This document shows positions 1 through 64,000 of a stretch of 64,000 nt of DNA, piece by piece (the first letter of the stretch is position 1; every line of letters starts with the position of its first letter). The stretch lies in assembly GCF_000710345.2 (NCBI RefSeq), contig NZ_JHEL01000015.1, positions 1,364,001 through 1,428,000 of the forward strand, written 5' to 3'. The DNA is from Curtobacterium sp. S6. Its GTDB lineage: Bacteria; Actinomycetota; Actinomycetes; Actinomycetales; Micrococcaceae. The position numbers and the translations under genes are program-made. The notes below the pieces were generated by a model. The model made no database searches. It was not told the DNA's origin and saw only the letters and a program-made list of their open reading frames with translations.

Positions 1-745
1 GGCGAACGTCGAGGCCCACGATGTCCGTCAGCGCGAGCGGTCCCACCGGGTGCTTATAGCCCAGGGTCATGGCGTGGTCGATATCCTCGGGGGCCGCAAC
101 GCCTTCCTCGACCATCCGAATGGCCTCCATGGACAGGGCGATGCCCAGGCGGGAGGACGCGAAACCGGGGGCATCCTGGACGCTCACCGGCGTCTTTCCC
201 AGGCCGGCGACCCATTGCTGGGCCTGCTCCTTCATCTCCTGGGAGGTCTGCTCCCCCAGCACGACCTCGACGAGCTTGGAGGCCGGCACCGGGTTGAAGA
301 AGTGCAGGCCGCAGAACCTTTCGGGGCGTTTCAGCTCCGCCGCGAGGCCGTTGACCGACATCGACGAGGTGTTGGTCGCGAGCCACGCGTCCTGGGAAAG
401 TTGACCCTCGGCGCGGCGCAGGGACTCGACCTTCAGGTCCCAGACCTCCGGAACGGCCTCGACGACCAGCCCGCAATCGGCGAAGGCCGCGGCGTCGGTC
501 GTGGTCTTCAAGCGCTCGAGCCAGTCTTCGGCGCTCCCGCCAATCTTCCCTCGCTGGACCGACGCGGCGACATCCTTTTCGATGCGGCCGCGGGCGGCCT
601 CCGCGGCGTCGTCGTTGACCTCGACGACGCACACGCGTGCCCCGGCAATGAGGAAGGCGTGGGCGATTCCCGCGCCCATGCGGCCTCCGCCGAGCACTCC
701 GACGGCGTCCGGGACGGCTCCCTGAATGGTGGTCGTGGACGTCAT
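1..745 (-). CDS. 3-hydroxyacyl-CoA dehydrogenase (C-terminus beyond window)
   Basis: Oxidises (3S)-hydroxyacyl-CoA to 3-oxoacyl-CoA with NAD+, the third step of beta-oxidation-type degradation; cytosolic. The N-terminal Rossmann domain shows the dinucleotide loop GVLGGGRMGAG at residues 16-26. NTSSMSV and GLHFFNPVPASKLVEVV follow, typical of the HAD family. The gene runs off the left edge, so only about 248 residues are visible. The ATG at 745 overlaps the stop of the upstream enoyl-CoA hydratase gene as ATGA, indicating translational coupling. With the thiolase and hydratase it forms a three-gene set like paaJ-paaF-paaH of phenylacetate catabolism or a short-chain fatty-acid degradation set; the substrate cannot be fixed from sequence. 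Confidence 0.9.
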   Translation of the reverse strand, partial: MTSTTTIQGAVPDAVGVLGGGRMGAGIAHAFLIAGARVCVVEVNDDAAEAARGRIEKDVAASVQRGKIGGSAEDWLERLKTTTDAAAFADCGLVVEAVPEVWDLKVESLRRAEGQLSQDAWLATNTSSMSVNGLAAELKRPERFCGLHFFNPVPASKLVEVVLGEQTSQEMKEQAQQWVAGLGKTPVSVQDAPGFASSRLGIALSMEAIRMVEEGVAAPEDIDHAMTLGYKHPVGPLALTDIVGLDVR

Positions 746-1515
746 GAGCGTCGCTCCTTTCGGCGGTCCAGGAAGGACTGCATACGGTCGAATTTGGCGT
801 CTGATTCGAAGAGCACGGCTTGGGCGAGCTCGTCGATATAGGGGTGGGCCTCCCGCGGGGCATGGAACACGCCCTTCGCGATGCGGGTGGCCAGCGGATC
901 CTGCCGGGCGATGCGGTCCGCGAGCGCGTGGGCCGCATCGATCAGTGCGTCGGGCTCGTGGATTTCCGTGATGAGCCGGGCGTCCAGGGCCTCGTCCGCG
1001 TTCAGGGTGCGGCCAGCGAAGAGCAGCTCCTTGGCCAGCGGTTCTCCGGCCAATTCCCGAAGGCGCCACATGGCCCCGGCGGCAGCGACGATGCCGAGCC
1101 CGGTCTCCGGTTGGCCGATGATGACATTCGGGGTGCCGATCCTGAAGTCGGCGGCCCAGGCGAGTTCCGCACCGCCTCCCAGGGCGTATCCGTCCACCGC
1201 CGCGATGATCGGCATGGGCAGGTGGGCCAGGCGGTCGAAGAGCCGGGAGTTGATGCCGCGCAGGGCGTCGTCGCGGCGTCGTTCCCGCAGCTGGGAGATA
1301 TCCGCCCCGGAGGCGAAGATGCCTTTACCCCCGGCCTCCGTCCCGGAGAGGATCAGGATCTTGGGTTCGGCCTCGAGGTGGTCGCACACGCGGTGCAGCT
1401 CCTCGATCATGGTCGCGTCGATCGCGTTGCGAACCTCCGGACGATCGAGACGAACGTGGAGCCGGTCCGGGCGCTCCTGGGTTGTGATGGCGGTGAAGTC
1501 ACCGGTCAATTCCAT
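742..1515 (-). CDS. Enoyl-CoA hydratase/isomerase family protein
   Basis: Crotonase-fold enzyme of 257 residues, the usual length, expected to hydrate trans-2-enoyl-CoA to 3-hydroxyacyl-CoA. Seen: the oxyanion-hole segments KGIFASGADISQLRE and DGYALGGGAELAWAADFRIG, and the C-terminal stretch where the acyl group is held. The ATG at 1515 lies four bases after the thiolase stop, and its own stop overlaps the dehydrogenase start. A start further upstream would run through the thiolase gene and was rejected. It sits in the middle of the thiolase-hydratase-dehydrogenase operon. PaaF-like activity is plausible but not proven. Confidence 0.9.
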   Translation of the reverse strand: MELTGDFTAITTQERPDRLHVRLDRPEVRNAIDATMIEELHRVCDHLEAEPKILILSGTEAGGKGIFASGADISQLRERRRDDALRGINSRLFDRLAHLPMPIIAAVDGYALGGGAELAWAADFRIGTPNVIIGQPETGLGIVAAAGAMWRLRELAGEPLAKELLFAGRTLNADEALDARLITEIHEPDALIDAAHALADRIARQDPLATRIAKGVFHAPREAHPYIDELAQAVLFESDAKFDRMQSFLDRRKERRS

Positions 1516-1519
1516 GAGG

Positions 1520-2743
1520 TCATGCCCTTTCGAGGAGGAGTGCGGCGCCCTGTCCGACGCCGATGCACATGGTCGCCAGCCCGCGTTGCGCGCCCTCGCG
1601 TTCCATGCGGTTGAGCAGGGTGATCGAAATGCGGGATCCGGAGGATCCCAGGGGGTGGCCGAGGGCGATCGCACCGCCGTCGCGATTGACGATCCCGGGG
1701 TCGAGCCCCAAGCGGCGGATCGACGCGAGGGACTGGGTCGCGAAGGCCTCGTTGAGTTCGACGGCGCCGAGGTCGTCGATCGACCACCCGGCGCGGTCCA
1801 GGACCTTGCGGCTCGCGGGGACCGGACCGATGCCCATGATCTCGGGTGGAACACCGGCCGAGGCGCCACCCACGACGCGCGCCCGGGCCTCGAGCCCGTA
1901 CCGGGCCACGGCCCGCTCGCTGGCCACGAGTATCGCCGAGGCGCCGTCGTTGAGCGCGGAGGAGTTTCCGGCGGTCACCACGGACCCGCCCTTGACCACG
2001 GGACGCAGCTGCGACAGGGCCTCGACCGTGGTTCCGGGGCGCGGGCCTTCGTCGGTCGAGACGACCGTGACCGCTCCCTTCCGCCCGGTGACCTCGACCG
2101 GAATGATCTCTTGGTCGAAGTGTCCGGCCTCGATCGCGGCCGACGCCTTGGCCTGGGATTCGGCGGCGAATTCGTCGGCCTCCTCGCGGGTGATGCCGTC
2201 CACGCGGGCCACCTCTTCCGCGGTTTCCGGCATGGAGTAGGTGGTCTTTCCGTCCCGGGAGAGCGGACCATCGAGGAATCGCGAGTTCACGAATCGCCAC
2301 CCGATCGAGGTGTCGAAGACCTCTCCCGGCCGCGCGAAAGGCTTCGCGGGTTTCTCCATGACCCACGGCGCACGGGACATCGATTCGACGCCACCGGCGA
2401 CCACGAGATCCGCCGCGCCGGAGGCGACCATCTGCGAGGCAATCGTGATCGCCGACATCCCCGAGGCACACAGGCGATTGACGGTCATGCCGGGGACGGT
2501 ATCGGGGAATCCGGCCAGGAGCCAGGCCATGCGCGCGACGTTCCGATTTTCCTCACCCGCGCCGTTAGCGTTGCCGAGGATCACCTCGTCCACATCGGCC
2601 GGGTCGATGCCGGCAGCGTCGACCACGCTCTTGACGCACAGGGCGGCCAGGTCGTCCGGGCGTACGCCGGACAGGGCGCCGCCGTACCTGCCGACGGGCG
2701 TGCGGGCGCCGCCGACGAGGAAGGCCGGGGTCAGGGGTGTCAT
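1520..2743 (-). CDS. Acetyl-CoA acyltransferase (thiolase, PaaJ/PcaF-like)
   Basis: Thiolase of 407 residues that cleaves a 3-oxoacyl-CoA with CoA to release acetyl-CoA. The nucleophilic cysteine is Cys92 in NRLCASGMSA, the catalytic His363 is in ALGHPLGSSG, and the second cysteine is Cys393 in CIGVGQGAALLLERA. The segment GNANGAGEENRNVARMAWLLAG resembles 3-oxoadipyl-CoA thiolases more than generic FadA, so an aromatic or dicarboxylic acyl-CoA substrate is likely. The ATG at 2743 is preceded by AAGGAG. It is the first gene of the minus-strand operon with the hydratase and dehydrogenase, and is divergent from the riboswitch-controlled acyl-CoA synthetase gene. Confidence 0.9.
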   Translation of the reverse strand: MTPLTPAFLVGGARTPVGRYGGALSGVRPDDLAALCVKSVVDAAGIDPADVDEVILGNANGAGEENRNVARMAWLLAGFPDTVPGMTVNRLCASGMSAITIASQMVASGAADLVVAGGVESMSRAPWVMEKPAKPFARPGEVFDTSIGWRFVNSRFLDGPLSRDGKTTYSMPETAEEVARVDGITREEADEFAAESQAKASAAIEAGHFDQEIIPVEVTGRKGAVTVVSTDEGPRPGTTVEALSQLRPVVKGGSVVTAGNSSALNDGASAILVASERAVARYGLEARARVVGGASAGVPPEIMGIGPVPASRKVLDRAGWSIDDLGAVELNEAFATQSLASIRRLGLDPGIVNRDGGAIALGHPLGSSGSRISITLLNRMEREGAQRGLATMCIGVGQGAALLLERA

Positions 2744-3019
2744 GTGAGCTCCTTGTCGAGTCGTCGAACGGACCGGGGTTGCGCTCCGGGGCGTTCGTGT
2801 CGGATTCGCGCCGCCGGAGGATGCCACCCTCCCGCGGTGAATTACCGACCATTCGTTCACTAATATTCCATTCGGTGTGATGTGGGTCAATTCCATGTCG
2901 GCATTCCGGCCCGATGGCGACGCCTCCTCGCCATCCTCGTTACAGACTTTGACGCCGGCCGGGTCATGTCCCGCAATACGATCCCGCGAAGTGGAAGGCC
3001 ACGAAGGCAGGAGATTTAC
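2744..3019. promoter_or_regulatory. Divergent promoter region between thiolase operon and acs leader
   Basis: Noncoding region serving the thiolase operon (leftward) and the riboswitch leader (rightward). The AT-richer stretch near 2845-2885 (CCATTCGTTCACTAATATTC and following) is the most promoter-like part and may hold a TetR-type operator, as is common for such operons. No individual -35/-10 pair could be assigned with confidence. Confidence 0.4.
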
Positions 3020-3155
3020 TGGATGGGCAAACCATCCAGAGCGACCGAGAGATCTGGCTCGACGACGTCGCAGCAACCTTCCCCACGCGCGGTTTACCTC
3101 CCCGGCGCTCGTGGGTGCACGTGGTGCTAACGCCAGGCATCGATGGAGTGATCTC
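3020..3155 (+). ncRNA. S-box (SAM-I) riboswitch controlling translation of the acyl-CoA synthetase gene
   Basis: The leader carries the S-box core in order: AGAG then GCGAC at 3041 pairing with GTCGC at 3066 (P2, with kink-turn-like GAGAGA and CGACGAC between), AGCAACC, a P3 stem CCCACG/CGTGGG, then GGTGCTAACGCC (P4 with the invariant TGCTAA). P1 can form from CCATC (3032-3036) and GATGG (3142-3146). That helix would occlude the GGAG ribosome site (3145-3148), seven bases before the ATG. The same CCATCCA can instead pair with TGGATGG (3020-3026) in a perfect upstream hairpin, freeing the ribosome site. This suggests a SAM-bound OFF, SAM-free ON translational switch. Finding one ahead of an acetyl-CoA synthetase-type gene is unusual. 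Confidence 0.75.
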
Positions 3156-5306
3156 ATGGCCCTTCCCGCCGACTTCGCGTATTCCGACCCGTTCCACCCC
3201 ACGCCCAACCCGGCCCTGGAGACCGACGAGGCGCGGGTGTCGTTTTGGGAGCGGCAGGCCGGCCGTCTCACCTGGGCCGAGCCGTGGCACACGGCCCACC
3301 GCTTCGATAAGCCCCGCCGGACGGGGACCGATGCCGACGGCCTGCCCGAATATTCCGTGCCGGACATCGCGTGGTTCGAAGGCGGCCGGCTCAACGCCGC
3401 GTACAACTGCGTCGACCGCCACGTCGAGGCCGGGCGAGGGCAGCACGTGGCCCTGTATTTCGAAGGCGAGCCCGGCGACCGCGAGGTCTACACCTACGAC
3501 CGGCTGCTGACGGAGGTCTCCCGGGCGGCCAACGCGCTCGCGAACCTGGGCGTGGTGAAGGGCGACCGCGTGGTCATCTATCTCCCCGTCATCCCCGAAA
3601 CCGTGATCATGACCCTGGCCTGCGCCCGCATCGGGGCCGTGCACTCCCTGGTCTTCGGGGGATTTTCGGCCGAGGCTTTGCGCTTCCGCGTCGAGGACAC
3701 CGGCGCCAAGGTCCTGGTCACCACGGACGGCCAGAATCGGCGCGGGTCCGTGGTTCCCGTCAAGCAAAATGCCGACGCCGCGTGCGCCGGGGACAACGCG
3801 ATCGAACACGTCGTCGTGGTCCGCCGGACCTCACGCCCCGGGCGGACGACCCCGGCCGGCGTCCCGCTGGCCCCCGGCGACAAGGGCTACCGCTCGAAAG
3901 ACGAACAGGCCGTCCCGTGGACCCCGGGCCGCGATGTGTGGTGGCACGATCTGTTGGCGGACGCCTCCCCGGTCCACGAACCCGAGTTCTTCGACGCCGA
4001 GACCCCGCTGTTCATCATTTACACCTCGGGAACCACCGGCCGCCCCAAGGGGCTCGTCCACACGACCGGCGGGTACCTAACCCAAACGGCCTACACGCAC
4101 GCCCTCCTCTTCGATCTCCTCCCCGAGACCCTGGACGAGGAGAACCAGCTTCGCCCCGATGAGCTGGCGGCCGTCAACGATCCCGCCAAGGTCGACTCCA
4201 CGGTCCACTGGTGCACCGCCGATCTCGCGTGGGTCACCGCCCACACGTATGAGATCTACGGCCCGCTGCTGAACGGTGTCTCCGAGGTGATCTACGAGGG
4301 CACCCCGAATACCCCGCATTTCGGCCGGCACTTCGAGATCATCGAACGCTACGGCGTGACCAATTACTACACCGCGCCCACGTTGATCCGTTCCCTCATG
4401 GGGGCGTTCCCGAACGGGCTTCCCGCGACCTACAACCTCGCCTCGATCAAGCTCCTCGGCTCGGTGGGCGAATCCATTAATCCGGAAGCCTGGAACTGGC
4501 TGCGGCGTAACGTCGGCCGCGACGAAGCGCCCTTCGTGGACACCTGGTGGCAGTCCGAGACCGGCGCGACGGTCTGCTCCCCGAGGCCTCACGACCCGCA
4601 GTTCGCCCCGGCCGGAACCTTTCCCGAGGATGCGCCGCACGCTCGCTCGAAGCCCGGATGCGCGACGCGCGCTGTTCCGGGAATCTCGACGCGCGTGGTG
4701 GACGAGAAGGGCGACGACGTGCCGCCCGGAACCCAAGGATTCATCGTGGTCGACAAGATCGGGCCGTCGATGGCCCGCACGGTCTGGGGCGATCCCCAGC
4801 GATACCTCGATTCGTACTGGAAGCACTACGGCGAGCGCGGCTGGTTCCTCGCGGGCGACGGCGCGCGCATCGACGAGGAAGGCGACGTCTCGATCTTGGG
4901 ACGCATCGACGACGTCATCAACATCTCGGGGCATCGCCTGTCCACGATCGAGATCGAGTCCGCGCTGGTGACCCACGCGGGCGTGGTGGAAGCGGGCGTC
5001 TGCCCGGTCGAAGACCCACTCACCGGCCACGCCGCGATCGCCTTCGTCACGGTTCCGGCGGGCCTCGACGTGGCCGAGGAATCGCTCCGCGAGGAGCTCC
5101 GCGCGCATGTCACGCAGCAGATCGGGCCGATCGCCAAGCCGAAGGACGTGGTGGTGGTCCGCGATATCCCCAAGACCCGCTCGGGGAAGATCACCCGGCG
5201 CCTGCTCGGCGAGCTGTATCAGGGCCGCTCGCTCGGGGATCGGTCCTCTCTGCAGAACGAGGAGGCGTTGGACGATATCGCCGAGGTGCTGGCCGGCCGA
5301 CGCTGA
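3156..5306 (+). CDS. acs: Acetyl-CoA synthetase-type (AMP-forming) acyl-CoA ligase
   Basis: ANL-family enzyme that activates acetate (or a close short-chain acid) to acyl-CoA through an acyl-adenylate. The P-loop YTSGTTGRPKG is at residues 289-299. DTWWQSETG carries the tryptophan that restricts Acs pockets to very short acids, and PKTRSGKI contains the catalytic Lys678. The N-terminal ACAS domain (WFEGGRLNAAYNCVDRH) is present. At 716 residues it is about 60 longer than E. coli Acs, with insertions near residues 215-260 and 325-350. The start at 3156 is set by GGAG at 3145-3148, inside the riboswitch expression platform. SAM control hints at a methionine- or sulfur-linked acid as substrate, but the sequence does not show this. 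Confidence 0.85.
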   Translation: MALPADFAYSDPFHPTPNPALETDEARVSFWERQAGRLTWAEPWHTAHRFDKPRRTGTDADGLPEYSVPDIAWFEGGRLNAAYNCVDRHVEAGRGQHVALYFEGEPGDREVYTYDRLLTEVSRAANALANLGVVKGDRVVIYLPVIPETVIMTLACARIGAVHSLVFGGFSAEALRFRVEDTGAKVLVTTDGQNRRGSVVPVKQNADAACAGDNAIEHVVVVRRTSRPGRTTPAGVPLAPGDKGYRSKDEQAVPWTPGRDVWWHDLLADASPVHEPEFFDAETPLFIIYTSGTTGRPKGLVHTTGGYLTQTAYTHALLFDLLPETLDEENQLRPDELAAVNDPAKVDSTVHWCTADLAWVTAHTYEIYGPLLNGVSEVIYEGTPNTPHFGRHFEIIERYGVTNYYTAPTLIRSLMGAFPNGLPATYNLASIKLLGSVGESINPEAWNWLRRNVGRDEAPFVDTWWQSETGATVCSPRPHDPQFAPAGTFPEDAPHARSKPGCATRAVPGISTRVVDEKGDDVPPGTQGFIVVDKIGPSMARTVWGDPQRYLDSYWKHYGERGWFLAGDGARIDEEGDVSILGRIDDVINISGHRLSTIEIESALVTHAGVVEAGVCPVEDPLTGHAAIAFVTVPAGLDVAEESLREELRAHVTQQIGPIAKPKDVVVVRDIPKTRSGKITRRLLGELYQGRSLGDRSSLQNEEALDDIAEVLAGRR

Positions 5307-5321
5307 GTCGTCGATTGCTCC

Positions 5322-5663
5322 TCAGCGGACCCCGTACCACCGGAGGATCGCGCACACGGCCATCCCGAGGATCACGCACACGAGCATGGGGACCTTGCAG
5401 ATCGCCCCGACGATTCCGACGCCGGCCCCGATCACCCGCGAGGGGCCGGCAAAGTCCTGCCCCTCGTAGAAGAGCGTGGTCGCGGCGACCGCGCAGATCA
5501 GCACCACGGTCGCCCGGTCCATCCACATCCGCGCGGCACTTTGGCTCTCCACCTCTCCGGAGGTGCCCCCGGCCATGCTCCCCAGGTGCACCCCGAGGTA
5601 GCGCAGAAGGTAGGTTCCGATCACCAAACCGGACATGGCCAGGAGAAATGGGATCGCGTTCAT
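5322..5663 (-). CDS. azlD: AzlD-type branched-chain amino acid export subunit
   Basis: Small membrane protein of 113 residues with about four hydrophobic helices, matching AzlD, the partner of AzlC in export of branched-chain amino acids. Its ATG at 5663 overlaps the azlC stop (ATGA), so the two subunits are translationally coupled. It is convergent with the acyl-CoA synthetase gene, with only 15 bases between stops and no clear terminator. Confidence 0.85.
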   Translation of the reverse strand: MNAIPFLLAMSGLVIGTYLLRYLGVHLGSMAGGTSGEVESQSAARMWMDRATVVLICAVAATTLFYEGQDFAGPSRVIGAGVGIVGAICKVPMLVCVILGMAVCAILRWYGVR

Positions 5664-6400
5664 GCCGAGTCACCGTCCGTCGTCGTGCGGTCCCGGCGCA
5701 ACCGGGACTTCGTCCAGAGAAATGCGGCCGCGGGAATCAGGATCGCCAGGGAGGCGACCGATCCCAACCCCATGGGCAGCACGGGCGTCGCGGCCACCGC
5801 CAGCAGCGCGCCCCCGCCGGCCATGATGGCCATCAGCGGATTCTTCAGATCCCTCACGACCAGGCTGAAGAGGATGATCGGGAAGGCGACGTCCAAGCCG
5901 AGGGCGTCGGCGTCGATCACCGACCCCAGGAACTGGCCGAGGGCCGCGCCTCCGACCCAGCAGGGCCAGAGCATGAAAGCCATGAGCACGAAGTTCTGCC
6001 ACCGGGCCGTGCGCCCTCGCACCGCCCGCGCGAAAGCGATGGTCTCGTCGTTGACGAGGTGCGACGCCAGAAACCGGCGCCACCCCCGGGGCACGTACTC
6101 GCCCGCGCTGAGCCCGAAGGCGAAATTGCGGGAATTGACCAGCAGCCCGCCCAACACGGCGAAAATCGGAGCGCCGCCCGCCGCGATCACGCCGATGAAC
6201 GTCAGCTCCGCAGCGCCGCCGGTGGCGAGGGCAGCGAGCGTGACGGTCTGCCACATCGCGAATCCCGATGCCTGCGACAGGGTTCCGTAAGAGATGCCGA
6301 CGGCGGCGATGGTCAGGGCGATCGCGACCGCGTCCCGGAGCTGAGCCGGGGTGATGGATTCAGGCACCCTACTGGCGACCGTTCTATATATCGAACGCAT
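5660..6400 (-). CDS. azlC: AzlC family amino acid exporter
   Basis: Large subunit of an AzlCD exporter, about 246 residues with multiple membrane helices. Family-typical segments are visible, including ISYGTLSQASGFAMWQTVTLA and NSRNFAFGLSAGEYVP. I chose the ATG at 6400 (MRSIYRTVAS); a TTG start at 6445 is also open. It is divergent from the XRE-cupin regulator and very likely regulated by it, as in the AzlB/XRE-linked exporter loci of other bacteria. The exported substrate (branched-chain or other amino acids) is inferred from the family only. Confidence 0.87.
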   Translation of the reverse strand: MRSIYRTVASRVPESITPAQLRDAVAIALTIAAVGISYGTLSQASGFAMWQTVTLAALATGGAAELTFIGVIAAGGAPIFAVLGGLLVNSRNFAFGLSAGEYVPRGWRRFLASHLVNDETIAFARAVRGRTARWQNFVLMAFMLWPCWVGGAALGQFLGSVIDADALGLDVAFPIILFSLVVRDLKNPLMAIMAGGGALLAVAATPVLPMGLGSVASLAILIPAAAFLWTKSRLRRDRTTTDGDSA

Positions 6401-6428
6401 GTACTTTATGGTGCCGCCTCGCGAATCG

Positions 6429-6466
6429 TTCGTCAAGCAGGACAATCATCCAATATAATGAACGGC
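6429..6466 (+). promoter_or_regulatory. Promoter of the XRE-cupin regulator; probably a leaderless transcript
   Basis: A consensus -10 box TATAAT lies at 6454-6459, with a weak -35-like TTCGTC/CGTCAA about 17-19 bases upstream. Transcription would begin about seven bases downstream, at or next to the ATG at 6467. No Shine-Dalgarno sequence precedes that ATG. Confidence 0.55.
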
Positions 6467-7069
6467 ATGGATGCCGATTACGCTCCGACCCACGGCCCCC
6501 TCGAGGACCACGGAGAGCACCAGCCCGAGACCCACAAACTCCGCATGGCCAAGGCCCTGCAACGCGAGCGCGCCCGCCTCGGGCTGAGCCTGAGCGAAGC
6601 GGCCAAGAGGGCGGGCGTCAGCAAGTCCACGCTGTCCCAATTGGAGACAGGCACCGGAAACCCCAGCATCGAGACCATGTGGGCCCTCGCCACGGCCTAC
6701 GGCGTTCAAATCGCCCAGCTCCTCGAGCCTCCGCGGGCGCGGGTTTCTCGAGTGCGCTTCAAGGATTTGCCGCAGCTGCCCTCATCCTCGGCCTCGTACT
6801 CCGCGGCGCTCTTGTCCCCGGGAAACGCGGGGATGCGTCGCGACGTCTACGTCATCACGGCCGAACCGGGCCCGGCCCGAGAGTCCAGGCCTCACCCGCC
6901 CGGAACGGTCGAACACCTCTTGCTGACCTCCGGTAAGGCACGAGTGGTCTGCGACGGCGAGTCGGTGGTCCTGGAGGCCGGAGACTTCCTCACGCACGCC
7001 GGCGACCTCGAGCACAGCTTCGAAGCGCTGGAACCCGGCACGATGGTGATCGAAGTGATCGATAGTTAA
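6467..7069 (+). CDS. XRE-family transcriptional regulator with C-terminal cupin domain
   Basis: Two-domain regulator of 200 residues. The N-terminal helix-turn-helix (about residues 25-80) contains RERARLGLSLSEAAKRAGVSKSTLSQLETG. The C-terminal half (about 105-200) is a cupin fold ending in VVLEAGDFLTHAGDLEHSFEAL, which usually binds a small effector. It is transcribed away from azlC with 66 bases between starts, the standard arrangement for a regulator of the divergent exporter. Another ATG at 6458 overlaps the TATAAT box, so the leaderless start at 6467 fits better. Confidence 0.85.
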   Translation: MDADYAPTHGPLEDHGEHQPETHKLRMAKALQRERARLGLSLSEAAKRAGVSKSTLSQLETGTGNPSIETMWALATAYGVQIAQLLEPPRARVSRVRFKDLPQLPSSSASYSAALLSPGNAGMRRDVYVITAEPGPARESRPHPPGTVEHLLLTSGKARVVCDGESVVLEAGDFLTHAGDLEHSFEALEPGTMVIEVIDS

Positions 7070-7298
7070 AACGCCGAATGGTTGCGAGATACCCGATCCG
7101 CGGGCAATCTCCAACTGTTGGCCCACAAAGGCCGGGGGCCCTCGTCATCTAACGGATCGAACGGCCCATTTCCGCTAATCTTGGACGTCCACCCCTTCTC
7201 GGAGCATGGCGTCCCGACCTAGCCGGCGACGACGGACATTCGCACGACCCCCAGTGATCATTCGTCCGGCCTTCGAGAGCCTCTGGAAATGGACCCTC
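7070..7298. other. Intergenic leader upstream of the BCCT transporter gene
   Basis: No gene is seen. An imperfect hairpin near 7085-7110 (GAGAT with ATCTC, inner CCG with CGG) could end the regulator transcript. The rest should hold the BCCT promoter, but no convincing -35/-10 pair was found. Confidence 0.35.
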
Positions 7299-9038
7299 AT
7301 GAACAGCGTTCCCACCTCCACCGTGCCTCCGACGGCGACGAAACGCGCCGATCACACGGACTCTCCCTCGGGAGGCGGAAGTGCTCCCGGCCCCGATGGG
7401 ACCCCCACTCAGCGCCGCGCCCACGCATTGCGCAATCAGCCCGGCGTTGTCTTTTGGGGTTCTTTAAGCCTCGTCGCGGTATTCGTCCTGTGGGCCGGGA
7501 TCTCCCCCACATCACTCGGCAACTCGATGGCCTCCGTGATGAACTGGGCCGCAGGAAGCATCGGCTGGACCTACCTGCTGGTGACCCTCGGCTGCATCCT
7601 GCTCCTGGTCTACCTGGCCTTCAGCCGATTCGGTGGGATCCGGCTGGGCAAGGACGAGGACCGGCCGGAATACTCGACCTGGGCCTGGTTGGCCATGATC
7701 CTCTCGGCCGTGATGGGCATCGGCCTGATCAGCTATGGCGTGGCCGAGCCGATCATTCACTTCACCTCGCCACCGCACGGCCTGGCGGAGGCCGGCACCT
7801 ACGACGCCGCGGTCCGCGCCCTCCAGTTCTCCTACTTCGACTGGGGCCCCCACGCCTGGGCGGTCTTCGGCATCTTCGGCCTGGCGATCGCCTACTCGAC
7901 GCACCGGCGGGGTAACAACGGTTTGATCTCACCCATGCTGCGGCCGCTCTTCGGTCAGGCAATGGACGGCTGGGCGGGCCACGTCGTCGATATCCTGGCG
8001 GTCATCGCGACGCTCTTCGGCACCACGGCATCCCTCGGTCTGGGCGCTTCGCAGATCTCAGAGGGCCTGAATCGCGTGTTCGGAATTCCCAACGATCTCT
8101 TCGTGCAGATCGTGATCATCGTCGGCATCACGGTGGTCTTCACGCTGTCCGCCCTCTCCGGGGTCAACAGGGGCATCAAATACATCAGCCAGATCACCTC
8201 GGTGCTATCCATCCTGCTGGCGGCCTATGTCCTGATCATCGGGCCCACGGGATTCCTCGGGAACATCTTCGTTCGCTCCGTGGGCCAATACCTCAATGAC
8301 TTCTTCAAGGTCAGCCTCACGACGCCGGTCTCCGACGACGACGTGCAGTGGTTCCAGTCATGGACCTACTTCATGATGGCGTGGTGGCTCAGTTGGGGCG
8401 CCTTCGTGGGCGTCTTCCTCGCGAAAATTTCCCGCGGTCGCACGATCCGTCAGTTTGTGCTGGGGGTCCTCGGGGTCCCGAGCCTCGTGTTCTTCGCCTG
8501 GTTCACGATCTTCGGCGGCACCGCGATCAAATTCGATATGGATGGCGACGGGGGCATCGGCAAGGCCGCCTCGAGCGACCTCAACTCTGCCTTCTTCGAG
8601 ACCCTGGCCCACATGCCCCTTGTCGGCGTCACCTCGGTCATCGCGATCATCCTGGTCGTCTTGTTCTTCGTCTCCGGGGCCGACGCGAACACCTTTGTGC
8701 TGAGCATGTTGACCTCGCGCGGCACCTTGGAGCCGAGCCGGCCGATCCTCACCACCTGGGGTGCCGTGACGGGCATGAGCGCGATCGTCTTGTTCCTGGT
8801 GGGTGGCCTCGACGCCCTCCAACAGGCCGCGATGATCTCCGCCCTTCCCTTCGCCCTCGTCGTCGCGGCGTTGGGCATCAGCCTGATGAAAGCCCTCGGG
8901 GAAGACCACGACCTCGATTTCACGCGTCCCGTTCGGGTCGAGGACGTGCGTCCGGAATCGCTGCGAATGCGCCACGATGTCATCAGGCTGGACTTCGACA
9001 ATCCGCCGACAAGCGATGTGCCGACCGGTCGCAACTAG
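7299..9038 (+). CDS. BCCT family betaine/carnitine/choline transporter
   Basis: Sodium- or proton-coupled symporter for quaternary ammonium solutes such as glycine betaine, choline or carnitine; 579 residues with about 12 membrane helices. The family signature is seen in SWTYFMMAWWLSWGAFVGVFLAKISRGRTIRQF, preceded by the LLVYLAFSRFGGIRLG region. The N-terminal 50 residues are Pro/Ser/Thr-rich and cytosolic. I chose the ATG at 7299 (MNSVPTST), which leaves a normal-length tail; an upstream start at 7206 would add a non-conserved basic stretch. A strong hairpin follows the stop. The substrate and any osmoregulation are not visible in the sequence. Confidence 0.92.
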   Translation: MNSVPTSTVPPTATKRADHTDSPSGGGSAPGPDGTPTQRRAHALRNQPGVVFWGSLSLVAVFVLWAGISPTSLGNSMASVMNWAAGSIGWTYLLVTLGCILLLVYLAFSRFGGIRLGKDEDRPEYSTWAWLAMILSAVMGIGLISYGVAEPIIHFTSPPHGLAEAGTYDAAVRALQFSYFDWGPHAWAVFGIFGLAIAYSTHRRGNNGLISPMLRPLFGQAMDGWAGHVVDILAVIATLFGTTASLGLGASQISEGLNRVFGIPNDLFVQIVIIVGITVVFTLSALSGVNRGIKYISQITSVLSILLAAYVLIIGPTGFLGNIFVRSVGQYLNDFFKVSLTTPVSDDDVQWFQSWTYFMMAWWLSWGAFVGVFLAKISRGRTIRQFVLGVLGVPSLVFFAWFTIFGGTAIKFDMDGDGGIGKAASSDLNSAFFETLAHMPLVGVTSVIAIILVVLFFVSGADANTFVLSMLTSRGTLEPSRPILTTWGAVTGMSAIVLFLVGGLDALQQAAMISALPFALVVAALGISLMKALGEDHDLDFTRPVRVEDVRPESLRMRHDVIRLDFDNPPTSDVPTGRN

Positions 9039-9042
9039 CCCC

Positions 9043-9076
9043 CAGGGCCCGCATCCACACCAGGATGCGGGCCCTG
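9043..9076 (+). terminator. Terminator hairpin after the BCCT gene
   Basis: Perfect 14-bp stem (CAGGGCCCGCATCC at 9043-9056 with its complement at 9063-9076) and a six-base loop, directly after the BCCT stop. No T-tract follows, as is usual in high-GC actinomycetes. Confidence 0.8.
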
Positions 9077-9137
9077 CCTGGCAACGGACAGGGCACGGAT
9101 CGACCAGCGGTGGCGTCCATCGGCCCGCACCGCTCGG

Positions 9138-9857
9138 CTACGCCACCACCGGCACAAACTGGTTCCCGTCCCAATGCATGACGGTCTTTTCGCCCTGGTC
9201 GGTCACGGTGATCGTCGGCTCGCCTTCGGGCGAGATCTGCAGGTCCGCCCCCTCGAAGGGGTTAACGCCGCTGGGCATGGATCCGTAGGAGTTGTATCCC
9301 TGGTCCGTGGGCGTCAGCACGGTGACCCCGCCGTCATAACTCAGATAGACGTTGCCGTACTTGTCCACGTTCGAGCCGTTCTCGAGGTTCCAGGTCTCGG
9401 GCGCGGCGCTTTCGGCGGGCCTGACGCCAAACCACATGAGGTCCTGCTGCTCGTCCTCGACGTAGCCGATGGTCTGACCGTTCTGGTACAGCGCATAGGA
9501 AGCCTTACCCCGCGGCGGCCCATCGCCCTCTTCTCGCTTATCCCAGTAGGGAATCACGGTCATCGGGCCGTACTTGGGATGCTTCACCTCGACGGTTCCG
9601 CCCTCGACGCATCGGTCGCGGCAGGGGTCGTCGATGACCCGAAGCTGTTGGTATTTCCCGGGGGACGAACTCGAGGGGGTGCCGCCGGTCGAGCCCCCGG
9701 CCGAACCCGACGGCGAGGCTGTTTCGCTGCTGGACTCTCCCGGCGAGGTCGCCACGGTCGAATCACTCGTGGCCTCCGTGCACCCCGTCAACAACGACCC
9801 ACAGAGGGCCGCGACCACCACGGCGGCACTCCCCCACGTCACGGCGCGCTTCGCCAT
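9138..9857 (-). CDS. Secreted lipoprotein of unknown function
   Basis: Protein of 239 residues with a lipoprotein signal peptide: positive N-terminus MAKRA, hydrophobic core, and lipobox LTGC with Cys26 as the lipidation site. A Ser/Thr/Gly/Pro-rich linker (about 30-68) leads to a globular domain with a CRDRC cysteine pair near residue 82 and several YxxxG and W-containing beta-like segments. It is expected on the outer face of the membrane. I do not recognise the domain. It is a single gene, convergent with the BCCT gene. Confidence 0.8.
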   Translation of the reverse strand: MAKRAVTWGSAAVVVAALCGSLLTGCTEATSDSTVATSPGESSSETASPSGSAGGSTGGTPSSSSPGKYQQLRVIDDPCRDRCVEGGTVEVKHPKYGPMTVIPYWDKREEGDGPPRGKASYALYQNGQTIGYVEDEQQDLMWFGVRPAESAAPETWNLENGSNVDKYGNVYLSYDGGVTVLTPTDQGYNSYGSMPSGVNPFEGADLQISPEGEPTITVTDQGEKTVMHWDGNQFVPVVA

Positions 9858-10007
9858 GGCGTCCTCCTCGAACCGCTCTCACAAGGCATTACAGTCTGTC
9901 TCTTGAGAATTTCAAGGAGTTGGCGTTTCGTCAACGAAATCCACGAAATGAGTGCAAAAAAATATTGGTGCACCACGCGTCGTCCCCGAGCACGCGGCTG
10001 CCGGGGA
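9858..10007. other. Intergenic region with the lipoprotein promoter
   Basis: AT-richer 150 bases between two minus-strand genes, including an A7 run near 9957. It should contain the lipoprotein promoter; no gene, repeat or strong terminator is seen. Confidence 0.35.
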
Positions 10008-10808
10008 TCAGTATCCGAGCTTCGCGTTCTCCAAGACCGGTATGGACTTCTCGGCGGTGCGCACCACGTCGAGGTCGATGTCGACGACGCGCAGCTCCTC
10101 GCCGCCGCCGAACGCCTGGACGACGTGGCCGAACGGATCCGACACCAGGCTGTGCCCCACGCCGGTCGGGGCGCCCTCCTTGACGGGAACCCCCGAGATC
10201 GCCGGATCGGACTGGTCCACCGCAACCACAAACGTGTTGCTGTCCAGGGCGCGCGCTCGGGCCAGGGTCTCCCACTGCTCGACCTTGCCCTCGCCACCGG
10301 CCCACGAGGCGCTCACGAGGCAGACGTCGGCGCCTCGTCGCGACAGTTCCGCGAAAAGCTTGGGGAAACGCACGTCGTAGCACAGGGTCAGCCCGACGTT
10401 GACGCCGGCGATGTTGACCACGACCAGGTCTCGGCCCGGGTCGACCGTCTCGGACTCCGTGAACCCGAAGGCGTCGTACAGGTGTATTTTGGCGTAGTCC
10501 AACCGCTCACCGGACGGCGTGTACACGGCGAGGATGTTGCGGACCTTGCCCTCGGGTGCCGTCGCGAATTCGCCGACGACCACGGTGATATCGCGTTCGG
10601 CCGCCAGCCATTGCATCTCGGTCTTCCAGTGCTCCGCGTGCTCCGAGGCCGCGGCGGCCAAATCCGAGCCGAAGGCCGTCATGGTCGCTTCCGGAAATAC
10701 CACGAGGTCCGCACCGATATCGGCGGAACGCGCCACATACTCCTGGACCTTGGCCAGATTCTCCGCAACCACCCGGCTGCTGTTGATCTGCGCGATCGCG
10801 ACCTTCAT
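10008..10808 (-). CDS. Carbon-nitrogen hydrolase (nitrilase superfamily)
   Basis: Cytosolic amidase-type enzyme of 266 residues with the full Glu-Lys-Cys triad: Glu40 in VVFPEATM, Lys107 in DYAKIHLYD and Cys143 in LTLCYDVRFP. This matches the Nit/YafV-like branch that cleaves omega-amides or deaminated glutathione-type repair substrates. The substrate cannot be read from the sequence. It is transcribed with, but not overlapping, the downstream lipoprotein gene. The HAD gene precedes it by 64 bases, so they may share a transcript. Confidence 0.88.
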   Translation of the reverse strand: MKVAIAQINSSRVVAENLAKVQEYVARSADIGADLVVFPEATMTAFGSDLAAAASEHAEHWKTEMQWLAAERDITVVVGEFATAPEGKVRNILAVYTPSGERLDYAKIHLYDAFGFTESETVDPGRDLVVVNIAGVNVGLTLCYDVRFPKLFAELSRRGADVCLVSASWAGGEGKVEQWETLARARALDSNTFVVAVDQSDPAISGVPVKEGAPTGVGHSLVSDPFGHVVQAFGGGEELRVVDIDLDVVRTAEKSIPVLENAKLGY

Positions 10809-10872
10809 GAACCCTCCTCGGTCAGACGTTGTCCCCCGAGCTTACGGTCTGCCTCAGCCCGGGAGGAAGCGA

Positions 10873-11730
10873 TCAGTCGACGATGGTCCGGAGGATCCGC
10901 GCCGCGCCGTCGTCATACACCGACTCGGTGACCTCGGTCGCGACGGAAATGACCTCCTCCGGGGCCTGCCCCATGGCGACGCCGCGGGCGGCCCACTGCA
11001 ACATCTCGACGTCGTTGTGTCCGTCGCCCATCGCGACGGTGTGGGCGGGATCCACGCCCAGGTGGCGTCGGATCAGTTCCAGGGCCGATGCCTTCGAGAC
11101 GCCGCTCGCGGCGATATCCAGCCACGGCGTCCACCCCACCGCGTAGGTCACGCCGTGCAGACCGACCTCGTCGATGATCTCGGAGAAGGTCTCCAGGTCA
11201 ATCTCGGTCGAGAAGACCACCACGCGGACGGCCTCGAGATCCAGGAGCTCCTCGAAAGAGACCTGTTGGGCCTCCATCCCGAAGCTCCGGTCCTGGAATT
11301 GCGCGGTCGAGTAGAAGGATCCGTCCGCGGCCTCCAGGGCAAATTTGGCCCCGGGGAGGCGGTCGCCGAGGGCCGCGAGCGCCTTGGCCGGCTTGAAGGT
11401 GACGGCATCGACCACGCGGTATCCATCCCGGTACTCCGGGCCGATCTCCACCGTCACGCCGCCATTCGAGCTCACGGCATAACCGCGTTCGATTCCGGTC
11501 AGTTCCACGATGGGAAGCGTGGCGCCCTTCGAGCGACCGGTCGAGATCACGACGTGGTGGCCTTCCCGGGCGACGGCCTGAACGGCCGCCTTGACCTCTT
11601 CGCTCATGTGGCCGTCGTGGTCGACGAGAGTTCCGTCGACGTCCAGGGCCACCAGGTATTTCACCCCTACCTCTTTGTGCCAGCGCCCCTGCACCGGCGG
11701 GTGAATCGTTTCTTGTGTCATGAGTTCCAT
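10873..11730 (-). CDS. Cof-type HAD-superfamily hydrolase
   Basis: HAD phosphatase of about 285 residues of the Cof/type IIB group, which dephosphorylate sugar phosphates or similar metabolites. Motif I is LVALDVDGTLVDHDG and motif II lies in HVVISTGRS. The C-terminal motif AMGDGHNDVEML supplies the metal-binding acidic residues. The cap domain sits between motifs II and III. The start is uncertain between ATG 11730 and ATG 11721; a longer open frame to 11838 lacks support. A second Cof-type protein is encoded at 35390. Confidence 0.85.
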   Translation of the reverse strand: MELMTQETIHPPVQGRWHKEVGVKYLVALDVDGTLVDHDGHMSEEVKAAVQAVAREGHHVVISTGRSKGATLPIVELTGIERGYAVSSNGGVTVEIGPEYRDGYRVVDAVTFKPAKALAALGDRLPGAKFALEAADGSFYSTAQFQDRSFGMEAQQVSFEELLDLEAVRVVVFSTEIDLETFSEIIDEVGLHGVTYAVGWTPWLDIAASGVSKASALELIRRHLGVDPAHTVAMGDGHNDVEMLQWAARGVAMGQAPEEVISVATEVTESVYDDGAARILRTIVD

Positions 11731-11821
11731 GCTTTCATCCGACAGGCCCGTCATAACGGGCGGCCACCGTCCCCGCGACATCGCGATGAACCGGCGGTAA
11801 AGAATGACCATTAAACGATGA

Positions 11822-11864
11822 TCCGCCCGCGTCTTCAACCGACGAACGGCGGTACGCGGGCGGA
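11822..11864 (-). terminator. Terminator downstream of serS
   Basis: An 11-bp stem (TCCGCCCGCGT at 11822-11832 pairing with ACGCGGGCGGA at 11854-11864) 16 bases past the serS stop, with a 21-base loop. Confidence 0.6.
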
Positions 11865-11879
11865 GGCATCGCGCGGCGG

Positions 11880-13187
11880 CTAGTCGGCCGCGATCGCCAA
11901 GGTCTCCAGCCCGCCCATGTAGGGCCGCAGGGCCTCGGGGATACGCACCGACCCGTCCGCCTGCTGGTGGGTCTCCAAGATCGCGACCAACCAGCGCGTG
12001 GTCGCGAGGGTGCCGTTGAGCGTGGCGACGGTGCGGGTGCCGCCCTTCTTGGCCTTACCTTGGGCGTCGACGATGTCTGGCTTCCGCTCGCGGATGTTCA
12101 GGCGGCGCGCCTGGTACGTGGTGCAGTTCGAGGTTGAGGTCAGCTCGCGGTAGGTGCCCTGGGTGGGGATCCACGCTTCGCAGTCGAATTTTCGGGCGGC
12201 CGAACTGCCGAGGTCACCGGCGGCCGTATCGATCACGCGGTAGGCGAGCTCGCACTTGGCCAGCATCTCCTCTTCCCACGCGAGCATTTTCTCGTGCATG
12301 CCCTCGGCCTCTTCGACCGGGCAGTAGACGAACATCTCGGCCTTATTGAACTGGTGGACGCGGATGATGCCGCGGGTGTCCTTACCGGCCGAGCCCGCCT
12401 CGCGACGATAGCAACTGGACCAGCCCAGGTACTTCTTGGGGCCCTTGTCGAAGTCGATGATCTCGTCGGCGTGATAACCGGCGATCGCGACCTCGGAGGT
12501 GCCGACCAAGTAAAGGTCGTCGCGCTCGAGGCGGTAGATTTCGTCGTCGTGCTTGACGTTGAAGCCGGTTCCGGCCATGGTCTCGGGGCGGACGAGGGTC
12601 GGAGAGGTCAGCATCGTGAAGCCCGCTCGGGTCGCCTGGTCCAGGGCCATCCACAGCAGGGCCTGTTCGAGGCGCGCGACCGCACCCTTGAGGAAATAGA
12701 ATCGCGCGCCGGAGACCTTGGCGCCGCGCGCCATGTCGATGCCGTCGACCAGCTCGCCGATCTCCAGGTGATCGCGGGGCTCGAAGCCCTCCGCGGCGAA
12801 GTCGCGCGGCTCGCCCACGGTCTTGATGGTCACGTAGTCGTCTTCACCGCCGGTGGGCACCCCGTCGATGATGAGGTTTTCCATGCGGGCCAGCAGCTCA
12901 TCCTGGGCGGCCTGCGCCTCGTTGGAGGCGGCTTCCGCGGCCTTGACCCGCTGGGACAGCTCCTTGACCTCGGCGAGCAGGGCCTGCTTCTCCTCGCCCT
13001 TGGCCTGGGAAACCTTCTTGCCGAAGGCCTTCTGCTCGGCCCGTAGTGCCTCAAAATCGCTGACCGACTGGCGCCGGTTGGCGTCGGCCTCGAGGATCTG
13101 GTCGACGAGTTCGACGTCGGATCGGCGGGCCCGCTGAGAGGCCCGGAACAGATCAGGATTTTCGCGCAGAAGATTAATGTCGATCAC
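11880..13187 (-). CDS. serS: Serine--tRNA ligase
   Basis: Class II aminoacyl-tRNA synthetase charging tRNA-Ser, 435 residues, full length. The N-terminal long coiled-coil arm that grips the tRNA extra arm spans roughly residues 30-110 ([20 protein letters not shown] and following). The catalytic domain has motif 2 [22 protein letters not shown] and motif 3 [17 protein letters not shown], the usual actinobacterial form. It starts at ATG 13187 with [14 protein letters not shown], the conserved N-terminus. Single transcription unit with a hairpin after the stop. Confidence 0.97.
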
Positions 13188-13318
13188 GCCCCTAACTTAC
13201 CGCACCGCCCACGATGTTCCTACGAGATGACCACCCGCCGGTCAGGCAGGGCGCAGGTCAGGCAGGCCCACGGCTGGGTGGGTTCGCGCCGGAGTATCTC
13301 CCGGTTAAGGTTGAAAAC

Positions 13319-13948
13319 ATGAACCAGAACGATGTGCCGTCCATCGAGTCCGACCTCCGCCACGCGCCGACGCTGACCGGTCGGCTGGTGCGCCTCGAAC
13401 AGCTCGGGCCCGAACACCTCACGGATCTCCAGGAGGCCTCCCGCGACGGAGAGCTCTGGAACCTCTGGTACACCTCGGTGCCCCACCCCGATGACATGGC
13501 GGCCGAGATCGACCGCCGGCTCTCCGAACAGCGCGCCGGTCGCATGATCCCCTTCGTGACCCGACGCCTCGCGGACGGGAAGGTCACGGGCATGACCACG
13601 TTCTACGGCATCGACCAAAGCATCCCCAAGCTCTTCATCGGGTACACCTGGAACGCCGCGTCGACCCAGGGCACCGGCATGAACCCCGAGTCCAAGCGGC
13701 TGCTGCTGCGGCACGCCTTCGAGGACCTGGCCTGCGCGACCGTCCGTTTCGAGACGCACCACCTGAATTTCCAGTCCCGCGGAGCCATCGAGCGCCTGGG
13801 CGCGCACCTCGACGGCGTCCTGCGCCGCGACCGCCTGATGCCCGACGGAACCCTGCGGGACACCTACACCTACTCGATCCTTCGCGCCGAGTGGGCCCCC
13901 ATCGACCATCATCTGGCCCACCGCGTCAACCAACGAATCGACCGGTAG
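13319..13948 (+). CDS. GNAT family N-acetyltransferase (RimJ/RimL-like)
   Basis: Acetyl-CoA-dependent acyltransferase of 209 residues resembling ribosomal-protein/amino-group acetyltransferases of the RimJ/RimL branch. It opens with the typical TLTGRLVRLEQLGPEHL. The central TTFYGI...LFIGYTWNAASTQGTGMNPE aligns with the beta4-CoA-binding region, and NFQSRGAIERLGAHLDGVLR with the conserved C-terminal part. The ATG at 13319 is preceded by AAGG. It lies nine bases ahead of the lipid kinase gene, probably in one transcript. The acceptor is unknown. Confidence 0.82.
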   Translation: MNQNDVPSIESDLRHAPTLTGRLVRLEQLGPEHLTDLQEASRDGELWNLWYTSVPHPDDMAAEIDRRLSEQRAGRMIPFVTRRLADGKVTGMTTFYGIDQSIPKLFIGYTWNAASTQGTGMNPESKRLLLRHAFEDLACATVRFETHHLNFQSRGAIERLGAHLDGVLRRDRLMPDGTLRDTYTYSILRAEWAPIDHHLAHRVNQRIDR

Positions 13949-13957
13949 CCTGGGAAT

Positions 13958-15109
13958 ATGCGACTTTCCGGAAAAGCCGTCGGCATCGCGAGCTTCATCA
14001 GTCTCGCGGCGGCCGCCGCGGCCAGCGTCGTGACGACCTGGCGAGGACGACCGCCCCTTCTGACCCAAGCCGTGCCGTGGCGACCCCGGCTCGAGGCGGG
14101 CATGCCACGCAAGGTCGGCGTGGTCTACAACCCCGTCAAATCCTTGGCACACTTCTCCTGCGACGCCCTGACGCACGCCACGCGCCGCGTCGATTGGCCA
14201 ACCCCCCTGTTTTACGAGACCACCTCGGAGGACCCGGGCCACGGCATGGCCGAACAGGCCCTGGCCGACGGGTGCGATTTGGTGATCGCGATGGGGGGCG
14301 ACGGCACCGTCCGGCAGGTCGCGGAGGTGGTTCAGGGAACCTCGGTGGGGATGGGCATCGTGCCCCTCGGCACCGGAAATCTCCTGGCCCGAAACCTCGA
14401 GCTGCCGATCTCGGATCTGCTGTCCGCGATCGACACCGCGCTCCATGGCCGGGCCCGGCGCATCGACATGATTCACCTCGATGTGCGGCGCACGGATATG
14501 TCCGCCGAGCAGATGACCTACCTCGTGATGGGCGGCGCCGGCTTCGACGCGAAGATCATGACGGATACCCGGGAAGACCTGAAATCCCGGTGGGGCTGGC
14601 TCGCATATGTCGAGGCCGGCATGCGAAATCTCGTCTCGACGCGGAGACCCGTGGCCATCCAGATCGACGACGAGGAACCCATTCGGCGCCGCATCCAGTC
14701 GGTCCTCGTGGCCAATTGCGGCGAAATCACGGCCGGGTTGCACTTGGCCTCACGCTCGACCGCCGACGACGGCCTCCTCGAAGTCATCCTGCTGACGCCG
14801 CGCAACCTGATCGGATGGGCTTCCCTCGCGCGGCAGGTGGTGATGCGCAACCGCAACGGACTGCCCGTGATCGACCACCTCCACGGAAGCCGCGTGGTGC
14901 TGGACTTCGGCCATCACCCGCAACCGGTCGAGATCGACGGCGACCTCATCGGCACCGCCGAAAGGCTCGTTGCGGAGGTCCAGCCCGGGGTCCTGAGCGT
15001 GAACACCTATCCGGAGGCCATGACGCCGTTCCGAAGCTTCGCGAACCTCAGCAGGTCCGCGATGGAACCCCACCACCGGTGGAATTGGCGCCGCCTCACC
15101 CGCCGCTAG
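13958..15109 (+). CDS. Diacylglycerol kinase-family lipid kinase
   Basis: Membrane-associated lipid kinase of 383 residues. A hydrophobic N-terminal helix (about 7-27) is followed by the DAGK catalytic domain with YNPV (57-60) and the ATP-site signature GGDGTV (113-118), then PLGTGNLLARNLELP. The C-terminal beta-rich domain has the usual EVQPGVLSVN ending. The likely role is phosphorylation of diacylglycerol or a related lipid in phospholipid recycling. It is co-directional with the GNAT gene nine bases upstream and convergent with a small membrane protein gene. Confidence 0.85.
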   Translation: MRLSGKAVGIASFISLAAAAAASVVTTWRGRPPLLTQAVPWRPRLEAGMPRKVGVVYNPVKSLAHFSCDALTHATRRVDWPTPLFYETTSEDPGHGMAEQALADGCDLVIAMGGDGTVRQVAEVVQGTSVGMGIVPLGTGNLLARNLELPISDLLSAIDTALHGRARRIDMIHLDVRRTDMSAEQMTYLVMGGAGFDAKIMTDTREDLKSRWGWLAYVEAGMRNLVSTRRPVAIQIDDEEPIRRRIQSVLVANCGEITAGLHLASRSTADDGLLEVILLTPRNLIGWASLARQVVMRNRNGLPVIDHLHGSRVVLDFGHHPQPVEIDGDLIGTAERLVAEVQPGVLSVNTYPEAMTPFRSFANLSRSAMEPHHRWNWRRLTRR

Positions 15110-15126
15110 TCCGCGAGGCCGGCGGG

Positions 15127-15402
15127 TCAGGCCGCGGTGCGGTCCGCTTCCTGTTGCTTCTTTTCGATGAACTCCGTGCGGGCGCGCTTCTCGCCCACCA
15201 GCCCGGAGATCGTCATCGCGAGACCGAGAACGAGCAGGGGAATCGCCGCGAGCATCATGATCGGTGACGCAATCTTGGCGCCGCTGTCGGCATCCGTTCC
15301 GTGCCCCAAAGCAAGGGCCCAGATCCCGATGCCGTAGCCGCCCACGAGAATGCCCAGCACGAGCATGATCACGCCCGCCTGCAACCAACCGGTAACACGC
15401 AT
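15127..15402 (-). CDS. Small two-helix membrane protein, function unknown
   Basis: About 91 residues with two hydrophobic helices (roughly 6-31 and 46-66) separated by a short polar loop, and a charged C-terminus rich in Lys, Glu and Gln. The start is set by a perfect GGAGG five bases before ATG 15402 (MRVTGWLQAG); an ATG at 15423 lacks such a site. Not recognised as a known family; probably a conserved actinobacterial membrane protein. Confidence 0.65.
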   Translation of the reverse strand: MRVTGWLQAGVIMLVLGILVGGYGIGIWALALGHGTDADSGAKIASPIMMLAAIPLLVLGLAMTISGLVGEKRARTEFIEKKQQEADRTAA

Positions 15403-15530
15403 TCCGCCTCCAATATCGTTCATCGGCTTAAGTGTTCAGGATCGACCGGGACGGGTCAACACGAATCCCCTCGTGGGGGACGGGTGAAGGGCGACTTCCC
15501 GGGTGAGTAGCGACGTCGTGGGCGCCACCG

Positions 15531-16451
15531 TCAGAGGCTGTCGACCCACTCGTCGGCTTGGGAGAACGCCTCGTCCGAGTGGTGGGGATCCAGTATGGGC
15601 CGCTTGCCGTCAGCCCGGGGATACGACCCGAGGAACTTGACCCCCGGAGAAACCCGGTGCAGGCCGCGCAGGGCGTTGCGCATCCGCTGGTTCTCGAGGT
15701 GCCCTTCGGCATCGATCGAGAAGAAGTACGAACCGAGCGACTCGCCCGTGGGGCGGGACTCGATGCGCGAGAGGTTGACCCCGCGTGCGGCGAATTGTTC
15801 GAGCAAATCCATGAGCGCGCCCGCGCGGTCCTGAGGCAAGGGGATGACCACGGTCGTCTTGTCGGCGCCGGTCGGCTCGGGCGTGGGCAGTCCCTCGCGG
15901 GCCGAGGTGACCAGCACGAATCGGGTGATCGCGTTGGCGTTGTCGCCGATGTCCGTCGCGAGAAGATTCAGTTCGGGATGCTGCTCGGCCACGATCGGCG
16001 AGCACACGGCGGCGTCGTAGCCCGGATCGCCGTCCAGGAAGGCCACGGCCGCGGCCGCGGTCGAGCTCGCGGGCACGTACTCGGCGTCCGGGAGGGTCTC
16101 TTCCATCCACCCGCGGACCTGGGCCCAGGCGTGCGAATGCGTCGAGACCACGCTGACCTCGTCCAACCGCACCCCGGGTGCTCCAATGAGGATAAAACGG
16201 ATCGGCACGAGGACCTCTCCGATGATCCGGAGGTCGTCGCCGGAGGCGATCGAGTCGAGGGTCGCGGTCACGCCGCCCTCGACCGAGTTTTCGATCGGCA
16301 CCATCGCGGCGTCGACCTCACCCCTGCGGACCTTCGCCAAGGCCGAGGGGACCGACTGCGCGGGGATTCGCTCCGCGTAAGCGGCATCCGAGACGGACAA
16401 GAGGGCGGCCTCGGAGAAGGTGCCCTCCGGGCCCAGGTAGGTGTATTTCAT
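15531..16451 (-). CDS. pheA: Prephenate dehydratase
   Basis: Converts prephenate to phenylpyruvate in phenylalanine biosynthesis; 306 residues, the normal monofunctional length. The catalytic PDT domain (1-185) begins YTYLGPEGTFSEAAL and contains NSVEGGVTATLD and the conserved TRF motif in ANAITRFVLV. The C-terminal ACT domain contains NLSRIESRPT, the phenylalanine-sensing ESRP motif, so feedback inhibition is expected. It lies 14 bases downstream of a rhodanese gene in the same orientation, an operon whose functional logic is not obvious. Confidence 0.95.
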   Translation of the reverse strand: MKYTYLGPEGTFSEAALLSVSDAAYAERIPAQSVPSALAKVRRGEVDAAMVPIENSVEGGVTATLDSIASGDDLRIIGEVLVPIRFILIGAPGVRLDEVSVVSTHSHAWAQVRGWMEETLPDAEYVPASSTAAAAVAFLDGDPGYDAAVCSPIVAEQHPELNLLATDIGDNANAITRFVLVTSAREGLPTPEPTGADKTTVVIPLPQDRAGALMDLLEQFAARGVNLSRIESRPTGESLGSYFFSIDAEGHLENQRMRNALRGLHRVSPGVKFLGSYPRADGKRPILDPHHSDEAFSQADEWVDSL

Positions 16452-16465
16452 GCGTGCGGTCCGGC

Positions 16466-16795
16466 CTACCGGACCTGCGGGGTCTGGCCGTTTTCGGAGA
16501 CCATGGGCTTCTCGGCGTCCTGCCACGCGCCCATGCCGCCGACGACGTTGAAGGCGTCGAAGCCGTACTGGTTCAGGTATGCGGTCGCCCGCAGGGAGCG
16601 TCCGCCGGAACGACAGATCACGTAGACGTCTTCGTCGAGGGGAACCTCGCCGTAGCGCGCGGGAAGCTGATCCAGCGGGAGGTGCTGGGCACCCTCGATA
16701 TGTCCCTCCTCCCACTCGTAGTCCTCGCGCACGTCGAGAATCTTGGCGTTCTCGGGGATGTCCTCGACCTTCACGTTGGGAACGTTCTCGTCCAT
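16466..16795 (-). CDS. Rhodanese-like domain protein
   Basis: Single-domain rhodanese of 109 residues. The active-site loop CRSGGRS begins at Cys61, which can carry a persulfide, and ILDVREDYEWEEGHIEGAQHLPL is the typical domain core. It is likely a sulfurtransferase or thiol carrier in the cytosol. The ATG at 16795 is chosen because AGGAGG stands just upstream. First gene of a two-gene unit with pheA; divergent from the formimidoylglutamase homologue. Confidence 0.88.
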   Translation of the reverse strand: MDENVPNVKVEDIPENAKILDVREDYEWEEGHIEGAQHLPLDQLPARYGEVPLDEDVYVICRSGGRSLRATAYLNQYGFDAFNVVGGMGAWQDAEKPMVSENGQTPQVR

Positions 16796-17029
16796 GGTGC
16801 CTCCTGTGTGTCTCAGCGGCCGGACCGCCATCGTTACTGATTCTTCTCCTAAACCTACCGCGCGGGCCGGAGACCGGCGAGGCCGCGGGAAAACGTCCCA
16901 GCATCCGAATCGGCGCTCCCATTTTCTCCAAATCCGAAGGAATGGGCCGTGTCATCTTGCTACAGTCCGCTCAGAGGTGTTACCTGTTCAACAAGACACT
17001 AGGACCGCACTTCAAGAAAAGGACACACT
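16796..17029. promoter_or_regulatory. Divergent promoter region, rhodanese-pheA / hutG-like
   Basis: Noncoding 234 bases serving two divergent units. AAAAGGA six bases before the GTG at 17030 is the ribosome site of the rightward gene. An imperfect inverted motif, GTGT-N11-ACAC near 16977-17000, could be an operator. No firm -35/-10 pair was assigned. Confidence 0.35.
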
Positions 17030-18052
17030 GTGGAGACCACACCATGGATGGGACGCGACGAGGGTCCCGGAGCAGTTCATACGCGTTGGCACCATATGGT
17101 CTATGCCGGACAAGTCCAGCAGGATCATGAGCAAAAGGGGCTCGCCATCTTCGGGTTCGCCTCGCACGAGGGCACGATCCGCAATCAGGGTCGCCCCGGC
17201 GCGGCCAAAGGCCCCCGAAGCGCGCGCCACGCGCTCGCCCAGTTGGCCTTCCACGGCGGCCAGATCGTGCACGACCACGGCGACGTGACCGTCCAGGATC
17301 ACAAGATGGAAGAGGCCCAGGCCGAGGCCGGGAAGCGTCTGGCCGAGATCATCCCCAATCATCGGATGACCATCCTGCTCGGCGGTGGCCACGAGACGAC
17401 GTACGCGGGGTATCTCGGCCTCGCCAAATCGGGCGCGCTGGACTCCGTCAAGACCTGGGGAGTCGTGTCCCTCGACGCTCACTTTGCCGTGCGCAACACC
17501 CCGCAGCCCAGCGGGGTCACGAGCCTCCGCCAGGTCATCGCCGACGAGAAGAAGACCGGACGGGACTTCCGGTACAGCGTGATCGGCATCAACGAGGCCG
17601 ACAATGTCCGCGCCCAATTTGAGCACGCCAAGGACCTGAACGTCTCTTATCTCAAGGACGCCGAGTGCTCCGAGACCAAGTCCGCGAACGTCGCCGCCTT
17701 CGTGGCGGAGCAGATCGCCGATCTTGACCTGGTGTATCTCAGCGTGGACCTCGACGCCCTGCCGGGATATCAGGCCCCCGGCGTGAGCGTCCCCGCGAGC
17801 CTCGGGGTGCCCCTGATCGTGGCGGAAGAAGTCGTCACCCAGGTCGCCCAGAGCGGCAAGGTGCTCATGATGGACGTCGTCGGCCTCAACCCGGACTACG
17901 ACCTCGACGACCGCACCGCCCGAGCCGCGGCGCGCCTGATCGATCGCGCGACCCGGGAAGCGTTCAAACGCCCGTCGCCGGACTCCGGAAGCCAGGAAGA
18001 GCTGGACGTCCTCGCCCAGCGCGAAAAGGCGCTGCACTCCCGGGGCCTCTAG
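17030..18052 (+). CDS. hutG: Formimidoylglutamase-like ureohydrolase, active site altered
   Basis: Ureohydrolase-fold protein of 340 residues most like HutG, which hydrolyses N-formimidoyl-glutamate in histidine breakdown. Seen: GGGHE with metal ligand His121, DAH with Asp149 and His151, and SVDLDALPGYQAPGVSVPA with Asp240 and Asp242, the HutG-type spacing. Two positions depart from the family: Ala153 replaces the third ligand of the DAHxD motif (codon 17486-17488), and Gly285 replaces the Glu of the usual ELNP motif (17882-17884). The protein may therefore be inactive or have changed function. GTG start with AAAAGGA upstream. No other hut genes are in the window. Confidence 0.75.
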   Translation: METTPWMGRDEGPGAVHTRWHHMVYAGQVQQDHEQKGLAIFGFASHEGTIRNQGRPGAAKGPRSARHALAQLAFHGGQIVHDHGDVTVQDHKMEEAQAEAGKRLAEIIPNHRMTILLGGGHETTYAGYLGLAKSGALDSVKTWGVVSLDAHFAVRNTPQPSGVTSLRQVIADEKKTGRDFRYSVIGINEADNVRAQFEHAKDLNVSYLKDAECSETKSANVAAFVAEQIADLDLVYLSVDLDALPGYQAPGVSVPASLGVPLIVAEEVVTQVAQSGKVLMMDVVGLNPDYDLDDRTARAAARLIDRATREAFKRPSPDSGSQEELDVLAQREKALHSRGL

Positions 18053-18071
18053 CCCTGGCCCGCCGGCCCCT

Positions 18072-18103
18072 CCGCCCCGGTACCGTTCGCGGTGCCGGGG
18101 CGG
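18072..18103 (+). terminator. Terminator after the hutG-like gene
   Basis: A 13-bp stem (CCGCCCCGGTACC at 18072-18084, complement at 18091-18103) with one G-T wobble and a six-base loop, 20 bases past the stop. Confidence 0.75.
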
Positions 18104-18207
18104 GCTCGTCCGTGGTCGCTTCACCGCGCATCGACCCAGGAACTCGTAGGAAACGCACGGCCCTCGCTATGGCCGTCCCCCGGGTTTTTCGAGTTAGGTT
18201 AAGAAGC

Positions 18208-19842
<1,635 letters not shown>

Positions 19843-19870
19843 CCCCGCGCGGCTCGGTCGCCCCGTCAGA

Positions 19871-21616
19871 TCACGACGTCGCGGCGCGGCGCGAGGCCCG
19901 CACGCGGGCCAGGTTGTCCGCCAGCAGGTAGGCCCGGTGATGGCTCCTCGGCGGCGCGGTCGGCACCACGTGCCCGGCGTCGATCATCCGGCGCAGTAGC
20001 CGGTTGGTGGCCGACTGCGACAGGCACAGCGCGTCCTGGACCCGCTGGCTCGTCACGGGACCGCGCCAGCGGCTCATGAATTCGATGAGTTCATGTTCGT
20101 GGGAAGAGTCCCGCCACGAGACCGCGGCTTCCTCGGGCGCACGAGGCCCGGTGGTCCGGGCGTCTGACCCCCGGGCACCGCCTCGACGGGCGGCGGAGGC
20201 AACCGTGCCGACCTGGACGGGCTCACCGGCGGCAACCAACGCCCCGCTCGGCGTCGGCATCATCGCGGGCGCAACCGGAACGGCCGCGGAATCGCCGGGG
20301 TCCTCGCGATCCCCCCGGCGAGCGCCCCACGTGGCTCCGACCGGCGCGTGGCGGAGAATGACCGTCACGGACGTCGGCGTGACCCGAAATTCCGGGGCGG
20401 CCTTGCCAGCCTTCTCCATCGCGTAGGCCATGCGAGCGATTCCGGAGCCCCGGTTCTCGCACACCGAGGACCCCGTCCGCGGCATCTCGACCTCCTCCAA
20501 CAGCTTGGCCAGCGCCGCGTTGCGGGAGGACGAGGTAAAGACCCGGCCGAGCTCTTCGACGCGCACGCCCCCGTAGAGCCCACCGGGATTGCGGATCTCC
20601 AGGCGGTCCGTATACATCTCCATCTGCACCTGAATGCCGCGCGCATAAGAGCTGTAGTCGCGGTGCATCAACGCGTTGGTAATAGCCTCGCGGACGGCGA
20701 CGTCGGGATAGTCGTAGACATCGGTCCTTCCCTCGCCGGTGATGATCGCCGCGCGGTTGGAATTGCGCCGGACGGCGTCGACCGAGGCGGTGATCAGCGA
20801 CGGGATCGGCCCGTTGAAGGACTGATTATCCGTGAACGCGACGCCGCCCGCGTCCACTTCCCCGAGCGAGGTGCCCGGAACCGCCACGAAGGTCACGTTG
20901 AGTTGCGGAAAGAATTCCTGGGGGTAGACCCCCAGGGCGAGCAGGCCGGCCAGGGTGGGCCGGGCCCGGCGCGTGGATTCCGTGGTGACGTTGAGCCTCT
21001 TGAGCGCGATCCGGGTATCCACTCCGGCAAAGGCCGACGGGGTCCGGACCCGTGCTTTTTCGAGGAGGTTCTCCACGGCCTGGGAGTTCAGCGTCTCCTG
21101 GTTGCCGTTCTCGACGGGCTCCCGGTCATACCCGGGCTGAACCCGGTTATCCCTCAGCTGCGACACCTCGTATTCGGAGAGTTTGTGGTCGCCCTCCCCG
21201 ATGCGGATGTAGGAGCCTCCGTAAGCACCCTTGCTGCCGACGAAACACGGTTTGTCGAAGTACGGCATTTCCTCGACGTCGGCCCGCACCACGCGGCTAC
21301 CCTCGAATTCCTCGACCGATAACTCCACGGCCGGGTGCGGGGTCAATTTGGCGCGGACCGCGTTCGATACGGCGTCGTGCACGCGCTGAGCATCGAAGCC
21401 TTTGACGGGGCGGAAGGTTTTGTCGGTCAGGCCGAAGAGGATCGTCCCGCCCGAACCGTTGGCGAACGCGCTCATCGTCTCCAGCGCCGACTTGGGGAAG
21501 CCGTGCAACCCAGACTTCACCTCGACCTCGGTGGACTCCGATCCCGCGGCCCTCAGTTCCTTGATGAGCTGTTTGGTGCCCTTCATAGTCATGATGCTAG
21601 TCACATAGTCCTTCAT
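19871..21616 (-). CDS. AlbA_2 (Schlafen-type)/HATPase_c_4 putative regulator
   Basis: Protein of about 581 residues with three recognisable parts. An N-terminal AlbA_2/Schlafen-like domain (about 20-150) contains EVEVKSGLHGFPKSALETMSAFANGSGGTILFG. A GHKL-type ATP-binding region follows (about 300-420), with REAITNALMHRDYS, LEIRNPGGLY and ENRGSGI. After an Ala/Pro-rich linker comes a C-terminal winged-helix-like segment (about 510-580). Such proteins are annotated as transcriptional regulators or helicase-related; some take part in defence or stress responses. The start is uncertain among several close ATG/GTG codons (21592-21622). It is divergent from the POT transporter gene. Confidence 0.75.
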   Translation of the reverse strand: MKDYVTSIMTMKGTKQLIKELRAAGSESTEVEVKSGLHGFPKSALETMSAFANGSGGTILFGLTDKTFRPVKGFDAQRVHDAVSNAVRAKLTPHPAVELSVEEFEGSRVVRADVEEMPYFDKPCFVGSKGAYGGSYIRIGEGDHKLSEYEVSQLRDNRVQPGYDREPVENGNQETLNSQAVENLLEKARVRTPSAFAGVDTRIALKRLNVTTESTRRARPTLAGLLALGVYPQEFFPQLNVTFVAVPGTSLGEVDAGGVAFTDNQSFNGPIPSLITASVDAVRRNSNRAAIITGEGRTDVYDYPDVAVREAITNALMHRDYSSYARGIQVQMEMYTDRLEIRNPGGLYGGVRVEELGRVFTSSSRNAALAKLLEEVEMPRTGSSVCENRGSGIARMAYAMEKAGKAAPEFRVTPTSVTVILRHAPVGATWGARRGDREDPGDSAAVPVAPAMMPTPSGALVAAGEPVQVGTVASAARRGGARGSDARTTGPRAPEEAAVSWRDSSHEHELIEFMSRWRGPVTSQRVQDALCLSQSATNRLLRRMIDAGHVVPTAPPRSHHRAYLLADNLARVRASRRAATS

Positions 21617-21796
21617 CGTCACGCAAATTTCTGATGACTATGAGGCAACAATTGAGGCGGCATGCCGGGGCGGAAAAGCCGTGCGGGCGTCGGCGCACCC
21701 CCTCGCGGGCGGCGGCCGATTATGCGTCGTGTCACAAATTACGGCTAGAGTTGCCACCGGTCATAATTCTCATCTATTAACGAACGGTGCAATCCG

Positions 21797-23272
21797 ATGT
21801 CCAGTCACATCGCTGAAGGCACGGAGGCAGACCCTCGTAACCCGAGTGGCAAGACCTTCTTCGGCCATCCGCGCATGCTCGCCAATCTCTTTTCCGTCGA
21901 GATGTGGGAGCGCTTCTCCTTCTACGGGATGCAAGGCATCCTGGTGTACTACCTGTACTATTCCGCCGCGGACGGCGGCCTCGGCTTCGACCAGGCAGCC
22001 GCGACCGGAATCATCGGTGCCTACGGTGGCATGGTCTATCTCATGGCCATCGTCGGCGGTTACCTCGGCGACCGCATTTTCGGGCCGGAAAAGACCCTTT
22101 TCTATTCGGCGATCGCCATCATGTTCGGGCATATCGCCCTCTCGGCGATTCACAACTTCGCCGGCGTGATCATCGGCCTGGTCCTCATCGCCGTCGGATC
22201 CGGTTGCCTCAAGACCAACGCGTCCGTCCTGGTGGCGTCGCTGTATGACACCAAGGACATGCGCCGCGAGGCCGGCTTCACGGTCTTCTACATGGGCGTC
22301 AACATCGGCGCCCTCGTCGGCCCCCTGCTGACCAACTTCGGTTGGGGCGCCCTCGGATTCCACTTCGGATTCCTGCTCGCCGCGATCGGCATGGCCTTCG
22401 GCCTCGTTCAGTACATGTTGACCCGCAAGAACCTTCCGGCGTCCGTGCACTACGTCAATAACCCGGCCTCGGCGCGCCAGAAGTCGATGTTCGTCGGCGG
22501 CCTCGTGGTCGTCGTCGCCATCGTGCTGATCCTGAGCGCGGTCGGGCTCATCACCCCGTCCAACATCTCCAACTGGGTCATCGGTGTCACACTCATCGGC
22601 GCGATCGCCCTGGGGTTCATCCTGGTCAGCAGCAAGAAGACGAGCAGCGACGAGCACTCGCGCGTCCTCGCATTCATCCCGCTGTGGATCGGTAACGCCG
22701 TGTTCTGGGCCCTGTACCAGCAGCAGTTCACCGTGATGGCCGTCTACTCGGACTCGCGTCTCGATTGGCACCTGTTCGGCTTCGATTTCAAGCCGGGTCT
22801 GTTCCAATCGATCAACCCCGTGTTCATCATCCTGCTGGGCACGGTCTTCGCGACCATGTGGACCAAGCTGGGCAATCGCCAGCCCTCGACCGTTTCCAAG
22901 TTCGCACTGGGCATGATCGGCGTCGGCATCGCCTTCCTGATCTTCCTGCTCCCCGCGGGGCATCACATCGTGAGCCTCTGGTGGCTCGTGCTGATCCTCT
23001 TCGTCTGCACGATCTCCGAGCTGACGCTCTCGCCCACGGGGACCTCGGCCACGAGCCGCTTCGCCCCGGAGGCCCACAAGTCGCAGATGATGGCTTGGTA
23101 TTGGACCTCCGTGGCCATGGGAACGGCGCTGTCCGGCTTCCTGGCCAAGTACTACTCGGAGCCGGCCGAAGTCCCGTACTTCATGACGATGGGCCTGATC
23201 AGCATCATCGCCGGTGTCATCTTGTGGTTGTTCCGCAAGCCGATCCTCACGATGATGCGCGGCCTGCGCTAA
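21797..23272 (+). CDS. POT/PTR2 family proton-coupled peptide transporter
   Basis: Imports di- and tripeptides with protons; 491 residues and about 14 membrane helices. The ExxERFxYYG-type signature is present as EMWERFSFYG near residue 35. GDRIFGPEKTLFYSAI and the FTVFYMGVNIGALVGPLL segment are characteristic of the family. The ATG at 21797 follows an AT-rich promoter-like region. A strong terminator hairpin follows. DtpT-like function is most likely. Confidence 0.92.
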   Translation: MSSHIAEGTEADPRNPSGKTFFGHPRMLANLFSVEMWERFSFYGMQGILVYYLYYSAADGGLGFDQAAATGIIGAYGGMVYLMAIVGGYLGDRIFGPEKTLFYSAIAIMFGHIALSAIHNFAGVIIGLVLIAVGSGCLKTNASVLVASLYDTKDMRREAGFTVFYMGVNIGALVGPLLTNFGWGALGFHFGFLLAAIGMAFGLVQYMLTRKNLPASVHYVNNPASARQKSMFVGGLVVVVAIVLILSAVGLITPSNISNWVIGVTLIGAIALGFILVSSKKTSSDEHSRVLAFIPLWIGNAVFWALYQQQFTVMAVYSDSRLDWHLFGFDFKPGLFQSINPVFIILLGTVFATMWTKLGNRQPSTVSKFALGMIGVGIAFLIFLLPAGHHIVSLWWLVLILFVCTISELTLSPTGTSATSRFAPEAHKSQMMAWYWTSVAMGTALSGFLAKYYSEPAEVPYFMTMGLISIIAGVILWLFRKPILTMMRGLR

Positions 23273-23311
23273 AACCACACCGCAAGGTTGCGAGAGCAGC
23301 TTTCCGGAGAG

Positions 23312-23350
23312 CGAACGGGCGGGATCCCCTCACGGGGTCCCGCCCGTTCG
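23312..23350 (+). terminator. Terminator after the POT transporter gene
   Basis: Long GC-rich hairpin: CGAACGGGCGGGA..CCCC at 23312-23329 pairs with GGGG..TCCCGCCCGTTCG at 23334-23350, with one bulged T and a TCAC loop. Confidence 0.8.
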
Positions 23351-23481
23351 GCGTATCCGGCGCCTGTCGTGCCCTGGACGGTACTCACGAGTTCGCCACC
23401 GCCCCGACGCAACGTTGAGTTATGTGTCGCGGGGGTTGGAAACCCTTCCCGCCGGTCCTAGGTTGATCATCAGGAAGAGCC

Positions 23482-23512
23482 GGAACCGCGCGGTAACCCA
23501 CGCGACGGTTCC
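23482..23512 (+). other. Stem-loop in the 5' leader of the DUF4242 gene
   Basis: GGAACCGCGCG (23482-23492) pairs with CGCG-A-CGGTTCC (23501-23512), forming a strong hairpin that ends 17 bases before the start codon. It could affect mRNA stability or translation. It matches no riboswitch I recognise. Confidence 0.5.
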
Positions 23513-23529
23513 CCAACGAAAGGATTTCC

Positions 23530-24066
23530 ATGTCACTGTTTCTCCTCGAAGTCGCCCCGAAGCAGCCCTCCAAGGAAGCCGCTTCCCAGATCATCGAGCA
23601 GATCTCCGGCGCGCTCGGCGACCAGGGATCCGGCGCAGAGTTCATCGAATCCCAGGTCACCGCGGACCACGCGCAGGTCTTCGTGATCGTCGAGGCGGAT
23701 TCCCCCGAGGCCGTGTCCTCCGCCGTCGAGCCGGCCGTGGCCGAGCAGGCCTCCGTGACCGGGCCCGACCCCGTGCGCTTGGTCGGCGCGGAGCTTGAGG
23801 ACATCAAGAAGCTCAAGAAGAACGCCGACTACCTGGTCGAGTGGGACATCCCCGCCGAGATCTCGATGGACCAGTACCTGGCCCGTAAGAAGGCCAACGC
23901 CCCCAAGTACGCCGAGGTCCCCGAGGTCTCCTTCCTCCGGACCTACGTGCGCGAGGACACCGTCAAGTGCCTGTGCTTCTACGACGCCCCGGACGAGGAC
24001 GCGGTCACCCGCGCCCGCCAGGCCGTGTCGACCCCGATCGATCGCCTGCACAAGCTGGACGCGTAG
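23530..24066 (+). CDS. DUF4242 family protein (SCO4226-like)
   Basis: Soluble protein of 178 residues with two related halves of ferredoxin-like character, the second ending in VSFLRTYVREDTVKCLCFYDAPDEDAV, typical of DUF4242. A Streptomyces member (SCO4226) has been described as a nickel-binding protein; metal binding here is only inferred. The ATG at 23530 has AAAGGA upstream. Monocistronic by position, with the next gene 206 bases away. Confidence 0.8.
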   Translation: MSLFLLEVAPKQPSKEAASQIIEQISGALGDQGSGAEFIESQVTADHAQVFVIVEADSPEAVSSAVEPAVAEQASVTGPDPVRLVGAELEDIKKLKKNADYLVEWDIPAEISMDQYLARKKANAPKYAEVPEVSFLRTYVREDTVKCLCFYDAPDEDAVTRARQAVSTPIDRLHKLDA

Positions 24067-24272
24067 TCCGGTGCGGCGGGCCACGATCCGTCGCTCTCCA
24101 CGCCTCGGCTCACCCTGAGCCCGAACGGGCGTCGCGCCGAATGCCTGGCCGTCGAACGGCCGCGGCCTTCGCGCGGCGCCCGTTTCCGCTCGGTGAGTGG
24201 CTCCGACGCCGTTGTCCCCTCCCCCGCACAGCACGCCCTCACCGATCCCTCCGAACCACCCCGAGGAGCCCC

Positions 24273-25358
24273 ATGACCGCCACGCATCCCGTCCAACCGT
24301 CGAGCCGATTCGACGACGCCGAGGCCGCGACCGGTGTTCCGGCGCTGGCCGACTACCCCGAGAGGGACCTCGTGGTGCGGCTCGCGGCGGAGTCCGCGGC
24401 CCGCGTCGACGAGGATGATGCCTCACCCTTCGAGACCCTGCGCCGGTTGGGAGAACTCGGCCTGCTGACCCGCGGTCGCGAGGGCTCGCTGCTCCCGCAG
24501 GCCGCCGTGATCTACGATCTGGCCACCGAGTGCATGTCCACCGCATTCTCCCTGTGGGCGCATCGCTCCACGATCGCGTTCTTCGACGCCGTCGGCCGTC
24601 CCCTCCCGGAGGGCCTGGCCGACGGCTCGGTCACCGGCAGCACCGCGATGGCCGCGGCCTTCAAGGACGCGGCTGGCGTCGGCGAGATCGCCGTGACCGC
24701 CGAGCCGACGGACGACGGCTACCTTCTCAACGGCGTGATCCCCTGGGCCTCGAACCTCTACGCGGAAGGCATCGCGGTGCTCCCGGTGATCACCACAGCG
24801 GGCCATAAACTGATCGTCACGGTTCCCACGGACGCCTCGGGACTCGACGTCAAGCCGATGAAAAATCTGCTCGCCCTGGACGCCACGGCCTCCGGATTCA
24901 CCAAGGTCACCGACGTCCACGTGCCCGCGACGGACGTCCTCTCCGACGACGTCCCCGGCTTCCTGGCCTCCGTGAGTGCGCCTTTCCTCCTGATGCAGGC
25001 CTCGTTCTGCCTCGGGCTGAGCGCCGCGGCCCTCACCAGTGCTCGGCCGTATCGGCGATCCAGCAACGGGGTATTCACGGAGGACTTCGACGACCGCGAG
25101 CGCGAGTTCGAGCGGCTGTCCGCCGAGCTGACCCGCCTCGCCGCAGACCCCGCCGCGGCCGGGCGTCGCGATGTTTTGCAGGTGCGCCTGGATACCGCGC
25201 ACCTGGCTCAGGCAGCCGCTCACCTCGAGCTGACGGTTGTGGGAGGTCGCGGATACGTCGCGGACTCCCCCACGGCCCGCCGCTTCCGCGAGGCGAGCTT
25301 CCTTCCCGTGCAGTCCCCCACGGAGGGCCACCTCCGCAGCGAACTCCGGAACGCGTAG
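24273..25358 (+). CDS. Acyl-CoA dehydrogenase-like flavoprotein linked to an ABC importer
   Basis: Protein of 361 residues with the acyl-CoA dehydrogenase fold: helical N-terminus, beta domain around GYLLNGVIPWASNLYAEGI, and a C-terminal helical bundle ending HLELTVVGGRGYVADSPTARRFREASF. Relatives next to sulfonate-type transporters often act as flavin-dependent monooxygenases or desulfurising enzymes (SfnC/DszC-like) rather than dehydrogenases. The gene heads a four-gene unit with ATPase, binding protein and permease, the ATPase gene starting six bases after its stop. The ribosome site is GAGGAG before ATG 24273. The substrate is unknown; an organosulfur or nitrogenous compound is the reasonable guess. 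Confidence 0.78.
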   Translation: MTATHPVQPSSRFDDAEAATGVPALADYPERDLVVRLAAESAARVDEDDASPFETLRRLGELGLLTRGREGSLLPQAAVIYDLATECMSTAFSLWAHRSTIAFFDAVGRPLPEGLADGSVTGSTAMAAAFKDAAGVGEIAVTAEPTDDGYLLNGVIPWASNLYAEGIAVLPVITTAGHKLIVTVPTDASGLDVKPMKNLLALDATASGFTKVTDVHVPATDVLSDDVPGFLASVSAPFLLMQASFCLGLSAAALTSARPYRRSSNGVFTEDFDDREREFERLSAELTRLAADPAAAGRRDVLQVRLDTAHLAQAAAHLELTVVGGRGYVADSPTARRFREASFLPVQSPTEGHLRSELRNA

Positions 25359-25363
25359 GGGCC

Positions 25364-26107
25364 ATGGCACAGCTGACGGTCGAACGAGCGCGCAAAACCT
25401 ACCCCGGAACCACCTCGCCCGCCCTGGACGACGTGGACCTGACCGTGGAACCGGGAGAGTCCTACGTGATCCTGGGACCCTCCGGATCGGGAAAGTCCAC
25501 CCTGCTGCGGTCCATCGCCGGTCTGGAAGACCTCGACTCGGGCGATGTCCTCCTGGACGGCGTGCCCCTGTCACGGTCGCCCGAGCGGCTGGCCATGGTG
25601 TTCCAGGATCCCGCCCTCTACCCGTGGCTGAGCGTTTCCGAGAACATCGCGATCGCCGGCCGATTCGCCAAGAACCGGGAACGGCTCAACGACGAGACGG
25701 TCGATGGCCTGCTCGGAACCCTGGGGTTGCGACACCTGAAGGATGCTTATCCGGATTCGCTCTCGGGCGGCCAAGCCCAGCGGGTCTCGGTCGGACGGGC
25801 TTTGGCCCTGGGCCCGGATGTCCTCCTACTGGACGAGCCCCTCTCCGCGCTGGACCCCGCCACGCGCGAGGACCTCCAGAAGTGGTTGCGCGATCTCATG
25901 GAACGGCTCGAGCTGACCGCCGTCACCGTGACCCACGACGTTGACGAGGCCACGGCCTTGGCCGATCGCGTCGGCTTCTTCGACGGTCCGCGCGGATTTT
26001 CCCGGGAATGGGCCGTCGACCGCTACTCCACCCCGACCGAGACGGACGAGCTGTCGACCACGATTCGCGGCTACTATCGCCAGGCCCGCGGGGACTACTC
26101 GATATGA
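25364..26107 (+). CDS. ABC transporter ATPase (SsuB/NrtD/TauB-like)
   Basis: Energises import by the downstream permease; 247 residues. Walker A GPSGSGKST is at 38-46, the signature LSGGQAQRV follows, and Walker B is in LLLDEPLSALDP. The switch histidine is in VTVTHDVDEA. The MVFQDPALYPWLSVSENI Q-loop is typical of nitrate/sulfonate/taurine importers. Its stop overlaps the start of the substrate-binding protein gene (ATGA). Confidence 0.92.
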   Translation: MAQLTVERARKTYPGTTSPALDDVDLTVEPGESYVILGPSGSGKSTLLRSIAGLEDLDSGDVLLDGVPLSRSPERLAMVFQDPALYPWLSVSENIAIAGRFAKNRERLNDETVDGLLGTLGLRHLKDAYPDSLSGGQAQRVSVGRALALGPDVLLLDEPLSALDPATREDLQKWLRDLMERLELTAVTVTHDVDEATALADRVGFFDGPRGFSREWAVDRYSTPTETDELSTTIRGYYRQARGDYSI

Positions 26108-27309
26108 CTCCCGCAACCGCGCCGGGCCCACGGCACGAAACGCCCGGGGCCTCCCCGAAGGGGCCGAGCCGTCGCACCGCGTTGGGTGTCGGTGGTGGGC
26201 TCGCGGTGGCCGCCACCGGAACGTGGGCCGCGGGCGTCGGTTTGGGATCCACGGATTCCTCCTCCCCGAGGCTTCGCATCGGTTACCTGCCCATCACGGA
26301 CGCCGCCCCGCTGCTCATCGGGCACGCCCGCGGCCTCTTCGAGAAGCACGGTGCGCGGGTCGAGAAGCCGACCCTGTTCCGCTCGTGGTCGTCCCTGTCG
26401 GAAGCCTTCGTGGTCGGCGAGGTCGACGCGATCCACATGTTGATGCCCATGGCCCTGCACATGAAGTACGGCCTGGGCGCCGACGCCCGCATCACCGCCT
26501 GGAACCACGTCAACGGCTCGGCCCTGACCGTGAAGCCCGAGATCGACGCGGTCTCAGATCTCGCCGGAACCACGGTGGCGATACCCGCCTGGTGGTCGGT
26601 TCACAACGTGGTGTTGCAGAAGTTGCTGAGAAAGGAGGGGCTCACGCCGGTCATCCGGAAGACGCCCTCGCCCGGCTCCCGCGAGGTGCAGCTCGTGGTC
26701 ATGGCCCCGTCCGACATGATTCCCGCGCTCTCGAACGGGGTGATCAGCGGGTTCGTGGTCGCGGATCCCTTCAACGCCGGTGCCTTCGTGCAGAAGGTCG
26801 GCAAGACCCTGCGGTACCTGGGCGACGTCTGGAAGGACCACGCCTGCTGCGTGACGGTGATGCGCGGGTCTCTGGTCGACCGTGAGCCGGAACGCGCGCA
26901 GGCGTTCATGGACGGCCTGGTCGAAGCCCAGTCGTGGACCCGGGAGCATCGTGCCGAATCCGCGACCATCCTGAGCCAGAATTTTTTGCCGCAGCCGCTT
27001 CCCGCGATCCGTCGGGCACTCACGGACCACGCCGCGGACTTTCCCGGATCCGTGCACCATCCCACGTGGGGCGGCCAACTCATCGATTTCGCCCCGTACC
27101 CCTACGCGAGCTTCACCGCCGAGCTCCTGACCGCGATGCGGGACACCGTGGTCGACGCCCCGGACGACTTCCTCTCCGGGCTCGACCCGCAACGGGCACA
27201 GAGGGAGCTGATCGACACTCGGCTCGTGACCCGGGCCATCGAGAAGTCCGGGGGCATGTCCGCCTTTGGAGCCTCGTCCACCCACAGAACCGAGGAGATC
27301 GCCCCGTGA
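26104..27309 (+). CDS. ABC substrate-binding protein (NrtA/SsuA-like), probably Tat-exported
   Basis: Periplasm-facing binding protein of 401 residues. The N-terminus has a twin-arginine-like signal (SRRTALGVGG, Arg23-Arg24) before a hydrophobic core. The mature part starts near LRIGYLPITDAAPLLIGHARGLFEKHG and contains GTTVAIPAWWSVHNVVLQKLL and VADPFNAGAFVQKVGKTL, as in nitrate/bicarbonate/sulfonate-binding proteins. CC at about residue 242 (DHACCVTVM) is a family-typical site. It is flanked by overlapping ATPase and permease genes, so the three form one importer. Confidence 0.88.
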   Translation: MTPATAPGPRHETPGASPKGPSRRTALGVGGGLAVAATGTWAAGVGLGSTDSSSPRLRIGYLPITDAAPLLIGHARGLFEKHGARVEKPTLFRSWSSLSEAFVVGEVDAIHMLMPMALHMKYGLGADARITAWNHVNGSALTVKPEIDAVSDLAGTTVAIPAWWSVHNVVLQKLLRKEGLTPVIRKTPSPGSREVQLVVMAPSDMIPALSNGVISGFVVADPFNAGAFVQKVGKTLRYLGDVWKDHACCVTVMRGSLVDREPERAQAFMDGLVEAQSWTREHRAESATILSQNFLPQPLPAIRRALTDHAADFPGSVHHPTWGGQLIDFAPYPYASFTAELLTAMRDTVVDAPDDFLSGLDPQRAQRELIDTRLVTRAIEKSGGMSAFGASSTHRTEEIAP

Positions 27310-28187
27310 GCACACCCCGAGACACGCAGGCCGACGCGCCCTCGACCGACGCAACGCCGCGGCCCAGCGCTGCCGCATCCGCCCCCGGATCGCGGCGCGC
27401 GAAGGGCCCGCGTGGTTCCGGAACGAATCCGTGGCTTCTCGGCCTCGTCGGCGTCCTCGTCGCCATCGTCTTCTGGTGGATCTTCACCCACGCCGCGGGA
27501 TCGCAGAACCGCCTCTTGGCCGCGCTCGAGCCCGAGCGCATGCCCGGCGCCTTCGCGTCCCTGTTCGGGCGGGGCGTGATCCTCGCCGACATCGGGGTCT
27601 CGCTGCTGCGCCTGGTCCTGGGCCTGGGCATCGGGATCGTGGTCGGCATCCCCCTGGGGATCGCGGTGGGCTCGTGGCCGAGGTTCGCGGGCGCGTCTTC
27701 CCCGGTGATCCAGTTCTTGAGGATGGTCTCCCCGCTCTCGTGGGCCCCGATCGCGGTGGCCCTGTTCGGCGTCGGGCACGCGCCGGTGGTTTTCCTCGTC
27801 GCGATCGCGGCGGTGTGGCCGGTGGTCATCAACACCTCTGCGGGGGTGCGAGCGGTCGAACCCCGGCATCTCGAGGTCGCCAGGGTCCTCGGCGCCACCC
27901 GCTTCGAGGTGCTCCGCCACGTGATTCTGCCCAGCACCCGCTCGCACATCCTGACCGGCGTTCGCACGGCCCTCGGCATCGCCTGGGTCATCATCGTTCC
28001 GGCCGAGATGTTGGGGGTCACCTCCGGCCTGGGCTACGAGATCCTCAACGCGAGGGACCGGCTCGCCTACGACGAGATGCTCGCCGTGATTCTCGTCATC
28101 GGGATCCTAGGTATCGCGCTCGATGCCACCGCTCAGCGCCTCCTGAGCGAACGACGACGCCGAGCCCCCGCCGCGCGGCAAGGGTAG
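27306..28187 (+). CDS. ABC transporter permease (SsuC/NrtB/TauC-like)
   Basis: Inner-membrane permease of 293 residues with about six helices after a Ser/Ala/Pro-rich cytosolic N-terminus. The EAA loop is visible as EVARVLGATRFEVLRHVILPS, which docks the ATPase. The GTG start at 27306 overlaps the binding-protein stop (GTGA), giving a tightly coupled operon. Some 75 bases separate it from the uracil permease gene, which is probably its own unit. Confidence 0.9.
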   Translation: MSTPRDTQADAPSTDATPRPSAAASAPGSRRAKGPRGSGTNPWLLGLVGVLVAIVFWWIFTHAAGSQNRLLAALEPERMPGAFASLFGRGVILADIGVSLLRLVLGLGIGIVVGIPLGIAVGSWPRFAGASSPVIQFLRMVSPLSWAPIAVALFGVGHAPVVFLVAIAAVWPVVINTSAGVRAVEPRHLEVARVLGATRFEVLRHVILPSTRSHILTGVRTALGIAWVIIVPAEMLGVTSGLGYEILNARDRLAYDEMLAVILVIGILGIALDATAQRLLSERRRRAPAARQG

Positions 28188-28262
28188 ACTTGCCGAGGCC
28201 TGCGCGGAGGACCACCGATCGCGGGCCGGAGTTTCGACCGCCATCACCTTCCAGGAGTCCGT

Positions 28263-29627
28263 GTGAGCTCTGCACCTCAGCCCCCGTCATCCGGAACATC
28301 CCGCGCCTCAGGGTTCGGATGGTCCCTGCACGGGGATGGCAAGTCCGTCGCCCCAGGCTCCGTGGTGGCCCCGAACGAGCGGCTCTCGTGGGGACGCACC
28401 GTCAGCATTGGGGCACAACACGTGGTCGCCATGTTTGGCTCGACCTTCCTGGTTCCGCTCATCACGGGCTTCCCACCGGCGACGACGCTGCTCTTCTCCG
28501 GAATCGGCACCATCTTGTTCCTGCTCCTGACGGCGGGACGGGTGCCTTCCTATCTCGGCTCGTCCTTTGCGTTCATCGCCCCGATCGGCGCGGCCATGAA
28601 TCAGTACGGACCGGGAGGCGCGCTCGGCGGCATCGTGATGTCAGGCCTCGCTCTGTTCGTGATCGGTCTGATCGTGCAGGTCGCCGGCACCGACTGGTTG
28701 CAGAAGCTCATGCCGCCGCTGGTCACGGGCTCCATTGTGGCGCTGATCGGCTTCAACCTCGCGCCGTCGGCCAAGGATAATTTCATGAAGGCGCCCGTCA
28801 CGGCGCTGGTGACGCTGGGCTCGATCATCTTGATCTCCGTGATCTTCCGCGGGATCCTCGGGCGCCTATCGATTCTGTTGGGTGTCGCGATCGGGTACAT
28901 CACCGCCGTCATTCGCGGCGAGGTCGACTTCAGCGCGATCGACAAAGCCTGGCAGAGCGAGGGACTCTTTGGACTCCCGGAATTCCACGCGCCCGAATTC
29001 CACCTGGCGATGGCCGGTCTCTTCATTCCGGTGGTGCTGGTCCTGGTGGCCGAGAACATCGGGCACGTGAAGTCCGTGGCACTGATGACCGGACATAATC
29101 TGGACCGCTACGCCGGCCGGGCGATCATGGCCGACGGCCTGGCGACCACCATCGCCGGGGCCGGCGGCGGCTCGGGAACCACGACCTACGCCGAGAATAT
29201 CGGCGTCATGGCCGCGACCAAGGTGTATTCGACGGCGGCGTACTGGGTTGCGGCCCTCTTCGCGCTCCTTCTCTCGGTCATGCCGGTCTTTGGCGCCGCG
29301 GTGGCCACCGTGCCTGCTGGAGTGCTCGGCGGGGCCGCGACGGTCCTGTACGGCATGATCGGCATGTTGGGCGTCAGGATCTGGGTCCAGAACCGCGTGG
29401 ACTTCTCGAACCAGGTCAACCTCACGACGGCCGCCGTGGCCCTGATCGTTGGCATCGCCGACTACACCTGGGACATCGCGGGCCTCCAGTTCGCGGGGAT
29501 CGCCCTCGGCACGGGGGCAACCCTGGTGGTGTATCACCTGATGGCGTTCATCGCCCGTCGACGCCGCTCCGTCGGCACCGACCCCCTGGAGCCCGACGCG
29601 ACAGAGCACCCGTCACCGATGGGCTGA
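28263..29627 (+). CDS. uraA: Uracil permease (NCS2 family)
   Basis: Proton-coupled nucleobase carrier of 454 residues with about 14 helices. The two glutamates that bind uracil in UraA are present in matching contexts: Glu264 in LVAENIGHVKSV and Glu311 in TTTYAENIGVMA. This favours uracil over xanthine, whose carriers carry other residues there. GTG start at 28263. An unusually long polar N-terminus (about 40 residues) precedes the first helix. Confidence 0.88.
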   Translation: MSSAPQPPSSGTSRASGFGWSLHGDGKSVAPGSVVAPNERLSWGRTVSIGAQHVVAMFGSTFLVPLITGFPPATTLLFSGIGTILFLLLTAGRVPSYLGSSFAFIAPIGAAMNQYGPGGALGGIVMSGLALFVIGLIVQVAGTDWLQKLMPPLVTGSIVALIGFNLAPSAKDNFMKAPVTALVTLGSIILISVIFRGILGRLSILLGVAIGYITAVIRGEVDFSAIDKAWQSEGLFGLPEFHAPEFHLAMAGLFIPVVLVLVAENIGHVKSVALMTGHNLDRYAGRAIMADGLATTIAGAGGGSGTTTYAENIGVMAATKVYSTAAYWVAALFALLLSVMPVFGAAVATVPAGVLGGAATVLYGMIGMLGVRIWVQNRVDFSNQVNLTTAAVALIVGIADYTWDIAGLQFAGIALGTGATLVVYHLMAFIARRRRSVGTDPLEPDATEHPSPMG

Positions 29628-29672
29628 CCACGCACTCTCCCGAAAACCGCAGGGCCCGGTGCTGGCCTCCGG

Positions 29673-30296
29673 TTAGTTGCCGGTCGGAAGCGTCGGCTGT
29701 CCGATGTTGCCGGCCTTCCACGGCGACGTCTTCGCGGCCGCGTCAATCGCGGCCTTCTCCACCGTGCGGCTCGCCGGGGATTGAGCGATCTCGAAATGTG
29801 CCGGCGCAGGATTCGTGAAGTGACCGCCCCACACCACAGCCCCGTCGAGTTCGCGCAGGATATCTTCGATGACGCGTAATTCCCGGACGAAGTAGGTGTC
29901 CTGCGCCCCCACGGGGTGTTGCTTGGCCCGGATCGAGATGGCCGTGCCCGAGAGATAGTTCGATTCGAATGAATCGGAGATCATCCGGTCGGCGGTATGT
30001 GAGACGAGATCACCGGCCTCGAGTTCATGGATCTCGTAATGATACCGGCGCGCCACGTACGTGAGGAGGGCGGCCGGCATCCCCTCCGCTACCCGAATCT
30101 CGTGGCTAGAGCCTTCCACGGCAACGCTGGGCGGCGAATCGATGATCGGCCACCCGTTGGTCGAGATCCTTCCCGGCCAGTAGTTTCCGGACCTTTTGGA
30201 CAGGGACGGCACGGATTGCGCCATGGCGACCGAAGAGAGAAGCAAGGGCACCGACAGGGCCGCAGGCACCACGGACAGCAACGTCCGACGGGACAT
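29673..30296 (-). CDS. Tat-exported M15-peptidase-like protein with degenerate metal site
   Basis: About 207 residues with a twin-arginine signal peptide (MSRRTLLSVV, cleavage likely after AMA near 26). The mature domain resembles VanY/M15 carboxypeptidases that trim peptidoglycan stems: S-N-x-L-S-G-T-A at 112-119, QHPVGA, and WGGHFTNPAPAHFEI near the end. In active enzymes the first motif supplies a His and an Asp as zinc ligands; here Tyr114 and Ser121 stand in those positions, and only His167 remains. It is therefore likely a cell-wall-binding pseudoenzyme. Last gene of the minus-strand accessory cluster. Confidence 0.6.
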   Translation of the reverse strand: MSRRTLLSVVPAALSVPLLLSSVAMAQSVPSLSKRSGNYWPGRISTNGWPIIDSPPSVAVEGSSHEIRVAEGMPAALLTYVARRYHYEIHELEAGDLVSHTADRMISDSFESNYLSGTAISIRAKQHPVGAQDTYFVRELRVIEDILRELDGAVVWGGHFTNPAPAHFEIAQSPASRTVEKAAIDAAAKTSPWKAGNIGQPTLPTGN

Positions 30297-30370
30297 ATTG
30301 GGAATCACGAATATCACCTATTTCGTATCTTATGAGGAAATACAGATAAATGGGATCCGGAAGATCCTTA

Positions 30371-31075
30371 TCAAAACTTTCTGCGCACGAGGTACCCCTG
30401 AGCGAGATAAAAGAGAGCACCCAAAAGCCCCGCGGCTATAATCAAAATAAGGCATGCGTAAATAACATTAAAAGGCATCGCAACTATGTTGTCCCGCGCG
30501 TTACAGTGTACGGAGATTGGAAATACAGAGCCATCCATTTCCTTGCTAGGGAAATTGCGGTCATATCGCACCCGGGCAAACAGACATCTATACGCAATAT
30601 TCGACGTGTAGTGCCTTTTAACCATGAAGTAGTAGAATGCTGTTATGAGAGTCATAACGGTTGAGCAGCTCGCCAACAAGATGGCTTTTCGCCACGGAGA
30701 CAACTCTTTAACAACGCTCCAGCTACACCAATCGGTTCGTGCACAATATTCTTTTAGGGATCGAATTATGTATATAGGTGTCCACAAAGCTCCTGCAAAT
30801 GATAGAAGAGCAAGGATTGCAAGAGTTATGTTCACGCTCGGCGGGACGAGATCCTCCTCAGCATTGCAATGCACAGATATTGGGAACATTTGATGGTCCA
30901 CTTCATAGCGGGGAAATTGCCGATCATAGTGCATGCCGGCGAAGCGACAACCATCCTTTGGGTCGAAGTTGTAACCAATTACAGCACCTATGTACCCGTA
31001 ATAGGTAATAAAAATCAACGATGCGGTCAAAAAGACCAGAAGGATGCCCTTCTTCCACTTCGGCAGTCTTCTCAT
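30371..31075 (-). CDS. Membrane protein with two copies of the FPIS-HCNA unit (unknown family)
   Basis: Protein of 234 residues made of two homologous halves, about 1-110 and 119-234. Each half has a transmembrane helix, an extracytoplasmic loop of about 45 residues, a second helix and a basic cytosolic tail. The loops align closely: YDRQFPRYEVD...FPISVHCNAEEDLV and YDRNFPSKEMD...FPISVHCNARDNIV, each with a cysteine about 25 residues before the HCNA cysteine, so a disulfide is possible. A third copy is the separate gene at 31396. The base composition is clearly AT-richer than the flanks. I recognise no known family. ATG 31075 has GGAG nine bases upstream. Confidence 0.7.
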   Translation of the reverse strand: MRRLPKWKKGILLVFLTASLIFITYYGYIGAVIGYNFDPKDGCRFAGMHYDRQFPRYEVDHQMFPISVHCNAEEDLVPPSVNITLAILALLSFAGALWTPIYIIRSLKEYCARTDWCSWSVVKELSPWRKAILLASCSTVMTLITAFYYFMVKRHYTSNIAYRCLFARVRYDRNFPSKEMDGSVFPISVHCNARDNIVAMPFNVIYACLILIIAAGLLGALFYLAQGYLVRRKF

Positions 31076-31169
31076 CTGATTGACTCCAACCTGCTGACTA
31101 AGGTATCGGAAAATCCTTGCTCACATTCACGGCAGGCTACGACCGCGCCGACAATGCCCAGAAATGCAT

Positions 31170-31414
31170 TCACACCTCTAACGCCTTCCTGATTTTCCCG
31201 CCGCCGAATGTACCGTTAGCCAGCCCATCGACATCTGCCACGAAGGTAACCCACGCCGTGGTTTCGGATTCCTCAAATGTACCTTCAGAATATTCATGAG
31301 TTGGTGAGCAACGAGTGGGTATTCAATCTCCCCGTAGGGGATAAGTGCTGGTCTTAGAAGCCTCGAACAGGCACCTACCACCGCAGAATTAGAGATCACT
31401 TGGACCTCCACCTT
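31170..31414 (-). pseudogene. Probable gene remnant between two FPIS-HCNA membrane protein genes
   Basis: Two adjacent reading frames read like parts of one protein. The first contains SNSAVVGACSRLLRPALIPY and VAHQLMN; a frame change near 31285-31300 leads into TTAWVTFVADVDGLANGTFG and a stop at 31170. No intact start is seen. The most economical reading is a degraded gene fragment left by rearrangement inside the cluster, but a chance open frame is possible. Confidence 0.3.
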
Positions 31415-31758
31415 CCACTTTCCGAGTCCCTCGACGCACGAACTCCATAAACAATAGTCCATAGGCTCGAAAACGCAGTAAGACCAATAAGAATTGAGTA
31501 TATTATATTAACTTTTTTAGAGACGATGTCGTCCCTTGCGTTACAGTGCATAGAGATGGGAAACAGACGACTGTCCACCTCCGACCTGGGAAAGTTTATG
31601 TCGAAGGGAACTTGTGCTGCGCCGCAGCTATCGACAGGGTCGAAGCTATAGTGAAATCCGGCTCCCCACCAGAATATAGCTGTAATGATAAACAGAAATG
31701 TCGTAAAGAATACTAATAATACACCCTTGATCATTTTGGGAATTTCATCTGCAATCAT
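31396..31758 (-). CDS. Small membrane protein with one FPIS-HCNA unit (unknown family)
   Basis: About 120 residues: N-terminal helix (KGVLLVFFTTFLFIITAIFW), external loop FDINFPRSEVDSRLFPISMHCNARDDIV, second helix, basic tail. It is clearly homologous to both halves of the protein encoded at 30371. The ATG at 31758 overlaps the stop of the DUF1906 gene as ATGA and aligns with the N-terminus of the homologue; an upstream ATG at 31788 adds ten unmatched residues. Coupled translation ties it functionally to the DUF1906 protein, and a partner or protective (immunity-like) role is conceivable. Function unknown. Confidence 0.72.
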   Translation of the reverse strand: MIADEIPKMIKGVLLVFFTTFLFIITAIFWWGAGFHYSFDPVDSCGAAQVPFDINFPRSEVDSRLFPISMHCNARDDIVSKKVNIIYSILIGLTAFSSLWTIVYGVRASRDSESGRWRSK

Positions 31759-34065
31759 CCATCCAACCTTTCCAAAAGGACGTCGCAAAACCCCTGCTCA
31801 AACTCGTCCAACTTTTTGGGCGGTAAAATCGATGGCTGAATAGTCGCTCCGGTGAGTAAAGTACGCGCGGCGATGACAGCAGGACTCAGACTCCCCACCA
31901 TGAGATCATGGACAGTCTTTTTAGCCATTGTTGCGCTCTGGAATCTAGACTCGAAAAATCGCCGAATACGTGGGGATCCGCTCACCCGGCGGTATTCCGT
32001 CTGAAAAACGTCCGCAGGTATACGATTTCTCCGCAGTTCCTGCGCCAAATTGTAGCCGTCGGCATCAGCCAATAAATCTGAGTACCCAAAGGTTGTCACC
32101 TTACCCGGAACAGCCAGGTTATCTCTACAGTATTGATACCCAGACGAATACAATTCCTCACTTGTTCGCCAGTCGTTGTAAAAGGTGAATAGATCCCCGC
32201 CCCAACCTGCAATGTCTCCGACATCGGTCATCCAAATCCTTGTTTTCGGGTTCTTGTAATGACCTTCCAAAGTAGCCATGAGATGTTGCGTGTCGAGGGT
32301 ATATCCAGTCTCGGGATCCACGGCGCCTCCCACCAAAGTGGCGCCATGTGAATTTGCATAGTTAATGAAACCTTTGTGGATCCCTCCGATCAAAGCAGCC
32401 CAACGAGCGTTATCATATTTACCCTGCCGGTAATAATTGCAAACTAGTACGGTTGGATCCACCTGGCCATAGTCTTCCGCAAGATCGTAGAGAGTCTCGA
32501 TGCTTTCTAGGAAGTCATCTATCCCATGGAATGGAGCATGGATGCTTGTTTGCCCCGGGTCTCCACCCTCGAGGCGCCACACATCGTTGTCGAGGTCGAA
32601 GGTCTCTTCTCCTAGATAGACGCGGAATTCCTTAATCTGATTAACAGACCAATTCTTAGGCAATGAGAAACCCAGGTTTCCTGAGAACCCCCAGGACATG
32701 CCTGCGACGAACGAGAACCGAGCGAAGGTCTTTTCCGTGACGTTGGTGCATACGTTCCGAGAGCCGTAGACACCGTGGAGATATTTCTTGCCCTTCGAAG
32801 CGAGCCCCGCACCGACCCCGTGGAAGTAGGGGATCACCGCATCATCGATATCCTGCTGGGTAAAGTCGGCGTCCACGGCGAAGTAGATGACCGTCCCCGG
32901 ATTGAAACCAAACCCGGAAGCCAATGAGTGCGCGAGAAGCCCGTGCCGGAAACCGGACCCGTACGTGAAGTCCTCACGGCGTCGTCCGTTGTCCTGGAAT
33001 ATGGGAAAGACTCTCAGCCCATGCCTGAAGATTCGCTCCAATTCCCCGGGCTTGATGTTTTTGTCCAGGTCCTCTTCCCCGGGGCCCGGAGCCGGGTTAT
33101 AGAGGTACCGACCCACAATCTCGTAGCCGTGGCTCTTCAGCCACTCGGCTCGAGCCTCGGTAATTTCGAAGCGGGTGTCACAACCCGCCGTGGGACGGTC
33201 GGGGTCACCCATGGATACCAGCAACTGAGCCCAGGTCGCGAAGTCTGCCCGTCCGGTGACCGGCAACTGGCTGAACTTCTGGAAAGCTCCGACGAAATAC
33301 GCCAAGGCAGGATCAAAGTGTTCACGGCGATTGGACCGCACCACGCCGCCGGACTCCGGAACAGGTTCGTTGAACACGCAGGCAGCCGAGAAAAGCTCCA
33401 CAAAGATTCCCGAGGAGCCCACTGACAATTCATGCTGCTTCAAGAGGGAACGCGTAGCGGGCCCAAAATTCCCGTTGGGTTCGCCAATCCCCAGTTCGTA
33501 CTGCAGGGCGATCATCAACAACTTTTGGACATCCCGAGAGTAGATTCCATCGGCAGGGCCAATGCTGAATTCGGGTTTGCCGTAGTACCTCCCGTTGAGC
33601 CACTGCTGGATACCGCGGATCTTCTCCGTGCCGCCGGCGACCACCACGTAGGCATCCATATTCAAAAATGCACCGGAACAGTTCGGCGTCCACGGTGCCT
33701 GTAGCTGGGATCCCCATGTTCGTTTGCAGCTGTTTCACGGCAGCAGTCGTGGTGACGTTGAATTCACCGAAGCGGTAAGCGCCCCAATAGCCCTTGCAGA
33801 ATAAACCGTGTTGAAGGATGCGAACGATGTTCTTGTTTTTGCTCCATCCCCGGCCGATCGGCCCCAATGCGGAAACCCTGGCGGTGGTTCCGGGGCCGTA
33901 GTTCGCAACCAGCCCCCTGATACCCAGCTCGTGCTGGAGCCCCATGATGAGCGAGTACATGGTGGCCCAGCCGGTGGCCCCATCCTCGGGGCAGGGTTGA
34001 TACCCCGGAACTGTCCCATATGTTCTGTTGACCCATTGCTGGGCCTCCTTGACCTTCTGATCCAT
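31755..34065 (-). pseudogene. DUF1906 glycoside-hydrolase-like protein with peptidoglycan-binding domains, frameshifted
   Basis: Reads as one protein of about 769 residues broken by one extra base. Residues 1-132 (MDQKVKEAQQWVNRTYG and following, from ATG 34065) form the first peptidoglycan-binding-like repeat. At the T5 run 33664-33668 the frame shifts; removing one T restores C-I-L-N-M-D-A-Y-V, the normal family junction. A second repeat follows (GGTEKIRGIQQWLNGRYYG). Next is the DUF1906 domain, with CDTRFEITEARAEWL, GRYLYNPAP, VIYFAVDADF, YGSRNVCTNV and FVAGMSWGFSGNLGF. A C-terminal region of about 290 residues ends it. No signal peptide is seen, as in Firmicutes relatives. The break may be real, phase-variable or a read error. 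The gene is coupled to the downstream membrane protein gene. Confidence 0.7.
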
Positions 34066-34085
34066 CGAGTCAGCCGTCCTGATGC

Positions 34086-34529
34086 TTAATGACTGAAAGT
34101 GGACCGGCCGAACGCTCTCAGGAGGGACCATGCCAGAGCAACCCCGACCGGATACAAGGCCATATCCATCCACGAAAAGGTCGATCCGAGCAGCAGATGC
34201 GCCGGCGGAAACGCGGCCTGAATCCTGGCGGGATACGGCGTTGATTGGAAGGATTCTACCGCCATACTGAGCAGTATGGCGAGGATCCACGTCCATGGGC
34301 TCCAGAGTGGGGTCCGGCGCAGGAGAAGGCCGAGGCATACGGTCAGGACCGCGGCCCAGCAGATCGTTCCGGCCGCGTCGAGAAGATCCAAGTCAGCGAG
34401 CGGAGGCAGCGGCAAACGACGTCTCAAGCCGAATGCCGCGCCACCAACCACGAGAAAGCACAGTCCGATCCAGAGATGACTCGCGACCGAGGCACGGCGA
34501 GGTAGAGGAGGTTTTGAGCGTTTGTTCAT
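34086..34529 (-). CDS. DUF2809 family membrane protein
   Basis: Protein of 147 residues with about four to five hydrophobic segments. The C-terminal part (SMAVESFQSTPYPARIQAAF, then LLGSTFSWMDMALYPVGVALAW) matches DUF2809, small integral membrane proteins related in outline to VanZ. The role is unknown. It lies 20 bases upstream of the DUF1906 gene on the same strand and may be first in that transcript. The ribosome site before ATG 34529 is weak. Confidence 0.65.
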   Translation of the reverse strand: MNKRSKPPLPRRASVASHLWIGLCFLVVGGAAFGLRRRLPLPPLADLDLLDAAGTICWAAVLTVCLGLLLRRTPLWSPWTWILAILLSMAVESFQSTPYPARIQAAFPPAHLLLGSTFSWMDMALYPVGVALAWSLLRAFGRSTFSH

Positions 34530-34566
34530 GGTGTTGTTATTACACCGTCGCCCGCCGGAACCGCAC

Positions 34567-35397
34567 CTACCCCTGAGCTATCCCCCGGTCCCGAAGCACA
34601 GAGACGGCCACGTCCGCTCGGTTGGTGACGATCCCGTCAACACCGAGGTCCACGAGCCGTGACATATCCCGCGGATCATCGACGGTCCACACGTCCACGC
34701 GGAGGCCGCATCGATGGGCCGCGTCGAGGAACCGACGGCTCACGACCCGCACCGTCACCGGTCCGACCCGATGCGCCTCCGGCACCTGCATGGCCCCGAA
34801 TTCCGCGATCCAAGGGCGGATCGTCCGTGCGATCACGGGCCAGACGAGCGAACATAACCGAGCGGGAATACACAGGCTCAAGGCCTTGAAGACCGCGATC
34901 CCGCCGTATCCAGCGCTGGAGGAGACGCCCCGTGGGAGCTTGCTCAACGCACGTCGACGCCTCGATTCGGAGAACGAGGTCACGAGAACCCGGTCGGCCG
35001 CGCCCGCGGCCAGAATCTCGCGCGGCAAGGCGGCGACCGATCCTTCGTCCTTCACATCGATGTTGAAGCGGGCATCCGGAAACTCACGCAGGGCCGCCCC
35101 GACCGTCGGGATCCGCTCGCCGTGGCGCAGGCGCACCGCGTCGACATCGGCGGAATCCATCTGCCCGACGACGCCGGCCACGCCGGCCACCCGCGACAGA
35201 TCCGGGTCGTGCAGTGTCAGCACCTCGCCGTCGGCGGTAGTGTTCACGTCGGTTTCGATCCAGGTGGCCCCGGCCTCGCGGGCCGCCCGAAAGGCGGCCA
35301 GGGTGTTCTCGTCCCCGTCGCGAGCAAGGCCTCGGTGGGCCAAAATCCTGACCGGACGCGCGGGCCCACCGCCGGAGGTCACACCCGGTTCAGTCAC
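34567..35397 (-). CDS. Glycerophosphodiester phosphodiesterase
   Basis: Hydrolyses glycerophosphodiesters to glycerol-3-phosphate and an alcohol, salvaging phospholipid head groups; 276 residues. The GDPD motifs are seen: LAHRGLARDGDENTLAAF with the catalytic His, WIETDVNTTADGEVLTLHDPDLSR with metal ligands and the second His, and the terminal LGVDGIVTNRAD. No signal peptide, so cytosolic. The GTG start at 35397 overlaps the end of the upstream HAD gene by eight bases. Confidence 0.9.
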   Translation of the reverse strand: MTEPGVTSGGGPARPVRILAHRGLARDGDENTLAAFRAAREAGATWIETDVNTTADGEVLTLHDPDLSRVAGVAGVVGQMDSADVDAVRLRHGERIPTVGAALREFPDARFNIDVKDEGSVAALPREILAAGAADRVLVTSFSESRRRRALSKLPRGVSSSAGYGGIAVFKALSLCIPARLCSLVWPVIARTIRPWIAEFGAMQVPEAHRVGPVTVRVVSRRFLDAAHRCGLRVDVWTVDDPRDMSRLVDLGVDGIVTNRADVAVSVLRDRGIAQG

Positions 35398-36193
35398 CAG
35401 CGAGCACCCTTTCGATGACCTGCGCGACGCCGTCGTCGTCGAAGCCGGGACACGTGCGCCCGACCTCTTCGATCACGCCCGGCCACCCGGAAGCCATCGC
35501 GTATCCGTGCCCGGCCCATTGCAACATCGACGTGTCATTAGGCATGTCCCCGAAGGCCAGGACCTCGTCGGCGGTGATCCCTTCGGCCTCGCACCATCGA
35601 GCCAGGGTTCTCCCCTTGGACAACCCGGGTTGACCAACTTCCGCGAGGGGCAGGTCGGCCACCGCGTGGGTCACGGACACGGACTCATCCCCGACGTGAC
35701 GAACCAGCTCAAAGAGCTCCCGCGGAACCATCGAGTCGTCACGGACCAGGAACTTAATGATCTGGGCATCCGCGGGCAACGACCGGTGCAGGGGTCCGAC
35801 GGTCCTGCGGTGGGCGTCCTTGAGATTGGTATCCGGCCAGCCCTCTTCCGAGTACGCACCGGCGAGCGTCTCGACCGAATACGAGGCGTGCGGAAGCATC
35901 TCACCCAGACGCGCCCGAAGGTCCAGGATGACCCCGGGGTCAACGGTTTCGGCATGGACGACCTCGTCCCGCGCGACGTCGAAAATGACCGCCCCGTTAG
36001 AACATATGGCCACAGAGTCATATTCGAGTTGCTCGCGGACGGGTTCGATCCACCGGTGCGGACGACCGGTCACGTATACGATCTCCAAACCGGCGGATCG
36101 AGCCGCCCGAAGCGCCTCGAGCGTTCGATCGCGGAACCTGAAATCGGGACCGAGAACGGTTCCGTCCAGGTCCGTGGCGATCAGTTTGATCAC
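35390..36193 (-). CDS. Cof-type HAD-superfamily hydrolase
   Basis: Phosphatase of 267 residues of the Cof/type IIB HAD group. Motif I is IATDLDGTVLGPDF, motif II sits in EIVYVTGRPHRW, and the metal-binding motif is AFGDMPNDTSML. The GTG start at 36193 overlaps the upstream stop (GTGA). It lies between a YbhB-like gene and the GDPD gene in a four-gene unit with the PfkB kinase; a sugar-phosphate substrate is likely. Confidence 0.87.
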   Translation of the reverse strand: MIKLIATDLDGTVLGPDFRFRDRTLEALRAARSAGLEIVYVTGRPHRWIEPVREQLEYDSVAICSNGAVIFDVARDEVVHAETVDPGVILDLRARLGEMLPHASYSVETLAGAYSEEGWPDTNLKDAHRRTVGPLHRSLPADAQIIKFLVRDDSMVPRELFELVRHVGDESVSVTHAVADLPLAEVGQPGLSKGRTLARWCEAEGITADEVLAFGDMPNDTSMLQWAGHGYAMASGWPGVIEEVGRTCPGFDDDGVAQVIERVLAGD

Positions 36194-36717
36194 TCGTCGA
36201 CCTCGTAGGTCCCCGTGAGGAAGGCGCGGCCGATCCCGTGGAAGAACAGGTTGAAGTTGACCACGGCCGGGGTGGCGCTCTCGTCGAGGTCCAGTTGCTC
36301 GGTGTCCACCGCGGTCACGCAGAAGATGTAGCGGTGCGCGCCATGCCCGGGAGGCGGCGCCGCACCCGTGAACTCGCGGTTTCCGCCGTCGTTGAGGTGT
36401 TTGATCGCACCCTGGATCTCCTCCGAGGCCCACCCGGTGGACAGCTCGGTGACCGAGGCCGGAATATTCGACACGCACAGGTGCCAGAATCCCGAGGGCG
36501 TCGGCGCATCGGGGTCGTAGCAGGTCACGACGTAGCTCTTGGTGCCTTCGGGAGCGCCGGACCAGGACAGCTGCGGGGCAACATCCTGACCACCGTCGAT
36601 GCCCATGGCACCGGATGCCTGCTCGATCGCCAGCGGCTGCCCTTCGGTCACGTCCGTTGAGGTCAGCGTGAATTCGGGCAGGTCGGGAAGGTCGGCATAG
36701 GGTTCACGATTCAGCAT
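36190..36717 (-). CDS. YbhB/YbcL family (PEBP-like) protein
   Basis: Phosphatidylethanolamine-binding-protein fold of about 175 residues. The family core is visible as PQLSWSGAPEGTKSYVVTCYDPDAPTPSGFWHL and GHGAHRYIFCVTAVD, which form the anion-binding pocket. The biochemical role in bacteria is unknown. ATG 36717 is chosen because GAGGAG precedes it by seven bases; it overlaps the kinase gene by 14 bases. Confidence 0.87.
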   Translation of the reverse strand: MLNREPYADLPDLPEFTLTSTDVTEGQPLAIEQASGAMGIDGGQDVAPQLSWSGAPEGTKSYVVTCYDPDAPTPSGFWHLCVSNIPASVTELSTGWASEEIQGAIKHLNDGGNREFTGAAPPPGHGAHRYIFCVTAVDTEQLDLDESATPAVVNFNLFFHGIGRAFLTGTYEVDE

Positions 36718-37669
36718 GTGGTTTCTCCTCGTGTTGTTGTTCAAAGGTCTCCAGGTCCTCGCGGGTGGGCATGTCAGCGCCGTTCCGCGAGACGGTGATG
36801 GCCGCCGCGGCCGCCGCGCTCCGCAACACCTCGCGTAGCTCTTCCTCGTGCAGGCCCCGAAGCCGGCCGCCGGCGTCGGCGCCGCTCATGCCCCGGGACA
36901 CCAGACCCGAGAGCAGGGCCGCCATCAGTGCGTCCCCCGCACCCACGGTATCGGCCACCGTCACCGCTGGCGGCGCGACGCGCACACCGGCCGAGCCGGT
37001 CGCCTGGGTCAGTCCCCACGGGCCCAGCTGACCGCGGGTCACGACCACAAGGCTCGCCCCGAGGTCCAGCCACGCCCGAGCGGATTCCTCGACGGTTCGG
37101 TGCGGATAGAGCCACAGCAGGTCCTCATCGGAGGCCTTGACCACGTCGGTGAGGGCCACGACGGACTCGGCCCAGGTCCGCGCGTCGCAGGCATCGGGAA
37201 TGATCGTCGGTCGGCAATTGGGATCGTACGAGATCAGCGCGTGGTCGGCGGCCTGCCGGACGGCGTCGAGGACGGTCGACGCGCCGGGTTCGAGCATGGC
37301 CCCGATCGAGCCAACGTGCAGGAGGTCAGTCTCGGCCACCAGCTCCGGTAGCTGCTCCTTCGCGGCGTCGAGATTCCAGTCGAGGCGGAAGCGATAGGTC
37401 GGGGCACCGTCGGCGTCGAGGACGGACTCGGCGACCGAGGTGGGCGAGTCGTCCGGACCCACGGGCAGCTCGACCCCGGAGTCCCGGAGGTGCTCGTCGA
37501 TCACGCTGCCGTGCTCGTCGTTGCCGTAGCGCCCGATGAACCGCGTGGGGTGCCCCAGGCGGGACAATCCCACGGCAACGTTGAGGGGGCTGCCTCCCGG
37601 ATGCGTCCGCGGAGTCGCGCCATCTTTTGTCACGATGTCTACTAGGGCCTCGCCCATGACGGTCAACAT
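36704..37669 (-). CDS. PfkB-family carbohydrate kinase (fructokinase-like)
   Basis: Ribokinase-fold sugar kinase of 321 residues. The N-terminal MGEALVDIV and GGSPLNVAVGLSRLGHPTRFIGRYG bind the sugar; DTVGAGDALMAALLSG is the anion-hole motif carrying the catalytic Asp. The pattern fits fructokinases, though 2-keto-3-deoxygluconate or other sugars are possible. First gene of the kinase-YbhB-HAD-GDPD unit, divergent from the GAPDH gene. Confidence 0.88.
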   Translation of the reverse strand: MLTVMGEALVDIVTKDGATPRTHPGGSPLNVAVGLSRLGHPTRFIGRYGNDEHGSVIDEHLRDSGVELPVGPDDSPTSVAESVLDADGAPTYRFRLDWNLDAAKEQLPELVAETDLLHVGSIGAMLEPGASTVLDAVRQAADHALISYDPNCRPTIIPDACDARTWAESVVALTDVVKASDEDLLWLYPHRTVEESARAWLDLGASLVVVTRGQLGPWGLTQATGSAGVRVAPPAVTVADTVGAGDALMAALLSGLVSRGMSGADAGGRLRGLHEEELREVLRSAAAAAAITVSRNGADMPTREDLETFEQQHEEKPHAES

Positions 37670-37904
37670 ATCGCCAGTCTATCGACCCGAGCGCCGGAGG
37701 AAACCAGCGACGTCGCCCCGGGCGTCGTCCACCCCCTCGAGAGAATGTGTCGAGCGCCACGTTGCTTTACGGCTCGGATTCCCACAATTCGCAACGCCGG
37801 GCCCGCGACATCCTTTACGCTGGGAGGTGCTCAGCACGCAAAGAAGCGTCCCAAGATCATGCCCGGGTCAGCGAAGCCCCGGGTGAGAAAGTGAAGGTCG
37901 TACC
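37670..37904. promoter_or_regulatory. Divergent promoter region, PfkB kinase / GAPDH
   Basis: Noncoding 235 bases. A short palindrome GTGCTCAGCAC near 37828 and promoter-like TTTACGCT at about 37811 lie in the GAPDH leader. No riboswitch or gene is seen. Confidence 0.35.
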
Positions 37905-39347
37905 GTGGCCCGTCCCGTCACCCCTACCGAATGGTCCCGTCGCGAAGAGCTCGCCGAGGCGATGATCCCCCTCATCGGCCGGCTGCACCGCGAGAACCGG
38001 GTGGTCGTGAACATTCACGGCCGGAGCCTGATCAACCAGTCGGTGACCGACATCATCAAGGCCCACCGGTGGGCCCGCCAGATCGATACCGTGGAGCTCA
38101 GCCTCGAGGAGACGTTCCCGATCGTCGAGGCGCTCGGAACCCTGAACCTCGGTCCGGCCTCGGTGGACCTGGCCCGCCTGAATAAATTGCACAAGACCCA
38201 GGGCAACGAGGCCGACCTCAACGGCTGGCTCCGCGGCCAGCTCGCCGAGGCCGTCGACCAGAAGGACGCCGAGGAGCACCCCAGCAAGGACATCGTGCTC
38301 TACGGGTTCGGCCGCATCGGGCGCCTCCTGGCTCGCATCCTGATCGAGCGCGGCCTGGGTTCCGGGCTGAATCTGCGGGCCGTGGTGGTCCGTAAGAACG
38401 GCGAGAACGACCTCTTCAAGCGCGCCTCGCTGCTGCGTCGCGACTCGGTCCACGGCGCCTTCCAAGGCACGATCCAGGTCGACCCCGAAACCAACGTCGT
38501 CAACGCCAACGGCGTGCCGATCCAGTTCATCTATTCTTCGGATCCTTCGACCGTCGACTACACGGAATACGGCATCGACGACGCCCTGGTCATCGACAAC
38601 ACCGGGCGTTGGCGCGACGAAGAGGGGCTCTCCCAGCACCTGAAGTCCAAGGGCGTGTCCAAGGTTCTGCTCACGGCTCCCGGCAAGGGGAACCTGAAGA
38701 ACATCGTCTGCGGCGTCAACGACGACATCATCTCCAAGGACGACCGCATCCTCTCCGCGGCGTCCTGCACGACCAACGCGATCACCCCGGTGCTCAAGGT
38801 GCTGGACGACGAATACGGCGTCAACCACGGGCACGTCGAGACCGTTCACTCGTTCACGAACGACCAGAACCTGATCGACAATTTCCACAAGGGCGACCGT
38901 CGCGGCCGTTCGGCCGCGCTGAACATGGTCCTGACCGAGACCGGCGCCGCGAAGGCCGTCGCCAAGGCACTGCCCCACATGGAAGGCAAGCTGACCGGCA
39001 ACGCCATTCGCGTCCCCACCCCCGACGTATCGATGGCCATCCTGAACCTCCAGCTCGGCAAGGCGCCCGAGTCCAAGGAGACCCTCAACGCGTACCTGCG
39101 CGATATGTCCCTGAACTCGGCCCTGCGCAAGCAGATCGACTACACGGATTCGCACGAGGTCGTCTCGACGGACTTCGTCGGTTCCCGGCGCGCGGGGATC
39201 GTCGACGGGCTGGCCACCATCGTGACCGGCAATTCGGTGGTCGTCTACGTCTGGTACGACAACGAATTCGGATACTCCTGCCAGGTGATCCGCGTGGTGG
39301 AGGAAATGGCCGGGGTTCACCCGACCAGCTTCCCGCACGATGCCTGA
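37905..39347 (+). CDS. gap: Glyceraldehyde-3-phosphate dehydrogenase, long-form
   Basis: NAD(P)-dependent dehydrogenase of the triose-phosphate step. It belongs to the long actinobacterial type of about 480 residues (GapB/Gap2-like), with an extra N-terminal region of about 125 residues that is not Rossmann-like. The nucleotide loop GFGRIGR is at 134-140 and the catalytic Cys288 is in SAASCTTN. The substrate loop and the C-terminal WYDNEFGYSCQV are intact. Long-form enzymes in Corynebacterium favour the gluconeogenic direction; that is inference here. GTG start; strong terminator downstream. Confidence 0.92.
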   Translation: MARPVTPTEWSRREELAEAMIPLIGRLHRENRVVVNIHGRSLINQSVTDIIKAHRWARQIDTVELSLEETFPIVEALGTLNLGPASVDLARLNKLHKTQGNEADLNGWLRGQLAEAVDQKDAEEHPSKDIVLYGFGRIGRLLARILIERGLGSGLNLRAVVVRKNGENDLFKRASLLRRDSVHGAFQGTIQVDPETNVVNANGVPIQFIYSSDPSTVDYTEYGIDDALVIDNTGRWRDEEGLSQHLKSKGVSKVLLTAPGKGNLKNIVCGVNDDIISKDDRILSAASCTTNAITPVLKVLDDEYGVNHGHVETVHSFTNDQNLIDNFHKGDRRGRSAALNMVLTETGAAKAVAKALPHMEGKLTGNAIRVPTPDVSMAILNLQLGKAPESKETLNAYLRDMSLNSALRKQIDYTDSHEVVSTDFVGSRRAGIVDGLATIVTGNSVVVYVWYDNEFGYSCQVIRVVEEMAGVHPTSFPHDA

Positions 39348-39376
39348 TCAGGGCTGATCCGCGGAGTCCCAAACAT

Positions 39377-39420
39377 ACGGCTCGGCGCCGGCATTCTGGT
39401 GGATGCCGGCGCCGAGCCGT
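39377..39420 (+). terminator. Bidirectional terminator between gap and the M18 peptidase gene
   Basis: An 18-bp perfect stem (39377-39394 with 39403-39420, core GGCTCGGCGCCGGCAT) and an eight-base loop, placed between convergent stops. Confidence 0.85.
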
Positions 39421-39450
39421 CTGTCCCCCGCCGAGCTCGCGACCCGCCAG

Positions 39451-40773
39451 CTATCCCATCCGGAAGAAGCCCTCCAGGGCGCGCCGCAGATTCAGGGCGT
39501 CGTCGACGTGGCACATCTCGCGCGCCGAATGCATGGACAGCAAGCCCAATCCGACGTCGATCGTGCGGATCCCTAAGCGGGTCGCGGTGATCGGGCCGAT
39601 CGTCGAGCCGCACGGAACGTTGTTATTCGAGACGAACTCCTGGTAACTGGCGCCGCCCTGCTCGCAGGCCCGGGCCCAGATTCCCGCCCCGACGGCGTCG
39701 GTCGCGTACCGCTGATTCGCGTTGATCTTCAGCAACGGCCCCGCGCCGGGCTCGGGCTGGTTGGCCGGGTCGTGATGTCCGGGGTAATTGGGGTGGACCA
39801 GATGCCCGGCGTCCGAGGACAGGCACACCGACCCCGCGAGGGCGCGGCGGTAGTCTTCCGCTGTACCTCCGCGAGAGGCCGAGATCCGCGCCAAGACGTC
39901 CTCGAGCACGGGCCCCGCGGCGCCGGATCGGGACGTGGAGCCGATCTCCTCGTGGTCGAAGGCCGCCAGCACCAGGGTCCTCGACCCCGCCCGGTCCTCG
40001 GCAGCGGCCGCTCGCAATGCCTCCACGCCCGCGTGCACCGAGGACAGATTGTCCAAGCGCCCCGAGGCGAGGAACTCCGCGGAGGCCCCGAAGAGGCGCG
40101 GCTCCTGGGCGTCGGCGAGCACGACGTCGTACCCGAGGACCTTTTCGGCAGGCACCGGGCGATCCGCGTGCGCGGCGAGAAATTCCAGCACGTCGCCGGG
40201 CTCGGAGCCGGAACCCCAGATGGGCTGGACGTGCTGTTGCCGGTCCAAGGTCAGGCCGTCGTTGACCTTGCGGTCGAGGTGAATCGCCAGCTGCGGGATG
40301 CGCGCGACCGGCCCCGTGGAGACCAGGCGCTCCCCCACGGAGCCGTCCTCCTCCCGGACGGTGAGCCGTCCGGCGAAACGCAGCTCACGGTCGAGCCACG
40401 AGTTCAGCAGCGCGCCTCCGTAGACTTCCACCCCCGCCTGGTGCCAGCCGAAACGGTCCACGGAGGACCGAGGCTTGAGCTTGAAGGACGGGGAATCGGT
40501 GTGAGCGCCGACGATGCTGAAACCGTCGTGAGCCCTCGCGCCCTCGGGAGAGAACCACGCGATCAGCGCTCCGTCGCGGACGATGTACCGCCCGCCCGCC
40601 GAGCCGTCGAAGCCCTCGGTCTCGCGCTGTTCGATGAATCCCGCCGCATCCAGCCGACGGGCGGCCTCGCGGACCGCGTGGAAGGACGACGGCGAGGCCG
40701 TCACGAAGGCGCCGAGGTCCTCGGCGTTCCGGCGTGCTTCATCGCCTGAAATGGTCGGGCTGGCCTGATTCAT
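39451..40773 (-). CDS. apeB: M18 family aspartyl aminopeptidase
   Basis: Zinc aminopeptidase of 440 residues that removes N-terminal acidic residues; cytosolic. Family motifs: VGAHTDSPSFKLKP (first metal His-Asp), SGRLDNLSSVHAG, FDHEEIGSTSRSGAAG (catalytic Glu pair), and SMHSAREMCHVDD at the end. The ATG at 40773 overlaps the stop of the upstream CPBP gene (ATGA), so the two are coupled. Confidence 0.93.
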   Translation of the reverse strand: MNQASPTISGDEARRNAEDLGAFVTASPSSFHAVREAARRLDAAGFIEQRETEGFDGSAGGRYIVRDGALIAWFSPEGARAHDGFSIVGAHTDSPSFKLKPRSSVDRFGWHQAGVEVYGGALLNSWLDRELRFAGRLTVREEDGSVGERLVSTGPVARIPQLAIHLDRKVNDGLTLDRQQHVQPIWGSGSEPGDVLEFLAAHADRPVPAEKVLGYDVVLADAQEPRLFGASAEFLASGRLDNLSSVHAGVEALRAAAAEDRAGSRTLVLAAFDHEEIGSTSRSGAAGPVLEDVLARISASRGGTAEDYRRALAGSVCLSSDAGHLVHPNYPGHHDPANQPEPGAGPLLKINANQRYATDAVGAGIWARACEQGGASYQEFVSNNNVPCGSTIGPITATRLGIRTIDVGLGLLSMHSAREMCHVDDALNLRRALEGFFRMG

Positions 40774-41924
40774 GACTGCCTCCGGGGTGCGGACGGGTGA
40801 TGGGTGGGTGTCGGCGCGGCCTCCGCATTGTGCAGGGCCCAGCCGGGCCATGCCTTGGCGGCTTCCGCGGCCGGACGTTTGGTCTCGATGCGGCGGCGTC
40901 GCGCCATCCACAACACAATGATCGCGTACAGACCGTCGATGACGACCGTCATCACGGCCTCCGACGGGCCGATATCCGTGGCCCCGAACGGGTCCGCCAT
41001 GCCGAAGACGCCCAGCAGGATCGTGGTGAGGTTATTGCTCACGTGCAGGCCGATCGAGGCTTCGAGGCCGCCGGTGGCGATGCACAGGAATCCCGCGATC
41101 GCCGCCAGGATGCCGACGCTGATCAGCCCCCAGAGGTCGTACCCGTGGCTGAGGACAAAGAACGGTAGCGGGAGCAGGATCGCCCAGGCCGGGTGCTTGA
41201 GCCAACGCCCGATGGTCTGCATGAGGTAACCGCGAAAGGCCATTTCTTCGCCGACGCACTGGATGGGCACCAGGATGATCGCGGCGATCAGAAGCCACCA
41301 GGTCACCGCCCCGTGGACCGACGGGCTCGGAAGCGCTCCGCCGAGGCCCAGCCCGACGGCCTGCGCCACGACGAACACGACCAGGCCCACCACGAAGCAC
41401 AGGCCCAACCATCCCCAGCGCACGCGGCCGACCACCGAGAACAACAGCCCCAGGGGCCGGGGTCCCATGAAGAATCTGGCCAAAAGGACGCACGGGGCCA
41501 TGACCGCGATGCTCAGGAACATCAACGCGAACCGCGACGGATGCTCGAGCATTCCGTCGGGGTATCCGTTCGGACCGATCGTCACCGCCGGGCCGCCCGT
41601 GAGCGTCGAGGAAGCAAGCATGAGGATCGAGATCAGCAGGGCGAGGACCAGATACAACGGTCCCGAAATGGCGAGCTCGACCAGGGGCTTCCACCAGCGG
41701 TGGGTCGGGTCGGAACGCCACAGCCGGTGGTACGGCAGGTCGTCGAGCGGCACGGGGTTCAGGGGAGGAGCGCCGGCCTCGCGGTAGGCCCGCGCGGCTT
41801 CGAGGCTCGCGCGGTCGCCGCCGAGTGGACCTCCCGCCGGTGTTTGGTCGGCGAGGGGGGACCGGGAGAAACCCGTCGAAAATTCTGGATCGGGGTGTCT
41901 CGGTCTGCCGGCGTCATTTTCCAT
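40770..41924 (-). CDS. CPBP family intramembrane glutamic endopeptidase
   Basis: Membrane protein of 384 residues with about eight helices. The ABI/CPBP signature EExxxR is at Glu226-Glu227 (GEEMAFRGYL), followed by FFVLSHGYDLWG and HVSNNL, giving the catalytic His and Asn of this protease family. The N-terminal 80 residues are polar and cytosolic. The start is the ATG at 41924. Its stop overlaps the M18 start. The substrate is unknown; some members process or confer immunity to peptides. Confidence 0.85.
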   Translation of the reverse strand: MENDAGRPRHPDPEFSTGFSRSPLADQTPAGGPLGGDRASLEAARAYREAGAPPLNPVPLDDLPYHRLWRSDPTHRWWKPLVELAISGPLYLVLALLISILMLASSTLTGGPAVTIGPNGYPDGMLEHPSRFALMFLSIAVMAPCVLLARFFMGPRPLGLLFSVVGRVRWGWLGLCFVVGLVVFVVAQAVGLGLGGALPSPSVHGAVTWWLLIAAIILVPIQCVGEEMAFRGYLMQTIGRWLKHPAWAILLPLPFFVLSHGYDLWGLISVGILAAIAGFLCIATGGLEASIGLHVSNNLTTILLGVFGMADPFGATDIGPSEAVMTVVIDGLYAIIVLWMARRRRIETKRPAAEAAKAWPGWALHNAEAAPTPTHHPSAPRRQS

Positions 41925-42132
41925 GACCCTCAGTTTAGGGGCTGGATCCGACGCCGTTCCAGGCGGGGCCAAACCCGGCCGGCAGCGGGGCGCTCCGGGA
42001 TGGCGCAGTTCATCTCAGAATTGAGAATTCTTGCTAAATACCCCGATATATCTTGGCGCACTATGGGAACCAAGGCAGAATATTCTGACAATATAGAAAT
42101 TGTTAACCACAGACCTTGACGAAGGAATTCCC
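41925..42132. promoter_or_regulatory. AT-rich divergent promoter region
   Basis: 208 bases, AT-rich from about 42010, with a palindrome GAATATTC near 42079 and several TATA-like stretches, ahead of the gene at 42133. No coding potential is seen. Confidence 0.35.
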
Positions 42133-43602
42133 ATGGGCCTCCGCTTTAATCCACCGCCAAATTGGCCGAAACCGCCCGAAGGCTGGAGGCCGGACCGCGG
42201 CTGGCGCCCGGATCCGCAGTGGGGCCCTGCTCCGCAGGGTTGGCCGTTCTGGGTCGATCAGCAGGGCAACCCCGTCGCCTCGGATCGGCCCGAGGACCCC
42301 TCGGTGGTGCCCGAGGAACCCGGCTCTTCCCCCACGGGCCAGGCAGGCTCGCAATCGTTTGCCCAGGACCAGCCGGCGACCGGGGACGACCGCTCAACGG
42401 GCGGAGGTTCCAGCGCGGCGTCGGGGGCCGGGGCATCGGCAGCCCCCGGTTCATCGACCGAGGGGGTCTCCCCCGAGGGTGAACATGGCGACGCGGGCGC
42501 CGCTGGCGCGGCCGCCGGTGCGAGCGGCGGCTCCTCTCAGGCCGGCCCCGGCCCGAATCACGGTCAGGGCCACGACCCGAGGCCCGGCTCAGGAAATGAA
42601 TTTCAGCGCGGCGCCGAGAATTCGGGATCCCCCGAAACTCAGCAATATCCCCAGCAGGCGTGGGGTGAGTCACCCCAGAATAATCAGCAGGGCCACCAGT
42701 ATGCCGGGCAATACGCCCCGAATGGTCAGCAGGGAAATCAATGGAACCAGCCGCCGAAGAAAAAGAATTTCTTCACGAGTGCGGCCGGAATCCTGTCGAT
42801 CATCGGCGCCGTGCTGCTGGTCCTCATCGTCCTGCTGGTCCTGGCCCTGACGGGGGTCATCGGCGGACACAAGGACGATTCGGAAACCTCGCAGGCGGCG
42901 TCGAACTCTTCGGCGGCCAGCTCATCGAGCGATTCGGACGCGTCCGGAGGGTCTTCTGAGAGCGCTTCGGCCCAGGCCTCGGCCAGCGGTCAGGGCCCGA
43001 GCGGGACCAAGCCCGAGCAAAAGAACATCCCCGCCAACGACGCCACCCCGGTGGTCGAGTTCTCCGGCTCCGGGGATCAGACCGTCAAGACCGACAAGCT
43101 CGCCGACGACAAGATCTACTACGTGGATTACTGGTACGAGGGAGAATCCAACTTCGCGATCTGGGGCGTCGACGACAAGGGTGAGCGCGGTGGCCTCTAC
43201 GCCAACGACATCGATTCGAGCGTCGGCTCCAGCTGGTTGGACCAGATGGGCATTTACGGAAACCCCAAGGCGCTCACCGTGGAAGGCGACGGCAAATGGG
43301 AGATGAAGGTCTACGACTCCAACGCGGTCCAGTCGAAGGGCGATAAGACCCTGGGATCCACCGGAACCGTGGCCTTCGCCTACCAAGGCCCGAAGAAGAC
43401 CGGCTCGTTCACGAACCTCGGCGACGAGAGCGTCCAGGTAGAGGCCTATAACCTCAAGGGAGATTCCGTGTTCCACGAGAACGTCGAAGAGGGCAAGAAG
43501 GCCACCCTGGACTTCCCGGAAGCGGTCAAGGACGACCAAACGGTCTTGGTCCAGGTTTCCACGACCCACGCCGACACCGCATGGAAGATCGAGTATCACT
43601 GA
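42133..43602 (+). CDS. Low-complexity membrane-anchored protein with N-terminal Pro/Trp repeats
   Basis: Protein of 489 residues. The N-terminal 45 residues hold NPPPNWPKPPEGW, GWRPDPQWGPAPQGW and FW, a Pro-Trp motif like DUF2510-type cytoplasmic tails of actinobacterial membrane proteins. A long Gly/Ser/Ala/Gln/Pro-rich linker follows to about 205, then KKKNFF and a single transmembrane helix (about 211-236). A Ser/Ala linker then leads to an extracellular domain (about 305-489) of beta-rich look (VVEFSGSGDQTVKTDKL, YYVDYWYEGESNFAIWGV). The topology (Lys before the helix) puts the C-terminus outside. Function unknown; probably a surface sensor or envelope-associated protein. Confidence 0.75.
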   Translation: MGLRFNPPPNWPKPPEGWRPDRGWRPDPQWGPAPQGWPFWVDQQGNPVASDRPEDPSVVPEEPGSSPTGQAGSQSFAQDQPATGDDRSTGGGSSAASGAGASAAPGSSTEGVSPEGEHGDAGAAGAAAGASGGSSQAGPGPNHGQGHDPRPGSGNEFQRGAENSGSPETQQYPQQAWGESPQNNQQGHQYAGQYAPNGQQGNQWNQPPKKKNFFTSAAGILSIIGAVLLVLIVLLVLALTGVIGGHKDDSETSQAASNSSAASSSSDSDASGGSSESASAQASASGQGPSGTKPEQKNIPANDATPVVEFSGSGDQTVKTDKLADDKIYYVDYWYEGESNFAIWGVDDKGERGGLYANDIDSSVGSSWLDQMGIYGNPKALTVEGDGKWEMKVYDSNAVQSKGDKTLGSTGTVAFAYQGPKKTGSFTNLGDESVQVEAYNLKGDSVFHENVEEGKKATLDFPEAVKDDQTVLVQVSTTHADTAWKIEYH

Positions 43603-43628
43603 CCCTCGGTAGTTCCCGAGCAGAGTCA

Positions 43629-43669
43629 GAGAACCGAGCGATCCGAGAATTTCGGGTCGCTCGGTTCTC
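43629..43669 (+). terminator. Terminator upstream of the pxpBC-like gene
   Basis: A 13-bp perfect stem (GAGAACCGAGCGA at 43629-43641 with 43657-43669), with a further nested CCGA/TCGG pairing in the loop. Confidence 0.8.
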
Positions 43670-43729
43670 GTTGGGGTGCACGTCGCCACCGGCGCGGGAC
43701 ACTACGATGGGACAAATGGAGAGACCCTC

Positions 43730-45406
43730 ATGACCCAGGACACGGCCGGTGCGGCCCGTCAGAGAACCACACATGCGGTGGGACGATCGGCGATGCTCGT
43801 CCAATGCCCCGACATCGGCGATGTCCTGGCCTTGCACGCGGCGTTACTCAAGGCGCCCCTGCCGAACCAGCTCGAGCTCATCCCGGCCGCGACGACCGTC
43901 CTGGTCCGCTTCAGATCCCGCCTGACGCGGCGGGCGGCCCATGAGGCCGCGGAGGCCCTTCGCACGCTGCGCGGGGAGGCCGACGCCGCGACCGAATCCG
44001 GCACCGTGGAGATCCCCGTCCTGTACCGGGGCGAAGACCTCGAGGACGTCGCCGAGCATCTGGGCATTACCCCCGAGGCGGTCATCGACCGGCACGCCCA
44101 CCAGGAGTGGACGGCCGCTTTTTCCGGGTTCTCCCCCGGGTTCGCGTACCTCGTGCCGGCGGACGCCCGCCCCGAAGCGTCGCTGACCGTTCCCCGGCGG
44201 GCGAGCCCTCGCACCAAGGTTCCGGCGGGGTCCGTGGCCTTGGCCGGTGACTTCTCGGCGGTCTACCCCAGCGATTCTCCCGGCGGTTGGCAGCTGATCG
44301 GCACCACCGATACCCCCGTTTGGGACCTCGACCGCGAGGTTCCCGCCATCATCACGCCCGGGACACACGTCCGCTTCTCGCCCACGCGCGAAACCGTGGA
44401 ATTACAAGAATCCCGACCCGCCGCGCCGCCCGAACCCGGCGAGGACGCGGCCTTGCGCATCGACGCTCCGGGCCTCTCGACCATCGTCCAGGACGCGGGG
44501 CGAAGCGGCCACATCGACTGGGGCGTCAGCCCGTCCGGGTGGGCCGACCCGGAGGCCGCGCGCTCCGCCAATCGTCTGGTGGGCAACGAGGCCGCCGCGA
44601 GCGTCCTCGAGAACACCGCGGGCGGTCTGGCCCTGACCGCGCTGAAGGACACCGTGCTCGCCGTGACCGGGGCCCGCGCCGAGGTCAGCGTCGCGGGCGA
44701 GACCGCGCGCCGCATCCCGAACGACCGGCCCTTCGCGATGCTGGCCGGGGAACGCCTCTCGATCGGCCCAACCTCCCGGGGTCTCCGGGTGTACGTGGCT
44801 GCGCGCGGCGGATTCGAGGTGGCCCCGGTGCTCGGCAGCGCGGCCACGGACACCCTTGCCCGCCTCGGGCCGCCCTCGTTGACCCGCGGCAGCGCGGTGC
44901 GCCTCGGACCACAACCGCACCACGCCGTGGTGCCGGAGCTTCCGTCCGTGCCACTGCCCGAGACGGAGGCCGTGAACGACATCCCGGTTTCTCCCGGCCC
45001 ACGTTCCGGCTGGTTCACCCCGGAATCCCTCGACGCGATGGCAGGCTTCACCTGGCAGGTCACCCAGGAGAGCAACCGCGTCGGCGTCCGGCTCGCGCCG
45101 CGGGACGATTCCGAGGAGGAATCGCCCCTCATCCGGACCCAAGAGGCCCAGGACCGGGAGTTACCCAGCGAGGGCATCGTCGCCGGGTCGATCCAGGTTC
45201 CGCCCAACGGAAACCCGGTGATTTTCATGGCCGATCATCCCGTCACCGGCGGATATCCCGTGATCGGCGTCGTGGAACCCGAGCATCTGCGCCTGCTGGC
45301 CCAGGCGCCACCGGGGACCGCGATCCGCCTGCTCCTCGACAGCCCAGAGTCCCCCGCCGGACAACACACGACCACCACGGAGAACACCACATGCGCAAAG
45401 TCCTGA
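43730..45406 (+). CDS. Fused PxpB-PxpC (5-oxoprolinase subunit / KipI-KipA-like)
   Basis: Protein of 558 residues combining both halves normally made separately. Residues about 15-210 are the KipI/PxpB domain (FSGFSPGFAYLVPADARPEASLTVPRRASPRTKVPAGSVALAG). About 240-535 are the KipA/PxpC biotin-dependent carboxyltransferase-like domain (LSTIVQDAGRSGHIDWGVSPSGWADPEAARSANRLVGN and QESNRVGVRL). With PxpA such proteins hydrolyse 5-oxoproline (pyroglutamate) to glutamate using ATP. A PxpA/YcsF gene is not in the window. It overlaps the biotin carboxylase gene by 16 bases, so the two are coupled. ATG 43730 has GGAG upstream. Confidence 0.85.
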   Translation: MTQDTAGAARQRTTHAVGRSAMLVQCPDIGDVLALHAALLKAPLPNQLELIPAATTVLVRFRSRLTRRAAHEAAEALRTLRGEADAATESGTVEIPVLYRGEDLEDVAEHLGITPEAVIDRHAHQEWTAAFSGFSPGFAYLVPADARPEASLTVPRRASPRTKVPAGSVALAGDFSAVYPSDSPGGWQLIGTTDTPVWDLDREVPAIITPGTHVRFSPTRETVELQESRPAAPPEPGEDAALRIDAPGLSTIVQDAGRSGHIDWGVSPSGWADPEAARSANRLVGNEAAASVLENTAGGLALTALKDTVLAVTGARAEVSVAGETARRIPNDRPFAMLAGERLSIGPTSRGLRVYVAARGGFEVAPVLGSAATDTLARLGPPSLTRGSAVRLGPQPHHAVVPELPSVPLPETEAVNDIPVSPGPRSGWFTPESLDAMAGFTWQVTQESNRVGVRLAPRDDSEEESPLIRTQEAQDRELPSEGIVAGSIQVPPNGNPVIFMADHPVTGGYPVIGVVEPEHLRLLAQAPPGTAIRLLLDSPESPAGQHTTTTENTTCAKS

Positions 45407-47199
45407 TCGCCAACCGTTCGGAGATCGCCGTCCGCGTGATCCACGCCTGCGCGGAACGTGGAATCGGCACCGTCGCCGTCTACGCCGATTCCGACGTCGA
45501 TTCCCTCCACGTGCACCTCGCCGACGAGGCATACGCCCTGGAAGGCAACTCCCCCGCGGAGACTTACCTGAACATCGACAAGCTCCTGGAGATCGCCCGA
45601 CGCTCCGGTGCGACGGACGTGCACCCCGGGTACGGGTTCCTGGCGGAGTCGGCGGATTTCGCCAGGGCAGTGACCGAGGCCGGCCTGACGTGGATCGGCC
45701 CGTCGCCGGAGACCATCGAGGCCTTGGGCGACAAGATTCAGGCCCGCGCCATCGCTACGGCCGCCGGTGCCCCGCTCGCGCCCGGCACGGATGGCCCTCT
45801 GGAAGACGCCGGCCAGGCCCGGGACTTCGCCGAGGAGCACGGCCTGCCGATCATCATCAAGGCCGCCCACGGCGGAGGCGGGCGCGGAATGCGCGTGGTT
45901 CGGGACCTCGACGAGGTCGAGTCCGCCTTCGAGGCCGCCGCCCGTGAAGCCAAGGGGGCCTTCGGTCGCAGCGAGTGCTTCGTCGAGCGCTTCCTCGAGC
46001 GCCCGCGCCACGTGGAGGCTCAGGTCATCGCGGACTCGCACGGCGGTGTCGCGGTGATCGGCACGCGCGATTGCTCTTTGCAGCGCCGCAATCAGAAGCT
46101 CGTCGAGGAATCCCCCGCTCCGTTTCTGACCGATGACCAGCTCCGCCACATCGAGGAAGCCTCGGGCGCGATCTTCCGGGAGGCCGGGTACGTCAACGCC
46201 GGGACCGTCGAGTTCCTGGTGGGATCGGACGGCCTGATCTCCTTCCTGGAGGTCAACACCCGCATCCAGGTCGAGCACCCCGTCACGGAGGAAACCTTCG
46301 GTGTGGACCTCGTGGGCCTTCAGCTCGACGTCGCCGCCGGTGAGAAACTCCCGCTGGAAAGCCCGCTTCGTCCACATGGACACTCGATCGAATTCCGCAT
46401 CAACGCCGAGGATCCGGGGCGTGGTTTCCTGCCCGCCGGTGGGTCCGTGAAGACGCTGACGGTGCCGAGCGGGCCCGGCATCCGGTGGGATGCGGGCGTG
46501 GTCGCGGGTTCCCCGGTGGCCGGTGACTTCGATTCCCTGCTCGCCAAGCTCATCGTGACCGGGCCGACCCGCGAGGCCGCCCTGCGGCGCGCGCGCCGGG
46601 CTCTGGCGGAAATGACCCTGACCGGCGTCGCCACCACCCTGCCGTTCCACCGCGCCGTCCTGGAGAACCCAGACTTCACGGGAGATCCCTTCCGCGTGTA
46701 CACCACGTGGATCGAAGATGTTCTGACGCCTTCTTTAGAGGCCGACGGCGGTTATCGCGCCCCCGAATACGCGGACCGCACGCTCTTCGGCGAGCCCGGA
46801 GGCGAGGCGGAAGGTTCCGTGACGGCCGGGGTCGAGGTCGAGGGACGCCTGACCAAGGTGCGTTTCCCTGCCGACGCGTTGGCCGCCATCGGTGCGGGCC
46901 TGGCTCGCGGTCTCGGCGGCGTGGCGTTCTCCGGTGAGGCTGCGGCGTCGCAGGGTTCGACTGAGGAGTCATCGGGCGAGGTCCAGCTCACGGCACCGTT
47001 GAACGGCTCGCTCGTCCGTTGGGTCACCGAGGACGGCGCGGACGTGGAGCAGGGCGAGGTCGTGGCCGTGTTGGAGGCCATGAAGACCGAAATGCCCCTG
47101 GAGGCCGACGCTGCCGGAGTGCTGCGCCGGGGCGACGTCGAGCCAGGCCAGAAGCTCACCGCCGGGCAGTCGCTGGGCCGGATCGAGCCGGCGAGCTAA
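45391..47199 (+). CDS. Biotin carboxylase with C-terminal biotin carrier domain
   Basis: Protein of 602 residues: an acetyl/propionyl-CoA carboxylase alpha-type chain. The ATP-grasp biotin carboxylase domain (1-445) begins MRKVLIANRSEIAVRVI and contains HGGGGRGMR, CSLQRRNQKLVEE and FLEVNTRIQVEHPVTE. A linker leads to the carrier domain, whose biotinylated Lys565 is in EAMKTEM. It carboxylates biotin with bicarbonate and ATP and hands CO2 to a carboxyltransferase. The coupled PxpC-like domain upstream is annotated as biotin-dependent carboxyltransferase-like, so the pair may work together. The last 38 bases coincide with the left copy of an 84-bp direct repeat bounding an inserted island. Confidence 0.9.
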   Translation: MRKVLIANRSEIAVRVIHACAERGIGTVAVYADSDVDSLHVHLADEAYALEGNSPAETYLNIDKLLEIARRSGATDVHPGYGFLAESADFARAVTEAGLTWIGPSPETIEALGDKIQARAIATAAGAPLAPGTDGPLEDAGQARDFAEEHGLPIIIKAAHGGGGRGMRVVRDLDEVESAFEAAAREAKGAFGRSECFVERFLERPRHVEAQVIADSHGGVAVIGTRDCSLQRRNQKLVEESPAPFLTDDQLRHIEEASGAIFREAGYVNAGTVEFLVGSDGLISFLEVNTRIQVEHPVTEETFGVDLVGLQLDVAAGEKLPLESPLRPHGHSIEFRINAEDPGRGFLPAGGSVKTLTVPSGPGIRWDAGVVAGSPVAGDFDSLLAKLIVTGPTREAALRRARRALAEMTLTGVATTLPFHRAVLENPDFTGDPFRVYTTWIEDVLTPSLEADGGYRAPEYADRTLFGEPGGEAEGSVTAGVEVEGRLTKVRFPADALAAIGAGLARGLGGVAFSGEAAASQGSTEESSGEVQLTAPLNGSLVRWVTEDGADVEQGEVVAVLEAMKTEMPLEADAAGVLRRGDVEPGQKLTAGQSLGRIEPAS

Positions 47200-47245
47200 C
47201 GGGCGCGGGCTAATCCACGTCCGCGGGCTTTCACCGATCACAACG
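47162..47245. repeat. Left copy of the 84-bp direct repeat (island boundary)
   Basis: Covers the last 38 bases of the carboxylase gene plus 46 bases after its stop. It matches 51062-51145 at 81 of 84 positions with no gap (offset exactly 3900). Confidence 0.92.
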
Positions 47246-47396
47246 GGGTTGATGCAAGAATTCGTGACGTTCGAGGTATCGCACTGCGACCGCACGTGAG
47301 ACGCGCTGGGCCTACGCGTCCCCAGCCATCCGGGCGGATGCACATGATCGGCTAGCCAGAGAGTTCGTCAGGACACGGAGGATGAGGGAGGCAGGG

Positions 47397-48695
47397 ATGG
47401 GCGCTTCGGTAGGGCAGACTTCGGGCCCAGATCCTTCATCAGCCCGTGAGAAACGCGACGGGCTTCCTACACAATTTAAGGTCGTCTTAGCAGGAGAGTC
47501 CTTATCTCTCCTCGGTGCCCAGATATCGACGGTGATGATTCCCTTGATCGCCGTTCTGGCGTTACATGCGGACGAATTAATTCTCGGTATACTTAGCGCA
47601 ATTTCATGGTTTCCTATTGTAATCTTCGGACTTTTTGCAGGTACGATAATCGATAGATCCAGTCGCTGGCTGATTATGGCAATCTGCAACATTGTCCGAG
47701 CAGCGTTAATTTCTGTGATTCCGATACTGGCAGTGAGCAACACACTGAATTTGAGTGCACTACTTCTCGTGGCCTTTGGTGTTGGTATATGCAATGTATT
47801 TTTCGATATTGCATATCAGACGTATGTCCCCGAGTTGGTCGCGGCCGACGCGCTCGGTAAGGCAAACAGCGGTCTAGAGTTCTTTCGCTCAGCGGCTCAG
47901 CTCATCGGCCCACTCATGGGCGGACTTCTTGCGACTATTTACCGCCCCGAATTTGTAGTGTCAATTACGTCAATCACGTTCCTTATCGCATTTTCAGCAT
48001 TATTGGTTTTGCCGTCCCGATTCCGAGTGCGGCCGGTCAACTCCGATTCGATGATCGGACACAAACGAATCTCATTCATCACGGAGCTGCGTACGGGCCT
48101 ATCGCTCGTATGGAAGTCGTCGCAGATTCGTCTTGTCGTGCTCGCCGGGGCGATGGTAAATATCTTTGCCGCAGGCGTCAGCGCTCTTTTCGTTCTGTTT
48201 GTCACGCGCTCCCTTGGGCTCGATTCTTCGGTTTTCGGAATAACCGTCGCGGTCGCGGGCATAGGCGCTTTGGTCGGCGCTCTTACGTTTCGTTGCTGGG
48301 CCAATTTTTTCCATGAAGGAACCTGCGTTGCCGTTGGTCTCTTGAGCACGGGACTCGGAACCGTACTGGTGGCTCTTGCCGTCTTCTCCAACCGTCCGAT
48401 GGTGTGTCTCACCGTCGGCCAATTATTCGTTGGCTACGGCTCTCCCGTCATGAACATCTCCCTGGTGACGCTACGCCAGCGCCTCACCCCGCTCGCGCTT
48501 CTCGGCCGGGTGAACGCGAGCGCTCGTGTCGCCATCATGAGCAGCCTGCCGCTGGGTGCACTGCTCGTCTCGGGTCTTGCAGAGGCGACGTCCACAACGA
48601 CGGCGATCTGGGTATCTGCTGTCGGAGAATTGGCAGTGTTGCTTATTCTCGGCCCTTTCCTGCTTCGGATCAAGGCAAACGAACCCACTAGCTAG
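47397..48695 (+). CDS. MFS drug-type exporter (MefA-like), island gene
   Basis: Major facilitator of 432 residues with about 12 helices, similar in pattern to macrolide/multidrug exporters of the MFS_3 type: ESLSLLGAQISTVMIPLIAVLAL at helix 1, and the TIIDRSSRWLIMAICNIVRA loop between helices 2 and 3. The start is taken at ATG 47397 because GGGAGGCAGGG stands before it; an ATG at 47382 is also in frame. Base and codon use are AT-richer than the neighbours, pointing to acquisition by transfer. The substrate is unknown; export of an antibiotic or of a peptide made by the island is possible. Confidence 0.83.
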   Translation: MGASVGQTSGPDPSSAREKRDGLPTQFKVVLAGESLSLLGAQISTVMIPLIAVLALHADELILGILSAISWFPIVIFGLFAGTIIDRSSRWLIMAICNIVRAALISVIPILAVSNTLNLSALLLVAFGVGICNVFFDIAYQTYVPELVAADALGKANSGLEFFRSAAQLIGPLMGGLLATIYRPEFVVSITSITFLIAFSALLVLPSRFRVRPVNSDSMIGHKRISFITELRTGLSLVWKSSQIRLVVLAGAMVNIFAAGVSALFVLFVTRSLGLDSSVFGITVAVAGIGALVGALTFRCWANFFHEGTCVAVGLLSTGLGTVLVALAVFSNRPMVCLTVGQLFVGYGSPVMNISLVTLRQRLTPLALLGRVNASARVAIMSSLPLGALLVSGLAEATSTTTAIWVSAVGELAVLLILGPFLLRIKANEPTS

Positions 48696-49191
48696 CCCTG
48701 AGATGCTCCGCCAGTGGGTTGAGACAAGGACACGTGATACTCGATGTACCACGCTGTGACTGCAGGCGACTCGGCAACTGCTTCCGGCTCCACCAGCGTC
48801 AACCAACATAACCGGATCCATCCCCGGTACGGATGCCACATCCGCCCTACCGAGGTTATGGTCACGGCCATAAACTACCCCCACCCCAATTGGGCCATCC
48901 GCGACGGCCCAGACCCCTCCTACGTAACGTGGCCGAAAACTCTCTCCATCGCCGTATTGTCACCCGCAGCCCCGACGTGACCCATTGACTCGGGGATGTC
49001 GACAGCACAGAGATGCTCCAGCACGCCCACGGCGACCCAACGAAGACAGTCCACGCAGAGAAAGGCCAACAGCGCCCCTCTTGTGGAGTTTAATTCAGAT
49101 CTGTATTATCTCCTTTGGCGGTCTGGCCCCGAGATCGCCATCCTCTGGTTGACAGTGCGCAATGAAGCACACGATCCATTGGAAGGAAGAC
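48696..49191. other. Noncoding or decayed stretch within the island
   Basis: Nearly 500 bases without a supportable gene on either strand. Short open frames exist (for example 48744-48980) but lack ribosome sites and protein-like composition. It probably contains decayed sequence plus the promoter for the gene at 49192. Confidence 0.45.
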
Positions 49192-49569
49192 ATGACACTT
49201 TCGCTCAATCCGGCGCGGGCAATCACTAGCCATGGACCATTCGCCCTCACCTCAGAGAAGTCTAATCTCGCCATAACGGCACCATATTCCCAATTAGCAC
49301 AGGTAGCGGATCTACTTCATTGTTGGCCATCCGAAACGAACCATGAATTAAATGGCTTAAGCGACACAGTCACCTATCGGGGTGTTCTATCGCCTACAGC
49401 GATCTCACCATCCTCATCAAAAGTCAGACAGATGCAGCATTTGGCGCACAGACACAATGGCTTGACCAAACTCTTCGGAGACTGGTTATTGGGCGAGTAC
49501 GGCCACGCTTCCGTTCCAACATACCCATCGAGCTACCTCGTACTGGCTGGCTGGACTTTAGAACATTGA
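49192..49569 (+). CDS. Hypothetical island protein of 125 residues
   Basis: Open frame starting at ATG 49192, five bases after a strong GGAAGGAAG ribosome site (an ATG at 49162 has none). The protein is soluble-looking, rich in Ser, His and Leu, with MTLSLNPARAITSHGPFAL at its start and LFGDWLLGEYGHASVPTYPSS near its end. No signal peptide, membrane helix or known motif is seen. It ends 20 bases before the 51-residue frame that is coupled to the second MFS gene, suggesting a three-gene operon. It could be part of a small-molecule or peptide export cassette, but I do not recognise it. Confidence 0.5.
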   Translation: MTLSLNPARAITSHGPFALTSEKSNLAITAPYSQLAQVADLLHCWPSETNHELNGLSDTVTYRGVLSPTAISPSSSKVRQMQHLAHRHNGLTKLFGDWLLGEYGHASVPTYPSSYLVLAGWTLEH

Positions 49570-49589
49570 GCAAACATGGGTAACCTTAT

Positions 49590-49745
49590 GTGTCCACCAA
49601 AGTTTTTACTGTCGTTGTACGACAGTTATTCACCGAGGCCTCTTTTTCTCGTGATGCAGATTCGGAAATTAAAACATCAACGAACTCTTCACTATTTATC
49701 CTTAGAAAATTATTATCGGACGCGGAGTCAGAGGTAACAGCGTGA
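49590..49745 (+). CDS. 51-residue small protein coupled to the second MFS exporter
   Basis: GTG-initiated frame of 51 residues (VSTKVFTVVVRQLFTEASFS at its start, then a polar Asp/Ser/Thr-rich centre, ending LLSDAESEVTA). Its TGA overlaps the GTG start of the MFS gene as GTGA, the same coupling used throughout this genome, which supports real translation. No signal peptide, lipobox or multiple cysteines. It could be a regulator, a transporter accessory protein or a peptide precursor; the sequence does not decide. Confidence 0.45.
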   Translation: MSTKVFTVVVRQLFTEASFSRDADSEIKTSTNSSLFILRKLLSDAESEVTA

Positions 49746-51022
49746 GCGACGGTAATCCCCGACGAACTGCGGTGCTATGGGACCGCGACTTTACGCGACT
49801 ATGGTGTAGCGAGACCGTCTCGTTCTTCGGAAGCCAGTTAACCTTATTCGCCACGCCCATCGTGGCATTGGAATACCTCCATGCTTCTGCAACAGAGGTG
49901 GCCTGGATCAATACCGCAGCCGGTGTAGGCACATTGGTTTTTCTGGGCTTGCTCGGGCCGTGGACCGACAGAGGCCGACGGACCTGGTTCATGTCCACCC
50001 TGTCCCTGATACGCTCACTCGTACTTACGGGTGTGGCGCTGTTGCTGATGACGCAAAACCTGTCCCTTTATGTTCTGCTTATCGCAGTAGCCCTCGTCTC
50101 CGGGATGACCGGCCTCTACGACAGCGCCTTCTCGGCTCTATTGCCCGGTATCGTCCACCGTTCGAAGCTCTCCGCCGCGAATACCTGGGTCGCGGGCATT
50201 CGCTCGGCCGGAGATATTGGCGCAGGCGCGGCGGCAGGAATCATTCTTCAAGTCCTCTCACCCGTCGCTCTATTTATTGCTGACGCCTTCACCTACGTTG
50301 CCTCCGCCATAGCGGTGTGGCGTATTCGTGAGCCGGCGCCCACCCCCATCGAACGGATCACCGTGGTTGGGTACGTCCGTTCCCTCGGCGTCGGGTTCCA
50401 ACAGCTTTACCGTCACCGCGTCATGTGGCCGGTTAACCTATCCATCGCCCATTTCAACCTCTTCACGTCCGCGATCCAAGCCGTATACGTCACGCACGCT
50501 CTCCGGTCCGGAGCTATGTCTCCGGTAGAGATTGGGGCCGCGGGTACCCTCGGGGGCACCATTGGGCTCCTTGCGACGAGCGTCGCACCGAGATTGTGGA
50601 GCCTGTTCCGGCCGATCACCGTTCTCACGACTACATTTACCCTGCCTGCTCTCGCAGGTTTAGGCATGCTCTTCGTCGCGCCTCGGGAACCCCTTCTCAA
50701 CGTCGCGCTCCTCGGCCTCTCCCTCGGCTTTTGGGCAGCCTGCGTCATGGTCAACATGACGGGTACGGAAACCCTCAAACAGGTTCTGGTCCCCGAGCGA
50801 AACCTCGGTAGCTTTTCCTCAGCTAGCCGGATCCTTACTTGGGGCATCGACCCGGCAGGGGCCGCACTGGCCGGCGTCTTGGCGCTCTACCTGCCCACAG
50901 GGCCTGTCCTTGCAGTGGCCGCCATCGGTGTCGCCACGTCCGCGGCGTGGGTGCTAACAGCCTCGCCGGTTCGGGAACTACCCCGTCTACAAGACATCAC
51001 TGCACCAGACCATCGCCCCTGA
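49742..51022 (+). CDS. MFS exporter, second island copy
   Basis: Major facilitator of 426 residues with about 12 helices: RDFTRLWCSETVSFFGSQLTLFATPIVAL at helix 1, then the GPWTDRGRRTWFMSTLSLIRS loop. It resembles the enterobactin/macrolide exporter-like MFS_3 group, as does the other island MFS, but the two are not close copies. The GTG start overlaps the small upstream frame (GTGA). The next 39 bases lead straight into the right repeat. Substrate unknown. Confidence 0.83.
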   Translation: MSDGNPRRTAVLWDRDFTRLWCSETVSFFGSQLTLFATPIVALEYLHASATEVAWINTAAGVGTLVFLGLLGPWTDRGRRTWFMSTLSLIRSLVLTGVALLLMTQNLSLYVLLIAVALVSGMTGLYDSAFSALLPGIVHRSKLSAANTWVAGIRSAGDIGAGAAAGIILQVLSPVALFIADAFTYVASAIAVWRIREPAPTPIERITVVGYVRSLGVGFQQLYRHRVMWPVNLSIAHFNLFTSAIQAVYVTHALRSGAMSPVEIGAAGTLGGTIGLLATSVAPRLWSLFRPITVLTTTFTLPALAGLGMLFVAPREPLLNVALLGLSLGFWAACVMVNMTGTETLKQVLVPERNLGSFSSASRILTWGIDPAGAALAGVLALYLPTGPVLAVAAIGVATSAAWVLTASPVRELPRLQDITAPDHRP

Positions 51023-51061
51023 CCAGGATGACGAATGCGCCTGCAGTCCACGCTCGGACAA

Positions 51062-51145
51062 CCGGGCAGTCGCTGGGCCGGATCGAGCCGGCGAGCTAAC
51101 GGGCGCGGGCTAATCCGCGTCCGCGGGATTTCATCGATCACAACG
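51062..51145. repeat. Right copy of the 84-bp direct repeat (island boundary)
   Basis: Duplicate of the carboxylase gene end (81 of 84 identical to 47162-47245). The reading frame GQSLGRIEPAS-stop is preserved but not attached to the gene. It is followed without gap by a strong terminator, the arrangement expected just after the intact carboxylase gene. Confidence 0.92.
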
Positions 51146-51186
51146 CAAAGCGTCGGCAGATCCGCCAAGGATCTACCGACGCTTTG
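51146..51186. terminator. Strong bidirectional terminator beyond the island
   Basis: An 18-bp stem (CAAAGCGTCGGCAGATCC at 51146-51163, complement at 51169-51186) with one C-A mismatch and a GCCAA loop. It sits where the carboxylase transcript would have ended before insertion, and also faces the leftward small gene at 51205. Confidence 0.85.
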
Positions 51187-51204
51187 TCGCCCACGGGTGG
51201 GTCG

Positions 51205-51396
51205 CTATGATCCTCGGGATCGGCGCACCCGGACCAGGCCGGTGGCCGAAGCCACCGCGATCCCCCCGAGAACCCACAGCAACCACGATTGCACGGGTGA
51301 TGAACCATCGAACACGGCCGGCATGAGAAGAATCAACAACGCGGCGGAGACCGCAAGGCCCACGATGAAACCGACCAATGTGTAGTTACTCTTCAC
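51205..51396 (-). CDS. Small two-helix membrane protein, function unknown
   Basis: About 63 residues with two hydrophobic helices (TLVGFIVGLAVSAALLILLM and SWLLWVLGGIAVASATGLV) joined by a short loop, and a basic tail RVRRSRGS. The start is taken at GTG 51396 with AGGGG upstream; an open frame to 51483 adds a non-hydrophobic stretch. Just downstream of the Nramp-like gene on the same strand; a conserved-looking accessory protein of unknown role. Confidence 0.5.
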   Translation of the reverse strand: MKSNYTLVGFIVGLAVSAALLILLMPAVFDGSSPVQSWLLWVLGGIAVASATGLVRVRRSRGS

Positions 51397-51445
51397 CACA
51401 ACCCCTGACGTGAAGCAGCTCGCAACGGCTGTCTTGGGACGTCGA

Positions 51446-52759
51446 TTAGCCGTTCCAGAGCTTCGCGAGGCCCTGAATCGCATTCACCCCGAAGTACAGC
51501 GTCAGCAACCAGACGAAGACGCCGGCGACAATCAGCCACTTCGGGTACTTGTACCCCTGCAGAAGATCCCGGCGGAAAATCGCGACGATCAGAATCACGG
51601 TGAAGCCCAACGGCAGGATCAGGCCGTTGATGGTTCCCGCGATGACCAGCAGCGTCGCCGGGGGCTTGCCCAGGCCCATGAACACGATGGTCGACAGCAC
51701 GATCATGATGATCGTCAGCAGATTGCGGATCCAGGTTTTGGTGTTGCGGGTGGTCATGAACGAGACCGAGGTATACGCGGCACCGATCACCGAGGAGATC
51801 GACGCGGCCCACAGGATCACGCCGAACAGTCGCAAGCCGATGTCTCCCGCCGCGTGCTGGAACGCCTCCGCGGCCAGGTTCGAGCTCGTCAGGGCCACAC
51901 CCCCGGCGACGACGCCCAGGATCGCCAGGAACAACAGGTACCGCATCACGCCGGTCACCACGATCGAGGTGATCGAGGCCCCGGAAATGGACTTGACGTC
52001 GTCGACCCCGGAGACGCCCGCGTCGATCATGCGGTGCGCGCCGGCGTAGGTGATGTACCCGCCGACGGTTCCGCCGATGAGCGTGGTCACGACCACCATG
52101 TCCACGTTGTCGGGGAGGACGGTCTGGCGGAAGGCGTCCATCACCGGAGGCCCGGAGACCACCGCGACGTACCCGGTAATCAGGATCATGAGGACACCGA
52201 GAACCACCACGATCTTGTCCAGGGCCACGCCGGCCTTCTTGGACAGGAAGACCAAGATCGCCAGCACGGAGGTCAGGATCCCGCCCCATTTGGCGTCCAG
52301 ACCGGTCATGGCGTTGATTCCCAGGCCTCCGCCGGCCACGTTGCCGACGTTGAAGACGAATCCACCGAACACCACAAAGATGCCCAACACCACGCCGACG
52401 CCGGGCAGGATCTTATTGCCGAGCTCCCCGGCGCGCAGGCCACTGATGCCGATCACGCGCCACACGTTCAGCTGGACCGCGACGTCGACGACGATCGACA
52501 AGAAGATCGCGAAGGCGAAGGCCGCACCCATCTGCACGGTAAACGTGGCGGTCTGGGTGATGAATCCCGGGCCAATGGCCGAGGTGGCCATGAGGAAAAG
52601 CGCGCCCAGCAGGATCGATCGTTTCGACTCGACCTTGGGCAACTTCTGCTTGGTGACGACGTCACCCATCGCGGTCTGCGGCCGCGAGCCGTCGGCCTCG
52701 GAGGCCGCGTCGCTCCAGGGCACCCTGGGGTTTTCCAGGGAATCGTTGTGCTGTGTCAT
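51446..52759 (-). CDS. Nramp-related transporter (YcsG-like) without the DPGN motif
   Basis: Membrane protein of 437 residues with about 11 helices and the Nramp/LeuT fold outline. Helix 1 reads SAIGPGFITQTATFTVQMG: GPGF is kept but the metal-binding DPGN is absent, so it probably does not move divalent metals. Relatives such as B. subtilis YcsG lie with ycsF and kipIA (pxp) genes, suggesting transport of 5-oxoproline or a similar acid. Here the pxpBC-biotin carboxylase genes lie on the other side of the 3.9-kb island, in convergent orientation. Cytosolic N-terminus of about 45 residues. Confidence 0.78.
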   Translation of the reverse strand: MTQHNDSLENPRVPWSDAASEADGSRPQTAMGDVVTKQKLPKVESKRSILLGALFLMATSAIGPGFITQTATFTVQMGAAFAFAIFLSIVVDVAVQLNVWRVIGISGLRAGELGNKILPGVGVVLGIFVVFGGFVFNVGNVAGGGLGINAMTGLDAKWGGILTSVLAILVFLSKKAGVALDKIVVVLGVLMILITGYVAVVSGPPVMDAFRQTVLPDNVDMVVVTTLIGGTVGGYITYAGAHRMIDAGVSGVDDVKSISGASITSIVVTGVMRYLLFLAILGVVAGGVALTSSNLAAEAFQHAAGDIGLRLFGVILWAASISSVIGAAYTSVSFMTTRNTKTWIRNLLTIIMIVLSTIVFMGLGKPPATLLVIAGTINGLILPLGFTVILIVAIFRRDLLQGYKYPKWLIVAGVFVWLLTLYFGVNAIQGLAKLWNG

Positions 52760-52916
52760 GTGGGCCTCTCAGGGCGAGTAGCGACGAGGGTGCGAGTACA
52801 CCAGGCACGAAATCGTACCAGAGAGTTAGTGCCGCAGAGCACACCGCGGGCCGGGCAGGGGCCGGCGGACAACGGCGTCGCCCGCGCGGGACGGCGCACG
52901 ACGCCGCGACCGGCGG

Positions 52917-54002
52917 CTATCCGGCCGCCCGACGGGAAGCACGCAACGCCAAACGGTAGGAACGGGCCGCGCGGACGGCGTCCACGATGAGGATCAGGAT
53001 CGCGACCCAGACGATGCCGAACCCGATCCAGCGGCCGGTCGACATGTGCTCCCCGAGCAACAGGAACCCGACCAGGAACTGCATGATCGGGTTGAAGTAC
53101 TGCACCATCCCGACATAGGACAGCGGCAGACGAGACGCGGCGCCGGCGAAGGTCAGCAAGGGCACCAGCGTGATCACGCCGGTGCCGACCAGCAACGCCG
53201 TCTTGAGGCCACCAATGTGACCGAAGGCCAACCCACCACCGATCACCTGAACCAAGACCTGCACGATGATCGCCGGGATGAACAGCCACGCCGTCTCGAA
53301 GGTGAGTCCGGTCAGCGAGTCGACGCGTCCACCCACGTTCTTCTTCACCAGGCCGTAGAGGGCGAAGGTGCCCGCGATGATCAACGAGATCCACGGGACC
53401 GAGCCGTACTCGACCGACAAGAAGATGATCGCGATCAGGCTCACGCCCACGGCCAGCCATTGCAGCTTGCGTAGCTTCTCGTGGAAGACCAGAACGCCCA
53501 AAACGATCGTCGCGACCGGGTTGATGAAGTACCCCAGGGAGGCCTCCAGGACGTGTCCGGTGGTGGTCGCGATGATGTACACCAACCAGTTGATCGACAC
53601 GATTCCGCCGGCCAACCCCAGGGTCAGCACGACCCGACGATTGGTGAACGTCGCGAGGATCCGCTTCCAGGTGCGCGTCACCGTCACCAGGATCAGGCAG
53701 AGAACCAACGAGAAGATGATCCTCCAGCCCAGGATCTCGAAGGCACCGGTGGGCGTGATCGCCGCAAAGTAGAGCGGCAGGAAACCCCAGAGCCCATAGG
53801 AAATGAACGCGAGGATGAAGCCCGTTCTGAGCGATCCTCCCGGGCGGACAGCTCGCGTCGGTTCGTCCGGGGCAATGACCTCGGGCAGTGCGCCGGTGAC
53901 GGCCGCGGGCTCGGACGCGGCGGAGGACGATGCGGCCCCCGCACCCTCCGCGCCTTCCGCGTGATCCCCCATGAACGAAGCGGATCCGGGGGTCTTGGTC
54001 AT
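52917..54002 (-). CDS. rarD: EamA/RarD family transporter
   Basis: Drug/metabolite transporter of 361 residues with ten helices. The family opening GFILAFISYGLWGFLPLYF is followed by EILGWRIIFSLVLCLIL and the conserved NWLVYIIATTTGHVLEASLGYFINP. The cytosolic N-terminus is about 60 residues longer than in E. coli RarD and is rich in Ala, Ser and Glu. The ATG at 54002 overlaps the stop of the epimerase gene (ATGA). Substrate unknown. Confidence 0.88.
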   Translation of the reverse strand: MTKTPGSASFMGDHAEGAEGAGAASSSAASEPAAVTGALPEVIAPDEPTRAVRPGGSLRTGFILAFISYGLWGFLPLYFAAITPTGAFEILGWRIIFSLVLCLILVTVTRTWKRILATFTNRRVVLTLGLAGGIVSINWLVYIIATTTGHVLEASLGYFINPVATIVLGVLVFHEKLRKLQWLAVGVSLIAIIFLSVEYGSVPWISLIIAGTFALYGLVKKNVGGRVDSLTGLTFETAWLFIPAIIVQVLVQVIGGGLAFGHIGGLKTALLVGTGVITLVPLLTFAGAASRLPLSYVGMVQYFNPIMQFLVGFLLLGEHMSTGRWIGFGIVWVAILILIVDAVRAARSYRLALRASRRAAG

Positions 54003-55447
54003 GCGACCGTCCTTCCTAACGTGTGGCGGAGCGCGCCGTCGAGCTCCGGGAATCGAAAAACGTATCCGGCATCGGTTAAGACGCGCGGCACCATGGCCGC
54101 CGAGCTCAACGCGAGCTCTTCCGTGGCCTGGCGGCCCAACAGAAGCCGGGGAGCCTGACGAGGCGTGGGCAGGCGGCTGGGCCGGTGCACGACCTCGCCC
54201 AGCGACCGGGCAAAGTCTCGCTGGCGCACGGGGTTCGGGGCCGCGGCGTTGACGGGTCCGGACAGTCGCGGAGATATCGCCGCAAGGGCATATATCTGGG
54301 CCATGTCGTCGACCGAAATCCACGGTTGCCACTGGTTCCCACCGCCCAGGGGGCCGCCGGCGCCGCCAAAATACAGGGGCAGTTGCGCCGCGAGGAGCCC
54401 ACCGGCGGCGCTCAGGACCAGGCCGGTTCGCACGGTCACGACGCGCGTGCCAAACTCCTCCGCGCGCAACGCCGCCTTTTCCCACTCGAAGCACAGGCCG
54501 GCCAAGAAATCCTCACCGGGGGCCGAATCCTCGTCGACCTCGCCGGCGTCGTGGCCGTAGTAGCCGCTGGCGGATGCGTTGATCAGGGCGCCCGGGCCAC
54601 CGCGGTCGGCCGCCTCGCGCATCGCCTCGACGATGGTCTCGGTCGCGTTGAGCCGCGACTCGAGCAGGGCCCTGCGGTGCTTCGCGGTGAAGGCCCCAAA
54701 AATCGGTTCTCCGGCGAGGTTGATGACCGCGTCGATGCCGATGAGCTTGGCCGGGTCGAGCCGGTGTTGCGTGGGATCCCAGGCGATCCGTCCCGCCCCG
54801 AGCTCTCCGCTGTATCCGGTACGGCGCTCCAAGCGAAAGACCTGATGGCCGGCCCCGCGCAGGAGGGCCGTCAGTTGCGTCCCCACCAGGCCCGACGAAC
54901 CGGCCACCGCGATCTTCAAGGGCCCGGAGGGCGCCCCTGGAACCCGACGCAACGACGCGGCGAAATCCAGATCCGCGCGAGTTTGATCGGTCCGGTAGGC
55001 AAACACCCGGTCGAGCTCGGCCTCCAGGCGGTCCTCGCCCCGAAGGAAGCGGCCCCGCAGGGCCGAGGGCAGCTCATAGTCCACGGTGTCGGCGACCTCC
55101 GCGCCGTCGGTCCCGGCGTCGAGGAAGTCGTGGCGATGCTTCCAGGAGCGCAACGGCCCTCGAACCATGACGTCGGTGAAGCTCTCCCCCGGCCGGAAGT
55201 CCGTGTGCTCCGCCAGCCAGCGGGCCCCGGGCCGTACGGGAAGCGCGCCCGGCAGCAGGCCGTCCGCCCACTGCGGCCCCATACGCAGTTCGGTGCGGGA
55301 GCCCACCTCGAGCCCGTCGGACGGCCCGCTGATCACCCGCGTGGACCAGGGAGGGCTGAGCCGCACGACGGCGCCGGGTCGTGCGTACCAGCTCGCCACC
55401 TCGGACCGCGAGTGGTCCAGCAGGGCGCGGTGTCTGTACGTGGTCAT
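53999..55447 (-). CDS. TIGR01777 family epimerase with N-terminal SRPBCC domain
   Basis: Two-domain protein of 482 residues. Residues 1-150 are an SRPBCC/cyclase-like lipid-binding domain (LLDHSRSEVASWYARPGAVVRLSPPW). Residues about 172-482 are an atypical short-chain dehydrogenase of the SulA/YfcH (TIGR01777) type with IAVAGSSGLVGTQLTALLRGAGHQV, NLAGEPIF and the DUF1731 C-terminus (RVLTDAGYVFRFPELDGAL). The function is not established in the family. GGGAGG precedes ATG 55447, which overlaps the stop of the upstream glycosylase gene. Confidence 0.88.
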   Translation of the reverse strand: MTTYRHRALLDHSRSEVASWYARPGAVVRLSPPWSTRVISGPSDGLEVGSRTELRMGPQWADGLLPGALPVRPGARWLAEHTDFRPGESFTDVMVRGPLRSWKHRHDFLDAGTDGAEVADTVDYELPSALRGRFLRGEDRLEAELDRVFAYRTDQTRADLDFAASLRRVPGAPSGPLKIAVAGSSGLVGTQLTALLRGAGHQVFRLERRTGYSGELGAGRIAWDPTQHRLDPAKLIGIDAVINLAGEPIFGAFTAKHRRALLESRLNATETIVEAMREAADRGGPGALINASASGYYGHDAGEVDEDSAPGEDFLAGLCFEWEKAALRAEEFGTRVVTVRTGLVLSAAGGLLAAQLPLYFGGAGGPLGGGNQWQPWISVDDMAQIYALAAISPRLSGPVNAAAPNPVRQRDFARSLGEVVHRPSRLPTPRQAPRLLLGRQATEELALSSAAMVPRVLTDAGYVFRFPELDGALRHTLGRTVA

Positions 55448-55995
55448 AGATCCTCCCTGACCCTTTCCCACGGCGCGATCGGCCCGGGAACGGGGGTAAA
55501 CAGCGGATGGGTGAGCAAGCGGTTATTGCGTAGATCCGATTCGAGTCGGTCCACGAGCCCGGGCGAACGCAGGCGCAGCTTGAAAATGAGCAGTTCGGCC
55601 TCGTAACGAAGCTGACCGTCGGGCACGGGCAGAAGCGGAAGCCCGGCGGTGCCCGCCTCGGTGCCGGACACGGAGGCCGGGTCCGGCATCAGCACGGGCT
55701 CGGCGTCGGGACCGGGCTGCATCGCCTCGGCTTCACCGGCCAGCAAGGGTCCGCGAACGATGCGCTCGGCGTCGAACCGGTAGCCCCTCTCGGTCGATTC
55801 CCGATGCACCCCGCGCAGGTAAGCGGCTATCGCGTCGAGGGGACGCTCCGTCTCCGAGAACCGCGTCAATTGAGGATGCCTTCGGTATCCCAGCGTGGCA
55901 CCGGCCAAGACCTTTTGGGCGAGCAGCGCCTCGCGCCAGAGCGCCACGAGCCCCTTAGCGTCCAGGTAGGTCGGGTGCAAGGACCACAGTCTCAC
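55444..55995 (-). CDS. Pyrimidine dimer DNA glycosylase family protein
   Basis: Protein of 183 residues. The start MRLWSLHPTYLDAKGLVALWREALLAQKVL and GYRRHPQLTRF are diagnostic of the bacterial Pyr_excise (T4 endonuclease V-related) family, expected to cleave the glycosidic bond at UV-induced dimers. It is first in a three-gene overlapping unit (glycosylase, epimerase, RarD), each joined by ATGA. Activity is inferred from family membership. Confidence 0.8.
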   Translation of the reverse strand: MRLWSLHPTYLDAKGLVALWREALLAQKVLAGATLGYRRHPQLTRFSETERPLDAIAAYLRGVHRESTERGYRFDAERIVRGPLLAGEAEAMQPGPDAEPVLMPDPASVSGTEAGTAGLPLLPVPDGQLRYEAELLIFKLRLRSPGLVDRLESDLRNNRLLTHPLFTPVPGPIAPWERVREDL

Positions 55996-56094
55996 AGGCG
56001 TCCTCTCTTACTCCGTCAGATCCCGGATCGGCGTACCGAGTTGCGTGCTCCACACTACTCGTCCGCGCCACACCGGGCATCGCCTTGCCGCAGG

Positions 56095-57543
56095 TCAGGA
56101 GGCCGCCGGGACGCGGCCGCGGAACTCCTCCTCGATCATCTCGAGGGACTTGTCCTTGGTCTCGGGGACCTTGATCCGGACCCATGTCAGGGCGATGATC
56201 TGGAGGACCACGAAGATCCCGATGGTCGCGCCGAAGCCGATCGCCGCGGACAGCAACGGGAAGAACAGCGCGACCAGGAAATTCACGCTCCACTGAACGC
56301 CCGTGCTGACGCCCATCGCGATGCCGCGCACCGGCAGGGGGTAGATCTCGGACATGTACAACCAGGTCATGGTGCCGATCGCGCACTGCGAGATGCCCAC
56401 GAAGATCACGATCGAGGCCAGGACGATCCAGCGCTTGGCGGCGACGTCGTTGTCGATGAGCATCGAGGAGAGCGCGAGGATGGACAGCATCACGATGGTC
56501 CCCGTGAGCCCGACGCTGAGCATCATTTTCCGTCGGACGTGCGGGACGATCGCGAGGGCCACGCCCACGCCGATCACCCCGGCCAGGCCGATCAGCAGAT
56601 TCACGACGAAGGCCGTATTGCCCACGAAGCCCGCGTCGGTCAGGATCGTCACCCCGTAGTACTGCACCACGTTAATACCGGAGATCTGGTTGATGATCGC
56701 CATACCGATGCCGATGAACAGGATGCGGCGGATCCAGGTGGTACCGAAGATGTCCTTGAGGGTCCCGGAGGCCGCCTGCTCGTCGCGTTCGGCCATCGTG
56801 CGCACCTCATCCACCTCGGCCTGGGTGAAGGTGTGCTCGCGCACCTGTCGAAGCACCGAGAGCATCTCGTCGATGCGCCCGCCGCGGGCAAGCCAGCGCG
56901 GGGACTCGGGGACGGCGATCATGCCGGCCCACAAGACGATCGCGGGGATGATGCAGATTGCGAGCATCCACCGCCAGGTTCCGGCCTGATCGGAGCCGGC
57001 CACTCCCGCGATTCCCGCGTTGAAGCCGAAGGCCAGAAGCTGCCCCAGGACCACCATGAACTCGTTCTGCGAGATCACGCGCCCCCTGAGATGGGTCGGG
57101 GCGAGTTCGGCCAGGTACACCGGGACGGTCACCGAGGCGCCGCCGACCGCGAGGCCCAGGACGATGCGGAAGAGCGAGAGCACCCACCAGGTGGGCGACA
57201 GCACGGAGCCGACCGCGGCCACCGTGAAGAGCATCGCGACGATGAGAACGGTCCGGTGTCGGCCGTAGCGATCCGAGAACCGGCCACCGAAGATCGCGCC
57301 AAAGATCGCACCAAATTGGAGGGCCGAGGTCACGAAGCCCTCGTACTTGGTGGGCATGTCGAAGTCGACGGCCATCGAGGGCAACGCGCCGTTGATGACG
57401 CCCGTGTCGTAGCCGAAGAGGAGCCCCCCGATGGTCAGGACGAAGGCGGCGACCCTCATCTTCCCGGTCAGCTTGGTCTCCTGGATCGGTTGCGGCGTGG
57501 TTTCCGTAAAGTGATGCGGCAGCGGCTTGGGCGTGCGGGGCAC
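56095..57543 (-). CDS. Sugar porter family MFS transporter (IolT/XylE-like)
   Basis: Sugar or polyol proton symporter of about 482 residues, 12 helices. Sugar-porter signatures: GRFSDRYGRHRTVLIVAM, VYLAELAPTHLRGR, PESPRWLARGGR, NQISGINVVQYYG and PETKDKSLEMIEEEF. I take GTG 57543 as start because a full AAGAGGAGG site lies nine bases upstream; GTG 57582 is the outer alternative. A perfect palindrome follows upstream. With gntR and iolB 1.5 kb away, myo-inositol is a good candidate substrate. Confidence 0.87.
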   Translation of the reverse strand: MPRTPKPLPHHFTETTPQPIQETKLTGKMRVAAFVLTIGGLLFGYDTGVINGALPSMAVDFDMPTKYEGFVTSALQFGAIFGAIFGGRFSDRYGRHRTVLIVAMLFTVAAVGSVLSPTWWVLSLFRIVLGLAVGGASVTVPVYLAELAPTHLRGRVISQNEFMVVLGQLLAFGFNAGIAGVAGSDQAGTWRWMLAICIIPAIVLWAGMIAVPESPRWLARGGRIDEMLSVLRQVREHTFTQAEVDEVRTMAERDEQAASGTLKDIFGTTWIRRILFIGIGMAIINQISGINVVQYYGVTILTDAGFVGNTAFVVNLLIGLAGVIGVGVALAIVPHVRRKMMLSVGLTGTIVMLSILALSSMLIDNDVAAKRWIVLASIVIFVGISQCAIGTMTWLYMSEIYPLPVRGIAMGVSTGVQWSVNFLVALFFPLLSAAIGFGATIGIFVVLQIIALTWVRIKVPETKDKSLEMIEEEFRGRVPAAS

Positions 57544-57579
57544 GATGACGGCCCTCCTCTTCTGTGGTGCGAGATGTGT

Positions 57580-57604
57580 CACTACATACCTTCACAATGT
57601 AGTG
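57580..57604. promoter_or_regulatory. Palindromic operator upstream of the sugar porter gene
   Basis: CACTACAT (57580-57587) and ATGTAGTG (57597-57604) form a perfect inverted repeat with a nine-base spacer, just upstream of the porter start. Size and symmetry suit a dimeric repressor such as a GntR or LacI protein. Confidence 0.6.
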
Positions 57605-57729
57605 GCCGAACCGCATCCTCGGGGCCCCATGTGACGCGCGCCCCTCGCGAGAACCCGGCGGCCGCGATTCTGGGTGCACCCGGGCCCGGGAACCACGCGG
57701 AGCATCCGCGCGCACCGATCCCTTAAATA

Positions 57730-57767
57730 TTGACAGAGATTGACGACGTGGCTAATAGACGTTGTCA
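57730..57767 (+). promoter_or_regulatory. Promoter and operator of the RES toxin-antitoxin pair
   Basis: TTGACA (57730-57735), 17-base spacer, TAATAG (57753-57758): a near-consensus promoter. An inverted repeat TGACGACGT (57741-57749) / ACGTTGTCA (57759-57767) straddles the -10 box, the expected site for autorepression by the antitoxin. Confidence 0.7.
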
Positions 57768-57819
57768 CCCATTGACGGTTTTCGTATGCTGGAGGCACCG
57801 CTCAAGGAAGGATGGAACC

Positions 57820-58350
57820 ATGGCCGCCACAACCCGGGAGGACATGCTCGAACTCTTCGACAAGTTCACCCACGAACTCGAAGATTCAGGGCAACTGGTC
57901 GCCGCCTCCACCGAAGACATCCGCCGCGTGGTCCACTCCGCCACCGAGGCCGCACGCACCAGCTTGCGACTCAGCCACCGCGTCGGAACTTTCTATACCA
58001 CCGCCCGGGTTCGCGATCTGCTGGGCATCAGCCGCCAAGCACTCAACGCCCGCGTCGAGCGTGACTCCCTGCTCCGGGTCAGGACCGCGGACGGAACCTA
58101 CCTGTTCCCCGCTTTCCAATTCACCGAGCCCCAGGGTCCGAGCGCGTTGTTCCGACGGATCATCAAGACCCTGCTGGGTGCGGGCATAGACCCGTGGACG
58201 GTGACCTATTGGCTGACCGCATCCTCTCCGGCTACCGGCCACAGTGCAACACCTCTGGAGATCATTGACTCCGGGACCACGACGGAACGGTCGCGGCTCA
58301 TCGCGGAAGCCGACGATCAGGCCGCTCGGTGGCGGGATCACACGCGGTGA
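57820..58350 (+). CDS. RES-system antitoxin (HTH, Xre/MbcA-like)
   Basis: Protein of 176 residues that should bind and neutralise the RES toxin and repress its own promoter. A helix-turn-helix-like segment is visible at about 55-90 (VGTFYTTARVRDLLGISRQALNARVERDSLL). The C-terminal third (ALFRRIIKTLLGAGIDPWTVTYWLTAS) is the toxin-binding type seen in Xre/MbcA/ParS antitoxins. The ATG at 57820 follows AAGGAAGGA. Its stop overlaps the toxin start (GTGA). Confidence 0.82.
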   Translation: MAATTREDMLELFDKFTHELEDSGQLVAASTEDIRRVVHSATEAARTSLRLSHRVGTFYTTARVRDLLGISRQALNARVERDSLLRVRTADGTYLFPAFQFTEPQGPSALFRRIIKTLLGAGIDPWTVTYWLTASSPATGHSATPLEIIDSGTTTERSRLIAEADDQAARWRDHTR

Positions 58351-58976
58351 ACCGTCACCTCAGCACCCTGAAACCACCAGGGGCCCCTGAGCTATACGTC
58401 GACTTCCCGGCCCGGAAGATCACGGCTGCCACGACGTGGTGGCGAGTCCACCGCTCTCACCACAGCCCGTGGTGGTTCTCGTCGACCCCTGGACGCTTCA
58501 ACCTCCATGCCCCTCACGGGACACTCAATCTCGCCCAAAGCCCGTCCACGGCCGCCCGAGAAGCACTAGGCCCCCGATTGGTCGGATCCCGGGCCATACC
58601 GGCCGTCGACGTCGCGGACATGAGGGTCACCCCGCTGGCCCTCAATCCGGCGGTCGTCGCTGACCTCACGGCCCAAACCGCACCACAATTCGGAATCGTC
58701 CTGGCCGATATCACCGCGCCGATGCACGATGCCTATAAACTCACCCGAGCCTGGGCTGAAGCTTTCCGCCAAGCCGGTTTCGGCGGCTTGACGTCCAGAT
58801 CCAGGTTCGCCGCAGGCTCTCACAATGCCTGCCTCTACCTGTTCGGTCCGGCCGGCGAACACCCCGTCGGGGACACTCCCGAGGCCGCGCGCGAGCTCAC
58901 GAGAATCCTCACCGAAGAGCTGGGGCTGGCCGTGGACCCGCTACCCAAAGACCGTGACCTGAACATCGACCCCTGA
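58347..58976 (+). CDS. RES domain toxin (NAD+ phosphorylase/glycohydrolase type)
   Basis: Protein of 209 residues with the Arg-Glu-Ser constellation of RES toxins: Arg33 in TTWWRVHRS, GRFN at 49-52, Glu72 in STAAREALG, and serines at 150-152 in GGLTSRSRF. RES toxins such as MbcT deplete NAD+ and stop growth. GTG start coupled to the antitoxin stop. The position after its own antitoxin and promoter marks a complete type II pair. Confidence 0.85.
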   Translation: MNRHLSTLKPPGAPELYVDFPARKITAATTWWRVHRSHHSPWWFSSTPGRFNLHAPHGTLNLAQSPSTAAREALGPRLVGSRAIPAVDVADMRVTPLALNPAVVADLTAQTAPQFGIVLADITAPMHDAYKLTRAWAEAFRQAGFGGLTSRSRFAAGSHNACLYLFGPAGEHPVGDTPEAARELTRILTEELGLAVDPLPKDRDLNIDP

Positions 58977-59037
58977 CCACGCGCCGAGGAGCGGCCTCTC
59001 GACACGTGGCGGGCGCCACATGTTACGGTTAACTCAT

Positions 59038-59059
59038 ATTGTCCTTACAAAGAGACAAT
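59038..59059. promoter_or_regulatory. Inverted repeat upstream of the GntR gene
   Basis: ATTGTC (59038-59043) and GACAAT (59054-59059) with a ten-base spacer, 28 bases before the start codon. A candidate autoregulatory operator. Confidence 0.45.
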
Positions 59060-59087
59060 CTCTCAGTAACCACCGTTGGAGAACCCC

Positions 59088-59825
59088 ATGGCCACATCCC
59101 TCAACGTCACGATCGACCGATCATCCCCGGTCCCCCTGTATCACCAGCTTGTGCACGGCATCGAAACGGCGATCTCGGAAGGCGACCTCCCGCCCGGGAC
59201 CATGCTCGACAACGAGCTGTCCCTGGCCAAGGATCTCCACCTGTCCCGTCCCACGGTGCGCAAGGCCATGGACGAGCTCGTGCGTTCCGGGTTGCTGGTG
59301 CGCAAGCGCGGCGTCGGGACCCAGGTGGTTGCCTCGGAGGTCCGCCGTTCGGTGGGGCTGACCTCGCTGTACGAGGACCTCAGCCAGGACCGGGCCCAAC
59401 CCACCACCGAGGTGCTGGATTTCGAGCAGTCCCCCGCCCCCGAGGACGTCGCCGAGCGGCTCAAGGTCGCGCCCGGTACCACGGTCTATCACTTCCGACG
59501 AGTCCGCAGCCGCAACGGCACCCCGCTGGCGGTCATGGAGAACTGGGTCCCCCTGGACATCGCCGACCTGAGCCGCGAGGCCCTCGAAGAGCACGGGCTC
59601 TACACGATCCTGCGTCAGCAGGGCATCAACTTCCGGCTCGCCCAGCAGAAAATCGGCGCGGCCGTCGCGACGAACGATCAGGCCAAGCTGCTGCACACCA
59701 CTCCCGGATCCGCCTTGGTCACGATGTCCCGCACCGCGACCGACGACGTCGGGCGCCGCGCCGAGACCGGTCGGCACGTCTACCGCGCCGATTCCTACTC
59801 TTTCGAAGTCACCCTCTCCGCCTAA
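59088..59825 (+). CDS. GntR/HutC family regulator with UTRA domain (probable inositol regulator)
   Basis: Transcription factor of 245 residues. The N-terminal winged helix (about 12-75) contains LYHQLVHGIETAISEGDLPPG and LSRPTVRKAMDELVRSGLLVRKRGVGTQV. The UTRA effector domain (about 95-240) contains GTTVYHFRRVRSRNGTPLAVMENWVP. It sits 59 bases upstream of iolB on the same strand, so an inositol-derived effector is likely. ATG 59088 is chosen with GGAG six bases upstream; a TTG at 59076 is open. Confidence 0.87.
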   Translation: MATSLNVTIDRSSPVPLYHQLVHGIETAISEGDLPPGTMLDNELSLAKDLHLSRPTVRKAMDELVRSGLLVRKRGVGTQVVASEVRRSVGLTSLYEDLSQDRAQPTTEVLDFEQSPAPEDVAERLKVAPGTTVYHFRRVRSRNGTPLAVMENWVPLDIADLSREALEEHGLYTILRQQGINFRLAQQKIGAAVATNDQAKLLHTTPGSALVTMSRTATDDVGRRAETGRHVYRADSYSFEVTLSA

Positions 59826-59884
59826 GCGGAGCGGGCCGAACCCCGCAACCCCCGATACACGGCATCACGAAAGGACATGCGAAC

Positions 59885-60775
59885 ATGACGAATTGGGTAT
59901 ACCCCGCCGGAAGCGCCAGCGACGGTCCGTGGGATCTCTCCCTGGGCGCCTACGACTCCGCGACCACGGTCGACGGGTGGGAACACACCGGCCTGAAGAC
60001 CGCGACGCTGTCCGACCGTCCGCTCACGCTGGACGCCGTGGCCGAAGAACGCATCATCATCCCGCTGTCCGGGGACGTGACCGCCGTGGTCGACGGCCAG
60101 ACCTACCGCCTCTCGGGACGCGAGTCCGTCTTCGCCGGACCCACCGACGTGCTCTACACGGGGGTCGAGAAGGCGGTCGAGATCTCCGGCGACGCGGGAG
60201 TCCGGTTGGCCGTGGCCTCCGCCCCCGCCCGCGAGTCCTACCCGACCCGCCTGATCACCAAGCAGGAGGCGCCCCTCGAACTCCGCGGAGCGGGCAATTG
60301 CTCCCGCGAAGTCCGCAATTTCGGCACGCCCGCCGCGCTCGAGGCGGATCGGTTCATCGTCTGCGAGGTGCTCACCCCCGCCGGAAACTGGTCCTCCTAC
60401 CCGCCGCATAAGCACGACGAAGAGAAGGAAGGCCAGGAAACCCGGCTCGAGGAGATCTACTACTTCGAAACGCGCGTCACGCCGGACGCCCCGGCCGAAG
60501 CCACCGACGCCATCGGGTACCAGCGTGTCTACGCCTCCGACGAGCGCCCGATCGACGTCAACACCGAGGTCCGCACGGGCGACGTCGTGCTGGTCCCCTA
60601 CGGCTGGCACGGTCCGGCCATGGCCCCTCCCGGCTACGACATGTACTACCTCAATGTCATGGCCGGCCCGGGTCCCGTCCGGAGCTGGCTCATCAGCGAC
60701 GACCCGCATCACGGGTGGGTTCGCCAGCAGTGGGACGCTCAGGAGATCGACGCGCGCCTGCCGTTTGGCCGCTGA
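59885..60775 (+). CDS. iolB: 5-deoxy-glucuronate isomerase
   Basis: IolB converts 5-deoxy-D-glucuronate to 2-deoxy-5-keto-gluconate in myo-inositol catabolism; 296 residues, bicupin. The family motifs are intact: NFGTPAALEADRFIVCEVLTPAGNWSSYPPHKHD with metal-binding histidines, EEIYYFE, and VPYGWHGPAMAPPGYDMYYLNVMAGP. It follows the GntR regulator. No other iol catabolic gene is present in the window apart from the candidate transporter at 56095. Confidence 0.93.
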   Translation: MTNWVYPAGSASDGPWDLSLGAYDSATTVDGWEHTGLKTATLSDRPLTLDAVAEERIIIPLSGDVTAVVDGQTYRLSGRESVFAGPTDVLYTGVEKAVEISGDAGVRLAVASAPARESYPTRLITKQEAPLELRGAGNCSREVRNFGTPAALEADRFIVCEVLTPAGNWSSYPPHKHDEEKEGQETRLEEIYYFETRVTPDAPAEATDAIGYQRVYASDERPIDVNTEVRTGDVVLVPYGWHGPAMAPPGYDMYYLNVMAGPGPVRSWLISDDPHHGWVRQQWDAQEIDARLPFGR

Positions 60776-60778
60776 TCC

Positions 60779-61546
60779 TTGGCATTCTCCGAACTGAGCT
60801 GGCTCGCCTGGACGGGATTGGCGGTTGCTGCGGCCCTGGTGGGCTTCTCCAAAACGGCCCTGCCCGGGATCAACACGCTCTCGGTCGCCCTCTTCGCCGC
60901 GATCCTGCCCGCCAAGCCGTCCACCGGCGCGCTGTTGATTTTGCTGATGGTCGGGGACGCCTTCGCCCTGTGGACCTACCGCCGTAGCGCGCACTGGCCC
61001 ACCCTCATCCGGATGATCCCGGCCGTTCTGGTGGGCCTGGCCGTCGGGGGCCTGTTTCTGGCCTTCGCCGGCGACGGCGTGGTGCGTCGCGTCATCGGCA
61101 TCCTGTTGCTCATGCTCATGGGCCTGACCCTGTGGCAGCGCCGCCGGCGCGCCACCGCCCCCGGTCCCTCCGAACGACCTCACCACGAGCAGGCCTCGCG
61201 GTTCGCGACCGCGGGCTACGGGTCCCTCGGCGGGTTCACGACCATGGTCGCGAATGCCGGCGGGCCGGTCATGTCGATGTACTTCCTGGCCGCCCGGTTC
61301 CCGGTGCACGCATTTCTGGGGACGGCCGCCTGGTTCTTCGCGACGATGAACGTCATCAAGCTCCCGGTGTCCATCGGCCTGGGGCTCGTGACACCACCAT
61401 CGCTGCTCGTGGACGCGGTGCTCGTCCCGGCCGTGGTCGCCGGCGCCTTCGCGGGCCGGTGGGCGGCCCGCCGCATCCGGCAGAGCGTCTTCGACGTCGC
61501 CGTGATCGTCGTGACGGTGCTCGGCGCCCTCTACCTGCTGATCTGA
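60779..61546 (+). CDS. TauE/SafE family membrane exporter
   Basis: Membrane protein of 255 residues with about seven to eight helices. It shows the TauE/SafE pattern: ALVGFSKTALPGINTLSVALFAAILPAKPSTGALL in the first repeat and GGFTTMVANAGGPVMSMYFLAARFPVHAFLGTAAWFF in the second. Family members move sulfonates, sulfite or related anions. The TTG start at 60779 is three bases after the iolB stop, with no good ribosome site, so translation may be coupled. The link with inositol use is unclear. Confidence 0.83.
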   Translation: MAFSELSWLAWTGLAVAAALVGFSKTALPGINTLSVALFAAILPAKPSTGALLILLMVGDAFALWTYRRSAHWPTLIRMIPAVLVGLAVGGLFLAFAGDGVVRRVIGILLLMLMGLTLWQRRRRATAPGPSERPHHEQASRFATAGYGSLGGFTTMVANAGGPVMSMYFLAARFPVHAFLGTAAWFFATMNVIKLPVSIGLGLVTPPSLLVDAVLVPAVVAGAFAGRWAARRIRQSVFDVAVIVVTVLGALYLLI

Positions 61547-61575
61547 CGCCCGGAAGCTCCGAGCGTCAGATCAGC
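61537..61575. terminator. Bidirectional terminator between TauE/SafE and AzgA-type genes
   Basis: A 13-bp perfect stem (GCTGATCTGACGC at 61537-61549 with 61563-61575) and a nested CGGA/TCCG pair in the loop, between convergent genes; it overlaps the last codons of the rightward gene. Confidence 0.85.
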
Positions 61576-61597
61576 GGTCAGGCGGCGGGGACAACCC

Positions 61598-63061
61598 TCA
61601 GGCGCCGAGGGCCGAGGTGATCGCGTCGCGGGTGAAATAGAGCAGGAATCCGGCGGAGACCACCCACATCAACCAGTGCACCTGGCGGCCCCGACCCGTG
61701 AGCACGTGGATCACGGCCCAGGAGATGAACCCGACGCCGATGCCGTTGGCGATCGAATAGGTCAGGGGCATCGAGACGATCGTCAGGAACACCGGCAAGG
61801 AAACGCGGAAGTCCTTCATCTCGATCTCCTGGATCTGCACGACCATCATGGAACCCACGACCACCAGCGCGGCGGCCCCGGCCTCCATGGGGATCACCTC
61901 GATCAACGGGGTGAAGAACATCGAGACCAGGAACAGCACCCCGGTCACGCACGCGGCCAGGCCGGTGCGGGCCCCCTCGGCGACGCCGGCGGCCGAGTCC
62001 ACGAACACGGTGTTCGACGAGGCCGAAGCGCCACCGCCGGCGACGGCGCCGATGCCCTCGACGATGAACGCCTGCCGAATTCGGGGGAAGGTCCCGTCCG
62101 CCTTGGCGAGCCCGGCGTTCCCGGCGAGCCCCGTCATGGTTCCCATGGCGTCGAAGAAGTTGGTGAACAGCAAGGTGAACACCAGCATGATCACCGACAG
62201 CGCGCCGATCCGCTCGAAGGAACCGAAGAGGTCGAACGCGCCCACGAGCCCGAAGTCCGGCATGGCCACCACGTGGCTCGGAAGTTCGGGGGCACTCAGG
62301 TTCCATCCCTGGGGATCGGGGTTTTTGGGGTCGCCCACGGTCCCGAGGTGCGCGAAGGCCTGCACGATGATCGAGACCACGGTCGCGACGATCATGCCGA
62401 TCAGGATTCCGCCGGGAACCCTGCGGGTCACGAGCACACCGATCAGCAACAGCGCGAAGATGAAGATCACGGTGGGCAACGCGGTGATCGAACCGCCCTG
62501 GCCCAGCTGGACCGGCGGACCATCCGGGGTCCTGGTGACGAATCCCGAGTTCACGAATCCGATGAACGCGATGAACAAGCCGATGCCCACGGTGATGGCC
62601 GTTTTGAGTTGGGCCGGCACCGCGTGGAAGATCGCGGTTCGGATGCCGGTGGCCCCGAGAAACACGATGATGATGCCGTTGATGATGACCAGCCCCATCG
62701 CTTCGGGCCAGGAAACGTCCTGCACCACCGACACCGCGAGGAAGCTGTTCATCCCCAGGCCGGCGGCCAGCGCAAACGGAAGGCGGGCGACGACGCCGAA
62801 GAGCACCGTCACGCCTCCGGCCACGAGCCCCGTCACGGCGGTCAGCTGGGCGAAGTTAAGACTATTCCCATCGACGTCTTGGGCCGCGCCGAGGATCAGC
62901 GGGTTCAGGACCACGATGTAGGCCATGGCCACGAACGCGACGAGCCCACCGCGGAGTTCTTGTTTGATCGTGGAGCCGCGGGAGGTGATCTCGAAGAAGC
63001 GGTCCAGCGCGGAGCGACGCCTCGTCGGCCGCTCTTCGTCGGTCATCTGGTCTACAGCCAT
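61598..63061 (-). CDS. AzgA-type purine permease (guanine/hypoxanthine)
   Basis: Nucleobase carrier of 487 residues, about 12-14 helices. The opening FFEITSRGSTIKQELRGGLVAFVAMAYIVVLNP and ALAAGLGMNSFLA are characteristic of the AzgA/GhxP group, as is FFDAMGTMTGLAGNAGL. The likely substrates are guanine and hypoxanthine. GAGG precedes ATG 63061. It lies downstream of the guanine deaminase gene on the same strand, so uptake and first step of use are linked. Confidence 0.9.
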   Translation of the reverse strand: MAVDQMTDEERPTRRRSALDRFFEITSRGSTIKQELRGGLVAFVAMAYIVVLNPLILGAAQDVDGNSLNFAQLTAVTGLVAGGVTVLFGVVARLPFALAAGLGMNSFLAVSVVQDVSWPEAMGLVIINGIIIVFLGATGIRTAIFHAVPAQLKTAITVGIGLFIAFIGFVNSGFVTRTPDGPPVQLGQGGSITALPTVIFIFALLLIGVLVTRRVPGGILIGMIVATVVSIIVQAFAHLGTVGDPKNPDPQGWNLSAPELPSHVVAMPDFGLVGAFDLFGSFERIGALSVIMLVFTLLFTNFFDAMGTMTGLAGNAGLAKADGTFPRIRQAFIVEGIGAVAGGGASASSNTVFVDSAAGVAEGARTGLAACVTGVLFLVSMFFTPLIEVIPMEAGAAALVVVGSMMVVQIQEIEMKDFRVSLPVFLTIVSMPLTYSIANGIGVGFISWAVIHVLTGRGRQVHWLMWVVSAGFLLYFTRDAITSALGA

Positions 63062-63215
63062 GGTGTGCCTCTGTTTCCCTGCCATTTCTGGAACCGAAAT
63101 GGAGATTGTTGTGGGGACTGGCGGGTGTGAAGGGGATTCCTCGATGCCTTTCCTCAGGCGGAAAACACCGTTCGTCGCGGGCGGGGCAACCGGAGGCTGC
63201 CGGACCCGGGGAGCA
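63062..63215. other. Intergenic region, guanine deaminase / permease
   Basis: 154 bases between two co-directional genes. No riboswitch core, strong terminator or gene was seen; it may carry a separate permease promoter. Confidence 0.3.
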
Positions 63216-64000
63216 TCATCTCGATTTCGATCCGGCAACGTAGACGCTGTGCACCGTTCGATCGTCACCGAGCATCATCATCGCGAACAGCAGTTCGGAG
63301 GTGGTCTGGGCGTGGGCCGCGCGTCGCCGGAGCACCGCGTTGGTCTCAGGGTCCAGGACCACCAGATCCGCGTCCTTGCCCGGTTCCAGGCTCCCGACGG
63401 AGGAGTCGGTGCCCAGCGCCTCGGCGCCGTCCAGGGTCGCCAACCGCAACGCCTCGAAGGAGTCGAGCGGCCCGCCGACGGAACGGCTGACCTTATAGGC
63501 CTCGTTGAGCGAGGCCAGGGGCGACAGGCTGGTGCCTGCGCCGACGTCGGATCCGAGACCGATCCGCAGCCCGGGGGTCTGCCCGTTCTTCTTGAGGGTA
63601 AAGAGTCCAGAGCCGAGGAACAGATTGGAGGTCGGGCAGTGCGCCAGGGAGGCGCGGGCCGAGCCCAAGCGCCGGAGCTCATCCTCCGAAACATGGGTCG
63701 CGTGGCCGAAGACCGCCCGCCGTCGGACCAGGCCGAATCGTTCGTAGACGGCCGTGTAGTCCGATTCGTCCGGGAACAGCTCCTTGACCCACGCGCACTC
63801 GGAGGGGTTCTCGGAAAGGTGCGTCTGGATGACCGCCTCCGGGTGCTCCTGGGCCAGCTGTCCCAGCAGCTCAAGCTGGCGCGTCGAGGAGGTGGGGGCA
63901 AACCGCGGGGTGATCGCGTATTCGAGGCGATCGACGCCGTGCCACTCCTCCAGCAGCTCCCGGCTCTGTTCGTAGGCCTGCTCCGGGGTATCGAGCAGGT
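63216..64000 (-). CDS. guaD: Guanine deaminase (N-terminus beyond window)
   Basis: Amidohydrolase converting guanine to xanthine and ammonia. The visible C-terminal part (about 261 residues) contains IQTHLSENPSECAWV with the metal-linked histidine, FGHATHVSEDELR, ASLAHCPTSNLFLGSGLF, and GLGSDVGAGTSLSPL with the catalytic Asp, all typical of GuaD. The right edge of the window removes the N-terminal metal site. Operon-like with the purine permease gene. Confidence 0.88.
   Translation of the reverse strand, partial: LLDTPEQAYEQSRELLEEWHGVDRLEYAITPRFAPTSSTRQLELLGQLAQEHPEAVIQTHLSENPSECAWVKELFPDESDYTAVYERFGLVRRRAVFGHATHVSEDELRRLGSARASLAHCPTSNLFLGSGLFTLKKNGQTPGLRIGLGSDVGAGTSLSPLASLNEAYKVSRSVGGPLDSFEALRLATLDGAEALGTDSSVGSLEPGKDADLVVLDPETNAVLRRRAAHAQTTSELLFAMMMLGDDRTVHSVYVAGSKSR

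Follow-up and report, generated by a model that had tools for sequence, protein, structure and literature searches.

Within the 64-kb stretch of DNA analysed here (the window), probably from a member of the Micrococcaceae, an intact biotin carboxylase/BCCP gene (BC) is followed by a block of unique DNA that lies between two copies of an 84-bp direct repeat and contains two intact exporter genes; beyond it come a strong hairpin and a convergent transporter gene. The features are as follows (coordinates in the window, strand, identity, basis):

45391..47199, +, biotin carboxylase/BCCP gene (BC), the target gene, intact (Pfam)
47162..47245, +, left repeat copy, attL-like, 38 bp of BC end followed by 46 intergenic bp
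47246..51061, +, unique island DNA, 3816 bp (GC and genus search)
47382..48695, +, MFS1, intact 437-aa MFS_1/MFS_3 exporter (Pfam)
48696..49191, +, filler with no recognisable gene (six-frame Pfam)
49192..49440, +, ThiF-like E1 N-terminal remnant, ~80 aa, its frame continuing to 49569 (shuffle-tested alignment)
49431..49568, +, SBP_5-like C-terminal remnant, 36-44 aa, in a different frame from the E1 remnant (tblastn)
49590..49745, +, 51-aa ORF overlapping the MFS2 start, at the position of the relatives' JmjC_2 gene, not JmjC-like
49742..51022, +, MFS2, intact 426-aa exporter (resembles the final gene of a RiPP-like operon)
51062..51145, +, right repeat copy, attR-like (repeat comparison)
51100..51123, +, imperfect palindrome, possible recombinase core site (geometry only)
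51146..51186, +, strong hairpin, presumed terminator of the BC transcript before the insertion (RNA fold)
51446..52759, -, convergent NRAMP-family transporter gene, right-flank marker (Pfam; BC neighbour in the five closest loci)

The repeat and its site at the gene end

Recomputing the repeat returned the values of the preliminary description of this DNA: 84 bp at 47162-47245 and 51062-51145, identical at 81 of 84 positions and spaced exactly 3900 bp apart. It is made up of 38 bp of BC gene end, including the TAA stop codon at 47197-47199, and 46 bp of intergenic DNA, and all three mismatches (47217, 47228 and 47234) fall 3' of that stop codon. The only exact direct repeat of at least 20 nt in a scan of the 64 kb is the 55 nt from 47162-47216, inside the 84-bp repeat, and the window has no exact inverted repeat of that length. 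In its own genome, where the contig measures 1.59 Mb, the 84-bp sequence occurs in exactly two copies (E<=0.001).

The BC frame runs unbroken through the left copy to give a 602-aa protein with Biotin_carb_N, CPSase_L_D2, Biotin_carb_C and Biotin_lipoyl domains (Pfam), and directly 3' of the right copy stands the long stem of the hairpin at 51146-51186 (z = -7.9, none of 200 shuffles being equally stable). Because the left copy completes BC and the right copy abuts this hairpin, the insert sits between the BC stop codon and the terminator, leaving BC undamaged and the hairpin displaced to its far side, just as had been proposed from the sequence alone. The phrase '3.9-kb island' at a gene end, as first used, needs adjustment: the insertion is real, but the unique insert measures 3816 bp and only 38 of the 84 repeated bp are genic. 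By position and sequence, the island appears to be flanked by two att-like direct repeats of gene-end origin. A tRNA target was rejected, as there is no tRNA gene anywhere in the 64-kb window.

The right copy contains an imperfect palindrome, CGGGCGCGG-GCTAAT-CCGCGTCCG, with a 6-bp centre and arms that match at 8 of 9 positions, a geometry that we liken to that of a tyrosine-recombinase core; the left-copy version is weaker by one further mismatch. As RNA, the 84 bp fold no better than shuffles (z -1.0 for the right copy, -0.2 for the left). A phage or plasmid source of the 84 bp was rejected, since neither the phage nor the plasmid collections contain a match to the repeat plus its flanking DNA, and a 27-nt core has no exact match in IMG/VR.

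Composition of the island and empty sites in the genus

The island is foreign in composition, with a GC content of 0.47-0.63 in 400-bp windows versus 0.66-0.75 in the carboxylase genes on its left, GC on the NRAMP side being also lower (0.59-0.68). GC3 is 0.59 in MFS1 versus 0.85-0.90 in BC, CT and NRAMP, and the best identity of MFS1 across 396 genomes of the order is 37%; MFS2 is 66%, 60% and 40% identical to its counterparts in three loci treated below (L079, L078 and L106, respectively). Of three island ORFs compared with Pfam, two match MFS families only and the third, of 135 aa, matches none, and six-frame translations of 48680-49200 yielded zero matches up to E=1. Every NCBIfam match of the island MFS genes falls far below its cut-off; drug-resistance names were rejected on this ground, and the MFS substrate is therefore left unassigned. 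MFS2 and the SBP-like family have no confirmed match in IMG/VR. Neither recombinase nor transfer genes were found in the three ORFs or the six frames of 48680-49200, scans that covered the island to within 136 bp of its left edge, before MFS1, and 39 bp of its right edge, after MFS2 (175 bp in all), and to that extent the earlier statement that no recombinase lies inside holds; with no integrase found in it, the island does not fit an autonomous integrase-driven genomic island. A transposon or IS was likewise rejected, there being no transposase and no exact terminal inverted repeat of at least 8 nt in the outer 100 bp, where comparison of the island ends also gave no direct repeat of that length.

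A BC relative is found at E<=1e-100 in all 35 genomes of the genus, the own genome included, some of these rows being paralogues. In all five species with the most similar BC, compared as species of the genus and not as strains of the same species, BC is directly convergent with NRAMP. Downstream of BC, MFS1, MFS2 and the 135-aa ORF have no match in any of 25 genus loci; island DNA has no match in 33 of the 34 other genomes of the genus, the sole exception (G001) being a 160-bp piece at 70%. The island is a real insertion and not inherited gene order; the preliminary description had proposed to look for strains with an empty site, and these related species have one. It had also named a stable ancestral order and an assembly error as possible refutations: the former fails because related species have empty sites, and the latter is unlikely because the copies differ at three positions with 3.8 kb of unique DNA between them. 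The composition is foreign as well and no point was found in support of either, so that we regard both as next to impossible.

Other species carry other short cargo at the 3' side of BC: a 269-aa ORF in three genomes (G012, G014, G018) and another ORF in G002 and G029 that we take to be DUF3800-like (a Pfam scan of the G002 ORF gave no match). G031 has a presumed toxin-antitoxin pair, and the gene between BC and NRAMP in sister species is presumably GntR/FCD. Gene-end repeats were not seen around such cargo, either in an exact-repeat scan of G029, G031, G028 and G007 or, for the remaining genomes, in a comparison with empty loci alone, so that the BC spot can acquire DNA in another way. One such way would be homologous import of a donor BC 3' end followed by exporters, with the left crossover inside BC and an illegitimate right joint that fell by chance 38 bp before the last base of BC, hence the duplication; the three repeat mismatches would then be differences between donor and recipient. 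Recombination of this kind, illegitimate and facilitated by homology, is described for bacteria (PMC3240628), and it would suit both the repeat-free cargo of the other species and an island with no detectable recombinase or end repeats. It nevertheless requires a donor with exporters behind a near-identical BC, which none of the 34 other genus genomes provides, and the related operon in L106 has att-like flanks; we consider homologous import unlikely, if still a serious contender.

Remains of a ThiF-type operon and its intact relatives

What was at first described as a small exporter cargo has the remains of a ThiF-type RiPP-like operon beside the exporters, which that description missed; the small cargo can be understood because MFS2 resembles the last gene of this operon and the E1 and SBP remains adjoin it. 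The E1 remnant has its own ATG, preceded by ggaaggaag, and 49246-49440 aligns to an Arthrobacter E1 with a score of 70 (0/1000 and 0/100 shuffles) and to a Microbacterium E1 with a score of 55 (0/1000 and 1/100 shuffles). With the E1 of genome G447 as query the remnant was not recognised (68/100 shuffles), and its predicted structure was too uncertain to use (mean pLDDT 40.5). The SBP remnant was detected by tblastn at 4e-9 and 3e-6, and all three SBP queries gave 0/100 shuffles; its frame differs from that of the 135-aa ORF, which as translated has no SBP similarity (236/1000 and 169/1000 shuffles as good). For the 51-aa ORF, 596/1000 and 759/1000 shuffles were equally good against two JmjC proteins; nothing in the island rises above shuffles as a JmjC remnant (72/100, 15/100, 30/100), and no precursor remnant was found there. 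The remnants keep the order of the intact operon, namely E1, SBP and then the intact operon-type MFS2. Holding neither a complete E1 enzyme nor a precursor, the island would not, as judged from its sequence, itself be a RiPP cluster.

In a Microbacterium and an Arthrobacter the operon runs in the order short precursor, ThiF-like E1, SBP_5-like protein, JmjC_2 and MFS, and it is present in three loci, L078 (Microbacterium), L079 and L106. A similar short peptide, picked by eye with no shuffle test, lies upstream of E1 in each of them, and the L079 E1 spans two frames; all three loci thus appear to combine a candidate precursor, a ThiF-like E1, an oxygenase-type tailoring gene and an exporter in one operon. 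MFS1 was rejected as a member of the operon, being absent from all three loci, as was a Streptomyces plasmid with two MFS matches close together, where the context is partition/primase and there is no operon link. An SBP alignment of two rows gave 1/295 in a family-wide search, and one of three rows gave 0/386 order-wide and 0/384 phylum-wide, searches that had no positive control.

The third locus, L106, has its operon on an island that adjoins the 3' end of a tRNA-Ser gene and is bounded by 63-bp flanking repeats (94%). The motif TGCCTAATCTGTGCCTA recurs close to each end of it, and its DUF3631 ORF is truncated. No integrase match lies on the contig of this island, the two PF00589 matches of that genome being on other contigs, and it is a decayed, integrase-less island between gene-end repeats. 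In the 17-kb loci of L078 and L079, flanking repeats of at least 28 nt are absent.

Probable origin and transcription of the island

We think it probable that the island in the window is a decayed, integrase-less (CIME-like) integrative element. A larger element with the ThiF-type RiPP-like operon, MFS1 having arrived together with it, would have entered the 3' end of BC via a site-specific recombinase, so that the left copy is the restored BC end and the old gene end and terminator were pushed right, as the right copy. Later internal deletions would have removed the recombinase, most of E1 and SBP, and the JmjC gene from an operon that presumably once made a peptide product, sparing the two MFS exporters. 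Losses are visible in the E1, SBP and JmjC region, and no integrase or relaxase relic was found in the parts of the island scanned.

The own genome has four PF00589 matches, the nearest on the same contig more than 800 kb away; none is recognised as using the BC-end site, and the one integrase that could be placed in an element has its site at the start of a SRAP gene. PF07508 has no match in the own genome, in a search whose control matched in 3 of 14 genomes. A minimal element that never had a recombinase of its own and depended for movement on one acting in trans would fit the L106 island, whose contig also lacks an integrase match. We hold it to be very improbable, as decay in both islands (the E1/SBP remnants here, the truncated DUF3631 there) is a simpler reason for the absence, and no recombinase for this site is recognised among the four matches. 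It is also quite improbable that a piece of DNA was captured by end joining at a staggered double-strand break, fill-in of which produced the 84-bp target duplication: only the target is duplicated and element-type ends are lacking, as capture would have it, yet 84 bp is long for a fill-in duplication at such a break, and only chance would then have placed the insert between the BC stop codon and the terminator.

A decayed integrative element would have company elsewhere. Streptococcus has CIMEs (cis-mobilizable elements), which derive by decay from ICEs or IMEs and measure 1.2-13 kb in their classical form (PMC7563491). The island is like them in its kb-sized cargo between att-type repeats, its lack of recombinase and transfer genes and its protein-gene 3'-end target; it is unlike them in phylum, in target gene and in having no known parent ICE/IME, and it stands alone, whereas the CIMEs counted there are in tandem with another element. 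With PAISt and its remnants (PMC4057263) it shares an actinobacterial host, a protein-gene 3' end, a long gene-end duplication and a palindromic core, and the PAISt-related islands with only an integrase remnant resemble it. PAISt itself, unlike the window island, measures 674 kb, carries virulence cargo, targets bacA and has its own integrase, and its palindrome, the 8-bp TTCATGAA, differs from ours. Use of a protein gene's 3' end was called unusual in the preliminary description. Streptococcal integrative elements target rpsI, rpmG, fda, rplL, guaA and lysS (PMC7563491, PMC4701971), however, and in Streptomyces the bacA 3' end is a target with a 141-bp duplication (PMC4057263). Because the 3' ends of protein genes are thus known as targets, long duplications included (PAISt at bacA), the BC site would not, by analogy, be unusual, and as a mobile element the island would be ordinary, integrase-less remnants being known already as well.

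Both exporters are co-directional with BC and no terminator was found in between, so that MFS1 and MFS2 are probably transcribed by read-through from BC, a position that could supply a host promoter to the island genes. The exporters may be expressed and useful, giving export or resistance. The island illustrates how a foreign gene cluster can be eroded to its exporters while it sits harmlessly in the gap that separates a metabolic gene from the terminator. It is tempting, if distinctly doubtful, to go further and propose that an undescribed ThiF/SBP/JmjC/MFS RiPP-like system, with an FEIEE + HR precursor in three loci, spreads among actinobacteria on small recombinase-less gene-3'-end islands, ours having lost the biosynthetic genes and turned into an exporter-only immunity module that uses the carboxylase operon transcript.

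The relatives indicate a RiPP-like operon that is rare, and both its product and any resistance given by its MFS exporter are directly testable. Like the pantocin A (PaaPABC) and microcin C ThiF clusters (PMC12250964), the intact relatives have a short precursor-like peptide, a ThiF-like E1 and genes for an oxygenase-type protein and for an exporter; unlike pantocin A they have an MFS and not the EamA exporter PaaC, and JmjC_2 and not PaaB, and their extra SBP_5-like protein goes beyond the set given there. In the window island, unlike in those clusters, no biosynthetic gene is left whole. In phmmer searches the E1 of G447 is closest to MccB (9.5e-14), with PaaA at 2e-9, and the L078 E1 to yeast ubiquitin E1 (2.3e-15), followed by other E1s, PaaA (3.9e-12) and MccB (5.4e-12).

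Gene-end repeat and empty sites in the genus

The preliminary description had claimed an 84-bp repeat, an intact carboxylase gene and a strong terminator abutting the right copy, and all three claims were borne out. The two copies are identical at 81 of 84 positions and exactly 3900 nt apart, a 55-nt stretch inside them is the only exact direct repeat of at least 20 nt in the 64-kb window, and a genome search found two copies and no more. The biotin carboxylase/BCCP gene (BC) retains its biotin carboxylase and biotinyl domains as expected (Pfam). With its stop codon at 47197-47199, each copy comprises 38 bp of gene end and 46 bp beyond the stop, where all three differences between copies fall.

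Features at the target site (window positions)
45391-47199 (+), BC
47162-47245, left copy
47382-48695, MFS1
49742-51022, MFS2
51062-51145, right copy
51146-51186, long hairpin immediately 3' of the right copy
51205-51393 (-), 62-aa hydrophobic ORF

The hairpin is strong (z -7.9; 0/200 shuffles as stable), and the predicted fold of 47196-47330, behind the left copy, is no more stable than that of shuffled sequence (z +0.7). A terminator consensus scan listed nothing behind the left copy, which is weak evidence because the scan requires a T run and hence overlooked the strong hairpin. The right copy holds a palindrome whose left-copy counterpart is weaker.

BC relatives (E<=1e-100) occur in 35/35 genus genomes, own included, some being paralogues. 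The preliminary description had proposed looking for strains with an empty site, and related species show that arrangement: in each of the five species whose BC is most alike (G013, 89% identity; G023 and G003, 81%; G006, 78%; G008, 74%), a convergent NRAMP transporter gene follows ~100-190 bp after BC, as expected for an empty site. In G013 a hairpin-like sequence (by eye) begins 17 bp 3' of the BC stop, the layout of the window's right copy and hairpin; its gap of ~100 bp is too small for the 62-aa ORF that lies between hairpin and NRAMP gene in the window. Across 25 genus BC loci (13 + 12; BC more distant in G019 and G025), tblastn (E<=1e-5) of the ~6-7 kb 3' of BC gave no match to MFS1, MFS2 or a further 135-aa island ORF, and island DNA had no match in 33 of the 34 other genus genomes, the exception being a 160-bp piece (70%) in G001. 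GC per 400-bp window is 0.47-0.63 in the island, 0.66-0.75 in the carboxylase genes and 0.59-0.68 on the NRAMP side, which makes for a clear contrast at the left flank alone; GC3 is 0.59 (MFS1) and 0.69 (MFS2) versus 0.85-0.90 in BC, CT and the NRAMP gene. Because of the empty sites in relatives, the near-absence of island DNA from other genus genomes and these contrasts, the island is, judged from sequence, an acquired insertion that has not yet ameliorated.

Site-specific integration or import

Site-specific integration into the BC 3' end would have duplicated the gene end, restored BC and displaced the terminator rightwards, with the recombinase lost from the island afterwards. Such a route would fit the duplication, the restored gene, the displaced terminator and the right-copy palindrome. 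Against it stand the weaker left palindrome and a series of negative searches: no recombinase or relic of one was found by Pfam in the scanned parts of the island (in line with the absence claimed earlier), no repeats are shared by its two ends, and no attP-like match emerged for the 84-bp sequence in phage and plasmid collections or for a 27-nt core in IMG/VR. Homologous or illegitimate import of the island DNA stays alive as a less likely rival, since the region 3' of BC varies within the genus, with different short cargo in sister species (loci L111, L110, L114, L112, L071), and no gene-end repeat turned up when G031, G029, G028 and G007 were scanned for exact repeats. A 269-aa ORF lies there in G012, G014 and G018, another ORF in G002 and G029, and extra ORFs in G031; the G012 copy (L111:369-1178) weakly matches defence models PD-T4-5/AbiD and, slightly under its cut-off, HEPN_Swt1. 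Between BC and NRAMP in G031 (L070), 43-bp exact direct repeats 651 bp apart surround what we take to be a toxin-antitoxin pair.

The genome has four matches to the integrase family PF00589, three on the same contig >800 kb from the island and one on another contig. One of the four sits in an element at the start of an SRAP gene; the surroundings of the other three were covered by repeat scan only.

L119:2024-6630 (G000:C12:432023-436629), SRAP-site element, 4.6 kb, own 17-bp exact repeat

This integrative element encodes a 407-aa integrase, a HipA_2-like kinase, a DUF3037 protein matching PADLOC PDC-M66B, and a 200-aa ORF.

RiPP-like operons and their remnants in the island

The small exporter cargo noted in the preliminary description stands, in that both intact genes are MFS exporters by Pfam (no NCBIfam model attains its cut-off), and it can be added to. 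An MFS2 orthologue (E<=1e-60) occurs in 0/395 other genomes sampled from the order, and a genome-contig scan, sensitive to close relatives only, found MFS2 relatives in Microbacterium sp. lyk4-40-TSB-66 (L078) and Arthrobacter sp. MA-N2 (L079). Both lie last in an operon, after genes for a ThiF-family E1, an SBP_bac_5-like protein (under its Pfam cut-off) and JmjC_2; SBP alignment against 295 family genomes added a third operon of the same order, in G447. The set is small and selected, as two loci came via an MFS2 query and one via SBP.

RiPP-like operons (precursor (FEIEE...HR), E1, SBP_5-like, JmjC_2, MFS)
L078:4529-9230
L079:4542-9275
L106:5974-10809 (G447)

A short precursor-like peptide lies upstream of E1 in 3/3 loci (METTSFEIEETSIEIDTLVTHRS, METTSFEIEEKAIDIDTLIVHRT, MAVDIEFEIEENETDGAEMIVHRC); these peptides were chosen by eye and local alignment, with no shuffle test. 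In phmmer searches MccB is the best match of the G447 E1, and yeast ubiquitin E1 that of the L078 E1, followed by other E1s, PaaA and MccB. The Arthrobacter E1 gene (L079:4673-5627) is split over two reading frames, a pseudogene or a sequencing error.

Remnants between MFS1 and MFS2
from 49192 (aligned 49246-49440), E1 start
49431-49568, SBP end, in a different frame

For E1, 0/1000 protein shuffles score as high, whether the query is from Arthrobacter or Microbacterium; among 100 DNA shuffles in blocks of two bases, 0 (Arthrobacter), 1 (Microbacterium) and 68 (G447) do, which means that this remnant goes unrecognised with the G447 query. For SBP, 0/100 DNA shuffles do so with any of the three queries, the Arthrobacter and G447 alignments reach further upstream, and tblastn gives 4e-9 and 3e-6. 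No JmjC trace between the exporters rose above shuffles (72, 15 and 30 of 100 for the three queries), and no precursor remnant was found in the island. The order E1-SBP-(gap)-MFS matches the intact operon, and the island is best read as a gutted RiPP-like operon with its exporter spared.

A tRNA-Ser island and known element types

The G447 operon is flanked by two 63-bp repeats (94%), the right one overlapping a tRNA-Ser gene (11048-11136, minus strand) at its 3' end.

L106:3689-11071, G447 island at tRNA-Ser, 7.3 kb between repeats

A motif, TGCCTAATCTGTGCCTA (TGCCTA-type), lies near both ends, and a DUF3631 ORF inside is truncated (profile positions 111-180 of 182). No integrase was found on the contig, the genome's only two PF00589 matches being on others. 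Given these repeats, the truncation and the location of the PF00589 matches on other contigs, this second copy of the operon type also lies in a decayed island at a gene 3' end, again with no integrase found. The 17-kb loci L078 and L079 contain no direct repeats of at least 28 nt and no tRNA gene; their shorter repeats look like chance.

The earlier interpretation was mostly right, the observation being real and the island an insertion; what found no support was that a protein-gene target is unusual, and the element type is already known. Housekeeping genes are the target for 30/73 tyrosine integrases of streptococcal ICEs (PMC4701971), CIMEs are by definition decay products with att sites retained and recombination genes lost (PMC7563491), and the actinobacterial PAISt integrates at the bacA 3' end with a 141-bp duplication, related islands retaining only an integrase remnant (PMC4057263). 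By analogy, the window island would work like all three; it has the CIME anatomy in sequence (att-like repeats, no recombinase found). The novelty lies in explaining the cargo and in a small group of RiPP-like operons. We found no published description of the ThiF/JmjC/SBP/MFS combination in the literature searched, which excluded most subscription journals. PMC12710340 reports fusions of RRE domains to JmjC proteins, of which bacterial homologues occur in RiPP-like surroundings. The intact operon resembles the pantocin A and microcin C clusters (PMC12250964), the former with an exporter, PaaC, that confers resistance, but its exporter is of another family and it carries an extra SBP-like gene.
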